DNA of 64,000 nt from a bacterium. Lineage in GTDB: Bacteria; Elusimicrobiota; Elusimicrobia; UBA1565; UBA9628. Position numbers and translations under genes: made by a program. Positions 1 through 64,000 of this stretch are shown here, one piece after another. Numbering within the stretch: the stretch's first letter is position 1; every line of letters begins with the position of its first letter. Below the pieces are notes generated by a model that did not search any database, had not been told where the DNA came from, and saw only the letters and a program-made list of their open reading frames with translations. The stretch is from positions 33,034 through 97,033 of the forward strand of contig JAKAQO010000002.1 of the NCBI GenBank assembly GCA_021822495.1. The letters run 5' to 3'.

Positions 1-1
1 T

Positions 2-448
2 TATAAAAACCTGGAACATGTCTCAACCGGCGGCCCGCGCCCGACAAACAATCCTCTCAACGTTTCTTATCAACCCCATGCGGTCGGAAATGATCTCGGG
101 CTTTGGATCATGGGAACTGGCTGGATGGATTTGGTCTCCGAGATTTTACCGCGTCCGGGGCAAACCGTTCACCATCCCGATCAAACCGATTGGTGGACTG
201 AAGAAGGTCTTGCGCACGCAACATTAGGCAAAGGGCCGGAAGCATTGGATGATTTTGAGCGCGCCTGTCGTCTTGACCCCACCAACGATGTCGCCTGGCT
301 TGGGCGCGCGGTAGCCTCCATCATCATGGGAAATGAAAAAGACGCCGTTAAATATCTCAGAAAAGCCCTGACCTTAAATCCCCGTAACATAACAGCTAAA
401 GAAGGACTTAAATGGCTACTCAAACCATCCGCTCAATCTCACAAATGA
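2..448 (+). CDS. TPR-repeat protein, C-terminal part (cut by window edge)
   Basis: The frame is open from the first bases of the window to a TGA at 446-448, so this is the 3' end of a longer gene. The last 75 residues form at least two tetratricopeptide-like helical pairs: the segment with EALDDFERACRLDP and the segment with DAVKYLRKALTLNP are typical TPR second helices followed by proline. TPR domains usually mediate protein-protein contacts. The part before them, with LGLWIMGTGWMDL, is not recognised. The stop overlaps an ATG of murC (ATGA at 445-448), which suggests translational coupling. The function is unknown. Confidence 0.7.
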   Translation, partial: YKNLEHVSTGGPRPTNNPLNVSYQPHAVGNDLGLWIMGTGWMDLVSEILPRPGQTVHHPDQTDWWTEEGLAHATLGKGPEALDDFERACRLDPTNDVAWLGRAVASIIMGNEKDAVKYLRKALTLNPRNITAKEGLKWLLKPSAQSHK

Positions 449-1836
449 CCTCAACAATGAACAGAGACTTCATGAGCGCCTTCATTCAGCGCGTCCATTT
501 CGTCGGAATTGGCGGGGTCGGGATGAGCGGCATCGCCGAAGTGCTTTTAAATCTCGGCTATCAGGTTTCAGGCTCAGATATCAAAGAAAGCGAAACGACC
601 CGCCACCTTAAAAATCTCGGCGCGAAAATTTTTTACGGCCACAAGGCCTCTCATATCGCGCGCGCCCAAGTCGTGGTCATCACTTCAGCCGTCTCTTCCC
701 AAAACCCCGAGGTTGTGTCAGCGCACAAATCTAAAATTCCGGTCATCCCTCGCGCCGAGATGCTCGCTGAAATCGGGCGTATGAAAAAAACGATCACCAT
801 CGCGGGCTCTCACGGAAAAACAACCACTACCTCGATGACGGCGATGGCCTTAAGCGCGGCGAAGGCCAAGCCCACCATCATTATTGGCGGGCGGCTTAAA
901 AACATCCACGCCGGCGCGAGGCTGGGAGAAAGCGATTATCTCGTGGCCGAAGCGGATGAATCCGACGGTTCTTTTATCCATCTTTCTCCCCTGGTCGCCA
1001 TTGTCACCAATATCGACAACGATCATCTCGATTTCCACAAAACTATGGAAGCCCTCAAGGCTTCTTTCGTTGAGCATCTTAAGCGTCTCCCCTTTTACGG
1101 AGCGGCAATTCTCTGCGCGGACAATCCCCTGCTTCAAGAAATTTCAAATTCTCTTTCAAAACCGGTCATCACCTATGGATTTGGAAAATCCAGCCAATGG
1201 ACGGCCCAAAATATCAAGTTATCGAAAGATGGTTCCGACTTTGACGCTTTCTTTAAAGGAAAGAAGATACGAAAAATTCATCTCTCGGTTCCCGGGAAAC
1301 ACAACGCGCTCAATAGCCTTGCCGCTCTTGCCGCAGGCCATTTTCTTGGTTTTGATCTTTCGCTTTTAGCCCAGGGACTTTCGGAATTTAAGGGAGTCGG
1401 GCGAAGACTGGATTTTCTTGGCCGCGCCGGCGGAGTTGAGTTTATCGACGACTACGGACATCACCCCACTGAAATTAAAGCGACCTTATCCACCCTCGCA
1501 AATCTCTGGAAGGCCAAGCGCGTGATTGTCCTCTTTCAGCCGCACCGATACTCTCGAACGAAACTTTTAGCTCGGGAATTTGGCCCCGCGTTTAAGGGAG
1601 CGGACCAGGTTTTTGTCACGGACATCTACCCCGCGGGTGAAAAACCCATTCCCGGAGTCTCATCTCATCTCATTCTTGACTCGATCAAGAAAAACGGCAT
1701 CTCCTGCGCTCCCTATCCCGGCGCTCATGAATTATCAAAAATACTCAAACCCGGCGATGTCGTTCTAACCTTGGGCGCGGGAAACGTCCGCTCTTTCGGC
1801 GAAGAACTATTGCGCTCCGCGCAAGAACAACGCTAA
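445..1836 (+). CDS. murC: UDP-N-acetylmuramate--L-alanine ligase
   Basis: MurC adds L-alanine to UDP-MurNAc in the cytoplasm using ATP, the first step of the peptidoglycan stem peptide. Seen in the protein: the N-terminal Rossmann signature HFVGIGGVGMSGIAEVL, the ATP-binding loop GSHGKTTTT, the central DESDGSF and NIDNDHLDFH blocks, PGKHNALNSLAA and the C-terminal DDYGHHPTE and FQPHRYSRT motifs. These are the full set expected for the family, and the length of about 463 residues is normal. I choose the ATG at 445 because it overlaps the preceding TGA. An ATG at 412 and another at 472 are also in frame, and none has a clear Shine-Dalgarno sequence. Confidence 0.96.
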   Translation: MTSTMNRDFMSAFIQRVHFVGIGGVGMSGIAEVLLNLGYQVSGSDIKESETTRHLKNLGAKIFYGHKASHIARAQVVVITSAVSSQNPEVVSAHKSKIPVIPRAEMLAEIGRMKKTITIAGSHGKTTTTSMTAMALSAAKAKPTIIIGGRLKNIHAGARLGESDYLVAEADESDGSFIHLSPLVAIVTNIDNDHLDFHKTMEALKASFVEHLKRLPFYGAAILCADNPLLQEISNSLSKPVITYGFGKSSQWTAQNIKLSKDGSDFDAFFKGKKIRKIHLSVPGKHNALNSLAALAAGHFLGFDLSLLAQGLSEFKGVGRRLDFLGRAGGVEFIDDYGHHPTEIKATLSTLANLWKAKRVIVLFQPHRYSRTKLLAREFGPAFKGADQVFVTDIYPAGEKPIPGVSSHLILDSIKKNGISCAPYPGAHELSKILKPGDVVLTLGAGNVRSFGEELLRSAQEQR

Positions 1837-1913
1837 GTTTTAAGTTTCAAGAACACATCAATTAATTAGGGAATCTCTCCGGAAATTAAGTGATGTGCCC
1901 CCAGAATTTGGTC

Positions 1914-2477
1914 TTAAGGATTAGGCGGCGGGAGTTTGTCTGGAGTTCCCTGGAAAACGGTCGGCCCGGGAAAAGAGTTGAGAACCGCTCCATTTTTACC
2001 TGGAACTGGCTGCTCGATGGGATTGACTTTTTTAAGTTGCGGCATGGAACTCGCGCTTTTTTTATAGCCGGTCGCCGCGGATTTAAGCCCATTTGAAGCA
2101 GAATCTCCCCCGGCCTTGGAATTTTTCGCGGCTTGGGCGAAACAGGCTTTAATAATCGCGTTTTGTTTTTTTTGGCTCAAATATTTTCCCTGAACCTTTT
2201 TATCCACACAGGCCAAGGCTTGATTTCTTTGGGCAATCGTCAAAGGTCCGGATACGAAACCAGCAGACGATGAGGCCTTAGATTGAGAAACGCAAATATA
2301 CGGCTGAAACGCGGAATTGGTTTTTTGAGGAACAGAGCCCGGCGGACAAGCCGAAGCCTTGCCCGCTAGCGTTTTCCCCGAAACTGAGGCCAGCGCGGCC
2401 GCGAAAACTTTTGGAACCGCCAAAAACATGACGGTCACAAGCGCCGCGATCTGGACAGCCTGATATGATGTTTTCAT
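1914..2477 (-). CDS. hypothetical secreted protein
   Basis: A 187-residue protein with a typical signal peptide (MKTSYQ, then a hydrophobic run ending AVPKVFAA). The mature part has two cysteines near residues 45 and 65, a lysine/glutamine-rich middle and a proline-rich tail. An upstream in-frame ATG at 2492 is possible, but the sequence AAGGGAGG lies between the two ATGs and spaces correctly for the ATG at 2477, so I take the latter. The gene is convergent with murC and divergent from rplM. I do not recognise the family. Export is supported by the sequence, and function cannot be named. Confidence 0.7.
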   Translation of the reverse strand: MKTSYQAVQIAALVTVMFLAVPKVFAAALASVSGKTLAGKASACPPGSVPQKTNSAFQPYICVSQSKASSSAGFVSGPLTIAQRNQALACVDKKVQGKYLSQKKQNAIIKACFAQAAKNSKAGGDSASNGLKSAATGYKKSASSMPQLKKVNPIEQPVPGKNGAVLNSFPGPTVFQGTPDKLPPPNP

Positions 2478-2563
2478 AGAGCCTCCCTTCATTAAGAAGG
2501 ATAATGCCTCGTTTTCTTTTTGTCAAGTAAAAATTCGGTAAAAAATTGGTAAAAATTTTTCCC

Positions 2564-2593
2564 TTGCGCCCCGGCGCACAGATTATGTATGAT
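2564..2593 (+). promoter_or_regulatory. predicted promoter of rplM-rpsI
   Basis: A TTGCGC box at 2564-2569 and a TATGAT box at 2588-2593 are separated by 18 bp. Transcription would start near 2600. A GGAAGG ribosome-binding site lies just before the rplM ATG at 2623. This is a motif match only. Confidence 0.45.
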
Positions 2594-2622
2594 AAATTTA
2601 CATCTTTAACTGGAAGGCAAAT

Positions 2623-3048
2623 ATGCAAGATACATTCATCATTAAACCGAACACGGCCGCAAGTCTCAGGAAGCGGCACACCTTGGACGCCAAGGGCAAA
2701 ATTCTCGGACGACTCGCGACCCAAGCGGCGGGTCTTCTGCGCGGCAAACATAAACCAATTTTCGCTCCTAGCGTTGACTGCGGCGATTTTGTCATCGTCA
2801 CCAACGCCGCGGAAGTGGCCTTAAGCGGAAATAAGATGGAAACGAAAGCCTATTTCAGCCACTCCGGTTACGCAAGAGGCGCGAAAATGACTCCTCTTAA
2901 GCGCATGATGGAAAAAGACCCTCGCAAAGTCGTCTATTTAGCCGTCAAGAGAATGTTGCCGAAAAACCGCTTAAGCGACCGCCAAATGACTCGGCTTAGA
3001 ATTTTCAAGGGCGCGGAAAACGTCGCCTCAAAACAATCCGTTAACTAA
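2623..3048 (+). CDS. rplM: 50S ribosomal protein L13
   Basis: L13 is an early-assembly protein of the large ribosomal subunit. The 141-residue protein contains the family blocks DAKGKILGRLAT, GKHKPIFAP, GDFVIVTNA, and KVVYLAVKRMLPKNRL. Its length matches bacterial L13. The first dozen residues diverge slightly from typical proteins. It is followed after 17 bp by rpsI, the nearly universal L13-S9 pair, and is preceded by a recognisable promoter and a GGAAGG ribosome-binding site. Confidence 0.97.
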   Translation: MQDTFIIKPNTAASLRKRHTLDAKGKILGRLATQAAGLLRGKHKPIFAPSVDCGDFVIVTNAAEVALSGNKMETKAYFSHSGYARGAKMTPLKRMMEKDPRKVVYLAVKRMLPKNRLSDRQMTRLRIFKGAENVASKQSVN

Positions 3049-3065
3049 AAGAAAAAAGGGATATT

Positions 3066-3461
3066 ATGTCAACACAGTTGCTTGCAACCGGAAGAAGAAA
3101 AACCGCCGTGGCCCAGGTAAGAATGATTCCCAACGGCACGGGAAAAGTCACGATCAATTCCAAAACCGTCGATCAGTATTTCCACGGAACCGAACACAAG
3201 CAATTTTCCGTTTTGTCCCCCCTCAAACTTGTTGAAGCCGCCAAAAATTATGATTACGTCCTTAAAATCGTCGGCGGAGGGCTCACCGGCCAAGCCGAAG
3301 CGGCCCGCCACGCCATCGCGCGCGCTCTGGTCAAACTCGAAGAAAAAAACCGCCGCATCATGCGCGCCGAGGGCTTTTTAACCCGCGACCCCAGGGAAGT
3401 GGAGCGCAAGAAAAGCGGTCAGCCCAAAGCCCGCAAGCGCTTCCAATACTCGAAACGCTGA
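3066..3461 (+). CDS. rpsI: 30S ribosomal protein S9
   Basis: S9 binds the 3' domain of 16S rRNA, and its C-terminal tail reaches the decoding site. The 131-residue sequence has the N-terminal ATGRRKTAVAQVR block, GGGLTGQAEAARHAIARAL and the conserved basic end KKSGQPKARKRFQYSKR, including the terminal SKR. It forms an operon with rplM and is followed one base later by a GTG-started membrane protein gene. Confidence 0.98.
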   Translation: MSTQLLATGRRKTAVAQVRMIPNGTGKVTINSKTVDQYFHGTEHKQFSVLSPLKLVEAAKNYDYVLKIVGGGLTGQAEAARHAIARALVKLEEKNRRIMRAEGFLTRDPREVERKKSGQPKARKRFQYSKR

Positions 3462-3462
3462 G

Positions 3463-3798
3463 GTGTCTTCAGAAGAAGCGTCTTTTTCGGCTGAGACCGA
3501 AACTGTTTACATTGCGCCCTTGGCTCGTTTAACGGCTTCTATTTTCGCCGTCTGGGGAGTATTAATTGCGCTCAAGGCCCTCTACGATCTTTTCTGGGGG
3601 ACTCCGGAAGCCAATCTTTATTCGGCGCATCCCTGGCAATTCATCAGCCTTCCCCAATGGATCCGCTACGCTGGTTTTGAGCTTTCTTACGGAATTGCCT
3701 GCGTCTTTCTTGCCATGGGAATACGGGCTTATTCCAAATTCCTTCCGGAAACGCGCGTCCGCCCGAAGAAAGCAACCGCGATAAATCTCTTTAAATAA
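3463..3798 (+). CDS. small two-helix membrane protein, unknown function
   Basis: A 111-residue protein starting at a GTG one base after the rpsI stop, so it is probably cotranscribed and translationally coupled. It has two hydrophobic segments, roughly residues 22-44 and 70-88, joined by a loop rich in aromatic residues (HPWQFISLPQWIRYAG), and a basic C-terminal tail. This fits a small inner-membrane protein with both ends in the cytoplasm. I do not recognise a family. The hydrophobic pattern and operon position support a real gene. Confidence 0.6.
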   Translation: MSSEEASFSAETETVYIAPLARLTASIFAVWGVLIALKALYDLFWGTPEANLYSAHPWQFISLPQWIRYAGFELSYGIACVFLAMGIRAYSKFLPETRVRPKKATAINLFK

Positions 3799-3822
3799 AT
3801 TGTCTTTAAAATAGTAGAATTT

Positions 3823-3900
3823 CCCCTGTGCCTCTTCTTAATAATAGTTCTTGCAGACGGCGCTGTCCCGACCTTAAAATTATGAGGAAAAAGGGACTGT
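3823..3900 (+). repeat. dispersed palindromic repeat, copy A
   Basis: About 78 bp. Inside are GGCGCTGTCCCGACCTTAA and GAGGAAAAAGGGACTGT. A reverse-complement copy lies at 15174-15262 and another at 51832-51896. The centre can fold on itself (CTTAAGG...CCTTAAG in the consensus). It sits between two same-direction genes and provides the last bases before the GTG of the next one. Confidence 0.75.
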
Positions 3901-4459
3901 GAACCATCTTCAAAACCCCCTTTCGGGATTCTCGACCCTTGAATCTCAAGTTAAAATTATTTTCGGCATTTCCTCCATCGCTGAGGAGTTCTTCAAGAAT
4001 CCAAACCATGTTTTCGTTGAGAAAATTAAAGCTCAAAAAAATCTGGAATTGAAGATTTGGAAACAAGCGCAAGACAATCTCGATGCTAATGAAGACCGAA
4101 CGCCTCTTTTATTGTCTTCTTTGGCCCACCGCCTGGCGGAAGAAATTTCGCTGGCGGTCATCGAAACAGAAGAATTCAACCTCCTTCCGACTCCGGAAAT
4201 CATCTTAATGATTCAAAAAACCAAGGAAGCAGTGAAAGCCCTCTCCGATAAATTCTCCACCGATTCAATCGTCGCGGCGAACAACCGTTCTCTTGAAACT
4301 CTTCAAATATTTAAAAAAGCGCGCCAAGACGCATTTAAAGATGAAAAGAGCGTGCGAGGCCTAAAGAACTCAGAAATCGCGCTGAGGTTTTCCGAAGCGG
4401 CCAATTTAATTGAAAAGTTAGTTTATACGCTTGGCGAAATTATCATCAAGGAGCCTTAA
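3899..4459 (+). CDS. hypothetical helical cytoplasmic protein
   Basis: A 186-residue protein with no signal peptide or membrane segment, rich in Lys, Glu, Leu and Ala and apparently all alpha-helical. The GTG start lies at the very end of dispersed repeat copy A, so the repeat has become the 5' flank. A later start cannot be excluded because no strong ribosome-binding site is visible. It is followed 3 bp later by the HAD-like gene, which suggests a two-gene unit. I do not recognise the family. Confidence 0.55.
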   Translation: MNHLQNPLSGFSTLESQVKIIFGISSIAEEFFKNPNHVFVEKIKAQKNLELKIWKQAQDNLDANEDRTPLLLSSLAHRLAEEISLAVIETEEFNLLPTPEIILMIQKTKEAVKALSDKFSTDSIVAANNRSLETLQIFKKARQDAFKDEKSVRGLKNSEIALRFSEAANLIEKLVYTLGEIIIKEP

Positions 4460-4462
4460 ATC

Positions 4463-5065
4463 ATGGCGTTTCATAAAAAAGTCAAGGAAAAAGCGGAAAC
4501 CTACTGGTCAAGAACCAAGAAAATGGTTTTTCTATTAGCGGTCTGGGGAGTTGTTTTTAGCATAGCGACCATCGCGAAACTGGAAGTAGGATTCGGTTAC
4601 GACACGACCTTGGTCTGCTCAACCGCCGCTTATCGAAAAGCTCTGGATGAAGGAGTCGCGCCTTATTCTTACTCTTTTTGGTCCATTGTCAATCGTTCTT
4701 ACGACCTAGAACATCCAAAAATTGTCCCCATGGCAATTGCGTGGGCTTTTCGCATTTTTGGGTTTAAGGTCTCCATTATCACTTCTCGTCCTGATATTGA
4801 TTCAAGCGGTCTCAAGAAAGACTGGCGGCTCCTAGTCGCCCCCGCGCGGTTTATTTTCGCTGAATCTAATACATCGAAAGTTCAATATTTAGACAGCGGA
4901 AACTTTATCTTATTTTTTGGCGGCGCGGATTCCGAAATTAAAGCCGCGAAAGAAGCCCATGTCTATCCGCTCAGAATTCTTCAATCCACGGAATGCCTCT
5001 TAAATCCCGCGGATTATCATCCGGGCGAGTTTCATGATCATAAAGTTCCCTTGTCACAATATTGA
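4463..5065 (+). CDS. HAD acid-phosphatase-like protein with degenerate active site
   Basis: A 200-residue protein with an N-terminal membrane anchor or uncleaved signal (about residues 21-38). The region FGYDTTLVCST at residues 44-54 lines up with the class B acid phosphatase motif FDxDDTxLFSS, followed by a FWSIVN segment and ITSRPD, equivalent to HAD motif II. The catalytic nucleophile Asp is replaced by Gly45 and the third Asp by Thr48. If this alignment is right, the protein is unlikely to be a normal HAD phosphatase. Its TGA overlaps the proposed rpsT promoter. The family link is an inference from short motifs. Confidence 0.55.
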   Translation: MAFHKKVKEKAETYWSRTKKMVFLLAVWGVVFSIATIAKLEVGFGYDTTLVCSTAAYRKALDEGVAPYSYSFWSIVNRSYDLEHPKIVPMAIAWAFRIFGFKVSIITSRPDIDSSGLKKDWRLLVAPARFIFAESNTSKVQYLDSGNFILFFGGADSEIKAAKEAHVYPLRILQSTECLLNPADYHPGEFHDHKVPLSQY

Positions 5066-5090
5066 CGAACAGCTTATAAATTGCTTTAAT
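5062..5090 (+). promoter_or_regulatory. predicted promoter of rpsT, nearly leaderless
   Basis: TTGACG at 5062-5067, a 17-bp spacer and an extended -10 TGCTTTAAT at 5082-5090. The rpsT ATG is at 5100, only 9 bases after the -10 box, so the mRNA should begin within a few bases of the start codon. Confidence 0.55.
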
Positions 5091-5099
5091 AACTAATAT

Positions 5100-5420
5100 A
5101 TGGCTCAAACAAAGAAAAAAACTGGCCGTCACCATTCTGCAATCAAAGCCGCTCGCCAAGCGGAGAAAAGAAATCTCCGCAACCGTCTCGCTAAAAAAGC
5201 GATTCGTTTGTCGCTCAAAGACGCGCTGGAATCCGCCCAAAAAAAAGATTCCCCAAAAGCGACGGAGTCTTTGTCTAAAAGCGTCAGCCTCTTGGATAAA
5301 GCGGCCAGAAAAGGCTTCATCCATTGGAAGGCCGTAGCCAGAAAAAAATCCTATCTCGCTCGCCGAGTTTCCAGTTCCTTAACGGCAACTGAAAGCAAAG
5401 CTTCAGTCGCGGCGGCCTAA
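5100..5420 (+). CDS. rpsT: 30S ribosomal protein S20
   Basis: S20 is a helical primary 16S rRNA-binding protein. The 106-residue sequence shows the N-terminal HHSAIKAARQAEKRNLRNRLAK block, a lysine-rich helical body and the C-terminal helix with GFIHWKAVARKKSYLARRV (the usual G-x-I-H-K-N-x-A-A-R-x-K-S-R-L). It has a roughly 15-residue alanine/serine-rich tail. Its stop is 3 bp from the convergent holA stop. Proximity of rpsT and holA is common in bacteria. Confidence 0.95.
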   Translation: MAQTKKKTGRHHSAIKAARQAEKRNLRNRLAKKAIRLSLKDALESAQKKDSPKATESLSKSVSLLDKAARKGFIHWKAVARKKSYLARRVSSSLTATESKASVAAA

Positions 5421-5423
5421 AGC

Positions 5424-6425
5424 CTAATTACCGCAAAGTTCCTCGGCCAAGAGTTCTATTTCCATTCCTGGGTTAAGCCAAGACTGGGATTTAAGCCTCA
5501 TCTCCGCCTCAAGGCAGGATTTTAGATTATTTCTCAATGTGGATTCATCCACGCCCGAGAAATGATCAAAAAAACCCTTGTCCCAATAGGGATGAAGCCG
5601 CAGTTTTTTTTCTATCGCGGGCTTTGATTCTCCCGCTTCCAGCATCATTCTCGCCTTGAGCTGTTTGAGAATAACCGCGCTCATTTGAGATAAAGCCCTA
5701 AACGCCTGATCCTGAGCTTTCCCCTCTTGAAGAAATAGATACAGATGAGATAGAACCGCTTTTTTATCCCTTTTTTCAATCAAGCGCGATAAAAGAAAGG
5801 GATCGCTTTCTTTTCGATATCCCAAAGAAAGGGAAACTTCTTTTAAGGAAATTTCTATTCCCTCCGCGGACAAGCACAGTTTTTCAATTTCCTGGCTTAA
5901 AAGCCCCCAATCCGTTCCCACTTCGCGAACTAAAAACTCACAAACCTCGGATGAAATTTCCTTGCCATTTTTTTTGACGAGCTTGACTACTTGAGAAATG
6001 GCCTCATTTTCCTTAAGCTTGGCGAAAACGCAAACCGCCCCTTGACGCGAAACTTCATGAAAGAGAGAATCTTTCATGTCCGGCTTAGCCTCGTCCGAAT
6101 GAAGAATAAGAATGGATGAAGCGAGGGGCGCTTTCAGATAGTCCACCAGGGCTTTTTTAAGCGCGGCGCCGGAATCGGGCATTTCAACGAGAACGAACCG
6201 ATGGGGAGAGAAAACTGGGAGGCTTAAGAGTTCGGAAATAATATCAGAAGTTTGGGACAAAGCCGCCGTTTTAGAGAATTCTCTCAAATTAAAAGAGTCG
6301 GCGTTTTTTTTAATGAAAGAAAGGGCTGCTTGTTTGGAAAAGGCCTCTTCTCCGCACAAATAATAAACCGGCCGGTAAGCGCCTGACTTCCATTCCTTGG
6401 ACAGTTCGGACGGAGAAATCTCCAT
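5424..6425 (-). CDS. holA: DNA polymerase III subunit delta
   Basis: HolA is the clamp-loader subunit that opens the sliding clamp. The 333-residue length and the N-terminal block RPVYYLCGEEAFSKQAAL (family pattern P-x-Y-x-L-x-G-E-E) identify it. The middle has VLVEMPDSGAALKKALVDYL, and the C-terminal domain is helical. The start ATG shares a base with the lptE stop (TAATG). The order leuS-lptE-holA is the same as in E. coli, which supports both this call and LptE. Confidence 0.9.
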   Translation of the reverse strand: MEISPSELSKEWKSGAYRPVYYLCGEEAFSKQAALSFIKKNADSFNLREFSKTAALSQTSDIISELLSLPVFSPHRFVLVEMPDSGAALKKALVDYLKAPLASSILILHSDEAKPDMKDSLFHEVSRQGAVCVFAKLKENEAISQVVKLVKKNGKEISSEVCEFLVREVGTDWGLLSQEIEKLCLSAEGIEISLKEVSLSLGYRKESDPFLLSRLIEKRDKKAVLSHLYLFLQEGKAQDQAFRALSQMSAVILKQLKARMMLEAGESKPAIEKKLRLHPYWDKGFFDHFSGVDESTLRNNLKSCLEAEMRLKSQSWLNPGMEIELLAEELCGN

Positions 6426-7078
6426 TAATAGGGAGTCACCGGTGGAGTAAAGGTTGAAGGCGGCTGAGCCACGGGCGCGGTCGATGGCGCGGTTGAGGTA
6501 ATGACGCGGGAGGCTTCTCCCATCACTGTTCCAAAGCCGTGAACAACGCGAGTCACGACATCATTGGCCAATACCGGATAAAGCTCTTCCCGCGCCTGCT
6601 CCTCGGTAATTCCGCCGGGAATGGCGGCATCCGTATAATTGACCGTTTCTTGAATATTCGGTTGATCCCATAAAACGGTATTGGTTTTATAATCCACAAA
6701 TTGAATATCCAAGAGCATCAAGAGCTGATAGGTCTCAGGGGTCAAATTTTGATTAAAGGTCAGGGGCGTGTTGATGTAGCGGGTAATTGAGGTCTCAACA
6801 ATTCCTTCCGCGTCTTTATCTGGAACAATCATATAATCGCCATTCTTAATAAAATGATCGCGAATGACAATGGATAGTTTGTCCGAGATTCCAAACTGCT
6901 GGGTCTTATTAACCACTGGGTGAAGAGCGATCTTTTGAATGTTATGCGGCAAAAGCTGCTCGGACGGATTATACTGAACGTCAACTCCGCCAACGGAGGC
7001 ATTGCTGCATCCATAAAACAAAGGCGAAAGACACGCAAAGACGAAAGACAGAGACAATGGCATTTTTTTTGTTCTCAT
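6425..7078 (-). CDS. lptE: LptE-like LPS-assembly lipoprotein
   Basis: LptE is an outer-membrane lipoprotein that plugs LptD during lipopolysaccharide insertion. The 217-residue protein has a lipoprotein signal with lipobox LFYGC (Cys24). After it come an IQKIALHPVVNKTQQFGISDKLS segment and a beta-rich region with RYINTPLTFN, as in the LptE/RlpB family. The tail is rich in Pro and Thr. It overlaps leuS by 4 bases (ATGA) and holA by one. Assignment rests on architecture and conserved gene order more than on residue identity. Confidence 0.75.
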   Translation of the reverse strand: MRTKKMPLSLSFVFACLSPLFYGCSNASVGGVDVQYNPSEQLLPHNIQKIALHPVVNKTQQFGISDKLSIVIRDHFIKNGDYMIVPDKDAEGIVETSITRYINTPLTFNQNLTPETYQLLMLLDIQFVDYKTNTVLWDQPNIQETVNYTDAAIPGGITEEQAREELYPVLANDVVTRVVHGFGTVMGEASRVITSTAPSTAPVAQPPSTFTPPVTPY

Positions 7079-9603
7079 GGCGCAAATTTCTCCTTGACTA
7101 CGATATTGACCAGCCGATGCGGAACAACGATTGTCTTAACTATTTCTTTTCCCTGGGTCATCGCCTTTATTTTATCTAAAGAGAGGGCGGTAAATTTCAG
7201 ATGTTCTTGAGAAATATTTTTTGAAACAGTCAACGCTTCTCTATTTTTACCATTAACCTGAATGACGTATTCAATTTGGTCTTCTTCTAAATATCTCGCT
7301 TCCCAAGAAGGCCATGGTTGCCGCGCCAAGAAATCCCGGTGCCCCAAAACTTCCCATAACTCCTCGCTGATATGAGGAGCCAGAGGGTTAATCAATGACA
7401 AAAGAGTTTCGATATCTATTTTGGCCGGATTCGCCTCGGCATGAATTTGGTTGGCGTAAATCATGAGAGTTGAGACCACCGTGTTAAAGCCAAATCCCTC
7501 GATGTCCTCGGTCACTTTCTTAATCGTGCGGTTTCTGAGAAAGATTAAGCCTTCCCCCTCCGTCCATTTAACTTCGTGAACCAGGGTCCAAATTTTTCTT
7601 AAGAAGCGGTAAGAGCCTTCAATTGAACGCATGTCCCAGGGTTTAGACTGCTCAAAAGGCCCCATGAACATCTCATAAATCCTAAAAGTATCGGCGCCGT
7701 AGCGGCGAATGATTTCATCGGGGCTGACCACATTTTTCTTGGACTTGGACATTTTCTCAACTTGACTCTCCAGCTTTTCGCCGGTTTGAGTGAGAATAGG
7801 TTCGCCCGCAGAGTTAAAAGAAACCTCGTCATAAGGATGATAAACGCCGTTAGAATCGCGATAGGAGAAAGAAAGAATAAGCCCTTGGTGTCGGAGTTTT
7901 TGAAATGGCTCCGGAGTCGAAACCGCGCCCTGGTCAAAAAGAAATTTATGCCAAAACCGGGCATACAAAAGATGGAGAACCGCGTGCTCGCTGCCCCCCA
8001 CATAAACATCCACTGGCATCCAAGCCTTTTCCAGTTTTGGCTCCCACGCCAAATTTTTATTTTGCGGGTCAATAAAGCGCAGATAATACCAACAGGACCC
8101 GGCCCACTGGGGCATGGTATTGGTTTCCCGCTTGGCCGCGCCGCCGCATTGATGGCAAGAAGTATTGACCCAATCTTCAACCAAAGCGAGCGGAGATTCC
8201 CCCGTTCCAGTCGGCTTATAATTGTCTATCTTGGGAAGCAAAACCGGCAAATCCTTTTCCGGGACGGGAAGACTTCCGCATTTCGGGCAATGGAGGATGG
8301 GAATAGGTTCCCCCCAATAGCGCTGTCTTGAAAAAATCCAGTCCCGCAGGCGATATTGCACCGCCCGTTTTCCCAAACCTTTTTCCTCCAAGACCTGAAT
8401 CATTTTTTCTTTGGCTTCCTGGGTCGTAAGACCGTCAATGACCGGAGAATTGGCCGCAACGCCGTCCTCCACGTAGGCAAATTCCTTGACTTCTTCCAAA
8501 AGACCGGACAAAGGCCGCACCACAGGAACAATGGGAAGGCCAAATTTTTTAGCGAAAGCGAAATCCCGCGCGTCATGGGCCGGAACGGCCATGACGGCCC
8601 CCGTCCCATAACTGACGAGAACGTAATCAGCGATCCAAATGGGAACTTTTTTTCCCGTCAGAGGATGAACAGCGTAAGACCCGGTAAACACGCCGGTTTT
8701 ATCTTTCTGTAAATCCGAACGCTCCAGCTCCGCCTTGTTTTTGGACTCCTCAATATAGGCCGACACCGCCGACGCTTTGTCTACTGAAGACAGCTTAAGA
8801 GACAAGGAGTGTTCCGGAGACAAAACCAAATAAGAAACTCCATAAAGGGTGTCGGGGCGAGTCGTAAAGATGGGAATTGATTCTCCCGATTCGGTCTTAA
8901 AATAAATCTCGGCCCCCTCGGATTTTCCGATCCAGTGTTTTTGCATTGCTAAGGTCGAATGGGGCCAATCAAGAATCTCCAAATCTTTTTCAAGCCTATC
9001 GGCATAAGCGGTAATTTTTAGCGTCCACTGCCGAATATTTTTTCTCTCAACCCGCGACTGACAACGCTCACAGGAACCGTTAAAAACCTCTTCATTAGCG
9101 AGCCCCGTTTTGCAAGAGGGGCACCAGTTAATAGGGGCCGTGCTTTCATAGGCCAAGCCTTTTTTAAAGAGCTGCAAAAAAATCCATTGCGTGCATTTAT
9201 AATATTCGGGGTCCGTCGTATTAATCTCGCGCTCCCAATCATAAGAAAAGCCCAGGGATTTGACCTGGCGTTTAAAATTGGCGATATTTTCGCGCGTAAT
9301 GTCTTCTGGATGCCGCCCGGTCTGAATCGCGAAGTTTTCAGCGGGAAGACCGAAGGCGTCCCACCCCATCGGATGCAAAACGTCAAAGCCGAGACGACGC
9401 TTAAAGCGGGAAAGAATGTCGGTAGCGATATATCCTTCCGGATGCCCCACGTGAAGCCCGGCCCCGGAGGGATAGGGAAACATATCGAGACAATAGAATT
9501 TTTTTCCAGACTGGGGAACCTTGGGAGCTTTAAAAAGCCCGGAAGATTCCCACTTCTCCTGCCATTTGGCCTCTATTTCAAAGAATGGAATTAAGTCTGT
9601 CAT
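7075..9603 (-). CDS. leuS: leucyl-tRNA synthetase
   Basis: LeuRS charges tRNA-Leu. The 842-residue protein has the class I HIGH-type motif in PYPSGAGLHVGHPEGY (residues 43-58), zinc-ribbon-like CPSC...CERCQ cysteines, the CP1 editing region with TTRPDTLYGVSY and GTGAVMAVPAHDARD, and the KMSKS motif in EKMSKSKKNVVSP. It ends with the anticodon-binding and C-terminal domains. The ATG is only 7 bases after the 3' end of the upstream tRNA, and no ribosome-binding site is visible. After tRNA processing the leuS mRNA would have a 7-base leader. Confidence 0.98.
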   Translation of the reverse strand: MTDLIPFFEIEAKWQEKWESSGLFKAPKVPQSGKKFYCLDMFPYPSGAGLHVGHPEGYIATDILSRFKRRLGFDVLHPMGWDAFGLPAENFAIQTGRHPEDITRENIANFKRQVKSLGFSYDWEREINTTDPEYYKCTQWIFLQLFKKGLAYESTAPINWCPSCKTGLANEEVFNGSCERCQSRVERKNIRQWTLKITAYADRLEKDLEILDWPHSTLAMQKHWIGKSEGAEIYFKTESGESIPIFTTRPDTLYGVSYLVLSPEHSLSLKLSSVDKASAVSAYIEESKNKAELERSDLQKDKTGVFTGSYAVHPLTGKKVPIWIADYVLVSYGTGAVMAVPAHDARDFAFAKKFGLPIVPVVRPLSGLLEEVKEFAYVEDGVAANSPVIDGLTTQEAKEKMIQVLEEKGLGKRAVQYRLRDWIFSRQRYWGEPIPILHCPKCGSLPVPEKDLPVLLPKIDNYKPTGTGESPLALVEDWVNTSCHQCGGAAKRETNTMPQWAGSCWYYLRFIDPQNKNLAWEPKLEKAWMPVDVYVGGSEHAVLHLLYARFWHKFLFDQGAVSTPEPFQKLRHQGLILSFSYRDSNGVYHPYDEVSFNSAGEPILTQTGEKLESQVEKMSKSKKNVVSPDEIIRRYGADTFRIYEMFMGPFEQSKPWDMRSIEGSYRFLRKIWTLVHEVKWTEGEGLIFLRNRTIKKVTEDIEGFGFNTVVSTLMIYANQIHAEANPAKIDIETLLSLINPLAPHISEELWEVLGHRDFLARQPWPSWEARYLEEDQIEYVIQVNGKNREALTVSKNISQEHLKFTALSLDKIKAMTQGKEIVKTIVVPHRLVNIVVKEKFAP

Positions 9604-9610
9604 AAAAATT

Positions 9611-9684
9611 TGCGCCCGGCAGGACTTGAACCTGCGACCCTCCCGTTATGAGCGGGGTGCTCTGACCAACTGAGCTACGGGCGC
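9611..9684 (-). tRNA. tRNA-Met (anticodon CAT), elongator type; tRNA-Ile2 possible
   Basis: A full cloverleaf on the minus strand: acceptor GCGCCCG pairs with CGGGCGC, D-arm GCTC...GAGC, anticodon loop CTCATAA, T-loop GTTCAAGTC. The first acceptor pair is intact, so it is not an initiator tRNA. CCA is not encoded. The first anticodon-stem pair (27-43) appears to be a C-A mismatch. A CAT anticodon modified to lysidine would make it tRNA-Ile, which cannot be excluded by eye. Confidence 0.85.
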
Positions 9685-9851
9685 GTGCGTAAAATCGTTC
9701 CTTACCAGGGCGCATTAATTTTACCAAAAAGGAGTCCGCCACTTCCGTCATCCAAACGTCACGCGGAATTTGCGCTTTCACTATGGTCTTTGGAGACTTA
9801 GCCAAGCTATCATAAAAAGGACGGCTAAATTTAAACTGGGAGAAATCAAAA

Positions 9852-10430
9852 ATGCAAAAAATTAAAGACAAGATTGCAAAACACTTAATCTGCGGGGCTT
9901 TCCTTACTATCAGCGTCCCTGCCGCGCGGGCCACAGGCGTTTCTGATTTAGGACAAAACTTTCAAGAACTAAGCCAAACCATCAAGACTCAATTTCCCAA
10001 TGTCCGCTACCATCTGGTTTTAGAACGGAACGTGGGTTTGAGATGCGAGGATCGCGACGGCGTTGAAGGCCACAACGCGATTGATCTAGACGATATCCCC
10101 GAGGAATTTTACGTCGGAAAGGGCGAATGCGCCAATCTCGCCGGCGCCGATCTGCGCGCCTATGAGCTCGCAAACTTCAACTTTAGCGGAGCTTATATGA
10201 GGAAGGCGAATTTGAATGGGGTAGATTTAAGAGGCTCCAATTTTTACGGAACCGATTTAAGCCAGGCCGATCTTAGAGGAGCTGACTTAAGGGACGCAAA
10301 AAACCTCATCACCGCCAATATCAAAGGGGCCATCTTTGATATGGAGACGAAGTTTCCCTGGGTAGAGGGTCAGGCAAAGATTCACGGCATGATTTGCGTG
10401 GGCGATCCCGACTGGTGCATGGATCAATGA
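9852..10430 (+). CDS. secreted pentapeptide-repeat protein
   Basis: A 192-residue protein with an N-terminal signal peptide (KHLICGAFLTISVPAARA) and, from about residue 95 to 155, pentapeptide repeats of the A(D/N)LxX type: GADLRAYELANFNFSGAYMR, then RKANLNGVDLRGSNFYGTDL and ADLRGADLRDAKNL. Such repeats fold as a right-handed quadrilateral beta-helix, about two to three coils here. Four cysteines lie outside the repeats. A GGGAG ribosome-binding site precedes the ATG. It is probably periplasmic. Its ligand or partner is not evident. Confidence 0.8.
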   Translation: MQKIKDKIAKHLICGAFLTISVPAARATGVSDLGQNFQELSQTIKTQFPNVRYHLVLERNVGLRCEDRDGVEGHNAIDLDDIPEEFYVGKGECANLAGADLRAYELANFNFSGAYMRKANLNGVDLRGSNFYGTDLSQADLRGADLRDAKNLITANIKGAIFDMETKFPWVEGQAKIHGMICVGDPDWCMDQ

Positions 10431-10490
10431 CGGAAGCTCTAATGTCGCGAAACGTCACGCGTTTGTTACTCGTTTGTTGCGTTCAAGTCA

Positions 10491-10520
10491 TTGACACCAA
10501 GGCCCTGAAACCGATACCTT
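10491..10520 (+). promoter_or_regulatory. weak predicted promoter of the DUF47-pit operon
   Basis: A perfect TTGACA at 10491-10496 is followed after 18 bp by a poor -10 TACCTT at 10515-10520. The ATG at 10527 is 6 bases downstream, so this transcript would be leaderless. The -35 box is strong but the -10 box is weak. Confidence 0.35.
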
Positions 10521-10526
10521 GTCTCT

Positions 10527-11150
10527 ATGATTAGATTTATCCCACGCGAAGAAAAATTTTTCGACCTCTTTGAGGCTCAGGCCGCGCATAACGTCGAGGC
10601 CGCGGGCGTTTTTAAAGACCTTACTTCTCAGTGGAGCCTTGAATCTCCTCTCTTTCAGAAACTTCAAGATATTGAGCATGAAGCCGATATCACGACCCAT
10701 GAGGTTTACGATCGTTTAAACCGCACTTTCATTACCCCTTTTGACCGCGAGGACATCCACGAACTCGCCTCCGAGCTTGACGATATCGTGGATTTGATTC
10801 AATCAGTTTCCATTCGCATGAAAATTTATCGCATCGACCGCTCGGACGCCCCGCTTCTCAGTCTCGCCGAAATTTTGCTCAACGCCACCGAAAATATCCA
10901 GAAAGCGGTCTCTGAACTCAGGCGCCCTGAAAAACAACGGCGCGTTTTGGATTATTGCATCGAGATCAACCGCCTTGAAAACGCCGGGGATAAGGCCCTT
11001 GAAGAAGCGCTCAGCCATCTTTTCGACGGACGCCCGGAGCCCCTTGAAGTCATCAAGTGGAAAGAAATTTACGAGGGCATCGAAACGGCCATTGATAAGT
11101 GCGAGGACGTGGCCAATGTTTTTGAGTCCATTCTCGTTAAATCCTCGTAA
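10527..11150 (+). CDS. DUF47/PhoU-like phosphate transport regulator
   Basis: A 207-residue all-helical protein of the DUF47 (YkaA/PhoU-related) family. Members occur next to Pit transporters and are thought to modulate phosphate uptake, possibly binding metal. Seen here are the family block FDLFEAQAAHNVEAAGVF near the N terminus, EHEADITTHEVYDRLNRTFITPFDREDIHELASELDDIVD (the E-x-x-x-D metal-ligand-like helices) and ENAGDKALEEALSHLF. It overlaps the pit gene by one base (TAATG), the standard arrangement. No Shine-Dalgarno is visible before the ATG. Confidence 0.9.
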   Translation: MIRFIPREEKFFDLFEAQAAHNVEAAGVFKDLTSQWSLESPLFQKLQDIEHEADITTHEVYDRLNRTFITPFDREDIHELASELDDIVDLIQSVSIRMKIYRIDRSDAPLLSLAEILLNATENIQKAVSELRRPEKQRRVLDYCIEINRLENAGDKALEEALSHLFDGRPEPLEVIKWKEIYEGIETAIDKCEDVANVFESILVKSS

Positions 11151-12145
11151 TGCCTCACTTAACTCTTGTTTACGGCATCGTCGGTCTCGCTCTTTTCTTT
11201 GATTTCTTAAATGGAATGCATGACGCCGCCAATGAAATCGCGACCGTCGTCTCAACCCGGGTTCTTTCCCCCCGAAACGCGGTTTTATGGGCCGCCTGCT
11301 TTCACATGGTCGCGGCCTTTGGGTTCGGCGTTCATGTCGCCGACACCATAGGAAAAGGTCTTGTTTCGCCCAAAACTATGGATAACGCCGTCATTCTTGG
11401 CGCGCTCGTTGGAGGATCTCTTTGGAATTACCTCACCATCCGCGTCGGGCTTCCGGTCAGTTCTTCCCATTCTTTGATTGGCGGCCTCGTTGGGGCCGCG
11501 GTCGCGAAAGCGGGCTGGGGGTGTCTCATGCCCTGGGGAATCGGGCTTGTCGTCGCCTTCATGATTATTTCTCCTCTTTTTGGACTTCTTTTAGGCTATA
11601 CCCTCATGATTCTCAGCTCCTGGGCTTTTCGCAAGAGTTCTCCTCGACACGTGGATATTTTCGCGCGCGTTGGGCAATTGGCATCCTCCGCTTTTTTAAG
11701 TCTTGCCCACGGCCTTAACGACGCTCAAAAAACCATGGGGGTCATCGCCATTCTCCTGTTTTCAAACGGAGTGTTGGGCCCGCACTTTTACATTCCTAAA
11801 TGGGTCATCTTAAGCTGTTACGCCGTGATGTCTCTTGGAACCTTGGCTGGAGGCTGGAAGGTCGTCCACACAGTCGGGCAACGGATCACTAAACTGCGCC
11901 CCTTGAGCGGAATGTGCGCCGATCTCGGTTCCGGAACCGTCATGTTTGTTTGCGGAATAGTGGGAATTCCGATTTCGACGACGCATCTCGTCAATGGAAC
12001 CTTGATGGGAGTGGGCGCGACTCAAAGGCTTTCCGCCGTGAGATGGGGAGTGGTCAAGGAAATCATCGTCGCATGGCTCATCACCATTCCCTGCGCGGCG
12101 GCAGTCGCCGCCATCAGCTATCATATTTTCGCGCATTTTATTTGA
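11150..12145 (+). CDS. pit: inorganic phosphate transporter, Pit family
   Basis: A low-affinity inner-membrane phosphate/cation symporter. The 331-residue protein has about ten hydrophobic segments and the duplicated PiT signature: FFDFLNGMHDAANEIATVVSTRVLSP near the N terminus and SLAHGLNDAQKTMGVIAI in the middle. Other family blocks are LPVSSSHSLIGGLVGA and GIPISTTHLVNGTLMGVG. The gene directly follows its DUF47 partner. No other phosphate genes are nearby. Confidence 0.95.
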   Translation: MPHLTLVYGIVGLALFFDFLNGMHDAANEIATVVSTRVLSPRNAVLWAACFHMVAAFGFGVHVADTIGKGLVSPKTMDNAVILGALVGGSLWNYLTIRVGLPVSSSHSLIGGLVGAAVAKAGWGCLMPWGIGLVVAFMIISPLFGLLLGYTLMILSSWAFRKSSPRHVDIFARVGQLASSAFLSLAHGLNDAQKTMGVIAILLFSNGVLGPHFYIPKWVILSCYAVMSLGTLAGGWKVVHTVGQRITKLRPLSGMCADLGSGTVMFVCGIVGIPISTTHLVNGTLMGVGATQRLSAVRWGVVKEIIVAWLITIPCAAAVAAISYHIFAHFI

Positions 12146-12195
12146 CTTTAGACGCTAAAAGGGTCAAAATAACAGGGTCAAGGAGATTTCCCCCA

Positions 12196-12558
12196 ATGAA
12201 AATATCCCTAATAAAAAATAGCGTCTCTTTTATCCTCCTCACGGCGCTGGTCGCCAGCTTTTCGGGATGCCTCTATACCAATACTTACGCGCCCGATTCT
12301 TACCGATCAGCCACGCCCATTGACGTCAAGGCCGCCGCCTCCGATCCCATCGTTTCCGGACAGGGATGCACCTATTCTGTTTTATGGATGGTCAGTTGGG
12401 GAAATTCAGGATACGCCATCGCAACCCACCGCGCTTTAAAAAACGACCCCCAAGGTGTTCTTTATGACGTCAAAGCGGATCTAAAAGTGACTTCCTATGT
12501 GCTTGGATTATGGACCAGGGCTTGCACCATTGTCACCGGCAGAGCCGGACACGTGTGA
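12196..12558 (+). CDS. TRL-like lipoprotein
   Basis: A 120-residue protein with a lipoprotein signal peptide ending in the lipobox FSGC (Cys24). The mature part has the pattern GxGCTYSVLWMVSWGNSG..A..AL......GVLYDVKADLKVTSYVLGLWTRACTIVTG. This resembles TRL-type small envelope proteins (a cysteine plus glycine turn, then a repeating beta-rich stretch ending in C-T-x-V-x-G). The ATG at 12196 is chosen because AAGGAG lies 10 bases before it. It is followed by a paralogue sharing the same architecture. The family name is a moderate-confidence match. Confidence 0.65.
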   Translation: MKISLIKNSVSFILLTALVASFSGCLYTNTYAPDSYRSATPIDVKAAASDPIVSGQGCTYSVLWMVSWGNSGYAIATHRALKNDPQGVLYDVKADLKVTSYVLGLWTRACTIVTGRAGHV

Positions 12559-13004
12559 AAAAATTATTTTTAATTATCGCCTTTTTACCCATCAACGCTT
12601 TTTCCGCCACCTATACATCCAATCCATCCATCGTCAGTCCCAGCGGATATTTCATCGTCTATGACGTTCAAGGAACCCTTTCTTTTGAACCCTCCACCCG
12701 CTGGGAATTGCCTAAAGACATCACAACCATAGGCCAAGTGACCGGGCAAAGTTGCGCTTATGCCCTCAGCATCCCTATCGCCCTAGCTTTGACCGCTTCC
12801 AAGGTTTCGGGAGCTTATGGAGAAAACGGATATAATAAAGCGGTCAAAAACATTTTAAAAGTCCATCCGGATATTTCCGGGATTTATGACGTCAAAGTCG
12901 ACACGCATATCATCACCGTCCTAGGGATATTTACGCGACAATGCTTGCTCCTTTCAGCTCGGGCGTTTAAAATCCAAAACCCAAAGGCAGGGCAAAAAAT
13001 ATGA
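12555..13004 (+). CDS. TRL-like secreted protein, paralogue of the preceding gene
   Basis: A 149-residue protein started at a GTG that overlaps the previous stop (GTGA at 12555-12558). Starting there gives a clean signal peptide, MKKLFLIIAFLPINAFSA. The mature part repeats the neighbour's layout: GQSCAYALSIPIALALTASKVSGAYGENGYNKAVK, then GIYDVKVDTHIITVLGIFTRQCLLLSARA. This one lacks the lipobox cysteine, so it is probably periplasmic rather than lipid-anchored. It overlaps the next gene by 4 bases (ATGA). Function unknown. Confidence 0.65.
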   Translation: MKKLFLIIAFLPINAFSATYTSNPSIVSPSGYFIVYDVQGTLSFEPSTRWELPKDITTIGQVTGQSCAYALSIPIALALTASKVSGAYGENGYNKAVKNILKVHPDISGIYDVKVDTHIITVLGIFTRQCLLLSARAFKIQNPKAGQKI

Positions 13005-13567
13005 GAGAAACGCTGGTCTCTTTCGATCGCTACCTATTTCACATCATCAACGGCGTTTTGGTCTGTCGTCCGCTTAATTACGTGATGCCGACCATTACGG
13101 ACTTTCACAAAATCTCTCTTGTTCGCTTTGTTCTTTTACCGGCCATCATCCTTTTTTGGATTTGGAAAAGAAGAGGCGAAGCCCTTCGGGTCATTTTAGT
13201 TCTGGGAATCGTCGCCGGATTTACCGATTTGATCGCTTATCGGATCGTCAAACCCCTAGTTGGAAGATTGCGCCCCCCCTTAGCCGGAATTCCCGTCGTT
13301 TTGAGAGCGCATTTCGGCGGAAAACTTAGTTTTCCCTCCAATCACGCGGCTAATATGTTTGCCGCCGCCGCGGTCCTCAGCGCGGCTTACCCCACCTTAA
13401 CCCCGTTTTTTTACACCGCCGCCGTCATTGTCTCTTATAGCCGCGTTTATGTCGGCGTCCATTATCCTTTTGACGTCATTGGCGGAGCCGTTTTGGGTTC
13501 CATTATCGCCTTTATCGCAATACGCGCCGCCCGAAAAACCGGCATTTTTCAACAATCAAAAGCCTAA
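13001..13567 (+). CDS. PAP2-family membrane phosphatase
   Basis: A 188-residue membrane protein with the three phosphatidic-acid-phosphatase signatures: KPLVGRLRPPL (K-x6-R-P), SFPSNHAAN (PSGH-like, with Asn replacing Gly) and SRVYVGVHYPFDVIGG (S-R-x5-H-x3-D). Such enzymes remove phosphate from lipid phosphates such as undecaprenyl pyrophosphate on the periplasmic face. About five hydrophobic segments are visible. It overlaps the preceding TRL-like gene (ATGA). A glycosyltransferase that would use polyprenyl-linked sugars follows. Confidence 0.88.
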   Translation: MRETLVSFDRYLFHIINGVLVCRPLNYVMPTITDFHKISLVRFVLLPAIILFWIWKRRGEALRVILVLGIVAGFTDLIAYRIVKPLVGRLRPPLAGIPVVLRAHFGGKLSFPSNHAANMFAAAAVLSAAYPTLTPFFYTAAVIVSYSRVYVGVHYPFDVIGGAVLGSIIAFIAIRAARKTGIFQQSKA

Positions 13568-13591
13568 TCCCCGTTACGATTTAAAAACAGA

Positions 13592-15172
13592 GTGACCGCA
13601 AAAAAAATCTCCGCCCTTTTTCTTTTGCTGGTATTGCCCTCGGTCTTATTTCTGCTAAGAAAAAATCAAATTTCCATTCCCCTTATCAGCGACGAAGGCG
13701 AATACGCCTATGAAGCCCGACTTCTCACTCAAGGAGGTCTGCCCTATCAAGACGCCTATAATCAAAAGCCGCCTCTCGTTTTTTTTCTCTATCGTCTGGC
13801 CTATGGGTTTTCCCAAAACCCTCTTGCGCCCCGAGTTCTTGATTTCATTTTCGCGTGTTTGACGATGGTCTTTCTTTTTCTTTTGACCCCGGAAACTTGG
13901 AGTTTGGCTTCTCGGCTAGCCTCTCCGGCTGTTTTCGCGGTCATAAGTTCCACCCCTTTGGCCGATCTATTTTCCGCTAATTGCGAAATGTTTTTAGTCC
14001 TTTTTAACGCCGCCTCTATTTGGACGCTGGTGAAGTTTTGGAAAAGCCCCCGGCATTTGTTTTGGGCGTTTCTCTCCGGCCTTTTTTGCGGATTGGCCTT
14101 CATGACCAAGCAAACCGTCTTCTGGTTCATCCTAGGGCTCATCCCGTTTTTCATTTGGACCTATCAGCGCCCGAAAGCTCTCAAGCAAACAGGTCTTTTT
14201 GGCGCGGGCGTTCTTTTGCCCCCACTGGCCTTCGTTTTTTATTTTTGGATCAGGGGAGACTTGCGGCCCTTTATGGCGGAAGCCTTTCTCAATAACGGGC
14301 GATATATCGGCATTATCTCGCATCTAGGCATGGGAGCAATTTTCCAACACGTTGTCCTCTGGTGGGGCGGATGGTATGGAAAAAAGGTTATTCTCCCCGA
14401 CTGGCCGATTTGGGGGCTTTGTTTTTATGCCTTGAGCGTCCTTCAAATCAATGAAGAAAATCGCTTCGGGGTTTTGGCAACATTGTGGCTGGGAACCAGT
14501 TTCATGGGCGCCATGACCGGGCTTTTTTTATTTCCGCATTATTTTTTTACCGTCTATCCGCCGCTCTCAATTCTTGCGGCTCAAGGAGTCCAATGCCTCA
14601 AGGAAAAATATCAATTGTCTTCGCGTTCTCTCGGATTCTTAATCCTTACGGCGTGTCTCTACCCTATTTTTATTCAAAGCCGCGCTTATTTCGAGGAATC
14701 TCCTCTTGAGCTTTCCAAAACTCTTCTTTATCCAAATCCGCTCTTTGAATCAAAACTCATCGCCCAAGAAATTCAAGAACAAACCAGCCCCGAGGAAAAA
14801 ATTTATGTATTCGGATCTGAGCCCGAGATTTATATTTATAGCGAAAGAAAGGCCGCGACGCCCTACATCACCTCTTATCCCTTGACCTTATTTCCCAAGG
14901 ATAAGGCCCAAATATCCGAGGAACTCTCTCGACTTCAGAACGCGCCTCCTAGCTCAATTGTCTATTGCGACATCGCAGGCTCTCAAGTCATCGGCTCTAA
15001 TTTAGGAATCTATTTTCGGGACGAAATCCAAAATTTTCTTAAAACGCGCTATTCTCTTGTTGGAAAAGTTCCCGTTTTACCCAATGACGCCCCGCCTCAA
15101 TTTATTTCAGAAACGAATTTCCCCTTATTTGACGACAGCAACACGCTCTATCTTTTCCGTTTAAAGGAATAA
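13592..15172 (+). CDS. GT39/ArnT-like membrane glycosyltransferase
   Basis: A 526-residue multi-pass membrane protein. The first periplasmic loop has PLISDEGEYAYEARLLTQGGLPYQDAYNQKPPLVFFLY, the acidic D-E motif and Y-x-x-x-P-P pattern of the PMT/ArnT (dolichyl- or polyprenyl-phosphate mannosyltransferase-like) superfamily. About ten hydrophobic helices follow, then a soluble C-terminal domain of about 150 residues. These enzymes move a sugar from a polyprenyl phosphate carrier to protein or lipid. The start is a GTG without a clear ribosome-binding site. Donor and acceptor cannot be told. Confidence 0.75.
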   Translation: MTAKKISALFLLLVLPSVLFLLRKNQISIPLISDEGEYAYEARLLTQGGLPYQDAYNQKPPLVFFLYRLAYGFSQNPLAPRVLDFIFACLTMVFLFLLTPETWSLASRLASPAVFAVISSTPLADLFSANCEMFLVLFNAASIWTLVKFWKSPRHLFWAFLSGLFCGLAFMTKQTVFWFILGLIPFFIWTYQRPKALKQTGLFGAGVLLPPLAFVFYFWIRGDLRPFMAEAFLNNGRYIGIISHLGMGAIFQHVVLWWGGWYGKKVILPDWPIWGLCFYALSVLQINEENRFGVLATLWLGTSFMGAMTGLFLFPHYFFTVYPPLSILAAQGVQCLKEKYQLSSRSLGFLILTACLYPIFIQSRAYFEESPLELSKTLLYPNPLFESKLIAQEIQEQTSPEEKIYVFGSEPEIYIYSERKAATPYITSYPLTLFPKDKAQISEELSRLQNAPPSSIVYCDIAGSQVIGSNLGIYFRDEIQNFLKTRYSLVGKVPVLPNDAPPQFISETNFPLFDDSNTLYLFRLKE

Positions 15173-15173
15173 A

Positions 15174-15262
15174 AAAGGGACAGTCCCCTTTTCCTCATAA
15201 TCTTAAGGTCGGGACAGCGCCATCCTTAAGAATTATGAAGAAACGGCACAGTCCCCTTTTTA
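15174..15262 (-). repeat. dispersed palindromic repeat, copy B, between convergent genes
   Basis: About 89 bp, the reverse complement of copy A with roughly 80 percent identity by eye. Both ends carry GGGGACTG/CAGTCCCC motifs. It lies immediately after the plus-strand glycosyltransferase stop and reaches the TAA of the minus-strand cysteine-rich gene. The AAAGGGACAGTCCCCTTTT hairpin could act as a terminator for the convergent pair. Confidence 0.75.
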
Positions 15263-15946
15263 GGAACACGAATCCGTGCCTTCCTTGCAACCGTAACGGG
15301 ACTGATAAAAGCACTCCTGTTGAAGCTCTTGGTTTTTTTGAACCTTGGCCTCGCATTCTCCCTGAAGCCGGACTGATTTCTGATAAGAAGCGTCTTTTTG
15401 GAGACAATGCCTTAAACAATCTTTTTGACAGGATTTCCCCGAAAAACTAAAAAGCCTCTTCTTTTCACACCGACTTCGACATTTTGGTTTACACAAGAGT
15501 TCTAATTCTTCTTCAGCGCTCGCGGCATAGACAGCCTCGCAGTGAGTAACACCGTTTCTCACGCAAATTTTCGAATTCCACTCGACGCATTGATCAAGAG
15601 AGCAGGAAGGGTTTGCCCCCGAGTCTTGAACAGATATTTGATTGGGCGAGGAAGAATTTCCCGCGCCCACGACATATTCTCCGGTTGGACCTCCATGAAA
15701 AGCCGAACGAACCGTCGGCGCGCGTACTGAGGGTTGAGAAACCTCAAAAGCTCCGCCGGGGACGGATTTAACGGCGTCATTATGGGTAAAATTATTTTTC
15801 AGTCTCGCGAAATCAACCTGGGTATTGTCGGTCGGGTACCCCGAGCTCCCTCCATCAAGAGTTGGAAACTGCTGAGCCCTGAGTGGAAAAACGAAAACCG
15901 CGCTTGTAAGAGTTAAAAACGCCACGCCTAGGCAAAACCCACGCAT
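15260..15946 (-). CDS. secreted cysteine-rich protein, unknown function
   Basis: Starting at the ATG at 15946 gives a signal peptide MRGFCLGVAFLTLTSAVFVF ending at LRAQ. An upstream in-frame ATG at 16003 would add a hydrophilic stretch and is less likely. The mature protein of about 205 residues has a low-complexity Ser/Gly/Pro first half and a second half with 15 or so cysteines, many paired as CxxxC (CKPKCRSRCEKK, CQKDCLRHCLQ). This suggests a disulfide-stabilised or metal-binding helical domain. The stop codon is the edge of repeat copy B. No family recognised. Confidence 0.65.
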   Translation of the reverse strand: MRGFCLGVAFLTLTSAVFVFPLRAQQFPTLDGGSSGYPTDNTQVDFARLKNNFTHNDAVKSVPGGAFEVSQPSVRAPTVRSAFHGGPTGEYVVGAGNSSSPNQISVQDSGANPSCSLDQCVEWNSKICVRNGVTHCEAVYAASAEEELELLCKPKCRSRCEKKRLFSFSGKSCQKDCLRHCLQKDASYQKSVRLQGECEAKVQKNQELQQECFYQSRYGCKEGTDSCS

Positions 15947-16020
15947 AAAACCATTATGCGCCGAATTTAGGGGTTTGTCAATTGGAAAACTAATTACTGT
16001 CATTTAAAATTGAAAAGTGA

Positions 16021-16215
16021 ACTCTTTGGGAAGCCGTTTTTTATTCTGATTTCCTAAAAAGAAATATCATCGTCGGCGTGTGGAGCGAGTGGGCAACCTG
16101 AAAGGTTGTCCAAGCGGCAGTGGAAGAGGGCATCCCTTATCAGACCCTGATGGGTAGCATCTTCCACCGATACGCCTCTCACCGTTTGATGGACCGAAAC
16201 TCTTATCTTAGGTAA
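16021..16215 (+). pseudogene. decayed antitoxin gene remnant (CopG/BrnA-like)
   Basis: The frame encodes VEEGIPYQTLMGSIFHRYAS, which closely resembles the C terminus of CopG-type toxin-antitoxin antitoxins (E-E-G-I-P-Y-Q-T-L-I-S-S-I-L-H-K-Y). Upstream in the same frame, FLKRNIIVGVWSEWAT is followed by an in-frame TGA at 16099-16101. The distance to EEG matches intact antitoxins. There is another stop at 16018 and no start. I infer a dead fragment, and no toxin gene is seen beside it. Confidence 0.6.
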
Positions 16216-16243
16216 CGCCGCGCCTCATTTTGTGGAAGGATTC

Positions 16244-17791
16244 TCATCGCAAAACAATCGGAAAAATCTTCGCGCGGACAGACCTTGGTAAAAGCTGGGG
16301 ATTTTGAGAGTGATTTTTTAAATCCGCCTGGGACTCAACCTCGGGAGACAGATAATCGTAGAGAGAGCCCATACTGATATGTTTAAGATTATTGAGAGCT
16401 TTACCGTTAAGGCCGCGCAAAAAATAATAGGTCAAAAGCCCGTGGCCTTGCCGTTTAAGGACCTCGGCGGTTTGGTTGTCCCGCGCGGCGGTCAAAACGA
16501 CGATTTTACCGTTTCCAGGAACAAAGCCGGGGTTAATATGGGTCTCAAGCGGGCGAAGGCCGGGACGGATAATCGAGCGCGGACCCGCTCCGGAGAAACA
16601 AGAGTCTAAAATAACAATCACGCGGTGGGCGGGAATTTTTAAAAGATCGCCGTAAAGCCTTTTTAAAGGATAGGCGGTCTTCGTCAAAAATTCTGGATTC
16701 CCGTCAAAGGGCACTAAATAAGCCTCGCCTGTGTCCGGGTTGGGAGCGCCGTGGCCGGAAAAATAAAAATATACGCGGGAATCTTTTTTGACGTTTTTAG
16801 GAAGCCAATCTTCCAAATAGGCCGCTAAATCGCTTTTGGTTGCGGTCTCGTTAAGCAAAAGGCGCAAATGTTCATCAGGAACCCCCAAGGCTAAAAAATG
16901 CTTTTGAACGGACACGGCGTCCCGCTCAGAAAATTCAGAGGGCATGACGCCTCCGGCATATTTTTCAACGCCGACCACAACCGCAAAATCATCGGGCTTA
17001 ATGGGACTATGATAGGTGGGAGCGTCCACATCGCTTTTAATTTCGGGAGGTTTTTTAGCTTTCTTAGACTCTTTAAGGCTTTCAATTTCTTTTGCCAGAA
17101 CATCCAAGCGATGAGCGATGTTTTTCTGGGTTGAATTTTGCGCTTCTTGCGCGACTCGAGAAGCAATGCGGGTTATTTCTTCTTTTGACAAATTCTGGCC
17201 CGACAAGCGTTCCACCTCACGCCGAGCGCCCGGCGACGGAGGATGAAGACGATAGTCTTCAATGAGCGCAGCAACCTGCTGATGCTCCATCTGGTAGGCA
17301 TAATCCAAAGCCGTGTGGCCGCTGTCGTCCCGCACCCCCACTCTCGCGCCATGTTTCAAAAGAATTCTCACTAAATCCACTTGTCCATATTTCGCGGCAA
17401 GCATCAAAGCCGTATGCCCATATTTGTTTTGCAAATTGACATCCGCCCCATGTCGAATTAAAAACCGAGCGATGCGCGTTCCCTCTTGAGAAGGGGCAAC
17501 TGAAACGCTGAGCGGGCGAAACTTTGGAAACCGAAACGTGGGTTCAATGAAGTTTGTATTTCTCCACAATTGCGGCATATCCGTGTGCCCACCGGATGCG
17601 ATCTCCATTAAGGCTGTGTCGCCAGAGGAATTCGTAGCATTGATGGAAGCGCCTTGAGAAACGAGTATCCGCGCTTGGGAGAAATCCCCATTTGATACGG
17701 CGCTTAAAAAATCGGAATTAAGACCGGCAAAAGCCCAAGACGACGGGAAGAAAGAAATAAAGAATAAAAGGGAAATAGTCCGAGAGTTCAT
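16244..17791 (-). CDS. secreted ankyrin-repeat caspase-like (C14) protease
   Basis: A 515-residue protein: signal peptide (residues 1-22), ankyrin repeats (about 25-180, e.g. NKYGHTALMLAAKYGQVDLVRILLKHGA), a charged coiled linker (190-265), then a caspase-like domain (265-510). The catalytic dyad is intact: His347 in FSGHGAPNP and Cys398 in ILDSCFSGAG. Such bacterial orthocaspases cleave proteins. Its start overlaps the stop of the radical SAM gene (ATGA), so it belongs to the operon that carries the putative precursor peptide. A protease in such an operon could be the leader peptidase, though its signal peptide puts it outside the cytoplasm. A paralogue lies at 56957-58846. Confidence 0.88.
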   Translation of the reverse strand: MNSRTISLLFFISFFPSSWAFAGLNSDFLSAVSNGDFSQARILVSQGASINATNSSGDTALMEIASGGHTDMPQLWRNTNFIEPTFRFPKFRPLSVSVAPSQEGTRIARFLIRHGADVNLQNKYGHTALMLAAKYGQVDLVRILLKHGARVGVRDDSGHTALDYAYQMEHQQVAALIEDYRLHPPSPGARREVERLSGQNLSKEEITRIASRVAQEAQNSTQKNIAHRLDVLAKEIESLKESKKAKKPPEIKSDVDAPTYHSPIKPDDFAVVVGVEKYAGGVMPSEFSERDAVSVQKHFLALGVPDEHLRLLLNETATKSDLAAYLEDWLPKNVKKDSRVYFYFSGHGAPNPDTGEAYLVPFDGNPEFLTKTAYPLKRLYGDLLKIPAHRVIVILDSCFSGAGPRSIIRPGLRPLETHINPGFVPGNGKIVVLTAARDNQTAEVLKRQGHGLLTYYFLRGLNGKALNNLKHISMGSLYDYLSPEVESQADLKNHSQNPQLLPRSVRAKIFPIVLR

Positions 17792-18789
17792 CGCTGATCA
17801 GATTGCTTTAACTCATCCCACGAGTCCCAACACTCATTAGCATGAAGTAACAGGGCGGGGTCTTCCTGCATCCGTTCGACAAATTTTTTAACAATCGGAG
17901 AACTCCAGGCTTGAACGGCTTTTTTCCAAGCGGCATCCAGTTTTTCTTTCTTTAAGTCCGCCGCGTAAAAAGGAAGGGCGTTGAGAAGTTTGACCTTGCC
18001 ATCGGGAACGACCAAGACCATGGATTGCGGGTTTTGAAGCCTGACTGCGGCTTCGCGGCGAATGTCCCAGGGGTAAGCCGAAATTTTGACCGGATTTCCC
18101 AAGACGTTGGCCCGCTCTTTAATTTTTTGAAGCGTCTTTTCCCAAAGTTCATCGGGAATAGATAAACGCTCCCAAGCCGCAGCGGCTCGCCCCAAACGCA
18201 TCATGGGACCAGTCACAAAAAGACGCGCTCCCAATTGGGCGGCCAACTCGTAAGCAGAAACAGCGTCTTCTATATTCAACTTATTCGGCACGAAAACGAA
18301 CTCCGGTTCAAGACCCGCCTGGGCCAAGGCCTTAAGAGAATCAACGGCTTTTTTCCAGGAACCACTGGGCCTGACCCGTTCATGAATTTCAGCCCTTGAG
18401 CCATCCACGCTAATTTGAATGGAGGAAATTCCCAGATGCTTCAAGCGTTCAATGGCCGCATCATCAATAAAAAGCCCGTTGGTCTCGATTTTAATTTGAG
18501 CCCCGCCGCGGCTTAAAATCTCAAAAACATCCCAAGAGTGCTCAATTAAAAGCGGTTCTCCGCCTCCAAAGGCGACATAGGGAATTCCCAGTTCGACGAT
18601 TTGGCGAGATAAGCTTAAGGCTTCTTCTTTTGAGAGTTCTTTTTTCCAAGCCTTATCCGGACCGGATTCCTCGCAACAATGAAGGCAAAAAGAAGTGCAA
18701 CGGTTGGTCAGTTGCCAAGCAAGAAAGAGGGGAGCGCTATAATCTGCGATCCGCGCCCCCCTTCCCTCAGAATCTTTTAGCATCGCCAC
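17788..18789 (-). CDS. radical SAM enzyme 1 of a RiPP-type operon
   Basis: A 333-residue radical SAM protein. The [4Fe-4S] motif CTSFCLHC (Cys31, 35, 38) is followed by GGGEP, IKIETNG and QISVDGS blocks. The C-terminal part has PDGKVKLLNALPFYAADL, the position where SPASM domains carry cluster cysteines, but those are absent. Radical SAM enzymes of this kind modify ribosomal peptides. The gene is the third paralogue in the operon. Its 5' end lies at a 64-bp repeat created with the Fic insertion. The original start was probably the GTG now stranded at 20402, and the present start is GTG 18789 or ATG 18783. Confidence 0.85.
   Translation of the reverse strand: MAMLKDSEGRGARIADYSAPLFLAWQLTNRCTSFCLHCCEESGPDKAWKKELSKEEALSLSRQIVELGIPYVAFGGGEPLLIEHSWDVFEILSRGGAQIKIETNGLFIDDAAIERLKHLGISSIQISVDGSRAEIHERVRPSGSWKKAVDSLKALAQAGLEPEFVFVPNKLNIEDAVSAYELAAQLGARLFVTGPMMRLGRAAAAWERLSIPDELWEKTLQKIKERANVLGNPVKISAYPWDIRREAAVRLQNPQSMVLVVPDGKVKLLNALPFYAADLKKEKLDAAWKKAVQAWSSPIVKKFVERMQEDPALLLHANECWDSWDELKQSDQR
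18699..18762. repeat. 64-bp perfect direct repeat, copy 1
   Basis: Identical over 64 bp to 20327-20390. It encodes the N-terminal RGARIADYSAPLFLAWQLTN part of radical SAM enzyme 1. The two copies bracket the Fic gene, and the duplicated unit is 1628 bp. Confidence 0.92.
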
Positions 18790-18805
18790 AATTTCAGCTA
18801 TCTCG

Positions 18806-20308
18806 TTAAAAACGCTTCATCAAACGCGCTAATGCCGCTGTTAACCCATTGTCAAGAAGTTCATCCAATTCCTTCTTGCGGTCTACAATAATAGAATCCG
18901 CCTTCTCCGCATGCACAAACCGAAATGAATCCTTGTTGCTTTCAATATCGCGCGAGGGAGATTGGACATCCTTTCTCCCAGATGGATCGTCTTCTATGAC
19001 GGCAAATGTCGTCACGGCCATAACGCCCGAGTCTCGGCCAGCGCCATGTAGAGACGTCACATATTTTAACTGCAAGCCTTCAACGCGAATACGAAGGCTC
19101 GCCCAGGAAGAAAAAAGAGTGAAATCAGCCAAATGGCCCGCAACGCGAGAGGAGTTTATAATATCGTTTTTATACCAGTGCGCATTTGAATCGCCGGGAC
19201 CAGCGCAATCAAAGACAATTTTTACATCAGAAATACCTTTTTCCTTAAAGATGCCGCGTAATTCTTCATTTTTCTTTTTAAACCAATGCTGAATTTCTGC
19301 CTGAACCGCTTTAGCTCTACTATTAAGGGCTTTTTGCCTCTGCGTTTCTTGCCTGCGCCGCAAAGCCGAAAGCTGATCCGCAAGAGTGTGCGCGACATCG
19401 GCGGATAGTCCGCCAACAAGAAGCTCTTGCGGCCGCTCCAACTCGCCAGCGAGGGCATTGCTTTCTAAACGCGTAAAAAGAGCGACCAAGGGATTTAAGT
19501 CCCCGTCATTAGCCACATCCAATGCTTTAAGATAGTCATCTCTATGAAAACGATCCACGACCAAAGGCGCAAAATGATGTTTATCAAGAACCAAAAGAGT
19601 GAGAGCGCGCGCAACCCTCCCATTTCCATCAGCGAACGGATGAACGCAAACAAAGCCATGATGAAACCAAGCGGCCTTCACAATTGGGTGAATTTCTTGT
19701 TTAGAATCAATTTCTTCAAACAAACGGACAAGCTCATCCATTTCTGAAGCGACATGCTCCGGAGGAGTGTACTCTAAAATCGTACCGTCTTGCCTTTCCA
19801 CATGATTGGGTTGAATCTTCCACCCGCCATGGTCGAGAGGGACCTCCATTTTTCGGCCATTCACGTCGTAAACGATATGCGTCAACTGGGTACGGGTAAG
19901 CGCGCTATGCAGTTCTTTAATGAATGCCGTGTTAAGATTTCTCTCCGCGCGGACAAATTCAAGCACCATCTGCAGACTATCTCTTTGGGCTTTAAGCGTC
20001 TCCAAAACATCTTCATTAATCCGCCCACCTTCCCGTTCAACGACATCTCGGCTAAAGCCTTCGGCGACAAGAGTCAACGTTAATCCCCAATCAATATCAT
20101 ACAAGCGTTCAATAATACCCGTTTCTATTGATAATTTGCGCAGGCTTCTTTGACGAACCAAAGTCCGCTCTTTTTCCGACATGGATTTTAAATATTCGGC
20201 CCATTCCTCGCGCAGGGAATCAAGGGCCGCCAAGCTCCCATTGGTGGATATTTTTCTCATGTCCAAAGGAGCAATACGGCGCCATGGAATTTTTTTTTCG
20301 TTAGACAT
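18806..20308 (-). CDS. Fic-domain protein (probable AMP transferase)
   Basis: A 500-residue protein with the canonical Fic motif HPFADGNGRVAR at 223-234; Fic enzymes usually transfer AMP to a hydroxyl on a target protein. An N-terminal TGIIER (63-68) matches the position of the inhibitory [S/T]xxxE[G/N] motif but ends in Arg. The C-terminal half (about 290-500) has a coiled stretch and an unrecognised domain. The gene lies between two perfect 64-bp repeats inside the RiPP-type operon, separating the precursor gene from radical SAM gene 1, and looks like a recent insertion. The target is unknown. A toxin-like or regulatory role are both possible. Confidence 0.88.
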   Translation of the reverse strand: MSNEKKIPWRRIAPLDMRKISTNGSLAALDSLREEWAEYLKSMSEKERTLVRQRSLRKLSIETGIIERLYDIDWGLTLTLVAEGFSRDVVEREGGRINEDVLETLKAQRDSLQMVLEFVRAERNLNTAFIKELHSALTRTQLTHIVYDVNGRKMEVPLDHGGWKIQPNHVERQDGTILEYTPPEHVASEMDELVRLFEEIDSKQEIHPIVKAAWFHHGFVCVHPFADGNGRVARALTLLVLDKHHFAPLVVDRFHRDDYLKALDVANDGDLNPLVALFTRLESNALAGELERPQELLVGGLSADVAHTLADQLSALRRRQETQRQKALNSRAKAVQAEIQHWFKKKNEELRGIFKEKGISDVKIVFDCAGPGDSNAHWYKNDIINSSRVAGHLADFTLFSSWASLRIRVEGLQLKYVTSLHGAGRDSGVMAVTTFAVIEDDPSGRKDVQSPSRDIESNKDSFRFVHAEKADSIIVDRKKELDELLDNGLTAALARLMKRF

Positions 20309-20402
20309 AATATTTAGTCAACTGAAAACGGTTGGTCAGTTGCCAAGCAAGAAAGAGGGGAGCGCTATAATCTGCGATCCGCGCCCCCCTCTCGTGAGTC
20401 AC
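20301..20402 (-). pseudogene. stranded 5' end of radical SAM gene 1
   Basis: Starting at GTG 20402, which overlaps the precursor stop (GTGA), the frame reads MTHERGARIADYSAPLFLAW then QLTNR before leaving the homology and stopping inside the Fic gene start. It matches the N termini of the other radical SAM enzymes. I infer it is the original start of radical SAM gene 1, cut off by the Fic insertion. Confidence 0.75.
20327..20390. repeat. 64-bp perfect direct repeat, copy 2
   Basis: Identical to 18699-18762. This copy is continuous with the precursor gene and the original GTG start, so it is likely the ancestral position. Homology ends exactly at both borders. Confidence 0.92.
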
Positions 20403-20521
20403 GTGAACCGAATGTAGGGCTGCGCCATCACCCGCTCGGAAACCTCTTCCATTTTGGGAGTTTCCCAGACGAGCTTTTTCGAGGCTTTCGCCCCCTCGCT
20501 CACGTTTTTTTGGTCGTTCAT
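20399..20521 (-). CDS. putative RiPP precursor peptide (40 residues)
   Basis: A small gene with a strong ribosome-binding site (AAGGAG, 6 bases before the ATG at 20521). The peptide begins with a charged, Lys/Glu-rich leader (MNDQKNVSEGAKASKK), then LVWETPKMEEVSERV and a short end MAQPYIRFT. The W-x-x-P-K-x-x-E pattern resembles leaders bound by PqqD-type recognition domains in radical SAM peptide pathways. The C-terminal Tyr, Ile, Arg, Phe and Thr are candidate modified residues. Its position between radical SAM genes 2 and 1, with a PqqD-like gene in the same operon, is the main functional argument. PqqA and MftA are analogues in role, not clear homologues. Confidence 0.75.
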   Translation of the reverse strand: MNDQKNVSEGAKASKKLVWETPKMEEVSERVMAQPYIRFT

Positions 20522-20540
20522 TCTGTCTCCTTCGTGCCGA

Positions 20541-21509
20541 CTAGACCATAGCCGGCAAATCAGATTCTTCCAAAGGCTTCAAGTGATTCGCTGTCGCTAA
20601 AACCGAAGAATCTTTGAGAATCTCATCAAAGCCTGAAGATATCTTAGGATTTTGATAAGCCTTTTGACACTTCTCCCAAGACTCAATCAAATTTTCTTTT
20701 CTCAAATCAGCGCAGATATAAGGCAAAAAACCTGAAACGCGCACGCGCCCATCCGGCAAAATTAAAAGAGTCGCGGGCATAGCCCCCTTTTTCATTTTTA
20801 AATCTTCTTCGATAGAAAACGGCCTAAATGAGAGTTCCATCTGTCCGGCCAATTCTTTCTCCTTTCTCTCAAGCAGATTATAAAATTTTTTGTATTCGGC
20901 GCGCGAAAGTTCAAGTCTGTCCCACAGTTTTGCCGCGGTCCCAATTCTCATGAGGCTCCCGCTGTTAAAACGAAAAGCCCCGAGACTGGCGGCCAAATCA
21001 ATGACGGCCTCGGCCTCGGCGATGTTAATTTGAGTGGGAGCAAAGGTAATTTCAAGCGGGAGATTGTATTTTCGCGCCGCGCGACAGGCGGAAATAGTTT
21101 TTTCCAGAACCCCTCCTGGGCGCATTTTAGAATAAACGGCCTGGGTGGCCCCGTCTATTGAAATTTGAAGAGAGCGAATCGGCAAGAAAGAGAGTCTCTC
21201 CGCTTCTTTTTCCCCAAAAATTTGCCCATTGGTCTCGATTTTAAGATAGACCGCGCCGCCGCGCCCCAAAGCCTCCGCGACTTCAAAGAAATGCGGGACA
21301 GTCAAGGGTTCTCCCCCCGCTAACAAGACATAGGGAACCTGAGCTTGAATTATTTGATCGGCAACGGACAAAGATTCCTCGCGGTTTAATTCATTGGGAA
21401 AAGGCTTATGGGGCGCGGAATCGGTGCAACAATGGAGACACGCCAGATTGCAATCCCGGGTCATTTGCCAGGCGATAAAACTCGGGGCCGATAGTTCGGA
21501 AATTTTCAC
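20541..21509 (-). CDS. radical SAM enzyme 2 of the RiPP-type operon
   Basis: A 322-residue radical SAM protein when started at GTG 21509, which overlaps the UbiA stop (GTGA). An ATG at 21560 would overlap ubiA by 55 bases and add a non-homologous stretch. The cluster motif is CNLACLHC (Cys20, 24, 27), with LLAGGEPLT, LKIETNG and LQISIDGA following. Near the C terminus is LPDGRVRVSGFLPYICADLR, a SPASM-like core with a single cysteine, so an auxiliary Fe-S cluster is doubtful. Paralogous to enzymes 1 and 3. It probably acts on the peptide encoded 20 bp downstream. Confidence 0.87.
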   Translation of the reverse strand: MKISELSAPSFIAWQMTRDCNLACLHCCTDSAPHKPFPNELNREESLSVADQIIQAQVPYVLLAGGEPLTVPHFFEVAEALGRGGAVYLKIETNGQIFGEKEAERLSFLPIRSLQISIDGATQAVYSKMRPGGVLEKTISACRAARKYNLPLEITFAPTQINIAEAEAVIDLAASLGAFRFNSGSLMRIGTAAKLWDRLELSRAEYKKFYNLLERKEKELAGQMELSFRPFSIEEDLKMKKGAMPATLLILPDGRVRVSGFLPYICADLRKENLIESWEKCQKAYQNPKISSGFDEILKDSSVLATANHLKPLEESDLPAMV

Positions 21510-22426
21510 CGGTGAATAATCAAGCTTAAAGTAAAAACGGAAGTCGCGACCAAATAGCACAAAACGATATTTTTAATGGCTGGAACAAAGAGGCGCGGGC
21601 TGTCCCAGGTTTTCAAAGCGGTCTTCGCGCTGAGAACCCAAAAGGGAATTCCGGCCAAGGCCGCAAAAAAAGCGAGTTTTGGGAAAACGCCCAGAACTGA
21701 TCCGATGATTGAAACCAGAAGCCCCAAAGCGGAAAGCCCCAAATACAGAAAAACGCCGTTTTTGCGCCCCAACCTCACGACCAAATTTCTCTTTCCCACC
21801 AAGCGGTCCTGATAGAAATCAGGAATGGCATTGACAACGGCTAAGGACATAATCAAAAGCCCGGGAACCAAAGACGCCGCCAAAGCGTTCCAAGAAAAAT
21901 GATGGGTGTAAAGGGCTAAACTCCCCAAGGTCATCCACGGCCCATAAGAAAGGCCGATCATGAGTTCTCCCATTCCCCGGTAAACCCAGCGAATGGGCGG
22001 GCCCACATAAAAAAGAGCGGCAAGGCCGCCCAGAAGAGTGTAGAGAATAACGGGCCATCCGCCAAATTTAGCCAAATAAAAGCCGACAGATGCCGCAACC
22101 GCGAAAGAAGCGATTCCCAGCCACAGCATCCACTCCGGGATATATTCATCGTCGGAAGGATTAAAGACGCGATCAGTTCCCATGCGGGCATCAAAATATT
22201 CATTGAAGGACTCAACCCCGACAACCGAGAGAAATATTCCAAACAGCCCAAGCCCGAACAAGTAGAAGGAAAAAGTTTTCTCTACGCCATAGGCCCAGGC
22301 CGAACCTAAAAGATAAGGAAGAAGCCCCGCATAGAGAAAAAACCGGTAGCGAATCAAAGAGAAGACGCGAAAAGGCGCGTCTAAAACTCCAAGACGCTCT
22401 TTTACGATCGCTTCAGCCACGCTCAA
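21506..22426 (-). CDS. UbiA-family prenyltransferase
   Basis: A 306-residue membrane protein with about eight or nine helices and both Asp-rich motifs of the family: NEYFDARMGTD (residues 75-85) and IPDFYQDRLVGKRN. UbiA enzymes attach a polyprenyl chain to an aromatic ring, as MenA does in menaquinone synthesis. The motif DRLVGKRNLVVRLG is MenA-like. It sits between radical SAM genes 3 and 2, with overlaps on both sides, and a polyprenyl diphosphate synthetase begins the operon. The natural inference is prenylation of the pathway's aromatic or peptide-derived product, but an unrelated quinone role is possible. Confidence 0.9.
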   Translation of the reverse strand: MSVAEAIVKERLGVLDAPFRVFSLIRYRFFLYAGLLPYLLGSAWAYGVEKTFSFYLFGLGLFGIFLSVVGVESFNEYFDARMGTDRVFNPSDDEYIPEWMLWLGIASFAVAASVGFYLAKFGGWPVILYTLLGGLAALFYVGPPIRWVYRGMGELMIGLSYGPWMTLGSLALYTHHFSWNALAASLVPGLLIMSLAVVNAIPDFYQDRLVGKRNLVVRLGRKNGVFLYLGLSALGLLVSIIGSVLGVFPKLAFFAALAGIPFWVLSAKTALKTWDSPRLFVPAIKNIVLCYLVATSVFTLSLIIHR

Positions 22427-23400
22427 ACCTCAACCCATTTATGGAGCTTTGAAACCACCGTCGGATCTCTTTCCAGTTCCTGGACAAAGCCGTAAACCTT
22501 CGGGTTTTTCCAGGCTTCCTGAAAATGCTTCCAGACTTGGCCCAGGGATTGCTGGCGCAAATTCCCGCAGACAAAGGGAAGGGCGTTGATGAGTTTCACC
22601 TTGCCGTTGGGCAAGATAATGAAAAGGGCCGCCGGGTTTTCCAGGCGATATTTCAGCTCTTCTAAAATCCCCATTTCATGAAAATACACCCGCATTCGGC
22701 CATCATATTCTTTAGCTTTCAAACGCAAAGTATCAAAAAAGGTGGGGTAATCGGCTTCATCGGGCGCGGTTATCTTCCAGGTCCGAACGGCGTTTCCGGT
22801 GTACATGATTTTTCCGGTGTAGAAGCTGTAAGCTCCAAGCTGGTATGCTAAATCGACCACATCAGCGATTTCCTTGATATTAAATTTCGCTGGAACGAAA
22901 TTAATCTCAATAGGAACCCCCGCTTCGCGCAAATTTTTAATTCCCTCGATGGCCGACTCAAAGCGCCCGTGAATCCGCATCTTATCAAAGGACGCCGGGT
23001 TGGCGCCGTCTAAAGAAACCTGAACGGCCTTGACCCCGAAAGTTTTAAGCCGCTTGCAATTTTCAGGCGTCAAATAATGGCCATTGGTCTCAATTTTAAG
23101 TCCCACCCCGCCTTTGATGATTCTTTCAACCATCTCGAAAAAATGCGGATGAACCATCGGCTCTCCGCCGGAAAATGAGACGTAGGGCACTTGCCCGGCA
23201 ATCAACTGATCGATGACGGAAAAGGCCTCGTCTTTTGTCAGCTCGTCTTTAAAGGCTTTTCCAGGACCCGATTCTTCAATACAATGCAGGCAAGCGAGGT
23301 TACACTCATTGGTAATCTGCCAGGCGACATACAGGGGCGCGCCTAAATCTTCCGAAGAAACGGTTTCGTCCGCTTCTTTAACTTGGGTTACAGAAGCCAT
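22423..23400 (-). CDS. radical SAM enzyme 3 of the RiPP-type operon
   Basis: A 325-residue radical SAM protein with CNLACLHC (Cys33, 37, 40), SFSGGEPMV, LKIETNGHYL and VQVSLDGA. The C-terminal LPNGKVKLINALPFVCGNLR followed by SLGQVW is a clear SPASM-like core (G-N-L/I ... S-L-x-x-V-W), but only one cysteine is present. Its start shares one base with the stop of the PqqD-like gene, and its end overlaps ubiA (ATGA), so the three genes are tightly coupled. It is the most SPASM-like of the three paralogues and a good candidate for first modification of the precursor. Confidence 0.88.
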   Translation of the reverse strand: MASVTQVKEADETVSSEDLGAPLYVAWQITNECNLACLHCIEESGPGKAFKDELTKDEAFSVIDQLIAGQVPYVSFSGGEPMVHPHFFEMVERIIKGGVGLKIETNGHYLTPENCKRLKTFGVKAVQVSLDGANPASFDKMRIHGRFESAIEGIKNLREAGVPIEINFVPAKFNIKEIADVVDLAYQLGAYSFYTGKIMYTGNAVRTWKITAPDEADYPTFFDTLRLKAKEYDGRMRVYFHEMGILEELKYRLENPAALFIILPNGKVKLINALPFVCGNLRQQSLGQVWKHFQEAWKNPKVYGFVQELERDPTVVSKLHKWVEV

Positions 23401-23840
23401 TATTCGATGATGAGGCCCTTGCCTTTGAGCTCGCTTAAAAAGCTGGCGGCCTCTTTTTCCATGTTTCCAGATGAGTCTTCGTATTTTTCCTTAAGTTTTC
23501 CAATCAAAGACGAAGAATCAGCTCCGGCGACGATCTCCCGCACAACGGCCGCGCCGGTCGGGCTTAAAGTATAAACTTTCTCGGAACGCGTCTCAAACAA
23601 AACCGCTCCAAATTTCTCTTCTCTAAATTTCACAAACGGCGCTAATTTCATGACTCCTCCCTTTGATGCGGCTAAACACGAAGACGCGTCCGCCGCTTCT
23701 CTTTCGATGATTTCCTCTAGTTCCCGCCGCACGTTCTCGCGGTTCTGAACATTTTTTGCGTCCTTTGAATTTGCGTCATCTTCCGATACGACAAAATCCC
23801 CCGACTTCCAGGCTTTCTTTAAAAGAGATTGATAGGACAT
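23400..23840 (-). CDS. PqqD-like peptide recognition protein
   Basis: A 146-residue protein. Residues 65-146 match the PqqD/MftB fold: LAPFVKFREEKFGAVLFETR, then VYTLSPTGAAVVREIV, KLKEKYED and a final FLSELKGKGLIIE. PqqD-type proteins bind the precursor leader and present it to the radical SAM enzyme. The first 60 residues are a charged extension, possibly a linker or coiled region. It is coupled to the polyprenyl synthetase upstream and radical SAM gene 3 downstream by one-base overlaps. This is the strongest single indicator of a RiPP-type pathway. Confidence 0.87.
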   Translation of the reverse strand: MSYQSLLKKAWKSGDFVVSEDDANSKDAKNVQNRENVRRELEEIIEREAADASSCLAASKGGVMKLAPFVKFREEKFGAVLFETRSEKVYTLSPTGAAVVREIVAGADSSSLIGKLKEKYEDSSGNMEKEAASFLSELKGKGLIIE

Positions 23841-24793
23841 TAAAATTCTCTTTTGGCCATCACTTCAATAAAGAAAGACAAATCCTTGGCTTCATTTTTT
23901 AAGGGCAAGCCCTGACAAAGGGTTTTCATGGAATCGACAATCTCCCGCCCTTTAGAGCGGGCCTCATCCAAAAATCCTTCCGCCTTCACAAATGAAATCG
24001 CCTGCTTGACCGCTTGAAGATCGGTTTCGCCTTTGCGCCACAAATCTAAAAAATCTCCGCGGGTTTTTTGGTTTTGAAGAGCGAGAATGCAAGGGAGCGT
24101 CAAACGGCGGTTCAACATATCCTGGGCCGCGGGCTTGCCTGAAACTTCTTCGGTCAGTAAAAAATCGTGAATATCATCCACAATCTGAAGCAAGATTCCG
24201 GCGGATAAAGCGAGCCTTGGCGGATCGGAAGCATCATGGGGAAAAGGACTGATTTCAGAAAGAACTTTTCCGCACCATTCAAAGAGAGCCCCAGTTTTTC
24301 GAGCGGCGATTCCCAAATAAGCCTCAACCGAAACTTCAACGCTCCCCTTTAAAAATTCTTCCTGGAGTTCCCCGGCCGCCATTTCCCGAACCGTCGTCAC
24401 CAAATGTTCCGGCGCGCGCGGAGAAATATCAATGGCTTCCTCAAGCCCTTGAGAAAAAGCAAGATCGCCTAGAAGAAGAGCGACCGTGTTTCCGAAAAGA
24501 GCGTTTGGGGTCGCGAGTCCCCGCCTGGTGTCAGCCTTATCCACGCAATCATCATGCAAAAGAGAAGCGTTATGGACAAACTCCATCGCGCGGGAAGCCG
24601 CCTCCGCTTTTTTCTCATCCACGCCCAAGGCTTTGGCTAGTAACAGACAAAAACGCGCCCGCAGCATTTTTCCCGGGCGGCCGACGTATCCGGCCAGGGT
24701 TTCGCCCACGCGGCCGGACAAGCGCTTCGAGCGGTTTTCCATGCCGAGCCGAACCCGCTCGACCGAATCTTCAAGACTAAGTAAAGTCAACAT
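23840..24793 (-). CDS. polyprenyl diphosphate synthetase (first gene of the operon)
   Basis: A 317-residue trans-prenyltransferase. The first Asp-rich motif is DDCVD in LLHDDCVDKADTRRG (residues 81-85) and the second is DDIHD in LQIVDDIHD. GRPGKMLRARFCLLLAKALG is the substrate-binding start. Both motifs needed for Mg-dependent chain elongation are intact. The enzyme makes a polyprenyl diphosphate of unknown length, the likely donor for the UbiA protein two genes on. A promoter-like sequence lies 15 bases before its ATG. Confidence 0.9.
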   Translation of the reverse strand: MLTLLSLEDSVERVRLGMENRSKRLSGRVGETLAGYVGRPGKMLRARFCLLLAKALGVDEKKAEAASRAMEFVHNASLLHDDCVDKADTRRGLATPNALFGNTVALLLGDLAFSQGLEEAIDISPRAPEHLVTTVREMAAGELQEEFLKGSVEVSVEAYLGIAARKTGALFEWCGKVLSEISPFPHDASDPPRLALSAGILLQIVDDIHDFLLTEEVSGKPAAQDMLNRRLTLPCILALQNQKTRGDFLDLWRKGETDLQAVKQAISFVKAEGFLDEARSKGREIVDSMKTLCQGLPLKNEAKDLSFFIEVMAKREF

Positions 24794-24807
24794 ATCGCTA
24801 GATATTT

Positions 24808-24816
24808 ATTATAGCA
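24808..24816 (-). promoter_or_regulatory. predicted extended -10 promoter of the RiPP-type operon
   Basis: TGCTATAAT on the minus strand, 14 bases before the ATG of the polyprenyl synthetase. No good -35 box is visible, as expected for extended -10 promoters. The 5' leader would be about 8 bases. Confidence 0.55.
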
Positions 24817-24908
24817 TTGCTGGAAAAACTCCGCCATTAAAAATGCGCTGAAATTTCAGGAAAAGGTTGCTCAGGCGCTGCGACCCTAAATTAAAAGATA
24901 GGGTTCGT

Positions 24909-25748
24909 CTAATTTAGGCGGCTCTCCCAATCCCGGATGATTTCCAGAACCCAACTCTTGCGCGCGGTCAAATCGCAAAAGCGGTTGGCGGTCTCATCGC
25001 TATAGCCCATGCCGGACCTTGTATCGTTGGGATTAAGCTGGGAGGAGATAATTCCCGCAACCTCCCATTGATTGTTGTTTCGGATTAAAAGCGGACCACC
25101 GGATTCGCCGGGGCTTGTGACGCAGTCGGAGAGAATAGCTCCGTTCTTTATGTTCCGTATTGAGCAGTGAGGGCTGATTTCTTCATCCCCGCCGGGAAAG
25201 CCGAGCGCGACGGCGGCTTGGCCGACCGAGAATTTATCGGCGATGGTTAAACCCTCGCCGGAGAGAAAAAGCGGCTCTTTAAAGAGCAAAACGGCCATGT
25301 CCGTCCGCGAGTCGATAGCGCCATTGCCGACCGGCTTTTGATAGCCGGGGAGAAAGACGATCCGGAAAACCCGGACTTTCTTTTTCCGGCCTCTTGACTC
25401 ATATCGAAACGTGTACCCGCCCTTCTTGTCCACGCAGTGGGCGGCGGTCAAGGCGGCGCGGCGGGAGACGATGAACGCCGTGCAGGTTCCTTCGCTCCCG
25501 CTGAGTCGTCCGACTAAACTATAGGGGCTTTCCGATGAATCCTCGATGGGTTCGCGGTTGTCGTCGTAGCTAAAATACCCCGCCAGGACCGCGCGCGGCG
25601 GATGGATATTCCGCCGCGCTTGCCTCATCTCGCTTGAAGCCTCGCGAAAGGAGGACGCAAGGTTTATCGCGGAATCTTCTGCCGCGAGGACCGGGGCGGC
25701 CAAGGCCGCCCACAGCCCCAGACCTAGAAGGACGCTTTTTCCTTGCAT
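24909..25748 (-). CDS. secreted trypsin-like serine protease (S1)
   Basis: A 279-residue protein with a signal peptide (ending AALAAPVLAA) and a chymotrypsin-fold domain. The triad is complete: His104 in LTAAHC, Asp150 in TDMAVL and Ser216 in GESGGPL. Six cysteines in the mature part may form disulfides. It lies 13 bp after a glycine-zipper protein gene on the same strand. A second, internally deleted copy of this gene is at 27511-27713 and a shorter remnant at 33690-33757. The preceding secreted protein is a possible substrate or partner. Confidence 0.9.
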   Translation of the reverse strand: MQGKSVLLGLGLWAALAAPVLAAEDSAINLASSFREASSEMRQARRNIHPPRAVLAGYFSYDDNREPIEDSSESPYSLVGRLSGSEGTCTAFIVSRRAALTAAHCVDKKGGYTFRYESRGRKKKVRVFRIVFLPGYQKPVGNGAIDSRTDMAVLLFKEPLFLSGEGLTIADKFSVGQAAVALGFPGGDEEISPHCSIRNIKNGAILSDCVTSPGESGGPLLIRNNNQWEVAGIISSQLNPNDTRSGMGYSDETANRFCDLTARKSWVLEIIRDWESRLN

Positions 25749-25760
25749 GAATTCTTATTA

Positions 25761-26336
25761 TTAATCGTCGTTGCTGACAGCCTTGGGATCGGCAGTTCCT
25801 ACAACGCTTCCGATGATACCACCTACTATTGCCCCCGCAATTCCAAGAGGAAACAGAAGAACTCCAAAAAACGTGGCTACGGTCTCGCCACTGCTATCAT
25901 GGAGATCATGGGATGACTGTGCGATAAAGGCAGGGAAATCTGCAATCATGAACCCTTTATAGACCCCCGTTTTGGCCCCATTTTTAAGCCCTTCTATGTG
26001 CGAAGGAGCATCAGACGTTCCCTTATATCCCGGAATAGCTAGAGACTCGCGGCAGCCAGGGACGGTGACGTCGCATTTCGCGGCGGCTTTCTTTTCCTGG
26101 GCCTTCGCCAAATGAAGTTTGTTAGCCGAGGTCTTAATGTTCTTAAGACCCTTCAGCGTCTGGGCCGCTTGGCTGTTTTGGTTTTTTCCCATCGCCATGT
26201 GAGGAACCGCGAGATCAAACATCTGACTCGCGCCAATGGATTGAGTCTCGATACTGTCCGTAGCATAGGCGGACACGTTGGCCAATCCCAAGCACAGAAG
26301 CCCGAGGACGGCGGCTTGAACTTTCACGTTTTTCAT
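25761..26336 (-). CDS. secreted glycine-zipper protein, paralogue 1
   Basis: A 191-residue protein with a signal peptide (LGLLCLGLANVSAYA). A shared segment follows (DSIETQSIGASQMFDLAVPH, AAQTLKGLKNIK), then a small cysteine loop CDVTVPGC and a C-terminal hydrophobic segment LGIAGAIVGGIIGSVVG with repeated G-x3-G spacing, a glycine zipper that could insert in a membrane. The ribosome-binding site is AAGAGG. It pairs with the S1 protease gene downstream. Paralogues are at 26588-27361 and, broken, at 27760-28220. No known family recognised. Confidence 0.72.
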   Translation of the reverse strand: MKNVKVQAAVLGLLCLGLANVSAYATDSIETQSIGASQMFDLAVPHMAMGKNQNSQAAQTLKGLKNIKTSANKLHLAKAQEKKAAAKCDVTVPGCRESLAIPGYKGTSDAPSHIEGLKNGAKTGVYKGFMIADFPAFIAQSSHDLHDSSGETVATFFGVLLFPLGIAGAIVGGIIGSVVGTADPKAVSNDD

Positions 26337-26478
26337 TTCTGATTTACCTCTTAATTTACGATTTGACTGCGTTGGCGTCCCAACGCCAGCGCCATGTTCT
26401 GATATCCTAGCACGCTCCGGAAAAAATCCGTATGGGTCTAAAGGCCTAGAAAAGCTCCGGCAGAAGGCCCAAACCTTT
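26337..26478 (-). promoter_or_regulatory. shared upstream module, copy 1
   Basis: The 5' flank of paralogue 1. It holds a conserved block at 26425-26454 (CTTTAGACCCATACGGATTT on the minus strand), a perfect TGGCGTTGGGACGCCA-type hairpin and AAGAGGT as ribosome-binding site. Near-identical copies precede 26588-27361 and, in diverged form, the ankyrin gene. The regulator is unknown. Confidence 0.55.
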
Positions 26479-26587
26479 TGACCTATTAGGTTAAATTAGT
26501 ATTAGCATGATCAAACGATTTGTCTTGGATCAGCTACTCGCCGAGATAGAAAACCCGGAAAATCATCCGCTGCAATCTTCCCCAAGA

Positions 26588-27361
26588 TTAGATCTTCCCT
26601 CGGGTAATGAAACCTACAATAGCCCCAATCAAAGCTCCGACTAAAGCGGCGGCGAAAAGAAGCGCAAATCCCATGGGTCCAGAAAGTTGCATCGCTCCAA
26701 GCATGAGTCCAATATCAATAGGAGAGATAACAACAGCCCCAATAAAAGCTCCCAAGCCGGCGCCATTAAGAGCGGCTTCCCCTCGTCCCATTGTTCCCTC
26801 ATATTGCGGCGCGGGGAAACACCCAGGAACGGTGACATCGCACTTTTTCACGCTCATTCCCGCTTGAGCCATCAGAGTAGGCAACGCGGCGGAGAGGATT
26901 TGGGCGCTGGCCGGATCCTTTATGTTTTTGATCGCGGCCATGATTTCCGCGCATCTCGAAATCTTGGCGTCGCATTTCGCCGTGACTTCCTTATTGGCCA
27001 GCATCGTTTGAACTTCCGCGCTGAGGGCCAAAACATCCTCCGGGGTCTTTATCTTTTTGAACGCGGCCAATGTCTCCCGGCAACCAGGAACAGTCACGTC
27101 ACATTGGATTTGAATCCCCTGTTTCGCTACCGCCAAATGAAGTTTATTGGCCGAGGTCTTGATGTTCTTAAGACCCTTGAGGGTCTGGGCCGCTTGGCTG
27201 TTTTGGTTTTTTCCCATCGCCATGTGAGGAACCGCGAGATCAAACATCTGACTCGCGCCAATGGCTTGAGTCTCGATACTGTCCGTAGCATAGGCGGACA
27301 CGTTGGCCAATCCCAAGCACAGAAGACCCAAGGCGACGGCTTTCATTTTCATGTTTTTCAT
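26588..27361 (-). CDS. secreted glycine-zipper protein, paralogue 2
   Basis: A 257-residue relative of paralogue 1. The first 90 residues are almost identical. The middle contains three cysteine-bounded segments (CDVTVPGC, CDAKISRC, CDVTVPGC) separated by about 45-residue helical repeats. The end is a long hydrophobic region rich in Gly and Ala (GAGLGAFIGAVV, LLFAAALVGALIGAIVG). A longer frame to 27559 exists, but the ATG at 27361 has the AAGAGGT ribosome-binding site and gives a proper signal peptide. The repeat expansion in the middle suggests internal duplication. Confidence 0.72.
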   Translation of the reverse strand: MKNMKMKAVALGLLCLGLANVSAYATDSIETQAIGASQMFDLAVPHMAMGKNQNSQAAQTLKGLKNIKTSANKLHLAVAKQGIQIQCDVTVPGCRETLAAFKKIKTPEDVLALSAEVQTMLANKEVTAKCDAKISRCAEIMAAIKNIKDPASAQILSAALPTLMAQAGMSVKKCDVTVPGCFPAPQYEGTMGRGEAALNGAGLGAFIGAVVISPIDIGLMLGAMQLSGPMGFALLFAAALVGALIGAIVGFITRGKI

Positions 27362-27500
27362 TTCTGATTTACCTCTTAATTCACGGTTTGACTGCGTTGG
27401 CGTTCCAACGCCAGCGCCATGTTCTGATATCCTATCACGCTCCGGAAAAAATCCGTATGGGTCCAAAGACCTAGAAAAGTCGCGGCAAAGGACCCAGGGC
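27362..27500 (-). promoter_or_regulatory. shared upstream module, copy 2
   Basis: About 90 percent identical by eye to copy 1, with the conserved block at 27450-27479 and the TGGCGTTGGAACGCCA hairpin at about 27395-27410. It ends where the broken protease gene begins. Confidence 0.55.
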
Positions 27501-27510
27501 GGGAGGACGT

Positions 27511-27713
27511 TTAAATCGGAGTTCGCGCAGCCCAGTTCGAGATGAAGGATAAAATCCAACCCTTGCGCGCGGCCAAATCTGTTCGTGGATCGGGGGCATC
27601 AAGGCCTCGCGAAAGGAGGACTCAAGGCTTATTCCGGAAGCCTCCGCCGTGAGGGCCGGGGCGGTAAAAACCGCCCACAGCCCCAGACCCAGAAGAACGC
27701 TTTTTCCCCGCAT
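27511..27713 (-). pseudogene. internally deleted S1 protease gene
   Basis: The 5' part encodes MRGKSVLLGLGLWAVFTAPA and the SSFREA segment of the neighbouring protease. The 3' part, in another frame, encodes DLAARKGWILSFISNWAAR and a stop at 27511-27513, matching the protease C terminus DLTARKSWVLEIIRDWESR. The whole catalytic domain between them is missing. This is a dead copy from tandem duplication. Confidence 0.8.
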
Positions 27714-27759
27714 GAATCCTCTGTATTCCCACAGGGGATATCATTCCCCATGTATGCGC

Positions 27760-28220
27760 CTAGTCGTTATAGTCTTGGGGATTTACAAGTCCGTTGCTTC
27801 CTCCAATGACACTTCCGATCAATCCGCCAACAAGACCGAGGGGAGCAAGAAGCACGCCGAAGAATGTGAACATATCCTGAACTCCCCGATCGCCGCGATT
27901 AGCGGCTTGCTGCGCCAATGACGCCGGAAAATCTCCAATAAAGAACCCTTGGGTAGCTCCCACTTTAACCCCATCCTTGAGTCCCTCCCAATGCCGCGAA
28001 TCGGACGTTCCCTTATACTCCGGAACGGCCATGGACTCGCGGCAACCAGGGACGGTGACGTCGCATTTCGCGGCGGCTTTCTTTTCCTGGGCCTTCGCCA
28101 AATGAAGTTTATTGGCCGAGGCCTTGATGTTCTTAAGACCCTTGAGGGTCTGGGCCGCCTGGCTGTTTTGATTTTTTCCCATCGCCATGTGAGGAACCGC
28201 GAGGATCAAACATCTGACTC
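27760..28220 (-). pseudogene. broken glycine-zipper protein gene, paralogue 3
   Basis: The readable part (from 28209) encodes LAVPHMAMGKNQNSQAAQ, CDVTVPGC and a C-terminal glycine zipper, close to paralogue 1. Homology ends at about 28220, so signal peptide and promoter are lost. One extra base near 28203 shifts the frame at Phe-Asp-Leu. Without a signal the product could not be exported normally. Confidence 0.75.
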
Positions 28221-28382
28221 CCTCCCGTGCTTGTCGCGCAGTCAGGGCTCTTGACGAAATAATATGGGCATTCGGAGGCCCGGATTTGAGACAATCCCAC
28301 CACTACTTTGTAAGCCCCCAGTCGCCATCTTCAAAAGTGGTGGTGGAACAAGTTCGACGCGTGAGAATCCCACTCGCTACGG

Positions 28383-28445
28383 CTAAAACGACTGGATCAG
28401 ACCCACGTTGAAGGTCACTTGATCCTTCTTGGTTCCGTCGTTACA
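28383..28445 (-). pseudogene. possible C-terminal fragment of an outer-membrane beta-barrel protein
   Basis: The frame ends NDGTKKDQVTFNVGLIQSF and a stop at 28383-28385. Alternating hydrophobic residues with a terminal Phe match the last strand of outer-membrane barrels. No rest of the gene is seen. The surrounding 28221-28515 holds only an imperfect CCACCACT hairpin and no other gene I can support. Confidence 0.35.
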
Positions 28446-28515
28446 GGGGAGCCATCTCCGGAGGACAGTCTCGGGGTCATCATAACCATGCCTTGAATTT
28501 CGGAAGAGCCTCAAT

Positions 28516-29196
28516 TCAATCATCATTTGGTCCCCTCTTGGCGCCTGCCTTGACGAGGGTTTGAAATATTTTGCTATTGGGAACCGCGTACCCTAGAGCG
28601 GTATGCCCAGAGATATTGGTCATATTGATATCGGCTCCCGATTTCATGAGAAGATTAAACCTGCGAACATCGTTCGCTCTAACCACCTCCATCAAGGCCG
28701 TGTTCCCAGACCCATCCGCCTCGTTGATATCGGCGCCCGCCACGATGAGATACTTGAAGATATCGATATTGTTGGCATACATGAGGGCCGTACCGCCGTC
28801 ATCGCCTCCAAGGTTGACATCAGCGCCTGCTTTTATGAGGAGTTTAACGATATCAATGTAACCGCGTAAGGATGCCTCAATAAGGGCCGTACTGCCATGT
28901 TCATCTCTCACATTGACATTGACTCCCATTTTGATAAGAGCTTTGACTATGCCTATATCGCCATTTGCGGCTTCCTTGACTATGGCTTTGCCGTCGCTAA
29001 ACTCATACACCACTCCTGCTCCGGGAATTTTGTTCGTCTGCTTTTTCGCGTTCGCGCGCACCTCGGCAAGATGCGTCTTGGCCGTTTGAATCAGAGCTTT
29101 CGCCTGGGACGCAACGGCAGACAAGGCTTGTCCCTGCTGAGAGAACGCGTTTTGGGCGGATATTATGACCACGCAAGCAAACAAGAATTTCTTCAT
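28516..29196 (-). CDS. secreted ankyrin-repeat protein
   Basis: A 226-residue protein with a signal peptide (LFACVVIISAQNAFS), a helical linker and about five ankyrin repeats (residues 75-220), e.g. DEHGSTALIEASLRGYIDIV and GDDGGTALMYANNIDIFKYL. Ankyrin repeats bind proteins. Unlike the two ankyrin-caspase proteins here, no protease domain follows. A diverged copy of the shared upstream module precedes it, so it may be coregulated with the glycine-zipper genes. Confidence 0.82.
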   Translation of the reverse strand: MKKFLFACVVIISAQNAFSQQGQALSAVASQAKALIQTAKTHLAEVRANAKKQTNKIPGAGVVYEFSDGKAIVKEAANGDIGIVKALIKMGVNVNVRDEHGSTALIEASLRGYIDIVKLLIKAGADVNLGGDDGGTALMYANNIDIFKYLIVAGADINEADGSGNTALMEVVRANDVRRFNLLMKSGADINMTNISGHTALGYAVPNSKIFQTLVKAGAKRGPNDD

Positions 29197-29214
29197 CTTT
29201 CGCTACCTCTTAAT

Positions 29215-29320
29215 TAAAACATAAGCGCTTTAGCTTCAGCGCCTCAGCTTTTATCGTAACACATACCCCAAGAATCCGTATGGGTCCAAAGGCCCAGAAA
29301 AGTCGTAAAAAAAGGCCTAA
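29215..29320 (-). promoter_or_regulatory. shared upstream module, copy 3 (diverged)
   Basis: Conserved block at 29273-29302 (TTTGGACCCATACGGATT on the minus strand), followed by a different spacer with a TACGAT -10-like box, an AGCGC hairpin and TTAAGAGGT. The block is the same as in copies 1 and 2 although the spacer differs, so it may be the functional element. Confidence 0.5.
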
Positions 29321-29328
29321 TGAATTTT
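29321..29328. repeat. target-site duplication, left
   Basis: TGAATTTT directly outside the left inverted repeat, matching TGAATTCT at 32105-32112 in 7 of 8 bases. Confidence 0.65.
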
Positions 29329-29333
29329 GGGGA

Positions 29334-29609
29334 TTATCCCTTTCGCAAAACCTCTTTAATTGAAATAAGTGATTGAATTTGAACAATCTGTCTTTCTACC
29401 CAAAATCCCCATACAATAACAGCAATAATAATTGTGGCTACTATAGGAATTCCTATTTTCAAGGCAAGACTTATAGTATATTTAGATACTTTTTCATCTG
29501 CTTCTTTACGAACATTTTCAATTTTATCTTCTAATTCTCTCCTAAGATCGTTTAAATTATCATAATTCGTTACATCTTCTATTGCTTGATTCCTTGGCTT
29601 TTTAGTCAT
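29334..29609 (-). CDS. IS passenger: small membrane protein
   Basis: A 91-residue protein: a charged helical, probably coiled-coil first half (LRRELEDKIENVRKEADEKV), a single membrane helix (residues 52-71, IGIPIVATIIIAVIVWGF) and a short tail. The stop lies inside the left inverted repeat. It overlaps the preceding gene by 4 bases (ATGA). Family not recognised. AT-rich codon use indicates foreign origin. Confidence 0.6.
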   Translation of the reverse strand: MTKKPRNQAIEDVTNYDNLNDLRRELEDKIENVRKEADEKVSKYTISLALKIGIPIVATIIIAVIVWGFWVERQIVQIQSLISIKEVLRKG

Positions 29610-30046
29610 TTCGTAGCCAAATTATGAACAGACGAGTCAACTTCTTGAAAAAAATCAGTAATAGCTTTATTATCTTGTATCGTATAGGTTAATCCAAAAT
29701 TACCGCCCTTAAAATTAATAAATAAAGAAACAATTTCCTGAGATTCTGGAGAATCCTTTTTAACAGTTCTATTGACCCCACCAATTATTTGGTTTAAGAA
29801 TGTGGCGTATGATTGGTATGCTTGGCCTTTAATGACTACCTTAATTAATCTCAGATTTGTAAGAATGTAAAGGATAATAACATCTTCTTTAATCTGATTT
29901 TTTGCGTCAAAAACAATATAGTTTTTTACTTCATCCCCATTGATAGTATTGGAGAGAAATTCTTCAAAAGAATGATGACTTGTCGTATAGCCTTTGAAGG
30001 CCATTTCAAAAACGTCTTTTAGTAAATTGGTGGGTAATTTCACCAT
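29606..30046 (-). CDS. IS passenger: hypothetical protein
   Basis: A 146-residue soluble protein without signal or membrane segment. The central part (YIVFDAKNQIKEDVIILYIL followed by a lysine-rich beta stretch) has the look of a small beta-sandwich or PH-like fold, but that is only an impression. It overlaps the membrane protein gene that follows and lies 4 bp after the HTH gene, so the three form a small operon within the element. Strongly AT-rich. Confidence 0.55.
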   Translation of the reverse strand: MVKLPTNLLKDVFEMAFKGYTTSHHSFEEFLSNTINGDEVKNYIVFDAKNQIKEDVIILYILTNLRLIKVVIKGQAYQSYATFLNQIIGGVNRTVKKDSPESQEIVSLFINFKGGNFGLTYTIQDNKAITDFFQEVDSSVHNLATK

Positions 30047-30050
30047 AAAA

Positions 30051-30254
30051 TTATAGATAAGCCCTGCGCCATATTGCTACAGTATTATGCGATACACCCA
30101 ATAATTCCCCTATCTCCCGTGTTGACTTATTGGCATCTTTAATTAGCGGTAATACAAACATCTCCCAAGCCTTAGCCCCAATCTCCCCGCCAAGCGTTAT
30201 TTGCGGAGGATTTTTAACCTTTCTTGCTCTTTTTTTCTTTTTAACTTGACCCAT
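30051..30254 (-). CDS. IS passenger: small HTH protein
   Basis: A 67-residue protein with a basic N terminus (KKKKRARKVKNPP) and a C-terminal helix-turn-helix, STREIGELLGVSHNTVAIWRR. The pattern resembles homeodomain-like or resolvase-type HTHs. It may bind the element's own DNA or regulate the passenger operon. Its ATG shares a base with the stop of the 42-residue gene upstream (TAATG). Confidence 0.65.
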   Translation of the reverse strand: MGQVKKKKRARKVKNPPQITLGGEIGAKAWEMFVLPLIKDANKSTREIGELLGVSHNTVAIWRRAYL

Positions 30255-30382
30255 TATGCCCTTTTCCTCCGCTTCTTTTTTGGCGGTTTGACCTTGAGTA
30301 TCGCTGATAACGCTTCCTGAAATGATAACGGGCTAAGCGTGAGCTTCTCGTTATCTTTCCTCTTTCGAGTCTTGACCCTCAA
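30254..30382 (-). CDS. IS-associated small basic protein (42 residues)
   Basis: It starts at a TTG that overlaps the transposase stop (TTGA at 30379-30382) and reads KTRKRKDNEKLTLSPLSFQE then ALSAILKVKPPKKKRRKRA. The motif LTLSPLSFQEALSAILKVKP is like the short proteins often encoded directly after ISXO2-type transposases. It is coupled to the transposase and the HTH gene by single-base overlaps. Confidence 0.6.
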   Translation of the reverse strand: MRVKTRKRKDNEKLTLSPLSFQEALSAILKVKPPKKKRRKRA

Positions 30383-31335
30383 ATTGCCCCCTGCGCCTGT
30401 AGATTCCCGTAAACCAGTCTTTTGCCTTGAGTAGAAGACAGGGCCGCAAAAGCTCTTTCCGTATCCGTGGCGTCTTTATAATTCCAGCGGAAGGCGAACT
30501 CAGCGCAATACTGGGCTAAATGCTCTTTGCTGATATGATGGAAAGTCCCCATAATCCCGCGCTTAAGAATCGAAAAATAGGACTCCACTGTATTTGTATG
30601 AATATTGCCAAGGCGGACATACTGGTTTTCTGAGTGGTTTACCGTATGATGGCCGCCTTTGAATTGCTTGCCTACACCCGTATAAGCCCACCATCTATCA
30701 GTAATGACTTTTGCGCTCTTTTGGATATTCTCAACCATCGCGGATTTTAAAGTTTGAGCATTCGCGCTTTTGATGGGGAATGTCCCAACCCTACCATTGC
30801 GTTGAACCAAGGCCATAACAGGAACCTTGCGGGGCATAATGCCACGGTGTCGCATATCCAACGAACGATTAGCCTGCTTGCCTCCCACATAGGTTTCATC
30901 CACTTCAACAATGCCCCTCAGCTTGCTTTTAACCTCTTCCTGGCTCATGGCATAACGGAGCCGATGGGACATAAACCAAGCGGCTTTATAGGTAACTCCC
31001 AGCATCCTATGAAGCTGATGGGCTGATATACCCTTCTTGCTTGAGGTCATAAGATGAATCGCCATAAGCCACTTGGTAAGCGGGATATGGGAACCTTCAA
31101 AGATGGTTCCGACTGTAACAGTAAATTGTTTTTTGCAGGAACGGCATCTAAGAAGCCCCGCGCGGCCTGGTTTCTTGGATTCTGTTTTTTTGATAGCCAT
31201 GCGGTAAACATCTGCCGATTTACAATGCGGACAAATAGGGCCATTGGGCCACAGGGTAGCCTCAACGCAAGCCCGCGCTTTGTTCTCATCCATTGCGAAC
31301 TCTGGTATTCCTGGCATCTTCTTTATCGTTTTCAT
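30379..31335 (-). CDS. ISXO2-like transposase (IS1595 family)
   Basis: A 318-residue transposase with an N-terminal zinc ribbon (CPHC at about 35-38 and CRSC at about 63-66) and a DDE-type catalytic domain: first Asp in VEVDETYVGG, second in VITDRWW, third acidic or Asn region in HTNTVESYFSILKRGIMG. It appears full-length and intact. FRWNYKD and an AFAALSSTQGKRL end complete the family pattern. It moves the surrounding element by cut-and-paste. Confidence 0.92.
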   Translation of the reverse strand: MKTIKKMPGIPEFAMDENKARACVEATLWPNGPICPHCKSADVYRMAIKKTESKKPGRAGLLRCRSCKKQFTVTVGTIFEGSHIPLTKWLMAIHLMTSSKKGISAHQLHRMLGVTYKAAWFMSHRLRYAMSQEEVKSKLRGIVEVDETYVGGKQANRSLDMRHRGIMPRKVPVMALVQRNGRVGTFPIKSANAQTLKSAMVENIQKSAKVITDRWWAYTGVGKQFKGGHHTVNHSENQYVRLGNIHTNTVESYFSILKRGIMGTFHHISKEHLAQYCAEFAFRWNYKDATDTERAFAALSSTQGKRLVYGNLQAQGAI

Positions 31336-31367
31336 GTTTATGTTTATATTGTAATATAAAATTACAT

Positions 31368-31390
31368 ATTTGCCAAGGGGCTAATTATTT
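31368..31390. repeat. internal inverted-repeat-like sequence
   Basis: On the minus strand AATTAGCCCCTTGGCAAAT, matching the right inverted repeat in 16 of 19 positions and in the same orientation. It could be the end of an older, shorter element (29329-31390) before the 31381-32046 gene was gained. Confidence 0.5.
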
Positions 31391-32046
31391 CTCAATTTAT
31401 ATGGAAATCTCAACTGAAATACTCTATCCGCTATCCATTCCAAGAAAGCTAAATCAAAGTCAACGCTATCTGCCTGCAATGGGGGCAATTGGCGCAATAA
31501 CTTTCCCTTCATGTTTGCCAGTCTCCTAGATGTAAGTCGAATCTCCAGAGAGCTATCAGGTATTGTCTTATTAAGAATTAATAATTCCTGACTGTTCTTC
31601 CCGAAAAATCTTGTAATAACAGCTATGCAGTCAATTCTCCAATTTGTAACCTCATCTGGATTTAGATTATTTCCTCTAACCAACAAATTTGTTATTTCTT
31701 CCATTAATAAATTTATATTTTTCTGATATTCATTTTTCTCATTTTCTAATATATTCTTAGATTTATTCAGTTCCGCTATTTTTTCCAGAGATTTGTTCCT
31801 TATTGATAAATGTCCTTTAATAAGCATAAAAAAGAAGGCTCCCGCAAATCCCCATCGCCATTCCCTAAAAAACTCTAACCATGCGTAAATTCCATTCATT
31901 CCTTTAGACCTTCCATGTGTGAATAAACCAAGCTCTGCAATGATATAGAAGGCAATACAGGTTCCCCCAATATCTTCAATTCCATGGGGCAATGATTCAA
32001 AAAATAATTCCCGTAAAGATTCTTTTGTTGTAATTTTATTTGCCAC
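31381..32046 (-). CDS. IS passenger: membrane protein with coiled coil
   Basis: A 221-residue protein with two hydrophobic segments (about 22-42 and 62-82), then a coiled coil (residues 90-125, KNILENEKNEYQKNINLLME) and a soluble end. The stop lies in the internal inverted-repeat-like sequence, and the ATG is 37 bp from the right end of the element. Codon use is AT-rich, like the other passengers. Family not recognised. Confidence 0.6.
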   Translation of the reverse strand: MANKITTKESLRELFFESLPHGIEDIGGTCIAFYIIAELGLFTHGRSKGMNGIYAWLEFFREWRWGFAGAFFFMLIKGHLSIRNKSLEKIAELNKSKNILENEKNEYQKNINLLMEEITNLLVRGNNLNPDEVTNWRIDCIAVITRFFGKNSQELLILNKTIPDSSLEIRLTSRRLANMKGKLLRQLPPLQADSVDFDLAFLEWIADRVFQLRFPYKLRNN

Positions 32047-32104
32047 GAACCGATTCTATCAAAAAGACTCATTTTAACCCCATTTTGCCAAAGGGATAAT
32101 TCCC

Positions 32105-32112
32105 TGAATTCT
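32105..32112. repeat. target-site duplication, right
   Basis: TGAATTCT directly outside the right inverted repeat. It differs from the left copy at one base. Confidence 0.65.
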
Positions 32113-32152
32113 AGCCAATGGCGCAAGCATATCATGAAGAATCCGCTCTTTG

Positions 32153-32161
32153 TGCTACAAT
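32153..32161 (+). promoter_or_regulatory. predicted extended -10 promoter of the amine oxidase gene
   Basis: TGCTACAAT, 41 bp outside the insertion element. The transcript would start near 32168 and carry AAGGAG before the ATG at 32210. Confidence 0.45.
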
Positions 32162-32209
32162 AAAACCGTTAATATGGAATTAAAATGTCTTTTAAGGAGC
32201 CTGAAAATT

Positions 32210-33685
32210 ATGAATTTAAAATCAAAACCATGGTTGCGAATGGTTGGTGTTTTTTTGATTGTCTTTGGGGTTGTCAGCCCGAATTGTCCTTTATTGGCCG
32301 CCGTGGGCAAATCTCCCCGACCGCGCGTGGTGATCGTGGGGGCGGGTCTTTCCGGGATGACGGCGGCTTACGAACTTAAGACCCGTTACCATATAAACAG
32401 CGAGGTTTACGAGGCAAGGGGACGCGTGGGCGGCAGAACTTGGAGCATTCACGGCCCGGCCGGAACGGTAGACCTCGGAGGTTCTTTCATCAATACGACG
32501 GATACGGCATTGCGGGGGCTCATCAAGAATCTTGGATTGAAGGAAGTATCGTTGCCCGACTTAAACGATACCTGGAATATCCTGAGAAATGAAAGCGGAC
32601 GCTATGAAGTTTTTCGATCCAGCCAAATTTATGGCGCGTTCAAGGGAACTTTTCTAAGAATCAAAAAAGATCAAAATCGTTTGGGAATAAAAGATTTCGC
32701 CTTGCCCTCCGGCGCATTGTCTTCGTCGGCAAAAAAATATGACCGTATGAGCATCCAAGGCTATCTCGATTCGATTCATGCGCCGCGGGCTTTCAGCGAT
32801 TTCACGCAAGCCTACTTCGGCGGATTTTTTGGACGCCGACTTAAGGAGATTGACGCTCTTCAGTTTTTGACGGAGATATCCATTTCCCCTGAAAAAAACA
32901 AATTCCACTTTTATTATGACGTTCACAACGACGAGGCATTGGGCCTTAAAGGCGGCACGCAGCAAATTTGCCTTAAAATCGAGAAGCGACTCCATAACGT
33001 CCATAAAAATTGGGTCTTGACGACCATTTCAAGTTCCGATCAGAAGCATTTCGCGCTCACTTTCGAAACGCCCGACGGAATAAAAGTGGTTGACGCGGAT
33101 TATGTCATCGTGACGATTCCTTTCGTGGTTCTCAGGAACAAGGTTCAGATTAAGGTTGCCCGGTTCCCCCCGGCCGTTACGAAAGCCATAAAATCCACGC
33201 TTCAAGGGATGAACTCGAAAATGATTCTCGATTTTCGCGAGCCGATATGGATGTCCCGCTACCATCAATCGGGCTCGGTCTCAACGGCATGGTTTTTGAC
33301 CTGGCCCAATGGCGACAATAAGCGTAAGGGCCCGGCCAGTCTGACGGTTTACTTCAACGTCAAGCAACATTTCTCCCATCAGTATCGTTTGCGTGATAAG
33401 GTTTTGCGCATCCTGGAAAAAGTCTATCCGGGAATTTCCAAACAGTTGACCGGCATGAAAATAGCTGATTGGCCGAGTTACCAATTCAGCCAAGGAAGTT
33501 TTTCAGGGGCCTTGGCCCCGGGGCAATGGGCTCATCGCTGGCCGAGCGTCGCCCAAATGAAAGTGGGGCATCTGGTTTTCGCCGGCGAGCATCTCTCCGG
33601 CAATCTACGCCTTATCGGCTACATGAACGGCGCAGTAACCACGGGAGATCAAGCGGCGCAAATAGTCGCGAAGCGATATCCTTAA
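32210..33685 (+). CDS. secreted flavin-containing amine oxidase
   Basis: A 491-residue FAD enzyme. An N-terminal signal peptide is followed by the dinucleotide-binding motif VVIVGAGLSGMTAAYEL, EARGRVGGRTW (FAD contact) and DLGGSFI. The C-terminal FAD motif is LVFAGEHLSGNLRLIGYMNG followed by AVTTGDQAA. These are the standard monoamine oxidase family blocks, and the enzyme would oxidise an amine to an imine with H2O2 release. AAGGAG ten bases before the ATG at 32210 supports this start over an ATG at 32174. The usual covalent-FAD cysteine is not seen. Substrate unknown. Confidence 0.9.
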   Translation: MNLKSKPWLRMVGVFLIVFGVVSPNCPLLAAVGKSPRPRVVIVGAGLSGMTAAYELKTRYHINSEVYEARGRVGGRTWSIHGPAGTVDLGGSFINTTDTALRGLIKNLGLKEVSLPDLNDTWNILRNESGRYEVFRSSQIYGAFKGTFLRIKKDQNRLGIKDFALPSGALSSSAKKYDRMSIQGYLDSIHAPRAFSDFTQAYFGGFFGRRLKEIDALQFLTEISISPEKNKFHFYYDVHNDEALGLKGGTQQICLKIEKRLHNVHKNWVLTTISSSDQKHFALTFETPDGIKVVDADYVIVTIPFVVLRNKVQIKVARFPPAVTKAIKSTLQGMNSKMILDFREPIWMSRYHQSGSVSTAWFLTWPNGDNKRKGPASLTVYFNVKQHFSHQYRLRDKVLRILEKVYPGISKQLTGMKIADWPSYQFSQGSFSGALAPGQWAHRWPSVAQMKVGHLVFAGEHLSGNLRLIGYMNGAVTTGDQAAQIVAKRYP

Positions 33686-33689
33686 AGCT

Positions 33690-33757
33690 TCTATGAGGGC
33701 CGGGGCGGCCAAGGCCGCCCATAACCCAAGACTGATCAGAATTTTTTCCCGTATAAA
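33690..33757 (-). pseudogene. S1 protease signal-peptide remnant
   Basis: The minus strand reads REKILISLGLWAALAAPAL, almost the signal peptide of the S1 protease at 24909-25748 (LLGLGLWAALAAPVL). Homology is limited to about 65 bp. This is a relic of the same gene family 8 kb away. Confidence 0.55.
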
Positions 33758-33853
33758 GCGCGACCGAGGGATATCCCGCTCTGTTTCAAAAAAATTCCAG
33801 GCGTTGCGCCCTTGCCTCATTAAAATGTTAAATCAAAAGACGCCTTATTTCAT

Positions 33854-34327
33854 ATGCCTTTCCTAAACACGTTGAAATTTCCCCGCCGCCTGTTTCGCGT
33901 CAGCTTGGCGCTCAAGGCGATAGACGGGATTCTTGAGATGGCGGGAGGAATTCTCCTGTCAATATTTAATCGAAGGGCTCTCAACCGCATGGTCATCGTC
34001 TTGACCCAGCATGAGCTGACCGAGGATCCAAAGGACTTTGTGGCTACCCATCTTCGGTCGCTCGTCTCCCATCTCACCAGCGACGTCAAGTTATTCGCGG
34101 TCGCCTATCTCTTGATTCATGGAGTTTTGAAGATAGCCCTTGCCGTTAATTTATTGAGAGGACGAGAAGGGGTCTACCCCTGGGCGCTGGCCTTCTTTAG
34201 CGTTTTCATGGTCTATGAAGCTTACCAGCTAAGCTACACTCCCTCCCTGGCGCTCGCGTGCTTCTTTTTCTTGGACACGGCGATTGTCGCGCTCCTTTAC
34301 TGGGAACGCCGGGTGACAGCGCAATGA
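33854..34327 (+). CDS. DUF2127-like membrane protein
   Basis: A 157-residue protein with four hydrophobic segments. The N-terminal FRVSLALKAIDGILEMAGGI and the central LFAVAYLLIHGVLKIALAVNLLRGREGVYP, with HGVLK and a following YPWAL, match my memory of the DUF2127 family of small membrane proteins. The last 4 bases overlap the PAP2 gene (ATGA). Function of the family is unknown to me. The pairing suggests a membrane lipid or envelope role. Confidence 0.75.
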   Translation: MPFLNTLKFPRRLFRVSLALKAIDGILEMAGGILLSIFNRRALNRMVIVLTQHELTEDPKDFVATHLRSLVSHLTSDVKLFAVAYLLIHGVLKIALAVNLLRGREGVYPWALAFFSVFMVYEAYQLSYTPSLALACFFFLDTAIVALLYWERRVTAQ

Positions 34328-34815
34328 CCCCCGCGAAAGCTCTCGCCATTTTTGGCGCGAAATATTTATTCATCGCGATACTCATCATCGCGTTTTTTTA
34401 CTTTTTGAGGCAACCGAACTCCGTCCGGAAACGAATGTTACTCCTCGCCGCTATCGCCTGTCCGCTTATTTTGCTCATCGCGCGAATCATCGCGATTTTT
34501 TACTACGACCCAAGGCCCTTCGTCGTGGGTCATTTCACGCCCATGATTTGGCACGAACCCGACAACGGCTTTCCATCCGATCACGCTCTGCTGTGCGCCG
34601 CAATCTCGTCCTGGGCGTTTCCCTTTTCAAAAAAACTATCGGCCGTCGCTTGGCTCCTGACCCTGTTGGTCGGTTTTTCAAGAGTTTATGTCGGCGTACA
34701 TCATCCAATCGACATCGCGGGCAGCGTCGTCATCTCGATTGCGACAACCGCCGCAGTTTATGGAATGCTCAAGCGCCCCGCAAAACTTTCCCTGGAACCC
34801 AAAGGCCCAAAATAG
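34324..34815 (+). CDS. PAP2-family membrane phosphatase 2
   Basis: A 163-residue membrane protein started at the ATG that overlaps the preceding stop. A longer frame from 34258 would overlap the DUF2127-like gene. Signatures: RPFVVGHF for the first motif, GFPSDHALLCAA for the PSGH motif (Asp for Gly) and SRVYVGVHHPIDIAGS for the third. It resembles undecaprenyl pyrophosphate phosphatases of the BcrC type. It is the second PAP2 enzyme in the window. Confidence 0.87.
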   Translation: MTPAKALAIFGAKYLFIAILIIAFFYFLRQPNSVRKRMLLLAAIACPLILLIARIIAIFYYDPRPFVVGHFTPMIWHEPDNGFPSDHALLCAAISSWAFPFSKKLSAVAWLLTLLVGFSRVYVGVHHPIDIAGSVVISIATTAAVYGMLKRPAKLSLEPKGPK

Positions 34816-34843
34816 ATAGAATACAAACGTTGCGGTTTTTCAT

Positions 34844-34918
34844 GCGCTCGTAACACAACGGATAGTGTGCAAGCCTGCGAAGCTTGATATCCAGGTTCGA
34901 TTCCCGGCGAGCGCACCA
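34844..34918 (+). tRNA. tRNA-Arg (anticodon GCG)
   Basis: Acceptor GCGCTCG pairs with CGAGCGC. The anticodon arm CAAGC-CTGCGAA-GCTTG gives anticodon GCG. The T-loop is TTCGATT, and CCA is encoded. The D-stem is unusual (ACAC/GTGT), and the T-stem has an A-C mismatch at its centre. Most bacteria read CGC with an ACG (inosine) tRNA, so a GCG anticodon is uncommon. It ends 5 bp from the convergent lysA stop. Confidence 0.78.
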
Positions 34919-34922
34919 TTTT

Positions 34923-36164
34923 TTAGTTCGGCTCGACCCGAATCAAATCCTCAAAGTTCTCGCGGCGGCGAATGAGGCGCGCGCTTTTTCCGCTCACTAA
35001 GACCTCAGCCGCCCTGGGACGAAAGTTATATTGAGAGCTCATCGAAAACCCGTAAGCCCCGGCGTTTAAAATCATCAGAAAATCCCCCGGCTTGGGAGAA
35101 ACAAGTTTTTCTCCGCGGGAAAAAACATCGGCAGATTCGCAAATAGGGCCCGTCACGTCGAAAGCGCCGGCTGGACCCGCTTTTTTCACGACTGGAATCA
35201 CCGGGTGACGCGCCCCATAAAGAGCGGGCCTTAAAAAATCATTCATCCCCGCGTCCACAATCAGAAACTTTCGCTTTCCCGCGTCTTTAACATAGATAAT
35301 CCGGGTGAGAAGCATTCCGCTTTCCGCGACCAGAAACCGCCCCGGCTCGATGACAAGTTTGACGGCGGGAAAATCCTTAAATTCCCGGGCGTAGGCGCGC
35401 GCGATTTGAGAGAGCCATAAACCTTCCCCCGCCCCGGCTATTCCAAACCCCCCTCCCATATCCACAAAAGACAAAGAGATATTTTGAGCCTTTAAGTGGC
35501 GAAGAAAGTTTCCGGCAAATCTTGCGGCCTGAATATACGGCTTTGCGGAAAACAGCTGGGAGCCGCCGTGAGAATGAAGGCCGACAATCTTTAAGAAACG
35601 CTGTTTTTGAGCCCATCGGTACATTTGAAAGGCTTCTTTTTCTCCAACTCCAAATTTGGAAAGGCGTCCGGAAGTCACAGTGTGAGGATGGGTTTTTGCC
35701 TCGACAGGAAAATTAATTCGCACCGAAATTGAAGCAACCCGCCGCATTTTGGAAGCTTCCGAAGCGATAGCTTTCAATTCTTCAAAAGACTCGACGTTAA
35801 AAGACAAAATTCCAAGTTTGATTCCAAGCCGGATTTCTTCCCGGGTTTTCCCGACTCCGGAAAATAAAATTTGGGATGGTTTAAAGCCCGTTTGATGGGC
35901 TAAAAACATCTCGCCGCCGGAGACCACTTCCGCGCCCGCCCCTTCTTTTTGAAGAATTTGACAAAGATGAGAGTTGGAGTTGGCTTTAAGAGCATAAGCG
36001 ATCAAGGTCGGCTGAAGGGAAAAAATTCGAGACAGTTTTTGGTATTGCTGGATAATCTTCGAGCGCGAATAAGCGTAAAGCGGAGTCTTAAATTTTTGGG
36101 CCAAGGACGAAGATTTAAGACCTTCGATATAAAGCTCTTTTTTTTGATATTCAAAAAAATTCAA
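34923..36164 (-). CDS. lysA: diaminopimelate decarboxylase
   Basis: LysA makes L-lysine from meso-diaminopimelate. The fold-type III PLP protein has the lysine motif LIAYALKANSN (PLP Schiff base), GLHSHGGSQL, VDMGGGFG, IEPGRFLVA and the C-terminal GPICESADVF and GAYGFSMSSQYN blocks, with the catalytic Cys in C-E-S-x-D. The 413-residue length is normal when started at TTG 36164, which overlaps the stop of the upstream nuclease gene (TTGA). An ATG at 36266 would overlap that gene by 106 bases. Confidence 0.94.
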   Translation of the reverse strand: MNFFEYQKKELYIEGLKSSSLAQKFKTPLYAYSRSKIIQQYQKLSRIFSLQPTLIAYALKANSNSHLCQILQKEGAGAEVVSGGEMFLAHQTGFKPSQILFSGVGKTREEIRLGIKLGILSFNVESFEELKAIASEASKMRRVASISVRINFPVEAKTHPHTVTSGRLSKFGVGEKEAFQMYRWAQKQRFLKIVGLHSHGGSQLFSAKPYIQAARFAGNFLRHLKAQNISLSFVDMGGGFGIAGAGEGLWLSQIARAYAREFKDFPAVKLVIEPGRFLVAESGMLLTRIIYVKDAGKRKFLIVDAGMNDFLRPALYGARHPVIPVVKKAGPAGAFDVTGPICESADVFSRGEKLVSPKPGDFLMILNAGAYGFSMSSQYNFRPRAAEVLVSGKSARLIRRRENFEDLIRVEPN

Positions 36165-39100
36165 TTTTGTTTCTCCGGAAACGCATTTTCCAGGAACATC
36201 TTGGCGCGATATTTTGAAGGAGAGTGATTCTTTCGGCATAGATTTTGAAATCGGCAATACCCGCAATGGCCGTATTCATCCTGATCGTCTGGATTTATCG
36301 GAAAATAACCGCGCGCGATGGAACTTAAAAGACGCGATACGTTTTCAAAAAAACTCTCTCTCTGCGCTTGCCAATCAAAAAAGGAGTAAGGGTAAACGGA
36401 AGGAACCGCGTCTTTAGATTTTCCTTCGATCTCATAAAGAAGCCCCCCCTCGATTTCGCTTTCGGGATATTTTTGGGAAAGAATCTCAAAATAAAACGGG
36501 AGTTGAAAAAAACTTCCCTCTTGGACCAATTTTTTGGGATCGCCTTTTCTCCAACTCGTCTTATAATCGATAATCTCGAACTTTTTTCCATCCAAGCTCT
36601 GGTCAATTCGATCAAAAACGCCGCGAAGCCCGTAAGCGGAAGGCTGGGCAATATCCGCGCGAAATTCTTTTTCAAACTCCAACGGACGCATATTTCTTTC
36701 CTGGAGGCGATGAATATCCCATTCCACGAATTTCCGCAGATGAACGCTCATGTTATTTTTAACCGACAGCCACAAAAGAGGATAGACCCCGAGCTTGTTT
36801 GAGTTGTATTCCGAAAAAGAGTCTTCTATGGCCCGATTCAGGAAATCCTCATAGGACTTTTTTCCCTCTAAAACTAAAACCGGCAAAGAGGAGTAGAAAC
36901 GCTTTAGAATATCATGGTAGATGAGTCCTATAATTTTAGGCGGAATCTCGTCTTTCGCATTTTTTTCTTCCTCCGAAAGCCGCAGAATCCGGGCGGCAAA
37001 AAAACGAAACGGGCATTGCGCGTAAAGCTCAAGCCCGCTTGCGGAAACGTTGTGTTTCCATTTTTGAAGAAAATCTTCCGGCGTCCTGACCATTCCGTCT
37101 CTTTCTCCGCCAGAGGAATAGTCATTGAGTTCCAAGGCCGCTTTAAGCCCCACGTCCAGAATCTCCGCCTGCGGAAGATCAAGAGCCTTAAGATAGGAAA
37201 CGGCGCTTTGATTTCGAAAAGACGCGTAAAGGCTCATTTCATCCGGAGAAAGATACCGCGGCTCAAACATATTTAATTTTTCCTCGATATTTCTCGGAAC
37301 CCTTAAAACGTCCTCTTCCCCCAATGACCTATTCGCGGCCCGCGCCAGTTCATAAAGATAAAAAGACGGAACTTGTTCGCGCCCTTCCTCATCGGAACGA
37401 GAATAAACGCAATAAATTTTTTCCTTCGCTCCGGAAACCAAAAGGTAAAATAAAAGTTTTTCCTCTTCATACCCTTCTTTTTTCGGGCGCATCCAATATC
37501 CCAGGGGATGACGCAAGAAAGCGCGCGCCTCGTCTCTTAAGATGGGGTCTTCCGATATCGTTCGCGGAAAAACTCCCTCATTAAGCCCCAAGACGAATAA
37601 AACGCGAAAAGATTCGCCTCGAGCGGCCATCGCGTCCAGCGCTCGAACTCCCTTGATCCCCGAAGAAGTCTCAAAAGAGGAACGCTTTAGTTTTTCATCG
37701 AGGGCGTCTAATCCATCTGCGAAATCTCTAGGACGAGAAATTCGGTCAAGCAAAGACAGCGTTTTGAGAGCGTTTAAAAACAGTTCTAAAGCCTCTTTTT
37801 CCTGAGCGGAAGGACTTTCGGGCAATTTAAAGAAGCGCTCAATTAAATCTGAGGAGGCTTTCGCGAAACCAGACCAGGAACCGGGATTTTTATTCAAGAC
37901 TTCCCGCCAAAGAAGCAAAAAATTCCAAAGTTCTTTCGCCGGTTCTAATGGAAAATTCTCGGGGATATCGGCTTTTTTTGAAATTATTTCGCCCAAGCGA
38001 CCCTCCCATTGAAGCCAACCGCCGCTCAACTTTAGGTCTCTAGTGATGCGCCGAACGCTCCATTTCCAATTTAGGCTCTCAAGACTTTCTGAATTAAAAT
38101 AAGGCGAAGAAGCAACTTCCTCGACGGAATAGGCGGGAAAGTCCCGCCGGCCCAAACTCAAGAAATTAAAAAGCGTTTTCGCCAAGGGATGGCGCAAAAG
38201 CGGCTCTTGAGCCTTCATGTCCAAGGGAATTTTATTTTCTTCAAAAATGCGCTCAATCGAACTTCGGGCTCCCTCCAAGGAACGGCAAACGAGCCCAATT
38301 TCATCAAATCCGATTTTTTCTTCTTCAACCAGCCGCCATATTTCCTTAGCCGAAAACCAAATCTCATCCTCCAAACCGGAAGCCGACACGAAGCGAATCG
38401 CCTGGCTCAAAGAAACCTTCTTTTCGGCGGGCGAGAAAAGATTTTTTAAAACAGGCCCCAAAGGTTCGCGGTCAAATCCAACCTCCAATTCTCGCAATTC
38501 ATGAGCGGCCAGCTTTTGCTCGAAAAAATCTTTCGCGAAAGCGAAGGCAGGGTGGGATTTAATATATGGAAAAAACAAACGGGAGGGGTGAGATTTGGTC
38601 ACATTTTCAAAAAAATCAAGCTGAAGCCCGGTCAAATCATAAAACCCATAATAAATGATTTCCCGAAACTGTTTTAGAAAGGACGAATCTTTAGATTTCT
38701 GGGCAGAAAAACGCACCAACTCCGCCATGGAAAAAACTCCCAACTCCGCCAGTTTTTCCCGGTAAGCCTGGGCAAAACGGCACAAAGGCTCAAGGACCTC
38801 TCCCCCTTTAAATTGACACGCCTCATCCCAATAAGCATTCAAGTCCTCAAAAATAAGGTTAGCGTCGATTAAATCCCGCAGGCTTGAGCGCAAGCTTTCC
38901 GATAAAGACTTGGGCCTTTTTGATTTCCTGGGCCAGAGAGAATCCGGCATTTGGGTTTCCGCCAAAGAGTCCACCAGGCGATTAAAAAAGAGGGGTTCTG
39001 AAATAAAGACCCCGTTCAAGGGCTCTTCTTCCCGGGCAATAGACCACGCCAGGCTGTAAAAGGTGTGGAAATGAATATTCAATAACGCTATTTTCTCTTC

Positions 39101-39256
39101 CATCCCCAAGAGGCGTTCAAGGCGGGAGGCCATGCGCCTCGAAGGAACGACCACGCAAACTGGAATTTCGCCGGAAGCGATTAACTCCCGTATGCGGGAA
39201 ACAAACGCTTCTTCAAGGGCCGGATGAAAAGGGCCATAAGAAACAATCATTGGCAA
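36161..39256 (-). CDS. addB: AddB-like PD-(D/E)XK nuclease/helicase subunit
   Basis: A 1031-residue protein with the AddB layout: an N-terminal UvrD-like region without a visible Walker A GKT (VCVVVPSRRMASRLE instead), a long middle, and a C-terminal RecB-family nuclease. Nuclease motifs are GVFDRIDQ and FEIIDYKTSW. Four cysteines, one in YAQCPFRFF and three in CGYCRFQNLC, match the AddB iron-sulfur staple. AddAB processes double-strand breaks for recombination. No addA is in the window. It overlaps mtaB by 10 bases upstream and lysA downstream. Confidence 0.82.
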   Translation of the reverse strand: MPMIVSYGPFHPALEEAFVSRIRELIASGEIPVCVVVPSRRMASRLERLLGMEEKIALLNIHFHTFYSLAWSIAREEEPLNGVFISEPLFFNRLVDSLAETQMPDSLWPRKSKRPKSLSESLRSSLRDLIDANLIFEDLNAYWDEACQFKGGEVLEPLCRFAQAYREKLAELGVFSMAELVRFSAQKSKDSSFLKQFREIIYYGFYDLTGLQLDFFENVTKSHPSRLFFPYIKSHPAFAFAKDFFEQKLAAHELRELEVGFDREPLGPVLKNLFSPAEKKVSLSQAIRFVSASGLEDEIWFSAKEIWRLVEEEKIGFDEIGLVCRSLEGARSSIERIFEENKIPLDMKAQEPLLRHPLAKTLFNFLSLGRRDFPAYSVEEVASSPYFNSESLESLNWKWSVRRITRDLKLSGGWLQWEGRLGEIISKKADIPENFPLEPAKELWNFLLLWREVLNKNPGSWSGFAKASSDLIERFFKLPESPSAQEKEALELFLNALKTLSLLDRISRPRDFADGLDALDEKLKRSSFETSSGIKGVRALDAMAARGESFRVLFVLGLNEGVFPRTISEDPILRDEARAFLRHPLGYWMRPKKEGYEEEKLLFYLLVSGAKEKIYCVYSRSDEEGREQVPSFYLYELARAANRSLGEEDVLRVPRNIEEKLNMFEPRYLSPDEMSLYASFRNQSAVSYLKALDLPQAEILDVGLKAALELNDYSSGGERDGMVRTPEDFLQKWKHNVSASGLELYAQCPFRFFAARILRLSEEEKNAKDEIPPKIIGLIYHDILKRFYSSLPVLVLEGKKSYEDFLNRAIEDSFSEYNSNKLGVYPLLWLSVKNNMSVHLRKFVEWDIHRLQERNMRPLEFEKEFRADIAQPSAYGLRGVFDRIDQSLDGKKFEIIDYKTSWRKGDPKKLVQEGSFFQLPFYFEILSQKYPESEIEGGLLYEIEGKSKDAVPSVYPYSFFDWQAQRESFFENVSRLLSSIARGYFPINPDDQDEYGHCGYCRFQNLCRKNHSPSKYRAKMFLENAFPEKQN

Positions 39257-40497
39257 ACTTCGGCAAAAGCGCTTACATCATTTACGGAATGAATCCGAAC
39301 CTGGGCAAAGCCAGGACCTGGGTATTGATTTAAGGACACGCTTAAAAAATCCTCGCAAAGGCCTTCCGGCTTTCCCGGGCGGCCTTCAACGACGACCCGG
39401 CGAACGCTTCCCACGGCCCGGGCGGCGAATTTAATCCGCAGCTCGCGGTCTAATGAGCGCAGAGACTGCGATCGAGCGAGGATTATTTTTTCCGGCAGAT
39501 GATCATGCCTTTTTTCCGCCTCCGTCCCGGGACGGGAGGAATATCTGAACGGATGGAGTCCCGAAAAATTCATTTCCCGGATAAAGGCCAGGCTTTCCTC
39601 AAAATCCGTTTCGGATTCTCCCGGAAATCCCGCCATCACGTCGCTAAAAACCGCGCATTGGGGAACTTTTTCCCGCAAGGCATTTAAACGCTTCCTAAAA
39701 AAACCCGTGGCGTACCAGCGCTTCATTTCTTTTAAAGTCTTATCCGAACCCGCTTGAAGAGGCAGGTGAAGAGACGGCGCGATTTTTCCCCCGGAACTCG
39801 CGAATAAATTGATGAAGCGATCCGTCACGTCGGTAATTTCAAGAGAAGAAAGCCGAATGCGAAAATCTCCCGGAATTTGAATCAACCGTTCCAGAAGCCC
39901 CACAAAATCAATACGCCGCCCTCCTAAATCCTGAGACAAGTATCGCCCCAATCGAACCCCGCACAAAACGATTTCCGGACAGCGGTTTTTAATCAAGCCT
40001 TCAATTTCGGATTTAAGCTCTTCAAAAGGCCGCGCGGATAACTGCGGGCGGATGGAGGGAATAATGCAAAAAGAACAGCCCATATCGCAGCCGTCTTGAA
40101 TTTTGACAAAAGCGCGGGAATGCCCCCAAAATCCGCTGATGGAAGACGGCCCGGGAACGGCACTGCATCCAATTAAGGCTGGAATATTTTCCTTGTCTTT
40201 ATTTCCGACAATAAGGGCCTGTGGAGCGGCGTTTTGAATCTCATCAGGACTTCGGGAAGCCAGGCATCCGGTCACCACCAGCCGGGCCGTGGGATTTCTG
40301 CGGGAAATTTTCCGAATGAGTCTTAAAGCGTCTTGATCGGCTTCTTCGGTCACCGTACAGGTATTGATGAGACAAAGATCGGCCTCGGAAAAATCTTCCG
40401 TCGTTTCCGCGAAACGATTTTGGGCCAACTTTTCCCGAAGCGCTTCCGTCTCGTATTGATTGACCCGGCAACCGTAGGTCTTAAAAAATGCTTTCAC
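39247..40497 (-). CDS. mtaB: tRNA t6A37 methylthiotransferase
   Basis: MtaB adds a methylthio group to N6-threonylcarbamoyladenosine at position 37 of certain tRNAs. The 416-residue protein has the N-terminal cluster domain (FFKTYGCRVNQYET, NTCTVTEEAD, VVTGCLAS), the radical SAM motif CDMGCSFCIIPSIRP and a C-terminal TRAM-like end. The start is GTG 40497, with a TGCTATAAT box 7 bases before it, so the mRNA would be leaderless. MtaB is favoured over MiaB by GCRVN and the length. Confidence 0.9.
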   Translation of the reverse strand: MKAFFKTYGCRVNQYETEALREKLAQNRFAETTEDFSEADLCLINTCTVTEEADQDALRLIRKISRRNPTARLVVTGCLASRSPDEIQNAAPQALIVGNKDKENIPALIGCSAVPGPSSISGFWGHSRAFVKIQDGCDMGCSFCIIPSIRPQLSARPFEELKSEIEGLIKNRCPEIVLCGVRLGRYLSQDLGGRRIDFVGLLERLIQIPGDFRIRLSSLEITDVTDRFINLFASSGGKIAPSLHLPLQAGSDKTLKEMKRWYATGFFRKRLNALREKVPQCAVFSDVMAGFPGESETDFEESLAFIREMNFSGLHPFRYSSRPGTEAEKRHDHLPEKIILARSQSLRSLDRELRIKFAARAVGSVRRVVVEGRPGKPEGLCEDFLSVSLNQYPGPGFAQVRIHSVNDVSAFAEVCQ

Positions 40498-40504
40498 CTA
40501 TCAA

Positions 40505-40513
40505 ATTATAGCA
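40505..40513 (-). promoter_or_regulatory. predicted extended -10 promoter of mtaB
   Basis: TGCTATAAT on the minus strand, ending 7 bases before the GTG start at 40497. Directly upstream is the terminator-like palindrome of the preceding operon. Confidence 0.6.
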
Positions 40514-40516
40514 GGG

Positions 40517-40538
40517 AAAAAGGGGACTGTCCCCTTTT
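40517..40538 (-). terminator. palindromic terminator at the end of the rpsF operon
   Basis: AAAAGGGGACTGTCCCCTTTT is palindromic apart from its centre and is followed on the minus strand by a T-run. It lies 2 bp after the last gene of the operon. The same GGGGACTG/CAGTCCCC motif forms the ends of the dispersed repeats. Confidence 0.65.
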
Positions 40539-40539
40539 C

Positions 40540-41115
40540 TTATTGAAACAAGCTGCCGAAGCTGAATTTTTTCTTCTTCGTGGGAATAAGCCCCAAGTCT
40601 TTTTTAGCCGTCTCCCACTCCGATTTTTTGAGAAGCACCTGGGCGGACAAAATATCGCCCGAGGGAGATTGTGAAACCTCATAGCCCCAAAAAGGCGCCA
40701 AGACCCTCGCGTGAAAAGGCTTTAACGATTTTTGAGGAGTATCCGAGGCATTGGCTATGCGCAATTCAATTTTCCAAGGCCCGCCGTATTGATCGACAAA
40801 GGTCTCTTGAGTCAAGACTCCGTCCGGATTTTTAAGGCTTTGTTTTTTCGCCTTGGCTTTCAGCCCGTCCCAATCAACATTGGCCTGGAGATTCAGCGCT
40901 TGAATTTTCTGGCAATCATCAGAAGAATCTTTCTTGACGCAAACAAAATAAGTAAAAGTCCCAATTTGCTGGAAACGATAATGATGATTTTTAACGGAAA
41001 CCAAATACTGGATGGTTTTTGAGGAATCATCTTGCGCGAAAGCGGAACAAACAAGCCCTATCACGGTCAATAATAACAGCGGGAAAAGCGGAAAGCGATT
41101 GCGCGCGTAGCTCAT
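40540..41115 (-). CDS. hypothetical secreted protein
   Basis: A 191-residue protein. The ATG at 41115 overlaps the ispDF stop (ATGA) and gives a signal peptide (RFPLFPLLLLTVIGLVCSAFA). The mature part is beta-rich with paired cysteines (FVCVKKDSSDDC) and a basic C-terminal tail. Last gene of the long minus-strand operon. Family not recognised. Confidence 0.65.
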   Translation of the reverse strand: MSYARNRFPLFPLLLLTVIGLVCSAFAQDDSSKTIQYLVSVKNHHYRFQQIGTFTYFVCVKKDSSDDCQKIQALNLQANVDWDGLKAKAKKQSLKNPDGVLTQETFVDQYGGPWKIELRIANASDTPQKSLKPFHARVLAPFWGYEVSQSPSGDILSAQVLLKKSEWETAKKDLGLIPTKKKKFSFGSLFQ

Positions 41116-42272
41116 AGCCAGGGTATTAGAACGGACGCGACTGCTTGGCAAGCCATGGCTTTTCCTTCTCCGATGGAATCAAGACCTTCATGGGTTTTGG
41201 CTTTGACGTTGACGGAACCCTCGGGAAGGCCTAAGAGGGAAGCCAGCGAAGTCTTTATCGCTAAATAATGGGGTTTAATTTTCGGCTCTTCCGCCAAAAT
41301 ATTGATGTCTATATGGAACACTTGCGCTTTTTTTTGCGCAACTTTCTCCATGACAGATGCAATAATTTCCTTGCTGGCAATCCCTTTAATTTTAGGATTG
41401 TCCGGCGGAAACATCATCCCAATTTCCCCTTCCCCCAAGGCGCCTAAAATCGCATCTCCGACCGCGTGCAAAATGACGTCTCCATCTGAATGTCCCAAAA
41501 GACCCTTGGAGTGGCTGATTTTAATTCCGCCTAGCCATAAATCCCGACCCGCAACCAATTTATGGACGTCATAGCCGATTCCCACGGAAGCTCTCTTTTG
41601 CCCCCCCATGCGCTTTTCCATTAAACTCTCCGCCATCACCAAATCCTCCGGAGTCGTAATTTTAATATTTTCATAAGAGGAGGCCACCACCTTAACCCTG
41701 TGTCCGGATTTTTCAACGAGCTGACTCTCATCGGTCGCATTTTTCTCATCCGCGAATTTTTGCAAAGCCTCATCTAAAATTTCCCGCCGGTAGCATTGCG
41801 GCGTCTGGGCCAGCCAAAAGGAACTGCGCACCGGGGTCCCCGAAACCCAGAGTTGCTTATTAGTCACTTTCTTGAGGGTATCCTTAACTGGAACGGCCGC
41901 CACCGCCGCGCCCGATTCGTAGGCTTCTTCCAAAACGTCATGAATCACTTGCGGTGTAATTAAAGGCCGCGCCCCGTCATGGACGGCGATTAAATCAATG
42001 TCCTCGGGAACCGCTTTAAAACCGCGCCGCACCGATTCCATCCGGGTTGCGCCTCCTTCAACCATCTGAACCTTTTCGGAAGAAAGCTTTTTCGAATGTT
42101 CTTTTATGTTTTCCGCCGTCGTCACTAAAATGACGCCTTCAATATCAGGCGTGTCCAAAAAAGCCTTGAGCGACCACTCAACCACGGTCTTTCCAGCCAA
42201 AGGCAAGAACTGCTTGGGCCGCCCCATCCGGGATCCGGAACCGGCGGCGACGATGACGGCAAACGAACGCAT
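41112..42272 (-). CDS. ispDF: bifunctional IspD/IspF isoprenoid enzyme
   Basis: A 386-residue fusion for two steps of the MEP pathway. The IspD half (1-225) has VIVAAGSGSRMGRPKQFLPL, AVHDGARPL and PVKDTLK; it makes CDP-methylerythritol. The IspF half (230-386) has GIGYDVHKL (metal ligands Asp and His), LLGHSDGDVILHAVGDAILGA and the end AKTHEGLDSIGEGKA; it forms the cyclic diphosphate. Fused ispDF genes occur in several bacterial lineages. It supplies precursors for the polyprenyl synthetase seen elsewhere in the window. Confidence 0.95.
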   Translation of the reverse strand: MRSFAVIVAAGSGSRMGRPKQFLPLAGKTVVEWSLKAFLDTPDIEGVILVTTAENIKEHSKKLSSEKVQMVEGGATRMESVRRGFKAVPEDIDLIAVHDGARPLITPQVIHDVLEEAYESGAAVAAVPVKDTLKKVTNKQLWVSGTPVRSSFWLAQTPQCYRREILDEALQKFADEKNATDESQLVEKSGHRVKVVASSYENIKITTPEDLVMAESLMEKRMGGQKRASVGIGYDVHKLVAGRDLWLGGIKISHSKGLLGHSDGDVILHAVGDAILGALGEGEIGMMFPPDNPKIKGIASKEIIASVMEKVAQKKAQVFHIDINILAEEPKIKPHYLAIKTSLASLLGLPEGSVNVKAKTHEGLDSIGEGKAMACQAVASVLIPWL

Positions 42273-43273
42273 TAAACGGCCTTTTCCTCAGCGGACACGG
42301 ACCGGGCTTTCGTGAAAATCATGCGCCCGGCCGAGGTTTGGAGAATGGACATGACGACGGCTTCCACGCGCTTGCCGATATGCCGGCGGCCGTCATCAAC
42401 GACCACCATGGTCCCATCATCCAAATAACCGACTCCTTGTTCTTTTTCTTTTCCCTCTTTCATCACAAAAATCGCCATATTTTCGCCCGGCAAAGCCACG
42501 GGCTTAAGCGCAAGCCCTAAATCGTTGACGTTAAGACAAGTCACTCCTTGAAGAGACGCCACCTTGTTAAGGTTAAAATCGGTGGTGATGACCTTCGCTC
42601 CCAAATCGCTGGCCAAGCGTACAATTTTTCCATCCACGGATTTGATATCAGCGAAATCAGTATCAATGATTTTAACCGGCAGTTCCGAGTTTTCCTGAAG
42701 GCGCGATAAAATATCCAAACCCCGGCGGCCTTTCGCGCGTTTCATAGAATCCGAGGAATCGGCCAACAGATTAAGCTCGGCCAAAACAAAGCGCGGAACA
42801 ATGAGACTTCCCGATATGAAATGCGTATCAACGATGTCAATAAGCCTTCCGTCAATAATTGCGCTGGTGTCTAAAATCTTAAGCTCAGCGCCGCGTTTTT
42901 TTCCCATTTTCAAGATATCTTTGTCTAAATCATCGAACTCAGGCAATTTGCGAATCGCCAAAATCATGCCGAGAACCGCGAACGCAAAATAACGGAGAGC
43001 GGCATAATGAGCCCAAGCGGCATAAAGCGCGTTATTGCCGATTTGAAAGACCGTATAATCCACAAGCTTGGCGACAATAATGCCGCCGGAAGCTCCCAAG
43101 ATACCGGAAATCATCGTGAGCAAGCTGATTCCGGCGACCAGCATTTCAAAACCAACAATTAAAAGACCCACGACCAACCCCACCAAAAGACCGCGCCAAT
43201 CCCTCGTAATCTCAAAATACACAATCGCGGGACAAGCAAGCACAATCAAAACCCTAAATAACCATAGAATCAT
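42272..43273 (-). CDS. PIN/TRAM-domain membrane protein (YacL-like)
   Basis: A 333-residue protein: about four N-terminal membrane helices, a PIN domain (ILDTSAIIDGRLIDI, VPRFVLAELNLLADSSD, GAKVITTDFNLNKVA) with conserved Asp residues, and a C-terminal TRAM-like domain (EGKEKEQGVGYLDDGTMVVV). PIN domains are usually RNases. The same architecture is found next to ispD in Firmicutes (YacL). The ATG at 43273 is preceded by GGAGG at 43282-43286 with 8-base spacing, so the ATG at 43288 is rejected. One base overlaps ispDF. Confidence 0.9.
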   Translation of the reverse strand: MILWLFRVLIVLACPAIVYFEITRDWRGLLVGLVVGLLIVGFEMLVAGISLLTMISGILGASGGIIVAKLVDYTVFQIGNNALYAAWAHYAALRYFAFAVLGMILAIRKLPEFDDLDKDILKMGKKRGAELKILDTSAIIDGRLIDIVDTHFISGSLIVPRFVLAELNLLADSSDSMKRAKGRRGLDILSRLQENSELPVKIIDTDFADIKSVDGKIVRLASDLGAKVITTDFNLNKVASLQGVTCLNVNDLGLALKPVALPGENMAIFVMKEGKEKEQGVGYLDDGTMVVVDDGRRHIGKRVEAVVMSILQTSAGRMIFTKARSVSAEEKAV

Positions 43274-43274
43274 T

Positions 43275-44654
43275 TTATTTTCCTCCAAAAAGCGCTAAAG
43301 ACGCTTGCTTCAAATCCAAGACTGAAACCGTTTGAACCGGAGTTAATCCATCTCCCTTTTCCTTTCCGCCTGGAGCCAATACTTTTTTAAACCCCATCTT
43401 CCCCGCTTCTTTCAGCCTCTGATCCGCGCGCGAAACGTTGCCGATATCTCCCAGCAAGCTGACCTCGCCCATAACGGCCATGTCTTTGGGAACCGGGGCG
43501 TCATAAGCCGAACTTAACACGGCCGCGCACACCGCCAAATCCAAAGCCGGATCGCTGATTTTAACGCCTCCGGCGAGATTCAAAAACACGTCTTTATCCT
43601 CAAGCCTTAGGCGCAAATGTTTCTCCATCGAAGCCAGCAAGACCAAGACGCGGTTGAGATCAAGCCCCGTGGCCATGCGCCGTGGAAGCGGATATTTGGT
43701 TGAGACGACCAAGGCTTGAACCTCGATGAGAACGGGACGCGAGCCTTCCATCGCAACCGAAATCGCCCGGCCTGGTTTTTCGTTTGTTTTATTCCCGTCG
43801 AAAAACAAAGAGGAAACGCTTTTGACTTCTTTGAGACCCAAGGCGCTCATCTCAAAAAACCCGGCCTCATCTGTCGGCCCAAAGCGATTTTTCTGCGCGC
43901 GAAGAACTCTAAAGACGTCTTGCCGCTCCGAATCAAAATAAAGGACGGTGTCCACCAAATGCTCCAAAACCCTAGGCCCCGCGACGCTTCCATCTTTCGT
44001 CACATGACCCAACAAGCAAGCTGAAATTCCTTTATTTTTGGAAAAACGCAAAATTTGAGCGGCACACTCCCTCACTTGGGCAACGGTTCCGGGGCTGGAA
44101 TCCAGATCGGGATGATAAACGGTCTGAATGGAATCAAGAACTAAAACCTCCGGATCAAAACTATCGAGAGCCGCGATAATTTTGGTCAAATCGGTTTCCG
44201 ATAAAAGAGAGAGTCGGCTTTGAGCGAAATTTAAACGTTTGGCCCGGCTTGAAATTTGCTCCAAGGACTCTTCTCCGGAAATGTAAAGAACCTTGCGTCC
44301 GGCCTCGGACAAAAGCGCCGCCGCTTGAAGCGCCAAGGTTGATTTCCCAATTCCCGGCGGTCCCGCTAAGAGAGCGATTTGCCCTTTGACTAATCCCCCG
44401 CCAAGCAAACGGTCGAGCTCTAAAATTCCCGTAGGGAGACGAACCGAAGGCTCGGGCTTAAGCTCCGACAAGGAAACGATTTCGGATGAAAAGTCCGTCA
44501 AAAGGCGCGAATGATTTTTAGAGGAAGAAGCGGTTTCCTCAACCACTTCCTCAACCAGGGAATTCCAGGCCTGACATGAAGGACATTGCCCCAAAAACTT
44601 GGCCGCCCCAAAACCGCAACTTTGACAGCGATAGACGGTTTTTAAGCGGGGCAT
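43275..44654 (-). CDS. radA: DNA repair protein RadA
   Basis: RadA is a RecA-like helicase that helps branch migration in recombination. The 459-residue protein has an N-terminal zinc finger (CQSC...CPSC), Walker A GPPGIGKSTLALQ, the RadA-specific KNRFG motif in RAQKNRFGPTDE and a C-terminal Lon-protease-like domain (VCAAVLSSAYDAPVPKDMAV, GEVSLLGDIGNV). radA next to a PIN/TRAM gene and ispD is a common order. Confidence 0.96.
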   Translation of the reverse strand: MPRLKTVYRCQSCGFGAAKFLGQCPSCQAWNSLVEEVVEETASSSKNHSRLLTDFSSEIVSLSELKPEPSVRLPTGILELDRLLGGGLVKGQIALLAGPPGIGKSTLALQAAALLSEAGRKVLYISGEESLEQISSRAKRLNFAQSRLSLLSETDLTKIIAALDSFDPEVLVLDSIQTVYHPDLDSSPGTVAQVRECAAQILRFSKNKGISACLLGHVTKDGSVAGPRVLEHLVDTVLYFDSERQDVFRVLRAQKNRFGPTDEAGFFEMSALGLKEVKSVSSLFFDGNKTNEKPGRAISVAMEGSRPVLIEVQALVVSTKYPLPRRMATGLDLNRVLVLLASMEKHLRLRLEDKDVFLNLAGGVKISDPALDLAVCAAVLSSAYDAPVPKDMAVMGEVSLLGDIGNVSRADQRLKEAGKMGFKKVLAPGGKEKGDGLTPVQTVSVLDLKQASLALFGGK

Positions 44655-44660
44655 AACGCT

Positions 44661-46001
44661 CTACTGTCCCGGATCATGATTGGGACTTCTCCCTTTAGTC
44701 CCGGCGGCGCCGTAAGTCATCAGACCAAAGAGATACGAAATATCCTTATCCTCGAAGTTCAGGTGAACCCAGCCCTGAAAAACCGGCTCTTGAGCGATAT
44801 CATCCACCCGTGCTCCGACAGCCCAATATTTGTTAATCCAGGCCAAAATTCCAGCATCGTAAGAAGGCTTGTTAAAGTGCACTCCATTAACGATTCTGTT
44901 CTGCCCAAAATCATAGGCCTGGGTAAACAGGCTAAAATGCTTGCCAATCGGATTTTTATAAAAGGGAGTCAGGGTCAGGCGTCCGCCGCCGGCCGAGCGA
45001 ACAACGCCAAAACCCAGGTCATACCATTTGCCGGTAAAGCCAAGCAAAGCGTCAATAGTGTTAAGCCTTTCATAGTTATAGCCCTTAAACGTCGCGTTGG
45101 TCGGGTTCCCCATATTCTCGATGCCGCCGTAGTAATAGCGGCCGTCCCGGGGGACGATTTTGACCCCCGCGTCCGCGAGTCCTCCAGAAATAGCCGGTTC
45201 ATAGCGTTCGTCTAAATTCCAGAAAACGCGGAACTGGTTGATGCGGCTGAGCATATCATTGGCGGTTGAGGCCGCCTCTTTGACGCTGGCCAAAGTATTC
45301 TCCACGTTTTGTTTCATTTTTGGATCGTGAAGAAGAGCTCCCACCGTTCCCTCGCTGGTGGTAAGGCTTGTCATCATCGCGTTCGATTTTGACAGCAAAC
45401 TGTCCAATTTGTCGGTCACAGCTCCAGTCTTTGCCATCGTCTGTTCGGCCGATGGCTTGATGGTCGCGATTAAATCGTTAAGGTTAGCCGTCAATTTACG
45501 CATATTCGCGACCGAACCACGCAAGTTTTGAACCAAGGAGCCGTTCGGCCCCGGGCCGTTTAAGTCATCAAGCATCTTCTGAATGCTACCCAAGGCATGA
45601 GAAATGGAAGCCTCAATATCAACGGCTTCCGTTCCAGCGACCGTCGCGTTGGGAACAACAGGGTTTGAGGACGCGTGGCCCTGGTCAATTTCCAAATATT
45701 TGGAGCCGATAATTCCGGTTGAACCAATCGTAAAAACGGAATCCTGATAAATCGGAACGCCATCTTTGATTGAGAGCTTAAGAACGACATGGTCGTTTTC
45801 AAGACGCATAGCCTCAACCTGCCCCACGTCCACTCCTGAAAGCTTAACCGCCGCGTTCCGATTTAAATTGGAAACATCATGAAAGGTGACGTAGATAAAA
45901 TAGCGTTTTCCAAAGTGGTAATTTCCCAACAAAAGAATGGAGGCCGCGATAAGAGAAATCCCCAGAGCGACAAAGGCCCCGACTTTTGCCTCAAGAGACA
46001 C
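44661..46001 (-). CDS. mlaD: MlaD/MCE-domain lipid transport protein with long C-terminal extension
   Basis: A 446-residue protein with an N-terminal membrane helix (8-25), an MCE domain (30-120: VSNLNRNAAVKLSGVDVGQV and DSVFTIGSTGIIGSKYLEI), a helical coiled region (130-255) and a final 180 residues rich in Tyr, Phe and Gly that resemble beta strands. MCE proteins form rings that carry phospholipids between membranes. The last part is unlike E. coli MlaD and may contact the outer membrane. It starts at GTG after AAGGA and overlaps mlaF by 11 bases. Confidence 0.87.
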   Translation of the reverse strand: MSLEAKVGAFVALGISLIAASILLLGNYHFGKRYFIYVTFHDVSNLNRNAAVKLSGVDVGQVEAMRLENDHVVLKLSIKDGVPIYQDSVFTIGSTGIIGSKYLEIDQGHASSNPVVPNATVAGTEAVDIEASISHALGSIQKMLDDLNGPGPNGSLVQNLRGSVANMRKLTANLNDLIATIKPSAEQTMAKTGAVTDKLDSLLSKSNAMMTSLTTSEGTVGALLHDPKMKQNVENTLASVKEAASTANDMLSRINQFRVFWNLDERYEPAISGGLADAGVKIVPRDGRYYYGGIENMGNPTNATFKGYNYERLNTIDALLGFTGKWYDLGFGVVRSAGGGRLTLTPFYKNPIGKHFSLFTQAYDFGQNRIVNGVHFNKPSYDAGILAWINKYWAVGARVDDIAQEPVFQGWVHLNFEDKDISYLFGLMTYGAAGTKGRSPNHDPGQ

Positions 46002-46797
46002 GCAATCGTCCTTGTTCTTCAGCTTCCTCTGCCGGGTCGAAATCCCGCAGTTTCATGTGAATCGGGCCGACGCTTTTGCCGTCAATAAACTGACGCACAT
46101 AGGGATTCTTGCTTGATTTAATTTCTTCCGGGGTTCCCATAGCCAGGAATTTTCCCTCATGAAGCATCGCAATGCGGCTGGCGGTCTTATAGGCCAATTT
46201 CATGTCGTGGGTCACCGCGATAGAAGTCACATTCAATTTCTTTTGTAAATCCAGCATTAAATCGCTAATTACATCCGACATAATCGGGTCAAGACCCGTT
46301 GTTGGTTCATCATACAAAATATAGGAGGGGTCCGAGGCGATTGCACGGGCTAAAGCGACGCGCTTTTTCATTCCCCCCGACAATTCCGAAGGCTTTAAAT
46401 CCTCGACATCCTTAAGCCCCACCAGTTCCAGTTTTTCGGAAGCGATTTTCCGATAGCGATATGACGGAATATCGGTCAAATAGCGGAGCCCGAAAGAAAC
46501 GTTTTCCCAAACGCTTAAGGAATCAAACAAGGCGCCTTCCTGAAACAAATATCCGATTCTTTGGCGATAACGCGCCCAATCTCTATCGTTTTTCAAACGC
46601 CCGATTTCTATTCCATCAACCGCGATGGTTCCCTCATTGGGTGCGGTCAGGCCAATGACGCATTTTAAGAAAGTGCTTTTGCCCATTCCGGAACCGCCGA
46701 TAATAATCAAGGTTTCCCCGGTCTCGACCGTCAAATCAATCCCTCTCAAAATATGGCGATGCCCGTAGCTTTTTTTAACGCCCTTGGCCTCAATCAT
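45991..46797 (-). CDS. mlaF: lipid-transport ABC ATPase MlaF
   Basis: A 268-residue ABC ATPase with Walker A GGSGMGKSTF, Q-loop YLFQEGALFDSLSVWENV, signature LSGGMKKRVALARA, Walker B ILYDEPTTGLDP and H-loop VTHD. The FQEGALFDSLSVWENV sequence is typical of MlaF/Mkl. It powers lipid transport with MlaE and MlaD, whose genes flank it with overlaps. Confidence 0.94.
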   Translation of the reverse strand: MIEAKGVKKSYGHRHILRGIDLTVETGETLIIIGGSGMGKSTFLKCVIGLTAPNEGTIAVDGIEIGRLKNDRDWARYRQRIGYLFQEGALFDSLSVWENVSFGLRYLTDIPSYRYRKIASEKLELVGLKDVEDLKPSELSGGMKKRVALARAIASDPSYILYDEPTTGLDPIMSDVISDLMLDLQKKLNVTSIAVTHDMKLAYKTASRIAMLHEGKFLAMGTPEEIKSSKNPYVRQFIDGKSVGPIHMKLRDFDPAEEAEEQGRLRVS

Positions 46798-47582
46798 GTG
46801 ATTCCCAAAGCGACCAAAATCGCCGTCACGAAATAATCTAAAATCAAAACAGAAACCATGCTGATCACAACCGCCGCCGTCGTTGATTTACCGACCCCCT
46901 CCGCGCCGCCCTGGGTCTCAATTCCTTTGAAGCAACAAATCAAGGCGATGGCAAAGGCAAACACGTAGGTTTTAATATAGCCGTGGATAAAATGACGAAT
47001 ACGCATATTGTCGATAATATCGTGCCAGTAAACGTTCGGGGCGATGCCAAATTTTAGTTTCGCGACCAAATATCCGCCCGCGATGCCCGAAAAATCAGAC
47101 ATCACCGTGAGTAAAGGCAAAACCAAAAGAAAAGCCGCGACTCTGGGGATAACCAGATAGCGAATGGGGTCGGTTCCCAGGGTATACAAAGCGTCGATTT
47201 GCTCGGTCACCTTCATCGTGCCGAGCTCCGCCGCTATCGCCGCCCCCGCCCGGCCGCTCACCACTAAGGCGGTCATTACCGGAGCCAGTTCCATCACCAT
47301 GGCAAAACTGACCAATGTCCCGATAAAAAGCGGTTCGTTAAGGAAATGCTTGGAAGATTCGCCGGATTGAAGGGCCAGGACCATTCCGGTAAAAAAGGCT
47401 GTCATGACGCTGACCGGCATGGATTCAACCCCGATTCTCAACATTTGAATTAATATCTGCTTCCACTCGAAATAACCCGAGACAACCCAGTGGATGAGGG
47501 AGCGCACGAAAACCGCGAAGCGCCCCAAGGACTCAAAAGAAAAAATAATTTTTTTTCCTATCCGCTCGAAAACATCGTTCAT
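46794..47582 (-). CDS. mlaE: lipid-transport permease MlaE
   Basis: A 262-residue inner-membrane permease with about five helices and the MlaE/Yrb family blocks PVSVMTAFFTGMVLALQSG, GAAIAAELGTMKVTEQIDALYTLG and ISMVSVLILDYFVT. The ATG at 47582 overlaps the alr stop (ATGA). The ATG at 47621 would overlap alr by 43 bases. First of the mlaEFD trio. Confidence 0.94.
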   Translation of the reverse strand: MNDVFERIGKKIIFSFESLGRFAVFVRSLIHWVVSGYFEWKQILIQMLRIGVESMPVSVMTAFFTGMVLALQSGESSKHFLNEPLFIGTLVSFAMVMELAPVMTALVVSGRAGAAIAAELGTMKVTEQIDALYTLGTDPIRYLVIPRVAAFLLVLPLLTVMSDFSGIAGGYLVAKLKFGIAPNVYWHDIIDNMRIRHFIHGYIKTYVFAFAIALICCFKGIETQGGAEGVGKSTTAAVVISMVSVLILDYFVTAILVALGIT

Positions 47583-48718
47583 CTTTGATACACCCGCGGA
47601 ACCCTCCGTGAAATGGCGCAAACGGCTTCATAGGAGATAGTATTGGAAAAATGAGCGGCGTCCAGGGCCGAGATTCGTTCTTTTCCTTGCTCGCCGATCA
47701 AAACGACTTCGCTCCCCACGCGCGCTTCAGAGACCTCGCTTACGTCAATCATCAGCATATCCATCGTCACGGTCCCGACTATTTTACAACGGCGGCCTTC
47801 AACCAAAACCTCTCCTCTGTTGGACTGCGCCCGGAAAACGCCGTCCGCGTATCCCGCGCAAACCGTCGCAATCCTTAAAGACTTTGGGGCGCGAAAAGTT
47901 CTTCCGTAACCCACCGACGCGCCTTTCTCGATTTTTTTAATAAACACGATTCTCGCCTTAAAACTCAGAAGCGGCTTAAACCCCGGCCACAAGCCGTACA
48001 AGGCGCCGCCCACACGAACCATGTCGTAATTCGCCTCCGGATGATTTAAAACCGCGGCGGAATTAGAAGCATGAACTAATATTTTGCCATTTTTAAGGCC
48101 TTTGTTTTTAAGAACCTGGTTTAGTCTTTCAATTTGAAGCTGGGTATAACCGGAATCGCTCTCAGCGGAAGAAAAATGCGTGTAAATTCCCGCAAGAACG
48201 GCCCCGCGGCTTTTCGAGAAAAAATCAATGACCTCAAAGGCGTTTTGAGGGCTAACACCGACCCGCCCCATGCCCGTGTCTATTTTAAGATGGGCCGCCA
48301 AGCGCTTTTTAAGTTTGAGTCCTGTGGCATATAATTGACGCGCTCCCTCAAGACTTGAAACCGTGGGAATTAAATTCAAGCGCGCCGCTTCCAAAAAACT
48401 ATTAAAAGGATACAAGCTCCCCAAAATCAAGATAGGCGTTTTAATTCCGGCTTGCCTAAGCGCCGCCCCTTCCTCAACCGAAGAAACTCCGAAAAAATCA
48501 GCTACGGGATTTCCTTTTAAACGCAACCGCTCCGTCTCTTTCGCCAAAGGAACCGCGCCATGCCCATAAGCGTCGGCTTTCACCACGAATAAAATTTTAA
48601 CTTCTGCGGGAAGCTTTGCCCGCAAAATTTTAAAATTTTCGCGCAGAAAGGAAAGATTCACTTCGGCCCAGGCGGGCCTAAAAAAACGTTTGGGTGAGAG
48701 AAATGCCGAGGGGGTCAA
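47579..48718 (-). CDS. alr: alanine racemase
   Basis: Alr supplies D-alanine for peptidoglycan. The 379-residue protein has the PLP-lysine motif FVVKADAYGHGAVPLA near residue 47, LKIDTGMGRVGV and the C-terminal catalytic-Tyr region VGYGRTFRAPKSLRIATV. The start is TTG 48718, overlapping the dnaB stop (TTGA). No better start follows before the conserved RPAWAEVNL. Confidence 0.95.
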   Translation of the reverse strand: MTPSAFLSPKRFFRPAWAEVNLSFLRENFKILRAKLPAEVKILFVVKADAYGHGAVPLAKETERLRLKGNPVADFFGVSSVEEGAALRQAGIKTPILILGSLYPFNSFLEAARLNLIPTVSSLEGARQLYATGLKLKKRLAAHLKIDTGMGRVGVSPQNAFEVIDFFSKSRGAVLAGIYTHFSSAESDSGYTQLQIERLNQVLKNKGLKNGKILVHASNSAAVLNHPEANYDMVRVGGALYGLWPGFKPLLSFKARIVFIKKIEKGASVGYGRTFRAPKSLRIATVCAGYADGVFRAQSNRGEVLVEGRRCKIVGTVTMDMLMIDVSEVSEARVGSEVVLIGEQGKERISALDAAHFSNTISYEAVCAISRRVPRVYQR

Positions 48719-50118
48719 TCAAATTGGGCCTGAAAAGGCGCGGGTTCTTCCATCTCCGGATGAGAATCCACGTCCACGAAACGAGTGTATTGCCGCAAAA
48801 ACATCACGTTCACAATTCCCGTGGGACCTTGGCGCTGCTTTGAAATAATAATTTCCGCTTTTTTATCGTCCACGGACGGATCGTTTTGTTTATAATAAGC
48901 CTCCCGGTAAATAAAGGCGACTAAGTCGGCGTCTTGTTCCAAGGCGCCGCTTTCCCTTAAATCCGAAAGCTGCGGGCGGCTGTCGGAGCGGCCTTTTTCC
49001 TCGGGACGGCGGGATAATTGCGACAAAGCGATGACGGGAATATTTAAGTCGCGAGCCAAATATTTAAGACCGCGGGAAATTTCCGATACTTCCTGCTGGC
49101 GGCTCTCCATCCTCGAAGAACTGCCGCGCATGAGTTGAAGGTAGTCAAGGATAACCAAATCCAGGGATTTCCCCTTTCTACGCAAATCAACCGTCAATTG
49201 CCTTGAAATCGAGCGCACGTTCAAAACGGAAAGGCCGGGAGTGTCCACGACATAAAGCGGCGATTCCGAAAATCGCGCGGCGGCGTTGGTCAAATCCGTC
49301 CATTTTTCCCTCGGGAAAAACCCGGTTTTCACTTTTTGAAGATCCACCCCCGCCTCGGCCGCGATCATGCGCTCCATAATGGCGTTCTTGGACATTTCCA
49401 TCGAAAAGAAAAGGACGGTCTTCGGTTCCTTCGCCAGGACGACGGAAGACGCGATGTTAAGGGCCAAAGCAGTTTTTCCTTGGCTGGGGCGAGCCGCGAT
49501 AAGAATCAAATCTGATTTTTGAAAACCGGTCGTCAATCGGTCAAAATCCCTGAGGCCGGAAGAAATTCCGGTCACCGCCGCTTTTCTTTTGTGCGCCGCC
49601 TCAATTGTCGCAATCACCTCGTGGGTCAATTCCTCAACGGAGGCAATTCCGCGGGAAACCTGTTTCTCCGACACTCTCAAGACCGCCTCTTGCGCCTCAT
49701 CCAAGATTCCCGACGGTTCCTTGGCTTCTTGATGGCATTCGGCCACGATTTGGGTCGCGACCGATATTAATTCTCTTAAAATAGATTTATTCTTGACGAT
49801 GCGGGCGTAATAATCAACATGAGCGGCGGTCGCGACCTTGTGGACCAAGGCGGTCAGCCCCGGCATTCCGCCGATTTCATCCAAGGACTTAGACTTTTTT
49901 AATTCCGCGGCGACGGTCACCAAATCCACCGCTTCCCCGCGGTCATAAATCGCCGACATCGCGGAGAAAATGCGCCGATGAGTTTCCTGGTAGAAATCCC
50001 TTTCCGAAAGAATATCGAGAGCTTTTTCAACGGCATTGCGCTCGATGAGCATCGAGCCCAATACCGCCCCTTCGGCTTCGATATTTTGAGGCGGGAGACT
50101 TACGTCGAGTTGCACCAT
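48715..50118 (-). CDS. dnaB: replicative DNA helicase DnaB
   Basis: A 467-residue hexameric helicase that unwinds DNA at the fork. N-terminal domain: PPQNIEAEGAVLGSMLIE. C-terminal RecA-like domain: Walker A ARPSQGKTALALNIA, VLFFSMEMSK, and LDLVILDYLQLMRGSS, then the RPQLSDLRESGALEQDADLV block and an IISKQRQGPTG end. No intein or insertion is seen. It follows rplI, a common order. Confidence 0.97.
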   Translation of the reverse strand: MVQLDVSLPPQNIEAEGAVLGSMLIERNAVEKALDILSERDFYQETHRRIFSAMSAIYDRGEAVDLVTVAAELKKSKSLDEIGGMPGLTALVHKVATAAHVDYYARIVKNKSILRELISVATQIVAECHQEAKEPSGILDEAQEAVLRVSEKQVSRGIASVEELTHEVIATIEAAHKRKAAVTGISSGLRDFDRLTTGFQKSDLILIAARPSQGKTALALNIASSVVLAKEPKTVLFFSMEMSKNAIMERMIAAEAGVDLQKVKTGFFPREKWTDLTNAAARFSESPLYVVDTPGLSVLNVRSISRQLTVDLRRKGKSLDLVILDYLQLMRGSSSRMESRQQEVSEISRGLKYLARDLNIPVIALSQLSRRPEEKGRSDSRPQLSDLRESGALEQDADLVAFIYREAYYKQNDPSVDDKKAEIIISKQRQGPTGIVNVMFLRQYTRFVDVDSHPEMEEPAPFQAQFD

Positions 50119-50174
50119 GGAAAAAAACTCCAGCCAAATCGGCTACGCCAAAGAAAAGTCTCGCGAGGTGAGTC

Positions 50175-50621
50175 TTATTCTCGCGCGGTGACGGTGACCT
50201 TAATCTTGGCCGTCACGTCTGACAAAAGCCTCAAGGGCACTTCATAAGAACCGGTCGCCTTGAATGGAGAATCAATCATCACGGATTCTTTTTTAACGGA
50301 ATAACCGCAAGTTTTAAGGCTTTTAACGATTTCCGTCTTCCCGACGGAACCGAACAGGCGTCCCTCGGGGCTGGCCGGCTGGGAAAAAGACAAGCTGACT
50401 TCCGCTAATTTTTGAGCCAAGGACTTGGACTCTTCAAGCTTTTCGGCGAAAATTTTCTCGCGCTTCGCGCGGCCTTTTTCCCAGCCCTTCAGAGCGGATT
50501 CGGTCGCTTCAATCGCCAAATCCCTCGGGAAAAGATAATTGCGGGCATATCCCACCGAAACTTGCTTCACTTCGCCCGCGCGGCCCAGATGCAAAATATC
50601 GTCTTTTAATATCACTTTCAT
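50175..50621 (-). CDS. rplI: 50S ribosomal protein L9
   Basis: A 148-residue L9: N-terminal MKVILKDDILHLGRAGEVKQ, VGYARNYLFPRDLAIEAT, the long central helix and a C-terminal domain with GRLFGSVGKTEIV. Full length. Part of the rpsF-ssb-rpsR-rplI set. Confidence 0.97.
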   Translation of the reverse strand: MKVILKDDILHLGRAGEVKQVSVGYARNYLFPRDLAIEATESALKGWEKGRAKREKIFAEKLEESKSLAQKLAEVSLSFSQPASPEGRLFGSVGKTEIVKSLKTCGYSVKKESVMIDSPFKATGSYEVPLRLLSDVTAKIKVTVTARE

Positions 50622-50638
50622 GTTTATTCTCTCGTCTT

Positions 50639-50974
50639 TTATTTCACGACGTATGGAAGCAAGGAAAGATTTCTCGCGCGTTTAATCATCCTTGAAAGCG
50701 TCCGCTGATGGGAAGCGCAGGTTCCGGTAATGCGGCTGGAAAGAATTTTTCCGGTATCGGACATAAACGTTCTCAAGAGTTGGATTTGCTTATAATCTAT
50801 TTCATGCGCGTTTTCGGCGCAAAAACGGCAAACTTTCTTTTTCGCGGGGTAAGGCGTGCGGCGGCGAAAAGAATCGCGGCGCGCCGCAGGAGCGGCATCC
50901 GCTATGGTTTCGGAAACGGGAAGAACTTTGTCTCCGGACACTTCTTCTGGTTTTACGGTTTCATTGGGCGTCAT
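50639..50974 (-). CDS. rpsR: 30S ribosomal protein S18 with N-terminal extension
   Basis: The core (about 45-111) has [59 protein letters not shown], which is S18. Cys pairs CRFC and TCASH suggest a zinc-binding form. The first 40 residues, Glu/Val/Ala- then Arg-rich, exceed the usual length. The ATG shares one base with the ssb stop (TAATG), so the extension seems genuine. Confidence 0.95.
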
Positions 50975-51429
50975 TAGAAGGGAACCTCCTCATCTTGGGA
51001 CACGTCTTCGGAAACAGCGTCGGCAGGCACAGCGGCCCCGCCTTTCGCTGAAACATCCTCGGAAGGCGCGCCTTCCGCTTTTTCTAAAATTTGTACGCGG
51101 CGAGCCTCAACTTCGATCATGCTCCGTTTGGCCCCGCCGCTGTTTTTATCCTCGTACTCATAACTTCTCAAGCGGCCCTCAACGGAAACGGGAGAGCCTT
51201 TATGCAAGCGCTTGCCGCAGCTTTCCGCCGCCTGACGCCAAGTGACGATATTGATAAATGAAGCGTCGTCTTTCCACTCGCCGCTCACGGTATCCTTATA
51301 ACGGCGGGAAACCGCAATGCGAAAACGGCAATGAGCGATTCCTTTCGGGGTATAACGAAGTTCGGGGTCCTTGGTTAAACGGCCGACCAAGAAGACCTGA
51401 TTTTGCTCGGGCAAACGAAGGTTGGTCAT
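50974..51429 (-). CDS. ssb: single-stranded DNA-binding protein
   Basis: A 151-residue SSB with an OB fold ([51 protein letters not shown]), a flexible middle and the acidic C-terminal tip [10 protein letters not shown] that binds partner proteins. It is coupled to rpsF (ATGA) and rpsR. Confidence 0.96.
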
Positions 51430-51794
51430 GAAACAGGAGCGGCTTTCGCGGGCGCCGGATGGGCGTCGCGGGAATCGCGAACGCGAATTTTCTTTTCGCG
51501 CAATTTTTTCTCGCGCATCAGAGTCGTCATTTCCCTGATAATTCTCTCATCCAAGCGGAAATCCTGGGACATTTTTTTAAACAAAGGCGGCGGAGCTTTG
51601 TATTTAAGACAGGCATAAACCCCTTCGCGGGTTTTGCCGATGGGGTGAGAAAGTTTTCTTCGCCCCCACGTTTCAAAACTCACGATCTCCCCGCCGTCTT
51701 TCGTAATCGTCTGCCGCGTTTTATCGATAAAACCAGCCAATTCCGCCTCGGAAAGAGTCGGAGCAAGAACAAATACCGTTTCGTAGTTAGCCAT
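51426..51794 (-). CDS. rpsF: 30S ribosomal protein S6
   Basis: A 122-residue S6: N-terminal NYETVFVLAPTLSEAE, FETWGRRKLSHPIGKTREGVYA and a basic end rich in Arg, Glu and Ala. First gene of the long operon. A TGCTATATT box ends 9 bases before its ATG, so a leaderless mRNA is likely. Confidence 0.94.
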   Translation of the reverse strand: MANYETVFVLAPTLSEAELAGFIDKTRQTITKDGGEIVSFETWGRRKLSHPIGKTREGVYACLKYKAPPPLFKKMSQDFRLDERIIREMTTLMREKKLREKKIRVRDSRDAHPAPAKAAPVS

Positions 51795-51803
51795 ATTGAT
51801 TTT

Positions 51804-51812
51804 AATATAGCA
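51804..51812 (-). promoter_or_regulatory. predicted extended -10 promoter of the rpsF operon
   Basis: TGCTATATT on the minus strand, 9 bases before the rpsF ATG. No Shine-Dalgarno lies between, and no clear -35 box is present. Confidence 0.58.
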
Positions 51813-51831
51813 AAATCACGGCGCATGCGTC

Positions 51832-51896
51832 CAGTCCCCTCACAATCTTAAAGTAGGGACGGCGCCGTCCCTAAGAATGATAAAGAAGAGGCGCAG
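51832..51896 (-). repeat. dispersed palindromic repeat, copy C
   Basis: About 65 bp, in the same orientation as copy B, with the perfect palindrome GGGACGGCGCCGTCCC at its centre and CAGTCCCCTCA at one end. It lies between divergent genes. Confidence 0.72.
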
Positions 51897-51942
51897 AGAA
51901 AAATTTACAAGTCCATTAAAAGCATGGTAAACTGGTTTGGTC

Positions 51943-53022
51943 ATGAGAAAATTGGCAAAGATTTTTGTATCTGCCGCATTGATTGCTTCAGGCCGCGCCG
52001 AGGCTTCCGCCCATATTTATGTTCCACCCCCTCCCGCATGGACAGACGCAACCGCTCAAAATGCCGCTCCCGACGCCGTGGCTTTTTTCACGGGCCCCTC
52101 CAACAGTTCCTTTATCATGACGCAGCTGAAGCCCATGAACGCGCGCAGCCGCCCCGCCGTTCTCTCCTTTCTGATGGATGTCTTAAGTTCGCTTCAGGAA
52201 AAAATGAAAATCCCATTGGAGCCGGCTTCGCGATTACGCGGCTCGCATTTTGGCAACGGAGTCCAAGCCCTCTCTCTTGAGGTCAAGGCCGATGGGAAGC
52301 CGCGGCTCATTTTGTCCGTTATCACCGCGGGAAATAAAAATTACCTGGCCCTCATCAACAGCGCCATTCCCGATCTCACCCTGCGCTCAATTCTAAGGTC
52401 TATTAAAACTTCTCCCTCGGAAACGCAACCGGCGCCCCAAACTACAAGTCTCGATGGACAACTCTTATTTCAACTCCCGGATGATTTCCGCTCCCAGGAG
52501 CTCTCTTCCTCCGATAAAAACAGCGGCATCGTTTTTTCCATCTCAGGGCTGGACTCGCTCCTTTCAATTAAGAAATTGAGTCCGCAAGAAACGCTGCCTC
52601 CGGAAAAAGCCTCTAAAATTCTAAAAGAAAAATTTGAATCGTTGCCTTCCATTGATCGTTGGCTGATTTCTCCGGAAAAAACCCTAACGACTCCAGCCGG
52701 GCCCGAACTGATTTATCTTTCTGCTGGGGTTAAGGGCGAGGGCGCGCTCAACGCCAAGGTCCTGGGATATATGCCATGGTGCTATTGGGGATACCTCATC
52801 ACGGCCCAGGGGCCTCGAAGCGAAGAACTCCTGACCACCGTCTTTAAAAGCCTGACCCCCGGCCCTTCCACGATTGAAAAACTGCTCCAGGAAACTCCCA
52901 GGCTCAAAAATTCAAGCCGCGCCTCTTATTCAAAAACGGAGCTTGCGCTCGCGGGTCTCCTAACCCTACTCGCCGCCTATTTGACGTTTCGGGCCCGAAA
53001 GTCAAAAACACCTAAAAACTGA
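51943..53022 (+). CDS. hypothetical exported protein with C-terminal membrane anchor
   Basis: A 359-residue protein. The signal peptide (KIFVSAALIASGRAEA) starts at ATG 51943. The mature part begins HIYVPPPPAWTD and has two similar-looking alpha/beta halves. A final hydrophobic helix (about 333-350, LALAGLLTLLAAYLTF) is followed by basic residues, so the protein is probably anchored by its C terminus in the inner membrane facing the periplasm. Family not recognised. Confidence 0.7.
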   Translation: MRKLAKIFVSAALIASGRAEASAHIYVPPPPAWTDATAQNAAPDAVAFFTGPSNSSFIMTQLKPMNARSRPAVLSFLMDVLSSLQEKMKIPLEPASRLRGSHFGNGVQALSLEVKADGKPRLILSVITAGNKNYLALINSAIPDLTLRSILRSIKTSPSETQPAPQTTSLDGQLLFQLPDDFRSQELSSSDKNSGIVFSISGLDSLLSIKKLSPQETLPPEKASKILKEKFESLPSIDRWLISPEKTLTTPAGPELIYLSAGVKGEGALNAKVLGYMPWCYWGYLITAQGPRSEELLTTVFKSLTPGPSTIEKLLQETPRLKNSSRASYSKTELALAGLLTLLAAYLTFRARKSKTPKN

Positions 53023-53077
53023 TCCTCTTGCTCCCCCTTGTCTTCATTGAATAAGTCTTCTATACTACTTGCATCAA

Positions 53078-53222
53078 GGTGCATGACCATGATCTCGATT
53101 TTTAGAGGCCAAAAACATCTCGTCACCCCGGGTTCTCCCTGGGATATCCCTCGGTCACACTTCCTCGCCGACGCTCGGTCGCCGGAGTGACGAAAAAAAT
53201 TCCGAGATAGCGGTCATGCACC
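53078..53222. mobile_element. 145-bp inverted-repeat mini-element (MITE-like)
   Basis: Terminal GGTGCATGACC and its complement GGTCATGCACC bound a segment whose arms also share ATCTCG, a T-run and CGTCACCCCGG/CCGGAGTGACG. There is no coding capacity. It may be a non-autonomous transposon or a large hairpin. It makes up most of the 330-bp gap between the flanking genes. Confidence 0.55.
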
Positions 53223-53297
53223 CGCAATTCCCTTTCAGGCTCATCTTGTATTGGATAATTCTTGCGGTGTTTCTCATGCCACGAATTTGTTGCTTTT

Positions 53298-53331
53298 ATG
53301 CCTATAAAACTATTGCAAATATGCCTATAAT
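53298..53331 (+). promoter_or_regulatory. promoter region with direct repeats
   Basis: ATGCCTATAA occurs at 53298-53307 and 53321-53330, 23 bp apart. The second copy overlaps a TATAAT box at 53326-53331, suggesting an operator for the ATPase gene downstream. Confidence 0.4.
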
Positions 53332-53354
53332 AAGATATCGTTTAGTCCATCAGC

Positions 53355-54605
53355 ATGGCCTATAGAAAGCGTCTCATCGAACTCGAATTAGCCCGAAAAC
53401 TCGCTTCCTCGGGGGCGGTCGTCATTGAGGGTCCCAAAGCATGCGGAAAGACCGCAACGGCAAGACAAGTCGCGGCCAGCGAGACGCTTCTTGATATAGA
53501 CGCCGCTGCGCTTCAAGCGATCTCTGTCGCTCCGGAATTGGTGCTTGAAGGAAAAACGCCTAGACTTATTGACGAATGGCAAATAGAACCTGCAATATGG
53601 AATCACATCCGTCGAGCAGTTGATGAGCGGGGGAAACCAGGCCAATTCATCCTCACCGGGTCGGCTGTTCCCGCTGATGAGATCACACGGCACGGAGGAG
53701 CAGGACGCCTCACTCGCCTTCGCATGCGGCCCATGACCCTCGCTGAGACTGGTTATTCCACTGGCGCGATTTCACTGAGGAAGGTAATTCAAGGAAAGGT
53801 TTCTCGAACGCCAGACCCCGGGCTCACGATTGCCACGCTTGCGCAGTGCATTGCGACAGGCGGATGGCCTGGCTTGCTTAATCGGAGGCTGAACGACTCT
53901 CTCCAATTCGTCCGAGATTATCTGGGAGAAATTAGCCGCGTCGATGTGGGGCGCGTCGGCAAACGAAGACATGATCCCGAAAGGGTGAACCGTTTGTTGC
54001 GTTCGCTGGCCCGAAATCAAGCGACCTACGCATCAGTGGCGACTCTCGCAGCCGACACAGGCGGAGGAGAAGGCCCTATCAAGGAACATACGGCGCAGGA
54101 ATATCTCGATGCGCTCAGCCGACTGATGATCATCGAAGATTTGCCTCCTTGGTCGCCGCATCTGCGCTCGAAGTCAAGGGTGAGAAGCACGCCGAAGCGC
54201 CTTTTTGTAGATCCGTCTCTGGCCGTGGCCGCCTTACGCGCCAACCCCCATCAGTTATTGAAAGACCTCAATCTGCTGGGCTTCTTATTTGAGACGCTCG
54301 TCATTCGCGATCTGCGGGTTTATGCCCAGACTGTCGACGCCCAGGCGCTACAATACCGAGATAACACGGGTCTGGAAGTGGATGCCATCATTGAAGGAAA
54401 GGATGCTAGTTGGGCTGCTTTCGAAATCAAGCTTGGCTCCGGCGCGATAGATGAGGGAGCCGCGAATTTACTCAAGTTCTCACAGCGCGTAGATTTCTCG
54501 AAATGCGGGAAACCGGCCGCTCTCGCGGTGATTGTTGGATCCGGCTACGGCTATACGCGTCCGGACGGGGTTGCAGTCATTCCAATCGGCGCGTTAAGCG
54601 CCTAA
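53355..54605 (+). CDS. ATPase with DUF4143 domain
   Basis: A 416-residue protein: AAA-type domain with Walker A EGPKACGKTATA (residues 26-37), a Walker-B-like LIDEWQ and sensor FILTGSA. A C-terminal DUF4143 domain has GFLFETLVIRDLRVYAQ and FEIKLG, reminiscent of a nuclease-like fold. Such proteins are common, often mobile and of unknown role. The gene sits between a C-terminal ORF6N fragment and a mini-element, so it may have been transferred. Confidence 0.87.
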   Translation: MAYRKRLIELELARKLASSGAVVIEGPKACGKTATARQVAASETLLDIDAAALQAISVAPELVLEGKTPRLIDEWQIEPAIWNHIRRAVDERGKPGQFILTGSAVPADEITRHGGAGRLTRLRMRPMTLAETGYSTGAISLRKVIQGKVSRTPDPGLTIATLAQCIATGGWPGLLNRRLNDSLQFVRDYLGEISRVDVGRVGKRRHDPERVNRLLRSLARNQATYASVATLAADTGGGEGPIKEHTAQEYLDALSRLMIIEDLPPWSPHLRSKSRVRSTPKRLFVDPSLAVAALRANPHQLLKDLNLLGFLFETLVIRDLRVYAQTVDAQALQYRDNTGLEVDAIIEGKDASWAAFEIKLGSGAIDEGAANLLKFSQRVDFSKCGKPAALAVIVGSGYGYTRPDGVAVIPIGALSA

Positions 54606-54630
54606 GAAAAAGTCCCAAAACCTATCCCTT

Positions 54631-54705
54631 TTTGCGGCCATTCACCAGTTGATGGACCCGCTGGAAAAACCCAAGAAGAAAATTGGCTTTGTCGCCGGAA
54701 ATTAA
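54631..54705 (+). pseudogene. C-terminal fragment of an ORF6N gene
   Basis: The frame reads AAIHQLMDPLEKPKKKIGFV then AGN and stop. The intact gene at 54816-55334 ends EAIHQLMDPPEKPKKKIGFV then TGN. About 80 bp of DNA similarity continues past the stop. It is a relic of a duplicated copy. Confidence 0.82.
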
Positions 54706-54815
54706 GCCGCGTTATTTTGTTTGCAATAATACCAAATTAAATTAGCCACCGCGCAGGTTTTCTTAAATTCGCAAAAGAGCGAAAATGCTTTGTAGAATAA
54801 TCAGCGATTCAATTT

Positions 54816-55334
54816 ATGAAAGACCTTATTGCCGTTGACCGCATCGAAAGGCGTATTTATCTCATTCGTGGACAGAAAGTGATGTTGGACCGGGATTTGG
54901 CGAATCTCTATGGCGTTGAGACTGGGGCGCTCAATCGAGCAGTCAAGCGCAATGCCATCCGTTTCCCAGATGACTTCATGTTTCAATTAGAAGTTTCTGA
55001 GTGGGATAACTTGAAATGCCAAACTGGCAGTTCAAGATGGGGCGGCGACCGCCGTGCCCTTCCCCACGCATTCACGGAACAGGGCGTTGCCATGCTCTCC
55101 AGCGTCTTGCACAGCAAGCGCGCGGCTTTAGTCAACATTGCCATTATGCGGGCTTTTGTTAGGCTTCGGGAGTTAGTCTCGACCCACAAAGAACTGGCCT
55201 CCAAGCTTTCGGATTTGGAACGCCGCATCGAGGGCCATGACGAACACATACAGTCTCTCTTTGAGGCCATTCACCAGTTGATGGACCCCCCGGAAAAGCC
55301 CAAGAAAAAGATTGGCTTTGTCACCGGAAATTAA
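54816..55334 (+). CDS. ORF6N-domain protein
   Basis: A 172-residue protein with an N-terminal ORF6N domain: IYLIRGQKVMLDRDLANLYGVETGALNRAVKRN, FPDDFMFQL and FTEQGVAMLSSVL. It ends with a coiled coil (ELASKLSDLERRIEGHDEHI) and a basic tail. ORF6N proteins are common in phages and mobile regions and are thought to bind DNA. A fragment of another copy lies just upstream. Confidence 0.88.
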   Translation: MKDLIAVDRIERRIYLIRGQKVMLDRDLANLYGVETGALNRAVKRNAIRFPDDFMFQLEVSEWDNLKCQTGSSRWGGDRRALPHAFTEQGVAMLSSVLHSKRAALVNIAIMRAFVRLRELVSTHKELASKLSDLERRIEGHDEHIQSLFEAIHQLMDPPEKPKKKIGFVTGN

Positions 55335-55721
55335 GCCGCATTGTTTCTTTGCTACAATGAGGGTTAGAGCAAAACATCTCTAAAGCTTAAAGAAAAACCG
55401 GCCTCGCTTCGCACCTTAATCTTTCGCAAGGAAACGCTTCTCGTATTGAGACCGATCTTGGCTGAGTATAGGGATGTTCTCAATCATTGAGCTAAGGACT
55501 CGACGATTATAACGGAATGGAATATCCTCCTACTGTCTATATGACTTCATTTGGAGATCGAGTCAAGCCCCATTGGAAGATGTTGCCAAAACAGGAGCTT
55601 TAACCGTCTCCTTCGGTAACATTGAGCATGAGGCGATGCGGAAGCGAGTTTCCTCCCCGCCGGAGTGGTAAAATAGGAAGGTATAGAGGAAAAAATGTTT
55701 TCTGGCAGGGCGACCTAAGAT
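55335..55721. other. intergenic region without supported gene
   Basis: 387 bp. A TGCTACAAT box lies at about 55350, followed by a 9-codon frame. I see no conserved protein, RNA or repeat here. It may be decayed sequence. Confidence 0.4.
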
Positions 55722-56918
55722 ATGATTAACAAAGATTTTGATTTAATCTCCAAGGAAGATATCGAGCGCTTGATATCTGATCAAGTTATGGAAGGTCACG
55801 AGTTGGATTACAAAGAAGCGTTACCGGACAATAATGATGAGGCGAAAAAGGAGTTCCTTGCGGATGTTTGTTCTTTTGCGAACTCTTCCGGAGGCTCGCT
55901 TATATACGGCGTTAAAGACAAGCGCGATAAGAATGGAAAGACAACGGGAGTTCCTGAAACTGCTGAGGGGCTAGGAACTAAAAATCCTGATGAGGAAATT
56001 CGGCGGCTTGAATCTATGTTGCAAGATGGAGTGAAGCCCCGAATAACCGGAGTGCTCATGAAACATCTGGAAGGTTTTTCCAAGGGCCCCGTTATTTTGA
56101 TTAGAGTCCCAAAAAGCTGGAATTCACCGCACATGGTTTCGTTCAAGAATTCTTCCAAATTCTATGCAAGAAATAATGCTGGAAAACATCAGCTTGATTT
56201 AGGTGAAATTCGATCCGCATTTCTTTTGTCTGAGACTCTTTCAGAAAAAATTAGGCGATTTCGAGATGACCGAATCGCCAAAATTTTATCCGATGAAACC
56301 CCCATCCATCTTGAATGCAAAAACCGAATCGTATTACATTTGATCCCTTTTTCTTCGATGAGTCCCTTAAGCGTTGTGAATTTAGCCCAGATTCAAAATA
56401 ATGGTAGTCATTATAAGAACCTTAACCCAATTTCAGCAGAGGAACACTTCGGACCTCGGTATAATTTTGATGGACTCTTGACCCATGCCCACGAATGCTA
56501 TTTACAAATATTCCGCAATGGGATGATTGAAGCAGTCGATACCACATTGCTTTCGTCAAATGGGAGAATAATTCCCAATCCCAATTTTGAAGAGTTGATA
56601 TACCAAGCAGCAGAGCGTTATTTAAAATTACAGAAATCCATTGGAATATCTCCACCTATTATCATCTTATTGACGCTTCTAAACATCAAAGGTTACTCCA
56701 TAAAAACAAAAATTATCGCTGTGTTTGAACAGATAGGAAAACCTAAGACCCCAATAGATCGTGATATTCTGGTCTTACCGGATATGTTGGTTAATGATTT
56801 TTCAGAGCCAATTGACGCGCTTTTTCGTCCAATTTTTGACATTATCTGGCAAGCATGTGGCTATAACGCTTGTCCAAATTACAATTCAAATGGCGAATGG
56901 ACAAGGGATGGGCGATAA
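55722..56918 (+). CDS. AlbA/Schlafen-type ATP-binding domain protein
   Basis: A 398-residue protein. Residues 20-160 match the AlbA_2 (Schlafen AAA_4) domain: EGHELDYKEALP, FLADVCSFANSSGGSLIYGVKD, ILIRVPKSWNSPHMV and FYARNNAGKHQLD. The C-terminal half is unrecognised. Such domains occur in transcription regulators and in phage-defence proteins. The base composition is more AT-rich than neighbouring genes. The stop is 38 bp before the ankyrin-caspase gene. Confidence 0.85.
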   Translation: MINKDFDLISKEDIERLISDQVMEGHELDYKEALPDNNDEAKKEFLADVCSFANSSGGSLIYGVKDKRDKNGKTTGVPETAEGLGTKNPDEEIRRLESMLQDGVKPRITGVLMKHLEGFSKGPVILIRVPKSWNSPHMVSFKNSSKFYARNNAGKHQLDLGEIRSAFLLSETLSEKIRRFRDDRIAKILSDETPIHLECKNRIVLHLIPFSSMSPLSVVNLAQIQNNGSHYKNLNPISAEEHFGPRYNFDGLLTHAHECYLQIFRNGMIEAVDTTLLSSNGRIIPNPNFEELIYQAAERYLKLQKSIGISPPIIILLTLLNIKGYSIKTKIIAVFEQIGKPKTPIDRDILVLPDMLVNDFSEPIDALFRPIFDIIWQACGYNACPNYNSNGEWTRDGR

Positions 56919-56956
56919 ATTCGCGGGAAACTATTTTAAGCAACGGAGAAATAGAG

Positions 56957-58846
56957 ATGAACATAAAATTTACCCTTAAAAAAAGCAGGGGTTTCTTGCC
57001 CCAAGTTTTCATCTTAGCGCTGGTTTTTCCGCTTCTCCTTGTTGGGACAATCAGAGCTGAGGATGAAAACGCGGTATTAATCCAGGCGGCGAAAAATGGA
57101 GATCTCACGGGAGTCGAGCAAGCCCTTAGTTCTGGTGCTAATTCCAATGCCAAGGATAATGATGGATATACCGCGCTGATGTTCGCCACTGCCACAGGCA
57201 AGGCCAACGTGGTTTCCGCCCTTCTCAAAGCCGGGGCCGACCCTAATGCCAAGGATAATGATGGATATACCGCGCTGATGGACGCCGCCTTAGCTGGCAA
57301 AGCCAGTGTAATACCTGTCCTCGCAAAAGCTGGAGCTGATCTCAATGCCAAGGATAATAAGTACGGAGCGACTGCGTTGATGTTCGCCGCCAACACAGAC
57401 AAGGCCAACGTGGTTTCCGCCCTTCTCAAAGCCGGAGCCGATCTCACCAAGGATAATAAGTACGGAAGGACTGCGCTGATGGTTGCCGCTCAAAATGGCA
57501 AAGCCAATGTGATTCCGCTCCTCATCAAAGCCGGAGCCGATATCAATGCCCAGGATAACAATGGATATACCGCGCTGATGCTCACCGCTCAATATGGCCA
57601 CGCTAATGTAATTCCTGTCCTCGCAAAAGCCGGGGCCGATCTCAATGCCCAGGATAATAAGCACGGAGCGACTGCGTTGATGTGGGCCGCTCAAGCTGGC
57701 AAGGCCAATGTAATTTCTGTCCTCGCCAAAGCCGGCGCTGATCTCAATGCCAAGGATAAAAATGGAAATACCACGCTGATGCTCGCCGCTAACACTGGCC
57801 ATGCCAACGTGGTTTCAGCTCTTCTTCAGGCTGGAGCGGATACCAATATCAAGAATAATAATGGACAGAGCGCTGAAGATATAGCCCAACAAGGGGGGTA
57901 TTCCAATATTGTTTCTCTCATCGAAAACTGGAAAGCCTCCAACCCCGAAACTCCTGCCGCAAGCCCGGAGCTCTCCCAAAGCGAGGTCCAACAAATCGCT
58001 CAACAAGCGGCTAATCAGGCCCTGGCTAATATGGAAAAAGAGAAACAGCAAAAACCCGCCGAGAAAACCTATCACTCTTCCGTGGATAAGCCCAATTACA
58101 AACTTCCGGAGGATGACCGAAAATTTGCCGTGGTCATCGGAATTGAAAAGTATCCCTCGCTTCCCTCCGCTGATTTCGCTGCGCGCGACGCTAAAGCCAT
58201 GAGACGCCATTTAATCGCTCTCGGATATCCCCCAAGGCATATTAAGTTTCTTCTCAACGAAGGGGCGACGCGCGGACGGCTTAAAGCGGCGTTTCACCAT
58301 TGGCTTCCTAAAAACGTCAAGGCCAATTCCACTGTTTTCATCTATTATTCCGGACACGGTGCCCCGAACCCGGCTTCAAAATCAGCTTATCTTGTCACCT
58401 ATGACGCGGAAGTGGGCGACCTTGAAGATACCGCCTATTCTGTTGACCGGCTGAACCGCGATCTTGCAAGACTCAAGACCAAGCAAGTCATTATCGCCCT
58501 TGATTCCTGCTTTTCCGGAGCCGGAGGCCGTTCGGTTTTAGCGCGCGGGGCGCGCCCATTGGTTAATCAAATCTCCGGCGCTTTTTGGTCGCAAGCAGGC
58601 TCCATCATCAGGGTAACGGCCGCAAAATCTAATCAAATATCCGGAACCTACGAAAAAAAAGGACACGGCCTTTTTACTTATTATTTCCTTAAAGGGCTCA
58701 ACGGAAGGGCGGCGAAATCCGGCCACGTAAGTTTGCGCTCTCTCTACCAATATGTCCGTCCAAAGGTCGAGGACAAGGCGAGTCTAAACAGCCAAACCCA
58801 GGACCCCCAACTTTTTCCGCCCCGCGCCAATTTAAGTTTGCGCTAA
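56957..58846 (+). CDS. secreted ankyrin-repeat caspase-like (C14) protease 2
   Basis: A 629-residue protein: signal peptide (to about residue 34), about nine ankyrin repeats (37-320), a coiled linker (335-385) and a caspase-like domain (386-629). Catalytic residues are His467 in YSGHGAPNP and Cys518 in ALDSCFSGAG, the same 51-residue spacing as in the 16.2-kb paralogue. The repeats are nearly identical at DNA level (about 100-bp units with GCCAAGGATAAT), so copy number may vary. The ATG at 56957 follows GGAG by 8 bases. It is probably exported. Target unknown. Confidence 0.9.
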   Translation: MNIKFTLKKSRGFLPQVFILALVFPLLLVGTIRAEDENAVLIQAAKNGDLTGVEQALSSGANSNAKDNDGYTALMFATATGKANVVSALLKAGADPNAKDNDGYTALMDAALAGKASVIPVLAKAGADLNAKDNKYGATALMFAANTDKANVVSALLKAGADLTKDNKYGRTALMVAAQNGKANVIPLLIKAGADINAQDNNGYTALMLTAQYGHANVIPVLAKAGADLNAQDNKHGATALMWAAQAGKANVISVLAKAGADLNAKDKNGNTTLMLAANTGHANVVSALLQAGADTNIKNNNGQSAEDIAQQGGYSNIVSLIENWKASNPETPAASPELSQSEVQQIAQQAANQALANMEKEKQQKPAEKTYHSSVDKPNYKLPEDDRKFAVVIGIEKYPSLPSADFAARDAKAMRRHLIALGYPPRHIKFLLNEGATRGRLKAAFHHWLPKNVKANSTVFIYYSGHGAPNPASKSAYLVTYDAEVGDLEDTAYSVDRLNRDLARLKTKQVIIALDSCFSGAGGRSVLARGARPLVNQISGAFWSQAGSIIRVTAAKSNQISGTYEKKGHGLFTYYFLKGLNGRAAKSGHVSLRSLYQYVRPKVEDKASLNSQTQDPQLFPPRANLSLR

Positions 58847-58872
58847 ATATTGGAAATATAGAGACAAAAATT

Positions 58873-60129
58873 CTATCGAACAGCCGCCCGCAAAGCGGCC
58901 TCGATATCCGACAGTATATCGGAATAATTTTCAACGCCGATGGAAAGGCGAATCATGTTTTCTCCAATTCCCAAGCGTCTTCGAGTGGCAGGCCCCAAAT
59001 CAACATGGGTCATCGTCGCGGGGTGCTGAGCCAGGGATTCCGTTCCCCCAAGGCTCACGGCCAGCTTAATCAACTTTAGATGATCCAAGAATTTAAAAGC
59101 CTGTTTTCTCCCTCCTTTAATATCAAAAGAAATCATAGATCCCGGCCCCAAACACTGGGAAGCGTAGAGGCGGCCTTGAGGAGTGTCGGCAGGGAGTAAA
59201 CTTGGGTAATAAACGCGCTCAACTTCCGGACGTTTGAGGAGACGTTCCGCCACGCGGGAAGCGTTTTGAGACTGTTCGGTCATCCTGATTTTAAGCGTCT
59301 CGAGACTTCGGAGTAAAAGCCAGCCGGTCCAGGCATCCGCCATGCAACCGAAAAACGAGCGCAAACCCCGCACGCGCTCAACCAAATCTTTTTTCCCAAG
59401 GCAAACCCCCGCGATCAAATCGCTGTGCCCGCCCAAAAACTTCGTCGCGGAATACAAAACTAAATCCGCGCCAAAGGAAAGAGGTTGTTGCCATAACGGC
59501 CCCATGAACGTATTGTCGACCGCAACCACCACTTTCCGCTTTGAACTGGAACACCGTTTCGCGAATTGAACGCAGGCGGAAATGTCCACCAAATCATTGG
59601 TGGGGTTTGCCGGGGTCTCGATAAAAATAAGGCTGAGCTTTTTTAGGCCTCCCGCGCGGTTTAATTTTTCAATCGCCTTCTCGGGCCCCAGGGCCGCGGG
59701 AAAAGGAATGGCTCGAATTGAAAACCGCGGCAAAATCTTTTCAAAAAAATGGGCCGTTCCTCCATAAAGAGGTTCGCTGTAGAGAATGATGTCTCCGGGA
59801 GAACACAGCTCAAACACGGTCGTCGTAATAGCGGCCATGCCGCTCGAAAAAACCGCGGCGGAATCGGCTTTATCCCACAAGCAGAGCCTGGACTCCAGAA
59901 TTTCCAAATCGGGATTATTGATGCGGCTGTAAATCAACCCCGAACTTTCTTTTAATTTTTTAGAGCGCAATCCATAAGCCAATTCAAAGAAGGACTGTCC
60001 CGATTTCGCGTTTTTAAAGACAAAAGTCGAGGTCTGGAAAATCGGACACTTCAAAGATCCCTCGGACCACTCGGGGCGATACCCCTGCGTCATCATCAAG
60101 CTTTCCGGATGTTTTTGTTTTTCCATCAT
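58873..60129 (-). CDS. Cys/Met-metabolism PLP enzyme (gamma-lyase or gamma-synthase type)
   Basis: A 418-residue fold-type I PLP enzyme of the cystathionine gamma-synthase/methionine gamma-lyase family. Motifs: IYSRINNPDLEILESRL, SSGMAAITTTV, EPLYGGTAHFF, VDNTFMGPLWQQPL and the PLP lysine in YSATKFLGGHSDLIAG; C-terminal SLGGTESLAQHPATMTH. It would act on methionine, cystathionine or O-acyl-homoserine, and the exact reaction cannot be told. A GGGAG sequence precedes the ATG. Confidence 0.92.
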   Translation of the reverse strand: MMEKQKHPESLMMTQGYRPEWSEGSLKCPIFQTSTFVFKNAKSGQSFFELAYGLRSKKLKESSGLIYSRINNPDLEILESRLCLWDKADSAAVFSSGMAAITTTVFELCSPGDIILYSEPLYGGTAHFFEKILPRFSIRAIPFPAALGPEKAIEKLNRAGGLKKLSLIFIETPANPTNDLVDISACVQFAKRCSSSKRKVVVAVDNTFMGPLWQQPLSFGADLVLYSATKFLGGHSDLIAGVCLGKKDLVERVRGLRSFFGCMADAWTGWLLLRSLETLKIRMTEQSQNASRVAERLLKRPEVERVYYPSLLPADTPQGRLYASQCLGPGSMISFDIKGGRKQAFKFLDHLKLIKLAVSLGGTESLAQHPATMTHVDLGPATRRRLGIGENMIRLSIGVENYSDILSDIEAALRAAVR

Positions 60130-60212
60130 AGCCCCCCATCTCCCTTCATTCTATTTCAAGAGAGACTCCTTTGTCCAATTTAATTCTGATTGCGATTTGA
60201 TAGGATAGATTC

Positions 60213-61196
60213 ATGTCCACGGAATTAAACGACGTTGCCGCCGCGAAAAAAATTCAGGAAGCCAAAACCGCGATTTTATCGGAAATTTCAAAGGTCATCA
60301 TCGGCCAAAACGAGGCCATCGAGCAAGTCTTAATTTCTCTTTTTGCCCGCGGGCATTGTCTGATTATGGGCGTTCCGGGTTTAGCCAAAACCCTTCTTAT
60401 TTCCAGTCTCTCCCAGGTTTTGGATCTCAAATTCTCGCGCATTCAGTTTACCCCGGATTTAATGCCATCAGACGTAACCGGATCGGAAATTTTACAAGAG
60501 GACCCCGCAACTCGGCAGAGGTCCTTTCGCTTCGCCTCCGGCCCCATTTTCGCGAACATGGTCCTGGCCGACGAAATCAACCGCACTCCTCCTAAAACCC
60601 AGTCCTCGGTCTTGGAAGCCATGCAGGAGTTTCAGGTCACCGTCGCGGGATCAAGCCGGGCCTTGCCGCTTCCTTTTTTTGTCATGGCAACCGAAAACCC
60701 TATCGAGCAGGAAGGCACCTATCCTCTTCCCGAAGCCCAACTCGACCGCTTTTTCCTCCAAATTAAAATGGGATACCCTAACGAGGAAGAAGAACGCTTG
60801 ATTATCGCGAGAACCACCGGGCATCACCCCATCTCTCTCAACAAGGTTCTTTCGGCCCAGGAGGTTTTAGACTATCAAACGCTGGTGCGCAAAGTTCCTA
60901 TTTCAGATTCCGCGACTCATTTGGCCGTTCGCATCGTGCGACAAACCCGCCCGGAAGATCCCACGGCTCCCGATTTCATTAAAAGATGGATTTTGTGGGG
61001 CGCCGGCCCCAGGGCCGGACAAGCGCTTGTTCTCGGAGCCAAGGCTCGCGCCGTTCTCTCCGGGCGCATGGCCGCGACCGAGGAAGATATCACAGCCGTT
61101 TCCAAGCCCGTTTTGCGCCATCGCCTGATTCTCAATTTTCAAGCGGAAGCCGACGGAGCAAAAACGGACGATATCATCTCGCGCCTGATTTCTTAA
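60213..61196 (+). CDS. MoxR-family AAA+ ATPase
   Basis: A 327-residue ATPase: IIGQNEAIEQVLISLFARGHCLIMGVPGLAKTLL (Walker A GVPGLAKT), FTPDLMPSDVTGSEI, Walker B VLADEINRTPPKTQ, MQEFQVTVAG and FVMATENPIEQEGTYPLPEAQLDRF. MoxR proteins work with VWA-domain proteins, whose genes follow here. A TAGGAT box ends 6 bases before the ATG, and no Shine-Dalgarno is visible. Confidence 0.95.
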   Translation: MSTELNDVAAAKKIQEAKTAILSEISKVIIGQNEAIEQVLISLFARGHCLIMGVPGLAKTLLISSLSQVLDLKFSRIQFTPDLMPSDVTGSEILQEDPATRQRSFRFASGPIFANMVLADEINRTPPKTQSSVLEAMQEFQVTVAGSSRALPLPFFVMATENPIEQEGTYPLPEAQLDRFFLQIKMGYPNEEEERLIIARTTGHHPISLNKVLSAQEVLDYQTLVRKVPISDSATHLAVRIVRQTRPEDPTAPDFIKRWILWGAGPRAGQALVLGAKARAVLSGRMAATEEDITAVSKPVLRHRLILNFQAEADGAKTDDIISRLIS

Positions 61197-61222
61197 AGTC
61201 CCTCGAAATCCTTACTCATCAA

Positions 61223-62098
61223 ATGAGATACCTGGATGCCGTCGCCATGAGTCAACTCAAGGGCTTGCGCCTATTTCCCAAGAATCTAGCCAACTCCAGC
61301 GAAGCGGCGGGCGCGCACAAAAACCCGGTCCGCGGCTTTTCAAGAGATTTTTTTCAGCACCGTCCCTACGCTCCAGGAGACGACACAAAAACTCTCGACT
61401 GGAAGGTTTATGCCCGCCTTGACCGCTTTTACGTTCGGGAGTTTGAGTCGGAGAATTTATTCACGACCCAAATTATCATGGACCAGTCCCGTTCCATGCT
61501 TTTTCAATCGGATAAAAACCCTCCCAAATGGGATTACGCCTGCCGCCTGGCGATGGCCGTTTCATGGCTTACGATTTCCCAGGGAGACGCCGTTGGACTC
61601 ATTTCGGCCTCCAACCGCATCGAAATTGAGCTTCCGCCCCGCTCCGGCTTTCCGCGCCTGGAAGTGTTCGATGGCCGCTTATCCGAAGCGCGCCCTCAAG
61701 GCCTTTCTTCTCCGGAGATTTCCCTGCCGCTGGCCTCCTCCCGCGTCAAGAAACGCTCCCTCATCATTCTCATCAGCGATCTCATGGGCGAGACGGAAAA
61801 ATTTATTAAAGGAATCGTCTCGCTTAAAACCGGACGCAACGAAGTCATCGTTTTTCAGGTTCTCGATCCCCGTGAACGAGATCTTAATTTCGAAGCCCCC
61901 GTCATTTTCCATGACCTTGAAGAGGAAACTGAAATTGCCGTCAGCGATCAGGAATTTCGCCTGAGATACGCAAAGGAGTTTGAAAAACAAATCAAGACCT
62001 ACCAAAGCGCCCTCCATCAGAATCAAATCTCCCATTATCTCTTCCCAACCGACAGGCCGCTTGAAGAATCTCTCGGACGTTCTTTAAGGTTCCGCTAA
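61223..62098 (+). CDS. DUF58 domain protein
   Basis: A 291-residue protein with the DUF58 hallmark RDFFQHRPYAPGDDTKTLDWKVYARLDRFYVREFE, then a VWA-like fold (IIMDQSRSM, LISDLMGE). It forms the usual MoxR-DUF58-BatA cluster. The start at 61223 fits family length. A longer in-frame extension back to 60986 overlaps moxR and is rejected. Confidence 0.92.
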   Translation: MRYLDAVAMSQLKGLRLFPKNLANSSEAAGAHKNPVRGFSRDFFQHRPYAPGDDTKTLDWKVYARLDRFYVREFESENLFTTQIIMDQSRSMLFQSDKNPPKWDYACRLAMAVSWLTISQGDAVGLISASNRIEIELPPRSGFPRLEVFDGRLSEARPQGLSSPEISLPLASSRVKKRSLIILISDLMGETEKFIKGIVSLKTGRNEVIVFQVLDPRERDLNFEAPVIFHDLEEETEIAVSDQEFRLRYAKEFEKQIKTYQSALHQNQISHYLFPTDRPLEESLGRSLRFR

Positions 62099-62100
62099 AA

Positions 62101-64000
62101 ATGGGTTTTCTATCTCCGCTTATTCTCTGGGCCCTGCCCGCCGCCCTGATTCCGTGGCTGGTCAACCTCTGGATTCAAAAGCGAGGGCGTAAAATCGAGT
62201 TTAGCAACCTCTACTTAATCCGGAAGATTCAATCTCAAACGCTGTCTAGCTCCAATCTTAAAAATTCGCTTTTGACGCTTCTGCGCTGCGCGATTATTTT
62301 TCTTTTAATTCTTTCCTACGCGGGTCCCATTAAATATGGAAGCGCGACCCAGAAAACTCGAATTGACCTGGCCGTATTAGTTGATCAATCTTATTCGATG
62401 GGATATCTTGAAGGCGGGAAAATGCGCTTTTCCTGGCTGATGAATTCCTTGTCCGACCTTCTCAAACAAATGAAGCAAGAAGACCGCGTGCTTTTGCTCC
62501 CATTTTCAAGCGCTATTGACGCGCAGGAAAAAGACCTTGTCTGGAAAACCCCGGGCTCAGCCCTCAAGAATTTGCCGCTCCTTCATGTCGGATATGGAAA
62601 TACGGATTTTAGCGTTCCGTTAAAGGCGCTCCGTAATCTATGGCCCGATTCCGATCAGGAGAAGCATATCACTTTAGTTCTATCCGACGGGGCCAAACAC
62701 GGCTTTTACGCGTCCCCGGAAAAACTCAATAGAGCTTTTGGCGTCAACTGGGGCCCGCGCGCAAGCAATGATTATATTCAGTCCGTAAAGATTTCCGAAC
62801 CCTTTGACCCTAAGCGTCCCGCTCTCACTGTTTTGACGCACAACCTAAAACCCGCCTCTCTTTCATTTTTCACATTGTCTGGACAAAAGGCGGAACGAGT
62901 CATTCAAGGCGCGGCCGGAATCCACGCAAACACCCTTCTTCTACCGACAAAAAATCCCGGTACAGTCATCGTCGGCAAGGTTTCTCTTCAAGAAGACGCT
63001 CTTCCGGTCGACAACTCGTTTTTTTTCTCCTTCAAGCCGCCGCATCCCTTCTCCATTTTATGTCTCTATGCCGAGCCTTCGTTTTTAGAGCCTCCCCATA
63101 GCGGATACTTTCTCAAAAAAATCCTAGCCAGCTCCACTCGCGGCCTTTTGCCCTATCAAATTACGTTTCAAGAAGCGGGGCCGGGCGCTTGGTCTGACTT
63201 AAACTCCTATCAAGCCCTCATCCTCGCGCACCCCGGTTCTCTATCCAAACGCGAAGCTCTGAGTCTCAAGGAGTTTGTAGGACAAGGAAGAGGCTTATGG
63301 ATCATTCCGGAAGATCAGGCTTCTTTCGGTGATTTTGCCTTTCCAAGCTCTCTTCTTCCTGCCACGATTGGGCCCTTAGTCCAGGGAGAATCTTCCGGGT
63401 TAAAACTGCCAAACTCCGTATTGGAGCAGAAATGGAAGGACGTTGATTTATCTCAAATTAAAATTTCTCGCTATCACCTTTTGGAAAATAAAAAAAACGG
63501 AGAAGTCATTCTCAAGTCTCCGCGAGGATACCCGCTTCTCATCTGTGCGAAAGATTCCCGCTCCTGCGTGTCCGCTTTTTCGCTTGGAATTGAGGACACA
63601 AATCTCGCCGTCGAACCTGCCGTCATCGCTTTTTTGCGCCTGCTATTTGAAAAAATGACGGGAGCAATTAAGAAACCGGCCTCTTATCAGCTCAGCATTG
63701 GAAGCCCCATTTTAAAGAAATGGGATAAAAATTCTGCCGCGCCGGAAAATGTCCTTTTAAAGACCCCCGACGGGAAAAAAGTCAAACTCCATGTTAAAAA
63801 CCGCGGCGTCTTTTTTCCCGAGACCCTTGTTCCCGGCCTCTATGAAATGGATGCGGGGAAACAGCGCTTTTTCTATGCCGTCAACGTCAACCGAAATTTT
63901 AAAGAAAGCGATTTGACGCCTCAAAAAAATCCGCCGTGGCTCCCCTTAAACGTCCACTCCTGGGTCACAGACTTCATGAAAAATTTAAAAGGCCAAAGAT
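62101..64000 (+). CDS. BatA-like membrane protein with VWA domain (cut by window edge)
   Basis: The frame is open from ATG 62101, 3 bp after the DUF58 stop, to the window end (at least 633 residues). N-terminal BatA motif: MGFLSPLILWALPAALIPWL and VNLWIQKRGRKIEFSNLYLI, a second membrane helix (LRCAIIFLLILSYAGP) and a VWA-type domain with LAVLVDQSYSMGYLEGG and ITLVLSDGAKHG. A large periplasmic region follows. It works with MoxR and DUF58 proteins in envelope processes that are poorly defined. Confidence 0.9.
   Translation, partial: MGFLSPLILWALPAALIPWLVNLWIQKRGRKIEFSNLYLIRKIQSQTLSSSNLKNSLLTLLRCAIIFLLILSYAGPIKYGSATQKTRIDLAVLVDQSYSMGYLEGGKMRFSWLMNSLSDLLKQMKQEDRVLLLPFSSAIDAQEKDLVWKTPGSALKNLPLLHVGYGNTDFSVPLKALRNLWPDSDQEKHITLVLSDGAKHGFYASPEKLNRAFGVNWGPRASNDYIQSVKISEPFDPKRPALTVLTHNLKPASLSFFTLSGQKAERVIQGAAGIHANTLLLPTKNPGTVIVGKVSLQEDALPVDNSFFFSFKPPHPFSILCLYAEPSFLEPPHSGYFLKKILASSTRGLLPYQITFQEAGPGAWSDLNSYQALILAHPGSLSKREALSLKEFVGQGRGLWIIPEDQASFGDFAFPSSLLPATIGPLVQGESSGLKLPNSVLEQKWKDVDLSQIKISRYHLLENKKNGEVILKSPRGYPLLICAKDSRSCVSAFSLGIEDTNLAVEPAVIAFLRLLFEKMTGAIKKPASYQLSIGSPILKKWDKNSAAPENVLLKTPDGKKVKLHVKNRGVFFPETLVPGLYEMDAGKQRFFYAVNVNRNFKESDLTPQKNPPWLPLNVHSWVTDFMKNLKGQR

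What the first reader, a model, noticed from the sequence alone, without database searches (positions are those of the whole stretch)
17788..24793. RiPP-type operon coupling three radical SAM enzymes to isoprenoid enzymes
Seen: one minus-strand set with 1- to 4-base overlaps: polyprenyl synthetase, PqqD-like protein, radical SAM 3, UbiA prenyltransferase, radical SAM 2, a 40-residue peptide, and radical SAM 1 (now split off by a Fic insertion). Known: PqqD/MftB proteins deliver precursor peptides to radical SAM enzymes in PQQ and mycofactocin synthesis; UbiA proteins prenylate aromatic rings. Inference: a peptide-derived, prenylated, membrane-bound cofactor or lipid. I know no described pathway combining these parts. 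The GeoRSP-type radical SAM/PqqD systems should be checked as a relative.
Basis: partly seen in the sequence, partly recalled or inferred. Interest (0 to 1): 0.92.

Follow-up and report, generated by a model that had tools for sequence, protein, structure and literature searches.

The report
Peptide-derived prenylated quinone operon candidate
A conserved bacterial operon pairs a tiny peptide whose last ten residues never vary with three radical enzymes, a peptide-binding protein and two isoprenoid enzymes; it occurs in bacteria that appear to respire yet lack the known menaquinone genes, so it may build their membrane electron carrier from a ribosome-made peptide.

Summary
The operon is real. 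Its gene order (polyprenyl synthetase, PqqD-like, rSAM3, UbiA, rSAM2, 40-aa peptide, rSAM1) recurs in about 35 genomes of one Elusimicrobiota order. The peptide is always present between rSAM2 and rSAM1 where the contig is complete; the Fic gene sits there only in this genome. The peptide ends in VMAQPYIRFT without exception (48 copies, 47 genomes, codons varying), behind a WxxP leader motif of the kind RRE/PqqD-type domains bind. Reduced or rearranged forms with the same peptide, PqqD, rSAM and UbiA occur in two other families. The three rSAMs form their own clade, apart from PqqE, MftC, NirJ and MoaA. This is the signature of a RiPP-derived small molecule, as in PQQ and mycofactocin, here coupled to a MenA-like prenyltransferase. 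The order has complex I (56/56) and cytochrome oxidase (50/56) but no MqnA/MqnD (0/56) and no MenD above cut-off (0/56). Across the phylum, operon and MqnA/MqnD never co-occur (51 vs 30 genomes, overlap 0). Best reading: a prenylated, peptide-derived redox lipid standing in for menaquinone. RiPP plus prenylation is well supported; the quinone role is inferred, and 17 oxidase-bearing genomes have neither system.

The parts
23840..24793 (-). trans-polyprenyl diphosphate synthase (PPS), makes the isoprenoid tail (inferred)
   Evidence: PF00348 152 bits; both DDxxD motifs conserved in 34 homologues
23400..23840 (-). PqqD-like RiPP recognition element with an N-terminal extension of about 60 residues
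   Evidence: PF05402 39.6 bits; best NCBIfam hit is the lasso PqqD family, below cut-off; PDB hit TfuB1 6jx3
22423..23400 (-). radical SAM enzyme 3; CX3CX2C kept, no SPASM cysteine set, one conserved C-terminal Cys (LPFxCG)
   Evidence: PF04055 95 bits; cysteine survey; AlphaFold pLDDT 92; Foldseek top hits SkfB, PqqE
21506..22426 (-). UbiA-superfamily prenyltransferase, MenA-like
   Evidence: PF01040 73 bits; best NCBIfam hits are MenA models, below cut-off; both Asp motifs conserved in 36 homologues; only PDB hit better than E 0.9 is UBIAD1
20541..21560 (-). radical SAM enzyme 2; longest ORF from 21560, likelier start GTG at 21509 overlapping the UbiA stop
20399..20521 (-). 40-residue precursor peptide MNDQKNVSEGAKASKKLVWETPKMEEVSERVMAQPYIRFT
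   Evidence: homologues in all complete operons; ribosome-binding site
20456..20467 (-). WxxP leader motif (WETP), proposed binding site for the PqqD-like protein
   Evidence: W and P present in every peptide with an intact leader; WxxP/YxxP leaders bind RRE domains (PMC13381572)
20402..20431 (-). invariant C-terminal core VMAQPYIRFT, proposed precursor of the product
   Evidence: 48 exact matches in 47 genomes with synonymous codon variation
17788..18789 (-). radical SAM enzyme 1
   Evidence: PF04055 88 bits; clade with rSAM2 and rSAM3
18806..20308 (-). Fic-domain protein inserted between peptide and rSAM1; not part of the conserved system
   Evidence: PF02661 66.7 bits; absent from all other operons examined

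Best explanation
The operon is a RiPP-type biosynthetic pathway for a small, peptide-derived, polyprenylated membrane redox molecule, most likely a respiratory quinone substitute. Proposed course: the ribosome makes the 40-residue precursor; the PqqD-like protein binds the WxxP leader and presents the invariant core VMAQPYIRFT to the three radical SAM paralogues, which modify it (probably at the Tyr/Phe region); PPS makes a long isoprenoid diphosphate; the MenA-like UbiA enzyme attaches it to the aromatic unit. The product sits in the membrane and carries electrons between complex I and the oxidase branch in bacteria that lack known menaquinone genes. Shown: operon, peptide invariance, conserved linkage, intact catalytic motifs, absence of MqnA/MqnD and MenD. 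Inferred: order of steps, modified residue, cleavage, redox activity, respiratory role.
For: Conserved order with the peptide in all complete operons. Ten invariant C-terminal residues with varying codons, the argument by which Haft predicted mycofactocin as a peptide-derived electron carrier (PMC3023750). WxxP leader plus PqqD/RRE. Own rSAM clade near RiPP maturases. Peptide + PqqD + rSAM + UbiA stay together in two other families, in one of them as just those four genes. Order: NuoH 56/56, COX1 50/56, MqnA/MqnD 0/56, MenD over cut-off 0/56. In the window's genome the only other UbiA-family gene is heme O synthase. Phylum: no genome has both operon and MqnA/MqnD; among 85 COX1-bearing genomes 42 have the operon, 26 MqnA/MqnD, 0 both, 17 neither.
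Against: 17 COX1-bearing genomes have neither system, several well assembled (G005 99%, G006 97% complete), so oxidase genes do not by themselves demand this operon; MenD was not searched outside the order. Nine operon genomes have no COX1 hit, including the three of family f13. The exclusion pattern is confounded with phylogeny. No peptidase or late-stage oxidoreductase lies in the operon, unlike PQQ and mycofactocin. The rSAMs lack the SPASM cysteine motif usual in peptide maturases. No product is known.
Confidence: 0.5

Rival explanations
1. A prenylated, peptide-derived cofactor dedicated to one or a few enzymes, like PQQ or mycofactocin but membrane-anchored; it is not the general respiratory quinone, whose source in these bacteria is another unknown route or uptake.
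For: Same RiPP evidence. Operon-lacking relatives G005, G006, G007 and G009 still have complex I and COX1 but no operon and no MqnA/MqnD or MenD over cut-off, so some other quinone source must exist in them. The f13 operon genomes have no COX1.
Against: MenA-like UbiA and PPS are the usual pair for a quinone tail. No client enzyme gene is consistently linked to the operon in the flanks read.
Confidence: 0.2
2. An unrecognised route to menaquinone or another conventional quinone: UbiA acts as true MenA, and the rSAM/peptide part makes or supplies the ring.
For: UbiA is closest to MenA models and UBIAD1. Some cyanobacteria make menaquinone or phylloquinone with no known pathway, so an alternative route has been suggested (PMC13386864).
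Against: All MenA models score far below their cut-offs. A naphthoate ring from this peptide core has no precedent that I know of.
Confidence: 0.12
3. A lipidated RiPP natural product (signal, antibiotic or membrane lipopeptide), not a redox carrier.
For: Prenylated RiPPs are known (PMC12715784, listed).
Against: The core is invariant across three family-level lineages, whereas antibiotic cores usually diversify (general knowledge). No transporter or immunity gene is part of the conserved unit. The operon is close to universal in an order.
Confidence: 0.12
4. The radical SAM enzymes act on a heme or isoprenoid and the small ORF is a regulatory or scaffold peptide.
For: NCBIfam scores place the rSAMs about equally near heme-synthesis models (AhbD, NirJ2) and MftC. 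The SPASM cysteines are missing.
Against: The tree separates them from NirJ and its relatives. PqqD/RRE plus a WxxP leader and the invariant C terminus are unexplained on this view.
Confidence: 0.06

Closest known systems
Mycofactocin pathway (MftA, MftB, MftC)
   Same: Short precursor with an invariant C terminus, PqqD-type chaperone, rSAM maturase of related sequence (TIGR03962 101-133 bits), no transporter or immunity gene, redox cofactor logic
   Different: No glycosyltransferase, MftD or MftE in the operon; core VMAQPYIRFT; three rSAMs; UbiA and PPS present; rSAMs outside the MftC clade
PQQ pathway (PqqA, PqqD, PqqE)
   Same: Peptide precursor with a Tyr in the core, PqqD-domain protein, PqqE-like fold (Foldseek rank 2)
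   Different: No PqqB/PqqC; no SPASM cysteines; prenylation enzymes present
GeoRSP system
   Same: rSAM plus PqqD-domain proteins
   Different: rSAMs score 65-92 bits against a 400-bit cut-off; no GeoRSP PqqD or SPASM partner among the hits
Lasso-peptide leader recognition (RRE with YxxP/WxxP leader)
   Same: PqqD-like protein is nearest to lasso RRE proteins; leader carries WxxP
   Different: No lasso cyclase or peptidase in the operon; core unlike lasso peptides
Menaquinone pathways (Men and futalosine), MenA step
   Same: MenA-like UbiA with polyprenyl synthetase; operon and futalosine genes exclude each other in the phylum
   Different: No MenD over cut-off and no MqnA/MqnD in the order; UbiA below all MenA cut-offs; a peptide and rSAM/PqqD take the place of ring-forming genes
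Prenylated RiPPs
   Same: Prenyl group on a ribosomal peptide (inferred here)
   Different: UbiA is an integral membrane family and comes with a PPS; to my knowledge known RiPP prenyltransferases are soluble

Membership tests
Mycofactocin | MftC equivalog (TIGR03962, 265 bits) | tested here: not met
   Best score 133 bits for rSAM3
Mycofactocin | Precursor with invariant CGVY terminus (PMC3023750) | tested here: not met
   Terminus is YIRFT
Mycofactocin | PqqD-type chaperone beside rSAM and peptide | tested here: met
   MftB model itself 20 bits against 33
PQQ | PqqE equivalog (TIGR02109, 381 bits) | tested here: not met
   84 bits at most
PQQ | PqqB and PqqC in the cluster | tested here: not met
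   None among the operon proteins scanned
GeoRSP | GeoRSP rSAM equivalog (TIGR04303, 400 bits) | tested here: not met
   92 bits at most
RiPP biosynthesis (general) | Conserved linked short precursor with leader and core | tested here: met
RiPP biosynthesis (general) | RRE/PqqD domain and matching leader motif | tested here: met
   motif from PMC13381572
RiPP biosynthesis (general) | Peptide is actually modified | not testable with these tools
   Needs biochemistry
SPASM/twitch rSAM peptide maturases | C-terminal cysteine set for auxiliary Fe-S clusters | tested here: not met
   One conserved C-terminal Cys at most
Menaquinone (futalosine) | MqnA/MqnD (PF02621) | tested here: not met
   0/56 in the order, controls found; sister families positive
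Menaquinone (classical) | MenD (TIGR00173) | tested here: not met
   0/56 over cut-off
Menaquinone (classical) | MenA equivalog | tested here: not met
   100 bits against 264; 55 against 102
Isoprenoid quinone biosynthesis (general) | UbiA-family prenyltransferase with polyprenyl diphosphate synthase | tested here: met
   UbiA intact in motifs
Isoprenoid quinone biosynthesis (general) | A prenylated quinone is produced | not testable with these tools
   Needs lipid mass spectrometry

The most novel reading that the evidence does not exclude
The respiratory quinone of this Elusimicrobiota order is made from a ribosomally synthesised peptide: radical SAM enzymes turn the Tyr-containing core VMAQPYIRFT into a redox ring and a MenA-like enzyme adds the isoprenoid tail. 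It would be a new kind of route to a membrane quinone, independent of the two menaquinone pathways and of the ubiquinone/plastoquinone type.
Probability: 0.4. Interest if true: 0.97.

Novelty: new variant of a known kind. Interest (0 to 1): 0.87.

Why it matters
Peptide-derived redox cofactors (PQQ, mycofactocin) are known, but none that I know of is built with a MenA-like membrane prenyltransferase. If the product carries electrons in the membrane, it would be a respiratory quinone made from a ribosomal peptide, and would explain how a whole order respires without the known menaquinone genes. It gives a named precursor, a minimal four-gene set and a clear lipidomic prediction.

Tried and rejected
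GeoRSP membership: scores far below cut-off. Heme-type rSAMs: tree puts NirJ, TIGR04053 and TIGR04347 in another clade. Fic as part of the system: only in this genome. Trypsin-like gene 24909-25748 as leader peptidase: found only in this genome among the loci compared. Caspase/ankyrin gene 16244-17791 as a partner: next to rSAM1 only in the window's genus. Pattern search in viral contigs: nothing. Plasmid tblastn with rSAM3: only distant rSAMs, MftC among them; one plasmid cluster of three rSAMs plus PqqD has no UbiA. Flank clustering was swamped by shadow ORFs and gave no clear partner gene. Literature: no held paper has UbiA with radical SAM and RiPP, or the MAQPYIRFT string; a groundwater Elusimicrobia paper I looked for was not held. 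Only one scan of named genomes was allowed and it used a single UbiA sequence, so distribution outside the phylum is untested.

Full report
What is there. The window belongs to a metagenome-assembled Elusimicrobiota genome (G000, contig C15; related named records are Elusimicrobia MAGs). On the minus strand lie, in order, a polyprenyl diphosphate synthase (24793-23840), a PqqD-like protein (23840-23400), rSAM3 (23400-22423), a UbiA prenyltransferase (22426-21506), rSAM2 (to 20541), a 40-residue peptide (20521-20399), a Fic protein (20308-18806) and rSAM1 (18789-17788). The first five genes overlap by 1 or 4 bases. The peptide has a GAAGGAG ribosome-binding site five bases before its ATG.

The operon is conserved. 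The PqqD-like protein was found in 36 of 57 near relatives. Reading the surrounding DNA gave the order PPS-PqqD-rSAM3-UbiA-rSAM2-peptide-rSAM1 in about 35 genomes of the order; the exceptions seen are contig ends, broken frames and a few losses. The peptide stop lies at the rSAM1 start in nearly all; only the window has the Fic gene between them. In class-mates, G332 (family f5) has PqqD-rSAM3-UbiA-rSAM2-peptide-rSAM1, and G153 and G241 (family f13) have peptide-PqqD-rSAM-UbiA; the related G251 contig starts at PqqD.

The peptide. Homologues were found by similarity and independently by a DNA pattern in all 340 phylum genomes: 48 exact matches, one mismatch allowed but never used, 0 for the reversed control. 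The leader varies in length and sequence. W and P of the WxxP motif are present in every peptide with an intact leader, and the last ten residues VMAQPYIRFT never vary, while codons do, for example four Ala codons and four Pro codons. The codon table was collected with a pattern that fixes nine of these ten residues, so the similarity-based set is the unbiased evidence; it shows the same terminus throughout. Haft used the same reasoning, protein-level invariance of a short linked peptide, to predict mycofactocin as an electron carrier (PMC3023750). WxxP and YxxP leader motifs are what RRE domains bind (PMC13381572), and the PqqD-like protein is nearest to lasso RRE proteins.

The enzymes. The three rSAMs keep CX3CX2C but not the SPASM cysteines. 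They form one clade (95/95) outside PqqE, MftC, SkfB, MoaA and the NirJ group, so they most simply arose by duplication within this system; the single f13 rSAM belongs to the clade. A high-confidence model of rSAM3 (pLDDT 92) matches SkfB, PqqE, BlsE and SuiB best. UbiA is MenA-like but far under MenA cut-offs, with both Asp motifs conserved. The polyprenyl synthetase has both DDxxD motifs.

What it may be for. In the order, NuoH is in 56/56 genomes and COX1 in 50/56, but MqnA/MqnD in 0/56 and MenD over cut-off in 0/56. A second UbiA hit usually lies close to COX1; in the window's genome it is heme O synthase. So the operon UbiA is the only candidate there for a quinone prenyltransferase. Phylum-wide, MqnA/MqnD occur in sister families but never with the operon. 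Counting operon fragments, 51 genomes have the operon and 30 the futalosine genes; among 85 COX1-bearing genomes 42 have the operon, 26 the futalosine genes, none both and 17 neither. These counts follow lineages, so the p-values overstate the evidence. A 2026 survey of bacterial quinones names no peptide-derived quinone in the sections read and reports that the two menaquinone pathways also exclude each other (PMC13386864).

Weak points. Four relatives without the operon (G005, G006, G007, G009; 88-99% complete) still have complex I and COX1, so another source of quinone, or uptake, must exist there. MenD was not searched outside the order. The f13 operon genomes have no COX1; one of them carries ResB and cytochrome c assembly genes downstream of the operon, and another a DsbD-type gene, which hints at respiration but proves nothing. 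G332 has a single weak, partial PF02621 hit shared with its family, which I do not count as MqnA. No peptidase or finishing oxidoreductase is in the operon. All genomes are assemblies from metagenomes as far as named.

Verdict. RiPP-type synthesis coupled to prenylation: about 0.8. Product is a membrane redox carrier standing in for menaquinone: about 0.5. A ring made from the peptide and used as the general respiratory quinone: about 0.4.

Noticed in passing
16244-17791 (-): Predicted secreted protein with ankyrin repeats and a caspase (Peptidase_C14) domain, overlapping the end of rSAM1 by four bases; next to the operon only in the window's genus.
   Followed up: partly
18806-20308 (-): Fic/DOC protein inserted between peptide and rSAM1 in this genome alone. 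Whether rSAM1 is still expressed is unknown.
   Followed up: partly
25761-28209 (-): Tandem paralogous small proteins sharing MAMGKNQNSQAAQTLKGLKNIK and KCDVTVPGC stretches, function unknown.
   Followed up: no
24909-25748 (-): Trypsin-like protease gene upstream of the operon, not found at other operons.
   Followed up: partly
L203 3995-7850: Indioceanicola profundi plasmid cluster of rSAM, PqqD-family chaperone and two further rSAM genes, with no UbiA.
   Followed up: no
L112 7350-8290 and L151 1134-2000: In G004 the UbiA gene is in two frames and in G036 the rSAM1 gene in several; decay or assembly error cannot be told apart.
   Followed up: no
G000:C4:452430-487342: A stretch of the window's own genome with several further radical SAM hits, unrelated to this operon.
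   Followed up: no

Follow-up and report, generated by a model that had tools for sequence, protein, structure and literature searches.

In a 64,000-nucleotide stretch of an Elusimicrobiota genome (the window), the gene for an ankyrin-caspase overlaps the last conserved gene of an operon that encodes a short peptide, three radical SAM proteins and a prenyltransferase. We consider it likely that this gene specifies an exported, metacaspase-like protease that is coupled to the operon in a single genus and stands outside maturation of the operon peptide. The caspase is a further metacaspase-like protease, and it is the operon that makes the locus noteworthy.

A metacaspase-like protease predicted to be exported

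The caspase gene (16244–17791, minus strand) encodes a metacaspase-like Peptidase C14 protein of 515 residues. Pfam assigns residues 269–508 to Peptidase_C14 (PF00656, E = 8.8e-12, above the Pfam cut-off) and approximately residues 104–176 to ankyrin repeats (E = 2.7e-22). The catalytic residues, described as intact in the initial annotation, are indeed so: His347 in the motif SGHG (codon 16751–16753, minus strand) and Cys398 in DSCFSG (16598–16600, minus strand) are invariant across an alignment of 30 sequences. The signal peptide claimed for the protein also stands, as a prediction. Judged by eye, the N-terminus, MNSRTISLLFFISFFPSSWAFA followed by GLNS, resembles a type I signal peptide spanning residues 1–22 (17726–17791, minus strand) with cleavage after AFA, and the sequence (A/S)FAGLNS at the predicted cut is retained in all five orthologues, suggesting that the protein is exported.

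An AlphaFold model of the caspase has a mean pLDDT of 81, with most of the caspase domain above 90, with ankyrin-type helices spanning approximately residues 19–182. The best match to this model in a fold search is Arabidopsis metacaspase 4 (AtMC4; Z 23.9, rmsd 2.8, 224 aligned), and the next solved chains are the bacterial protein GSU0716 (Z 22.8) and MALT1 (Z 22.2). These matches were made by fold, whereas no solved structure was matched at E ≤ 0.1 when the caspase domain was searched by sequence on its own. The fold neighbours and the DSC motif point to cleavage after Lys or Arg; this basic specificity is an expectation rather than a result, because it derives from the cleavage of substrates after Arg or Lys by metacaspases (PMC3501461). 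The top curated match to the caspase domain is the NCBIfam model NF047832 (caspase, EACC1-associated type; E = 3.3e-19), of which the protein is not a member (69 bits against a cut-off of 140). PADLOC matched only general caspase, ankyrin and other candidate defence models, and we did not count these general matches as evidence for a defence gene.

Tight coupling to radical SAM 1 in one genus

Radical SAM 1 (SAM1; 17788–18789, minus strand, 333 residues, GTG start) is the last conserved gene of the operon. Its stop codon shares four bases with the caspase start codon (ATGA, 17788–17791, minus strand), as first noted from this genome, and the caspase gene, the −4 overlap and the catalytic dyad are all present in five of five genomes of this Elusimicrobiota genus, those of the congeners being fragmented metagenome assemblies. 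Within the genus the caspase orthologues fall to about 69% identity with the overlap still kept in all five, which may mean that co-expression brings some benefit. The caspase is evolving faster than the operon genes, with a dN/dS of about 0.13–0.17 in unsaturated pairs that indicates purifying selection; this selection shows that the protein has retained a function, which in this genus could be connected with the pathway. The five SAM1-linked caspases form one clade (support 100/100) separate from their paralogues, which is consistent with a single arrival. In all five genomes the order is SAM1, caspase and a Cys-rich secreted protein (15260–16003, minus strand, without a match in a Pfam search), with an extra caspase-like gene in between in the congener G004. 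This additional gene (locus L101) encodes 362 residues on the opposite strand, directly after the SAM1-linked caspase.

The caspase family itself provides a control for this linkage. This genome carries six ankyrin-caspase genes, the second of those in the window lying at 56870–58846 on the plus strand. Among the paralogues in the same genus, one group has a 4-nt overlap with a response-regulator-like gene in three genomes, another follows a MotB-like gene in all five genomes (gap of −1 to +18 nt), and a third adjoins a FeoB-like gene, again in all five; these neighbours are named from reading their sequences rather than from a family search. The coupling is thus not specific to the operon, because paralogous caspases are packed likewise against unrelated genes. 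Several paralogues also have lipobox-like N-termini, so that export appears to be a family trait. Overlap and export are therefore habits of the caspase gene family in this genus. According to a survey from 2012, 46.6% of the prokaryotic metacaspases that it examined are encoded in predicted operons, whose functions vary widely (PMC3501461). For a gene from an expanded family, a tight and conserved overlap is a weak sign of shared function, and paralogues in the same genome are the control against which it should be read.

The operon beyond the genus

All genes of the operon lie on the minus strand. In the window they encode a polyprenyl diphosphate synthase (23840–24793), a PqqD-type peptide-binding protein (23400–23840), radical SAM 3 (SAM3; 22423–23400), a UbiA/MenA-like prenyltransferase (21506–22426), radical SAM 2 (20541–21560), a 40-residue precursor peptide (20399–20521), MNDQKNVSEGAKASKKLVWETPKMEEVSERVMAQPYIRFT, and SAM1. 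The PqqD-type protein matches PF05402, and the three radical SAM proteins match PF04055 and carry CxxxCxxC. The last ten residues of the peptide (20402–20431), VMAQPYIRFT, are identical in all 31 Elusimicrobiota peptides compared (27 of them distinct) and also end the proteobacterial peptides that were read, the proteobacterial locus L169 having yielded no peptide in the search. The gene order recurs across the bacterial order, where 37 of the 57 relatives searched have a SAM3 match at E ≤ 1e-40, and the same order is found in Alpha-, Beta- and Gammaproteobacteria, including Rhodopila globiformis DSM 161 and Rhodothalassium salexigens DSM 2132. The polyprenyl diphosphate synthase is present in most Elusimicrobiota operons and absent from the proteobacterial ones.

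Two local departures from this arrangement were seen. In this genome a Fic gene (18806–20308) lies between the peptide and SAM1 and is bounded on both sides by a perfect 64-nt direct repeat (18699–18762 and 20327–20390) that holds the SAM1 start region; in the congeners Fic is absent there and the peptide and SAM1 lie close together. It thus appears that this species acquired the Fic gene within the operon and that SAM1 was left intact. In the congener G004 the UbiA gene (L101:12353–13278) is split into two overlapping frames, which reflects a frameshift or an assembly error.

The distribution of the caspase was counted over 56 distinct operons from Elusimicrobiota and Proteobacteria with at least 800 nt of readable DNA after SAM1. 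The caspase directly follows SAM1 in five of these, all from the one genus, and in none of the other 51 (0/51) from either phylum. Whether the pair recurs in other genomes thus has a divided answer: the linkage holds throughout the genus and is absent from the operons counted beyond it. The only other operon with a caspase copy nearby is that of G010, at a distance of 2.6 kb and on the opposite strand. Two genomes that have the operon and are both rated 100% complete (G032 and G035) lack a caspase of this kind at E ≤ 1e-40, and five others (G005, G006, G016, G020 and G048) have such caspases and no SAM3 match at E ≤ 1e-40. Clustering of the ORFs that follow SAM1 in other genera gave no shared family, and we therefore rejected the idea of a shared downstream peptidase there. 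Because the overlap with SAM1 is confined to one genus, the caspase is probably a neighbour of the operon and not its missing peptidase.

The leader-peptidase question and other explanations

The initial annotation proposed that the caspase supplies the leader peptidase of the pathway, on the ground that the operon contains no other. We rejected the caspase as a universal leader peptidase on the distribution above and on the conservation of the candidate sites. Immediately ahead of the peptide core, 29 of 31 Elusimicrobiota peptides carry Arg and the remaining two (G039 and G044) carry Gln, as do most of those from Proteobacteria; a Lys at −18 is found also in G012, G018 and G022, whose genus has no linked caspase. 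The suggested search for a basic cleavage site in the precursor accordingly went against the proposal, as none of the basic sites near the core tracks the presence of the caspase. The statement that no other peptidase is present held for the conserved operon, although in this genome a secreted trypsin-like gene (25748–24909, minus strand) is found 115 bp upstream of the first operon gene. We rejected this gene as the peptidase since it does not lie beside the operon in congeners with readable upstream DNA, a comparison outside which G002 falls because its contig begins at the operon.

A narrower form of the proposal, in which the caspase is the leader peptidase in this genus only, cutting for example between SER and VMAQPYIRFT while another peptidase serves other lineages, can draw on the ATGA coupling in all five genomes, the fact that the conserved genes of the operon include no further peptidase, the Arg/Lys cleavage expected of a metacaspase-like fold and the Arg that directly precedes the invariant core. 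However, the same Arg is found in genera without a linked caspase and hence is not a matched site, it gives way to Gln in most Proteobacteria and in G039 and G044, most of the order has the same core without the caspase, and the caspase evolves faster than the genes it would serve. Compartment may also speak against it: by eye the caspase appears to have a signal sequence and the precursor has none, and the modifying enzymes of the operon are of cytosolic types. We regard this explanation as very unlikely. That the caspase is instead a genus-specific accessory of the envelope, acting on something that depends on the operon product so that co-expression is useful without being biosynthetic, is unlikely. 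The order of SAM1, caspase and Cys-rich protein in five of five genomes and the purifying selection on the caspase favour it, and its target might be a membrane protein or the Cys-rich secreted protein itself. Nevertheless, paralogous caspases are equally tightly placed and equally conserved behind unrelated genes, so co-expression here says little about shared function. As for the overlap itself, the genomes are metagenome-derived and the caspase start could in principle be elsewhere, but five separate assemblies all show the overlap, with the ATG preceding a signal-like N-terminus in each, which makes a gene-calling or assembly artefact extremely improbable.

The bystander role that the initial annotation allowed as its alternative fits best. 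In the account that we favour, the caspase belongs to a family of ankyrin-metacaspase-like cysteine proteases that is expanded in this bacterial order, and one copy would have been placed directly behind SAM1 in the ancestor of the genus. It is now probably translated from the operon mRNA by stop–start coupling at the ATGA. Its most probable site of action is the cell envelope, where protein substrates would be bound through the ankyrin repeats and cut after Lys or Arg, and it would play no part in maturing the operon peptide. A genus-specific role on a downstream product is possible. The operon would be a separate and more widespread pathway, in which three radical SAM enzymes guided by the PqqD-type protein would modify the short peptide and UbiA probably attaches a polyprenyl chain.

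A possible product of the operon

The core of the peptide is unchanged across two phyla, which suggests that the product is a small molecule of constant structure, comparable in this to PQQ, rather than an antibiotic. We tentatively propose, as a reading that could well prove wrong, that the operon converts its ribosomal peptide into a prenylated, quinone-like electron carrier of the membrane, with the caspase as a passenger or at most an accessory in one genus. The three PqqD-guided radical SAM enzymes would rework the VMAQPYIRFT end, which has one Tyr and one Phe, and UbiA would add the polyprenyl chain. The carrier would replace menaquinone in Elusimicrobiota and would be an extra carrier in Proteobacteria, perhaps for anaerobic respiration.

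Several features of the genomes support this proposal. This genome has genes of Complex I type and for cytochrome oxidase, and searches of it for the futalosine pathway and MenD were without a match. Operon-bearing Elusimicrobiota have NuoH-family proteins, as detected with PF00146, which matches hydrogenase subunits too, and the searched members of this group gave no futalosine-pathway match and no MenD above the cut-off. Members of the class that do have futalosine genes (G048–G051) lack the operon, a pattern of mutual exclusion. The second UbiA of this genome lies in a cytochrome oxidase cluster, adjoining CtaA- and CoxA/B/C-like genes, and we therefore read it as CtaB. The operon UbiA is then the one remaining candidate found for lipoquinone synthesis. 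Beside proteobacterial operons there are Polyketide_cyc (COQ10-like START) genes (L165:13945–14421, and in L178), and other operons adjoin genes for fumarate reductase (FrdAB; L170:13986–16613), a NapC/NirT cytochrome and an MtrB-like porin (L173:14261–16966) or a NiFe hydrogenase (L163:7224–9020). Against the proposal, G005–G009 have NuoH-family proteins and neither pathway was found complete in them.

Menaquinone was considered as the product of the proteobacterial operon and rejected. In Rhodopila a MenB-like gene is present (318 bits, cut-off 342.7), and the membranes of this bacterium contain ubiquinone, menaquinone and rhodoquinone, so that its menaquinone can be accounted for without the operon. 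The MenB-like gene and the known quinones of Rhodopila may also weigh against the carrier proposal. More broadly, a conserved operon combining a peptide, radical SAM enzymes and UbiA is found in bacteria that have respiratory genes and seemingly lack menaquinone genes, and R. globiformis DSM 161 and R. salexigens DSM 2132 are named strains in which its role could be tested.

Comparison with known systems

The caspase has the fold of prokaryotic metacaspases (orthocaspases) and shares their His–Cys dyad in SGHG and DSCFSG motifs, but adds an N-terminal signal peptide, as predicted, and ankyrin repeats. The main text of the 2012 survey of prokaryotic metacaspases does not mention ankyrin, and the survey counted zero metacaspases in Elusimicrobia at that time (PMC3501461). 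Among the papers that our literature searches covered, none pairs an orthocaspase with ankyrin and none combines PqqD, UbiA and radical SAM.

Like the PQQ and mycofactocin systems, the operon has a short precursor with an invariant end, a PqqD-type partner and radical SAM proteins related to MftC, PqqE and NirJ. It differs from them in having three radical SAM proteins and a UbiA prenyltransferase, joined in most Elusimicrobiota by the polyprenyl diphosphate synthase, and in having another core sequence. Its proteins also miss every equivalog cut-off: the radical SAM proteins score 101–133 bits against the MftC model (cut-off 265) and 55–84 bits against PqqE (cut-off 381). The operon UbiA is closest to the MenA models (E = 1.3e-28; 100 bits against a cut-off of 264) and in this resembles the enzymes of MenA/UbiA quinone prenylation, but it occurs in Elusimicrobiota that, in the searches described above, are without futalosine genes and without a MenD above cut-off.
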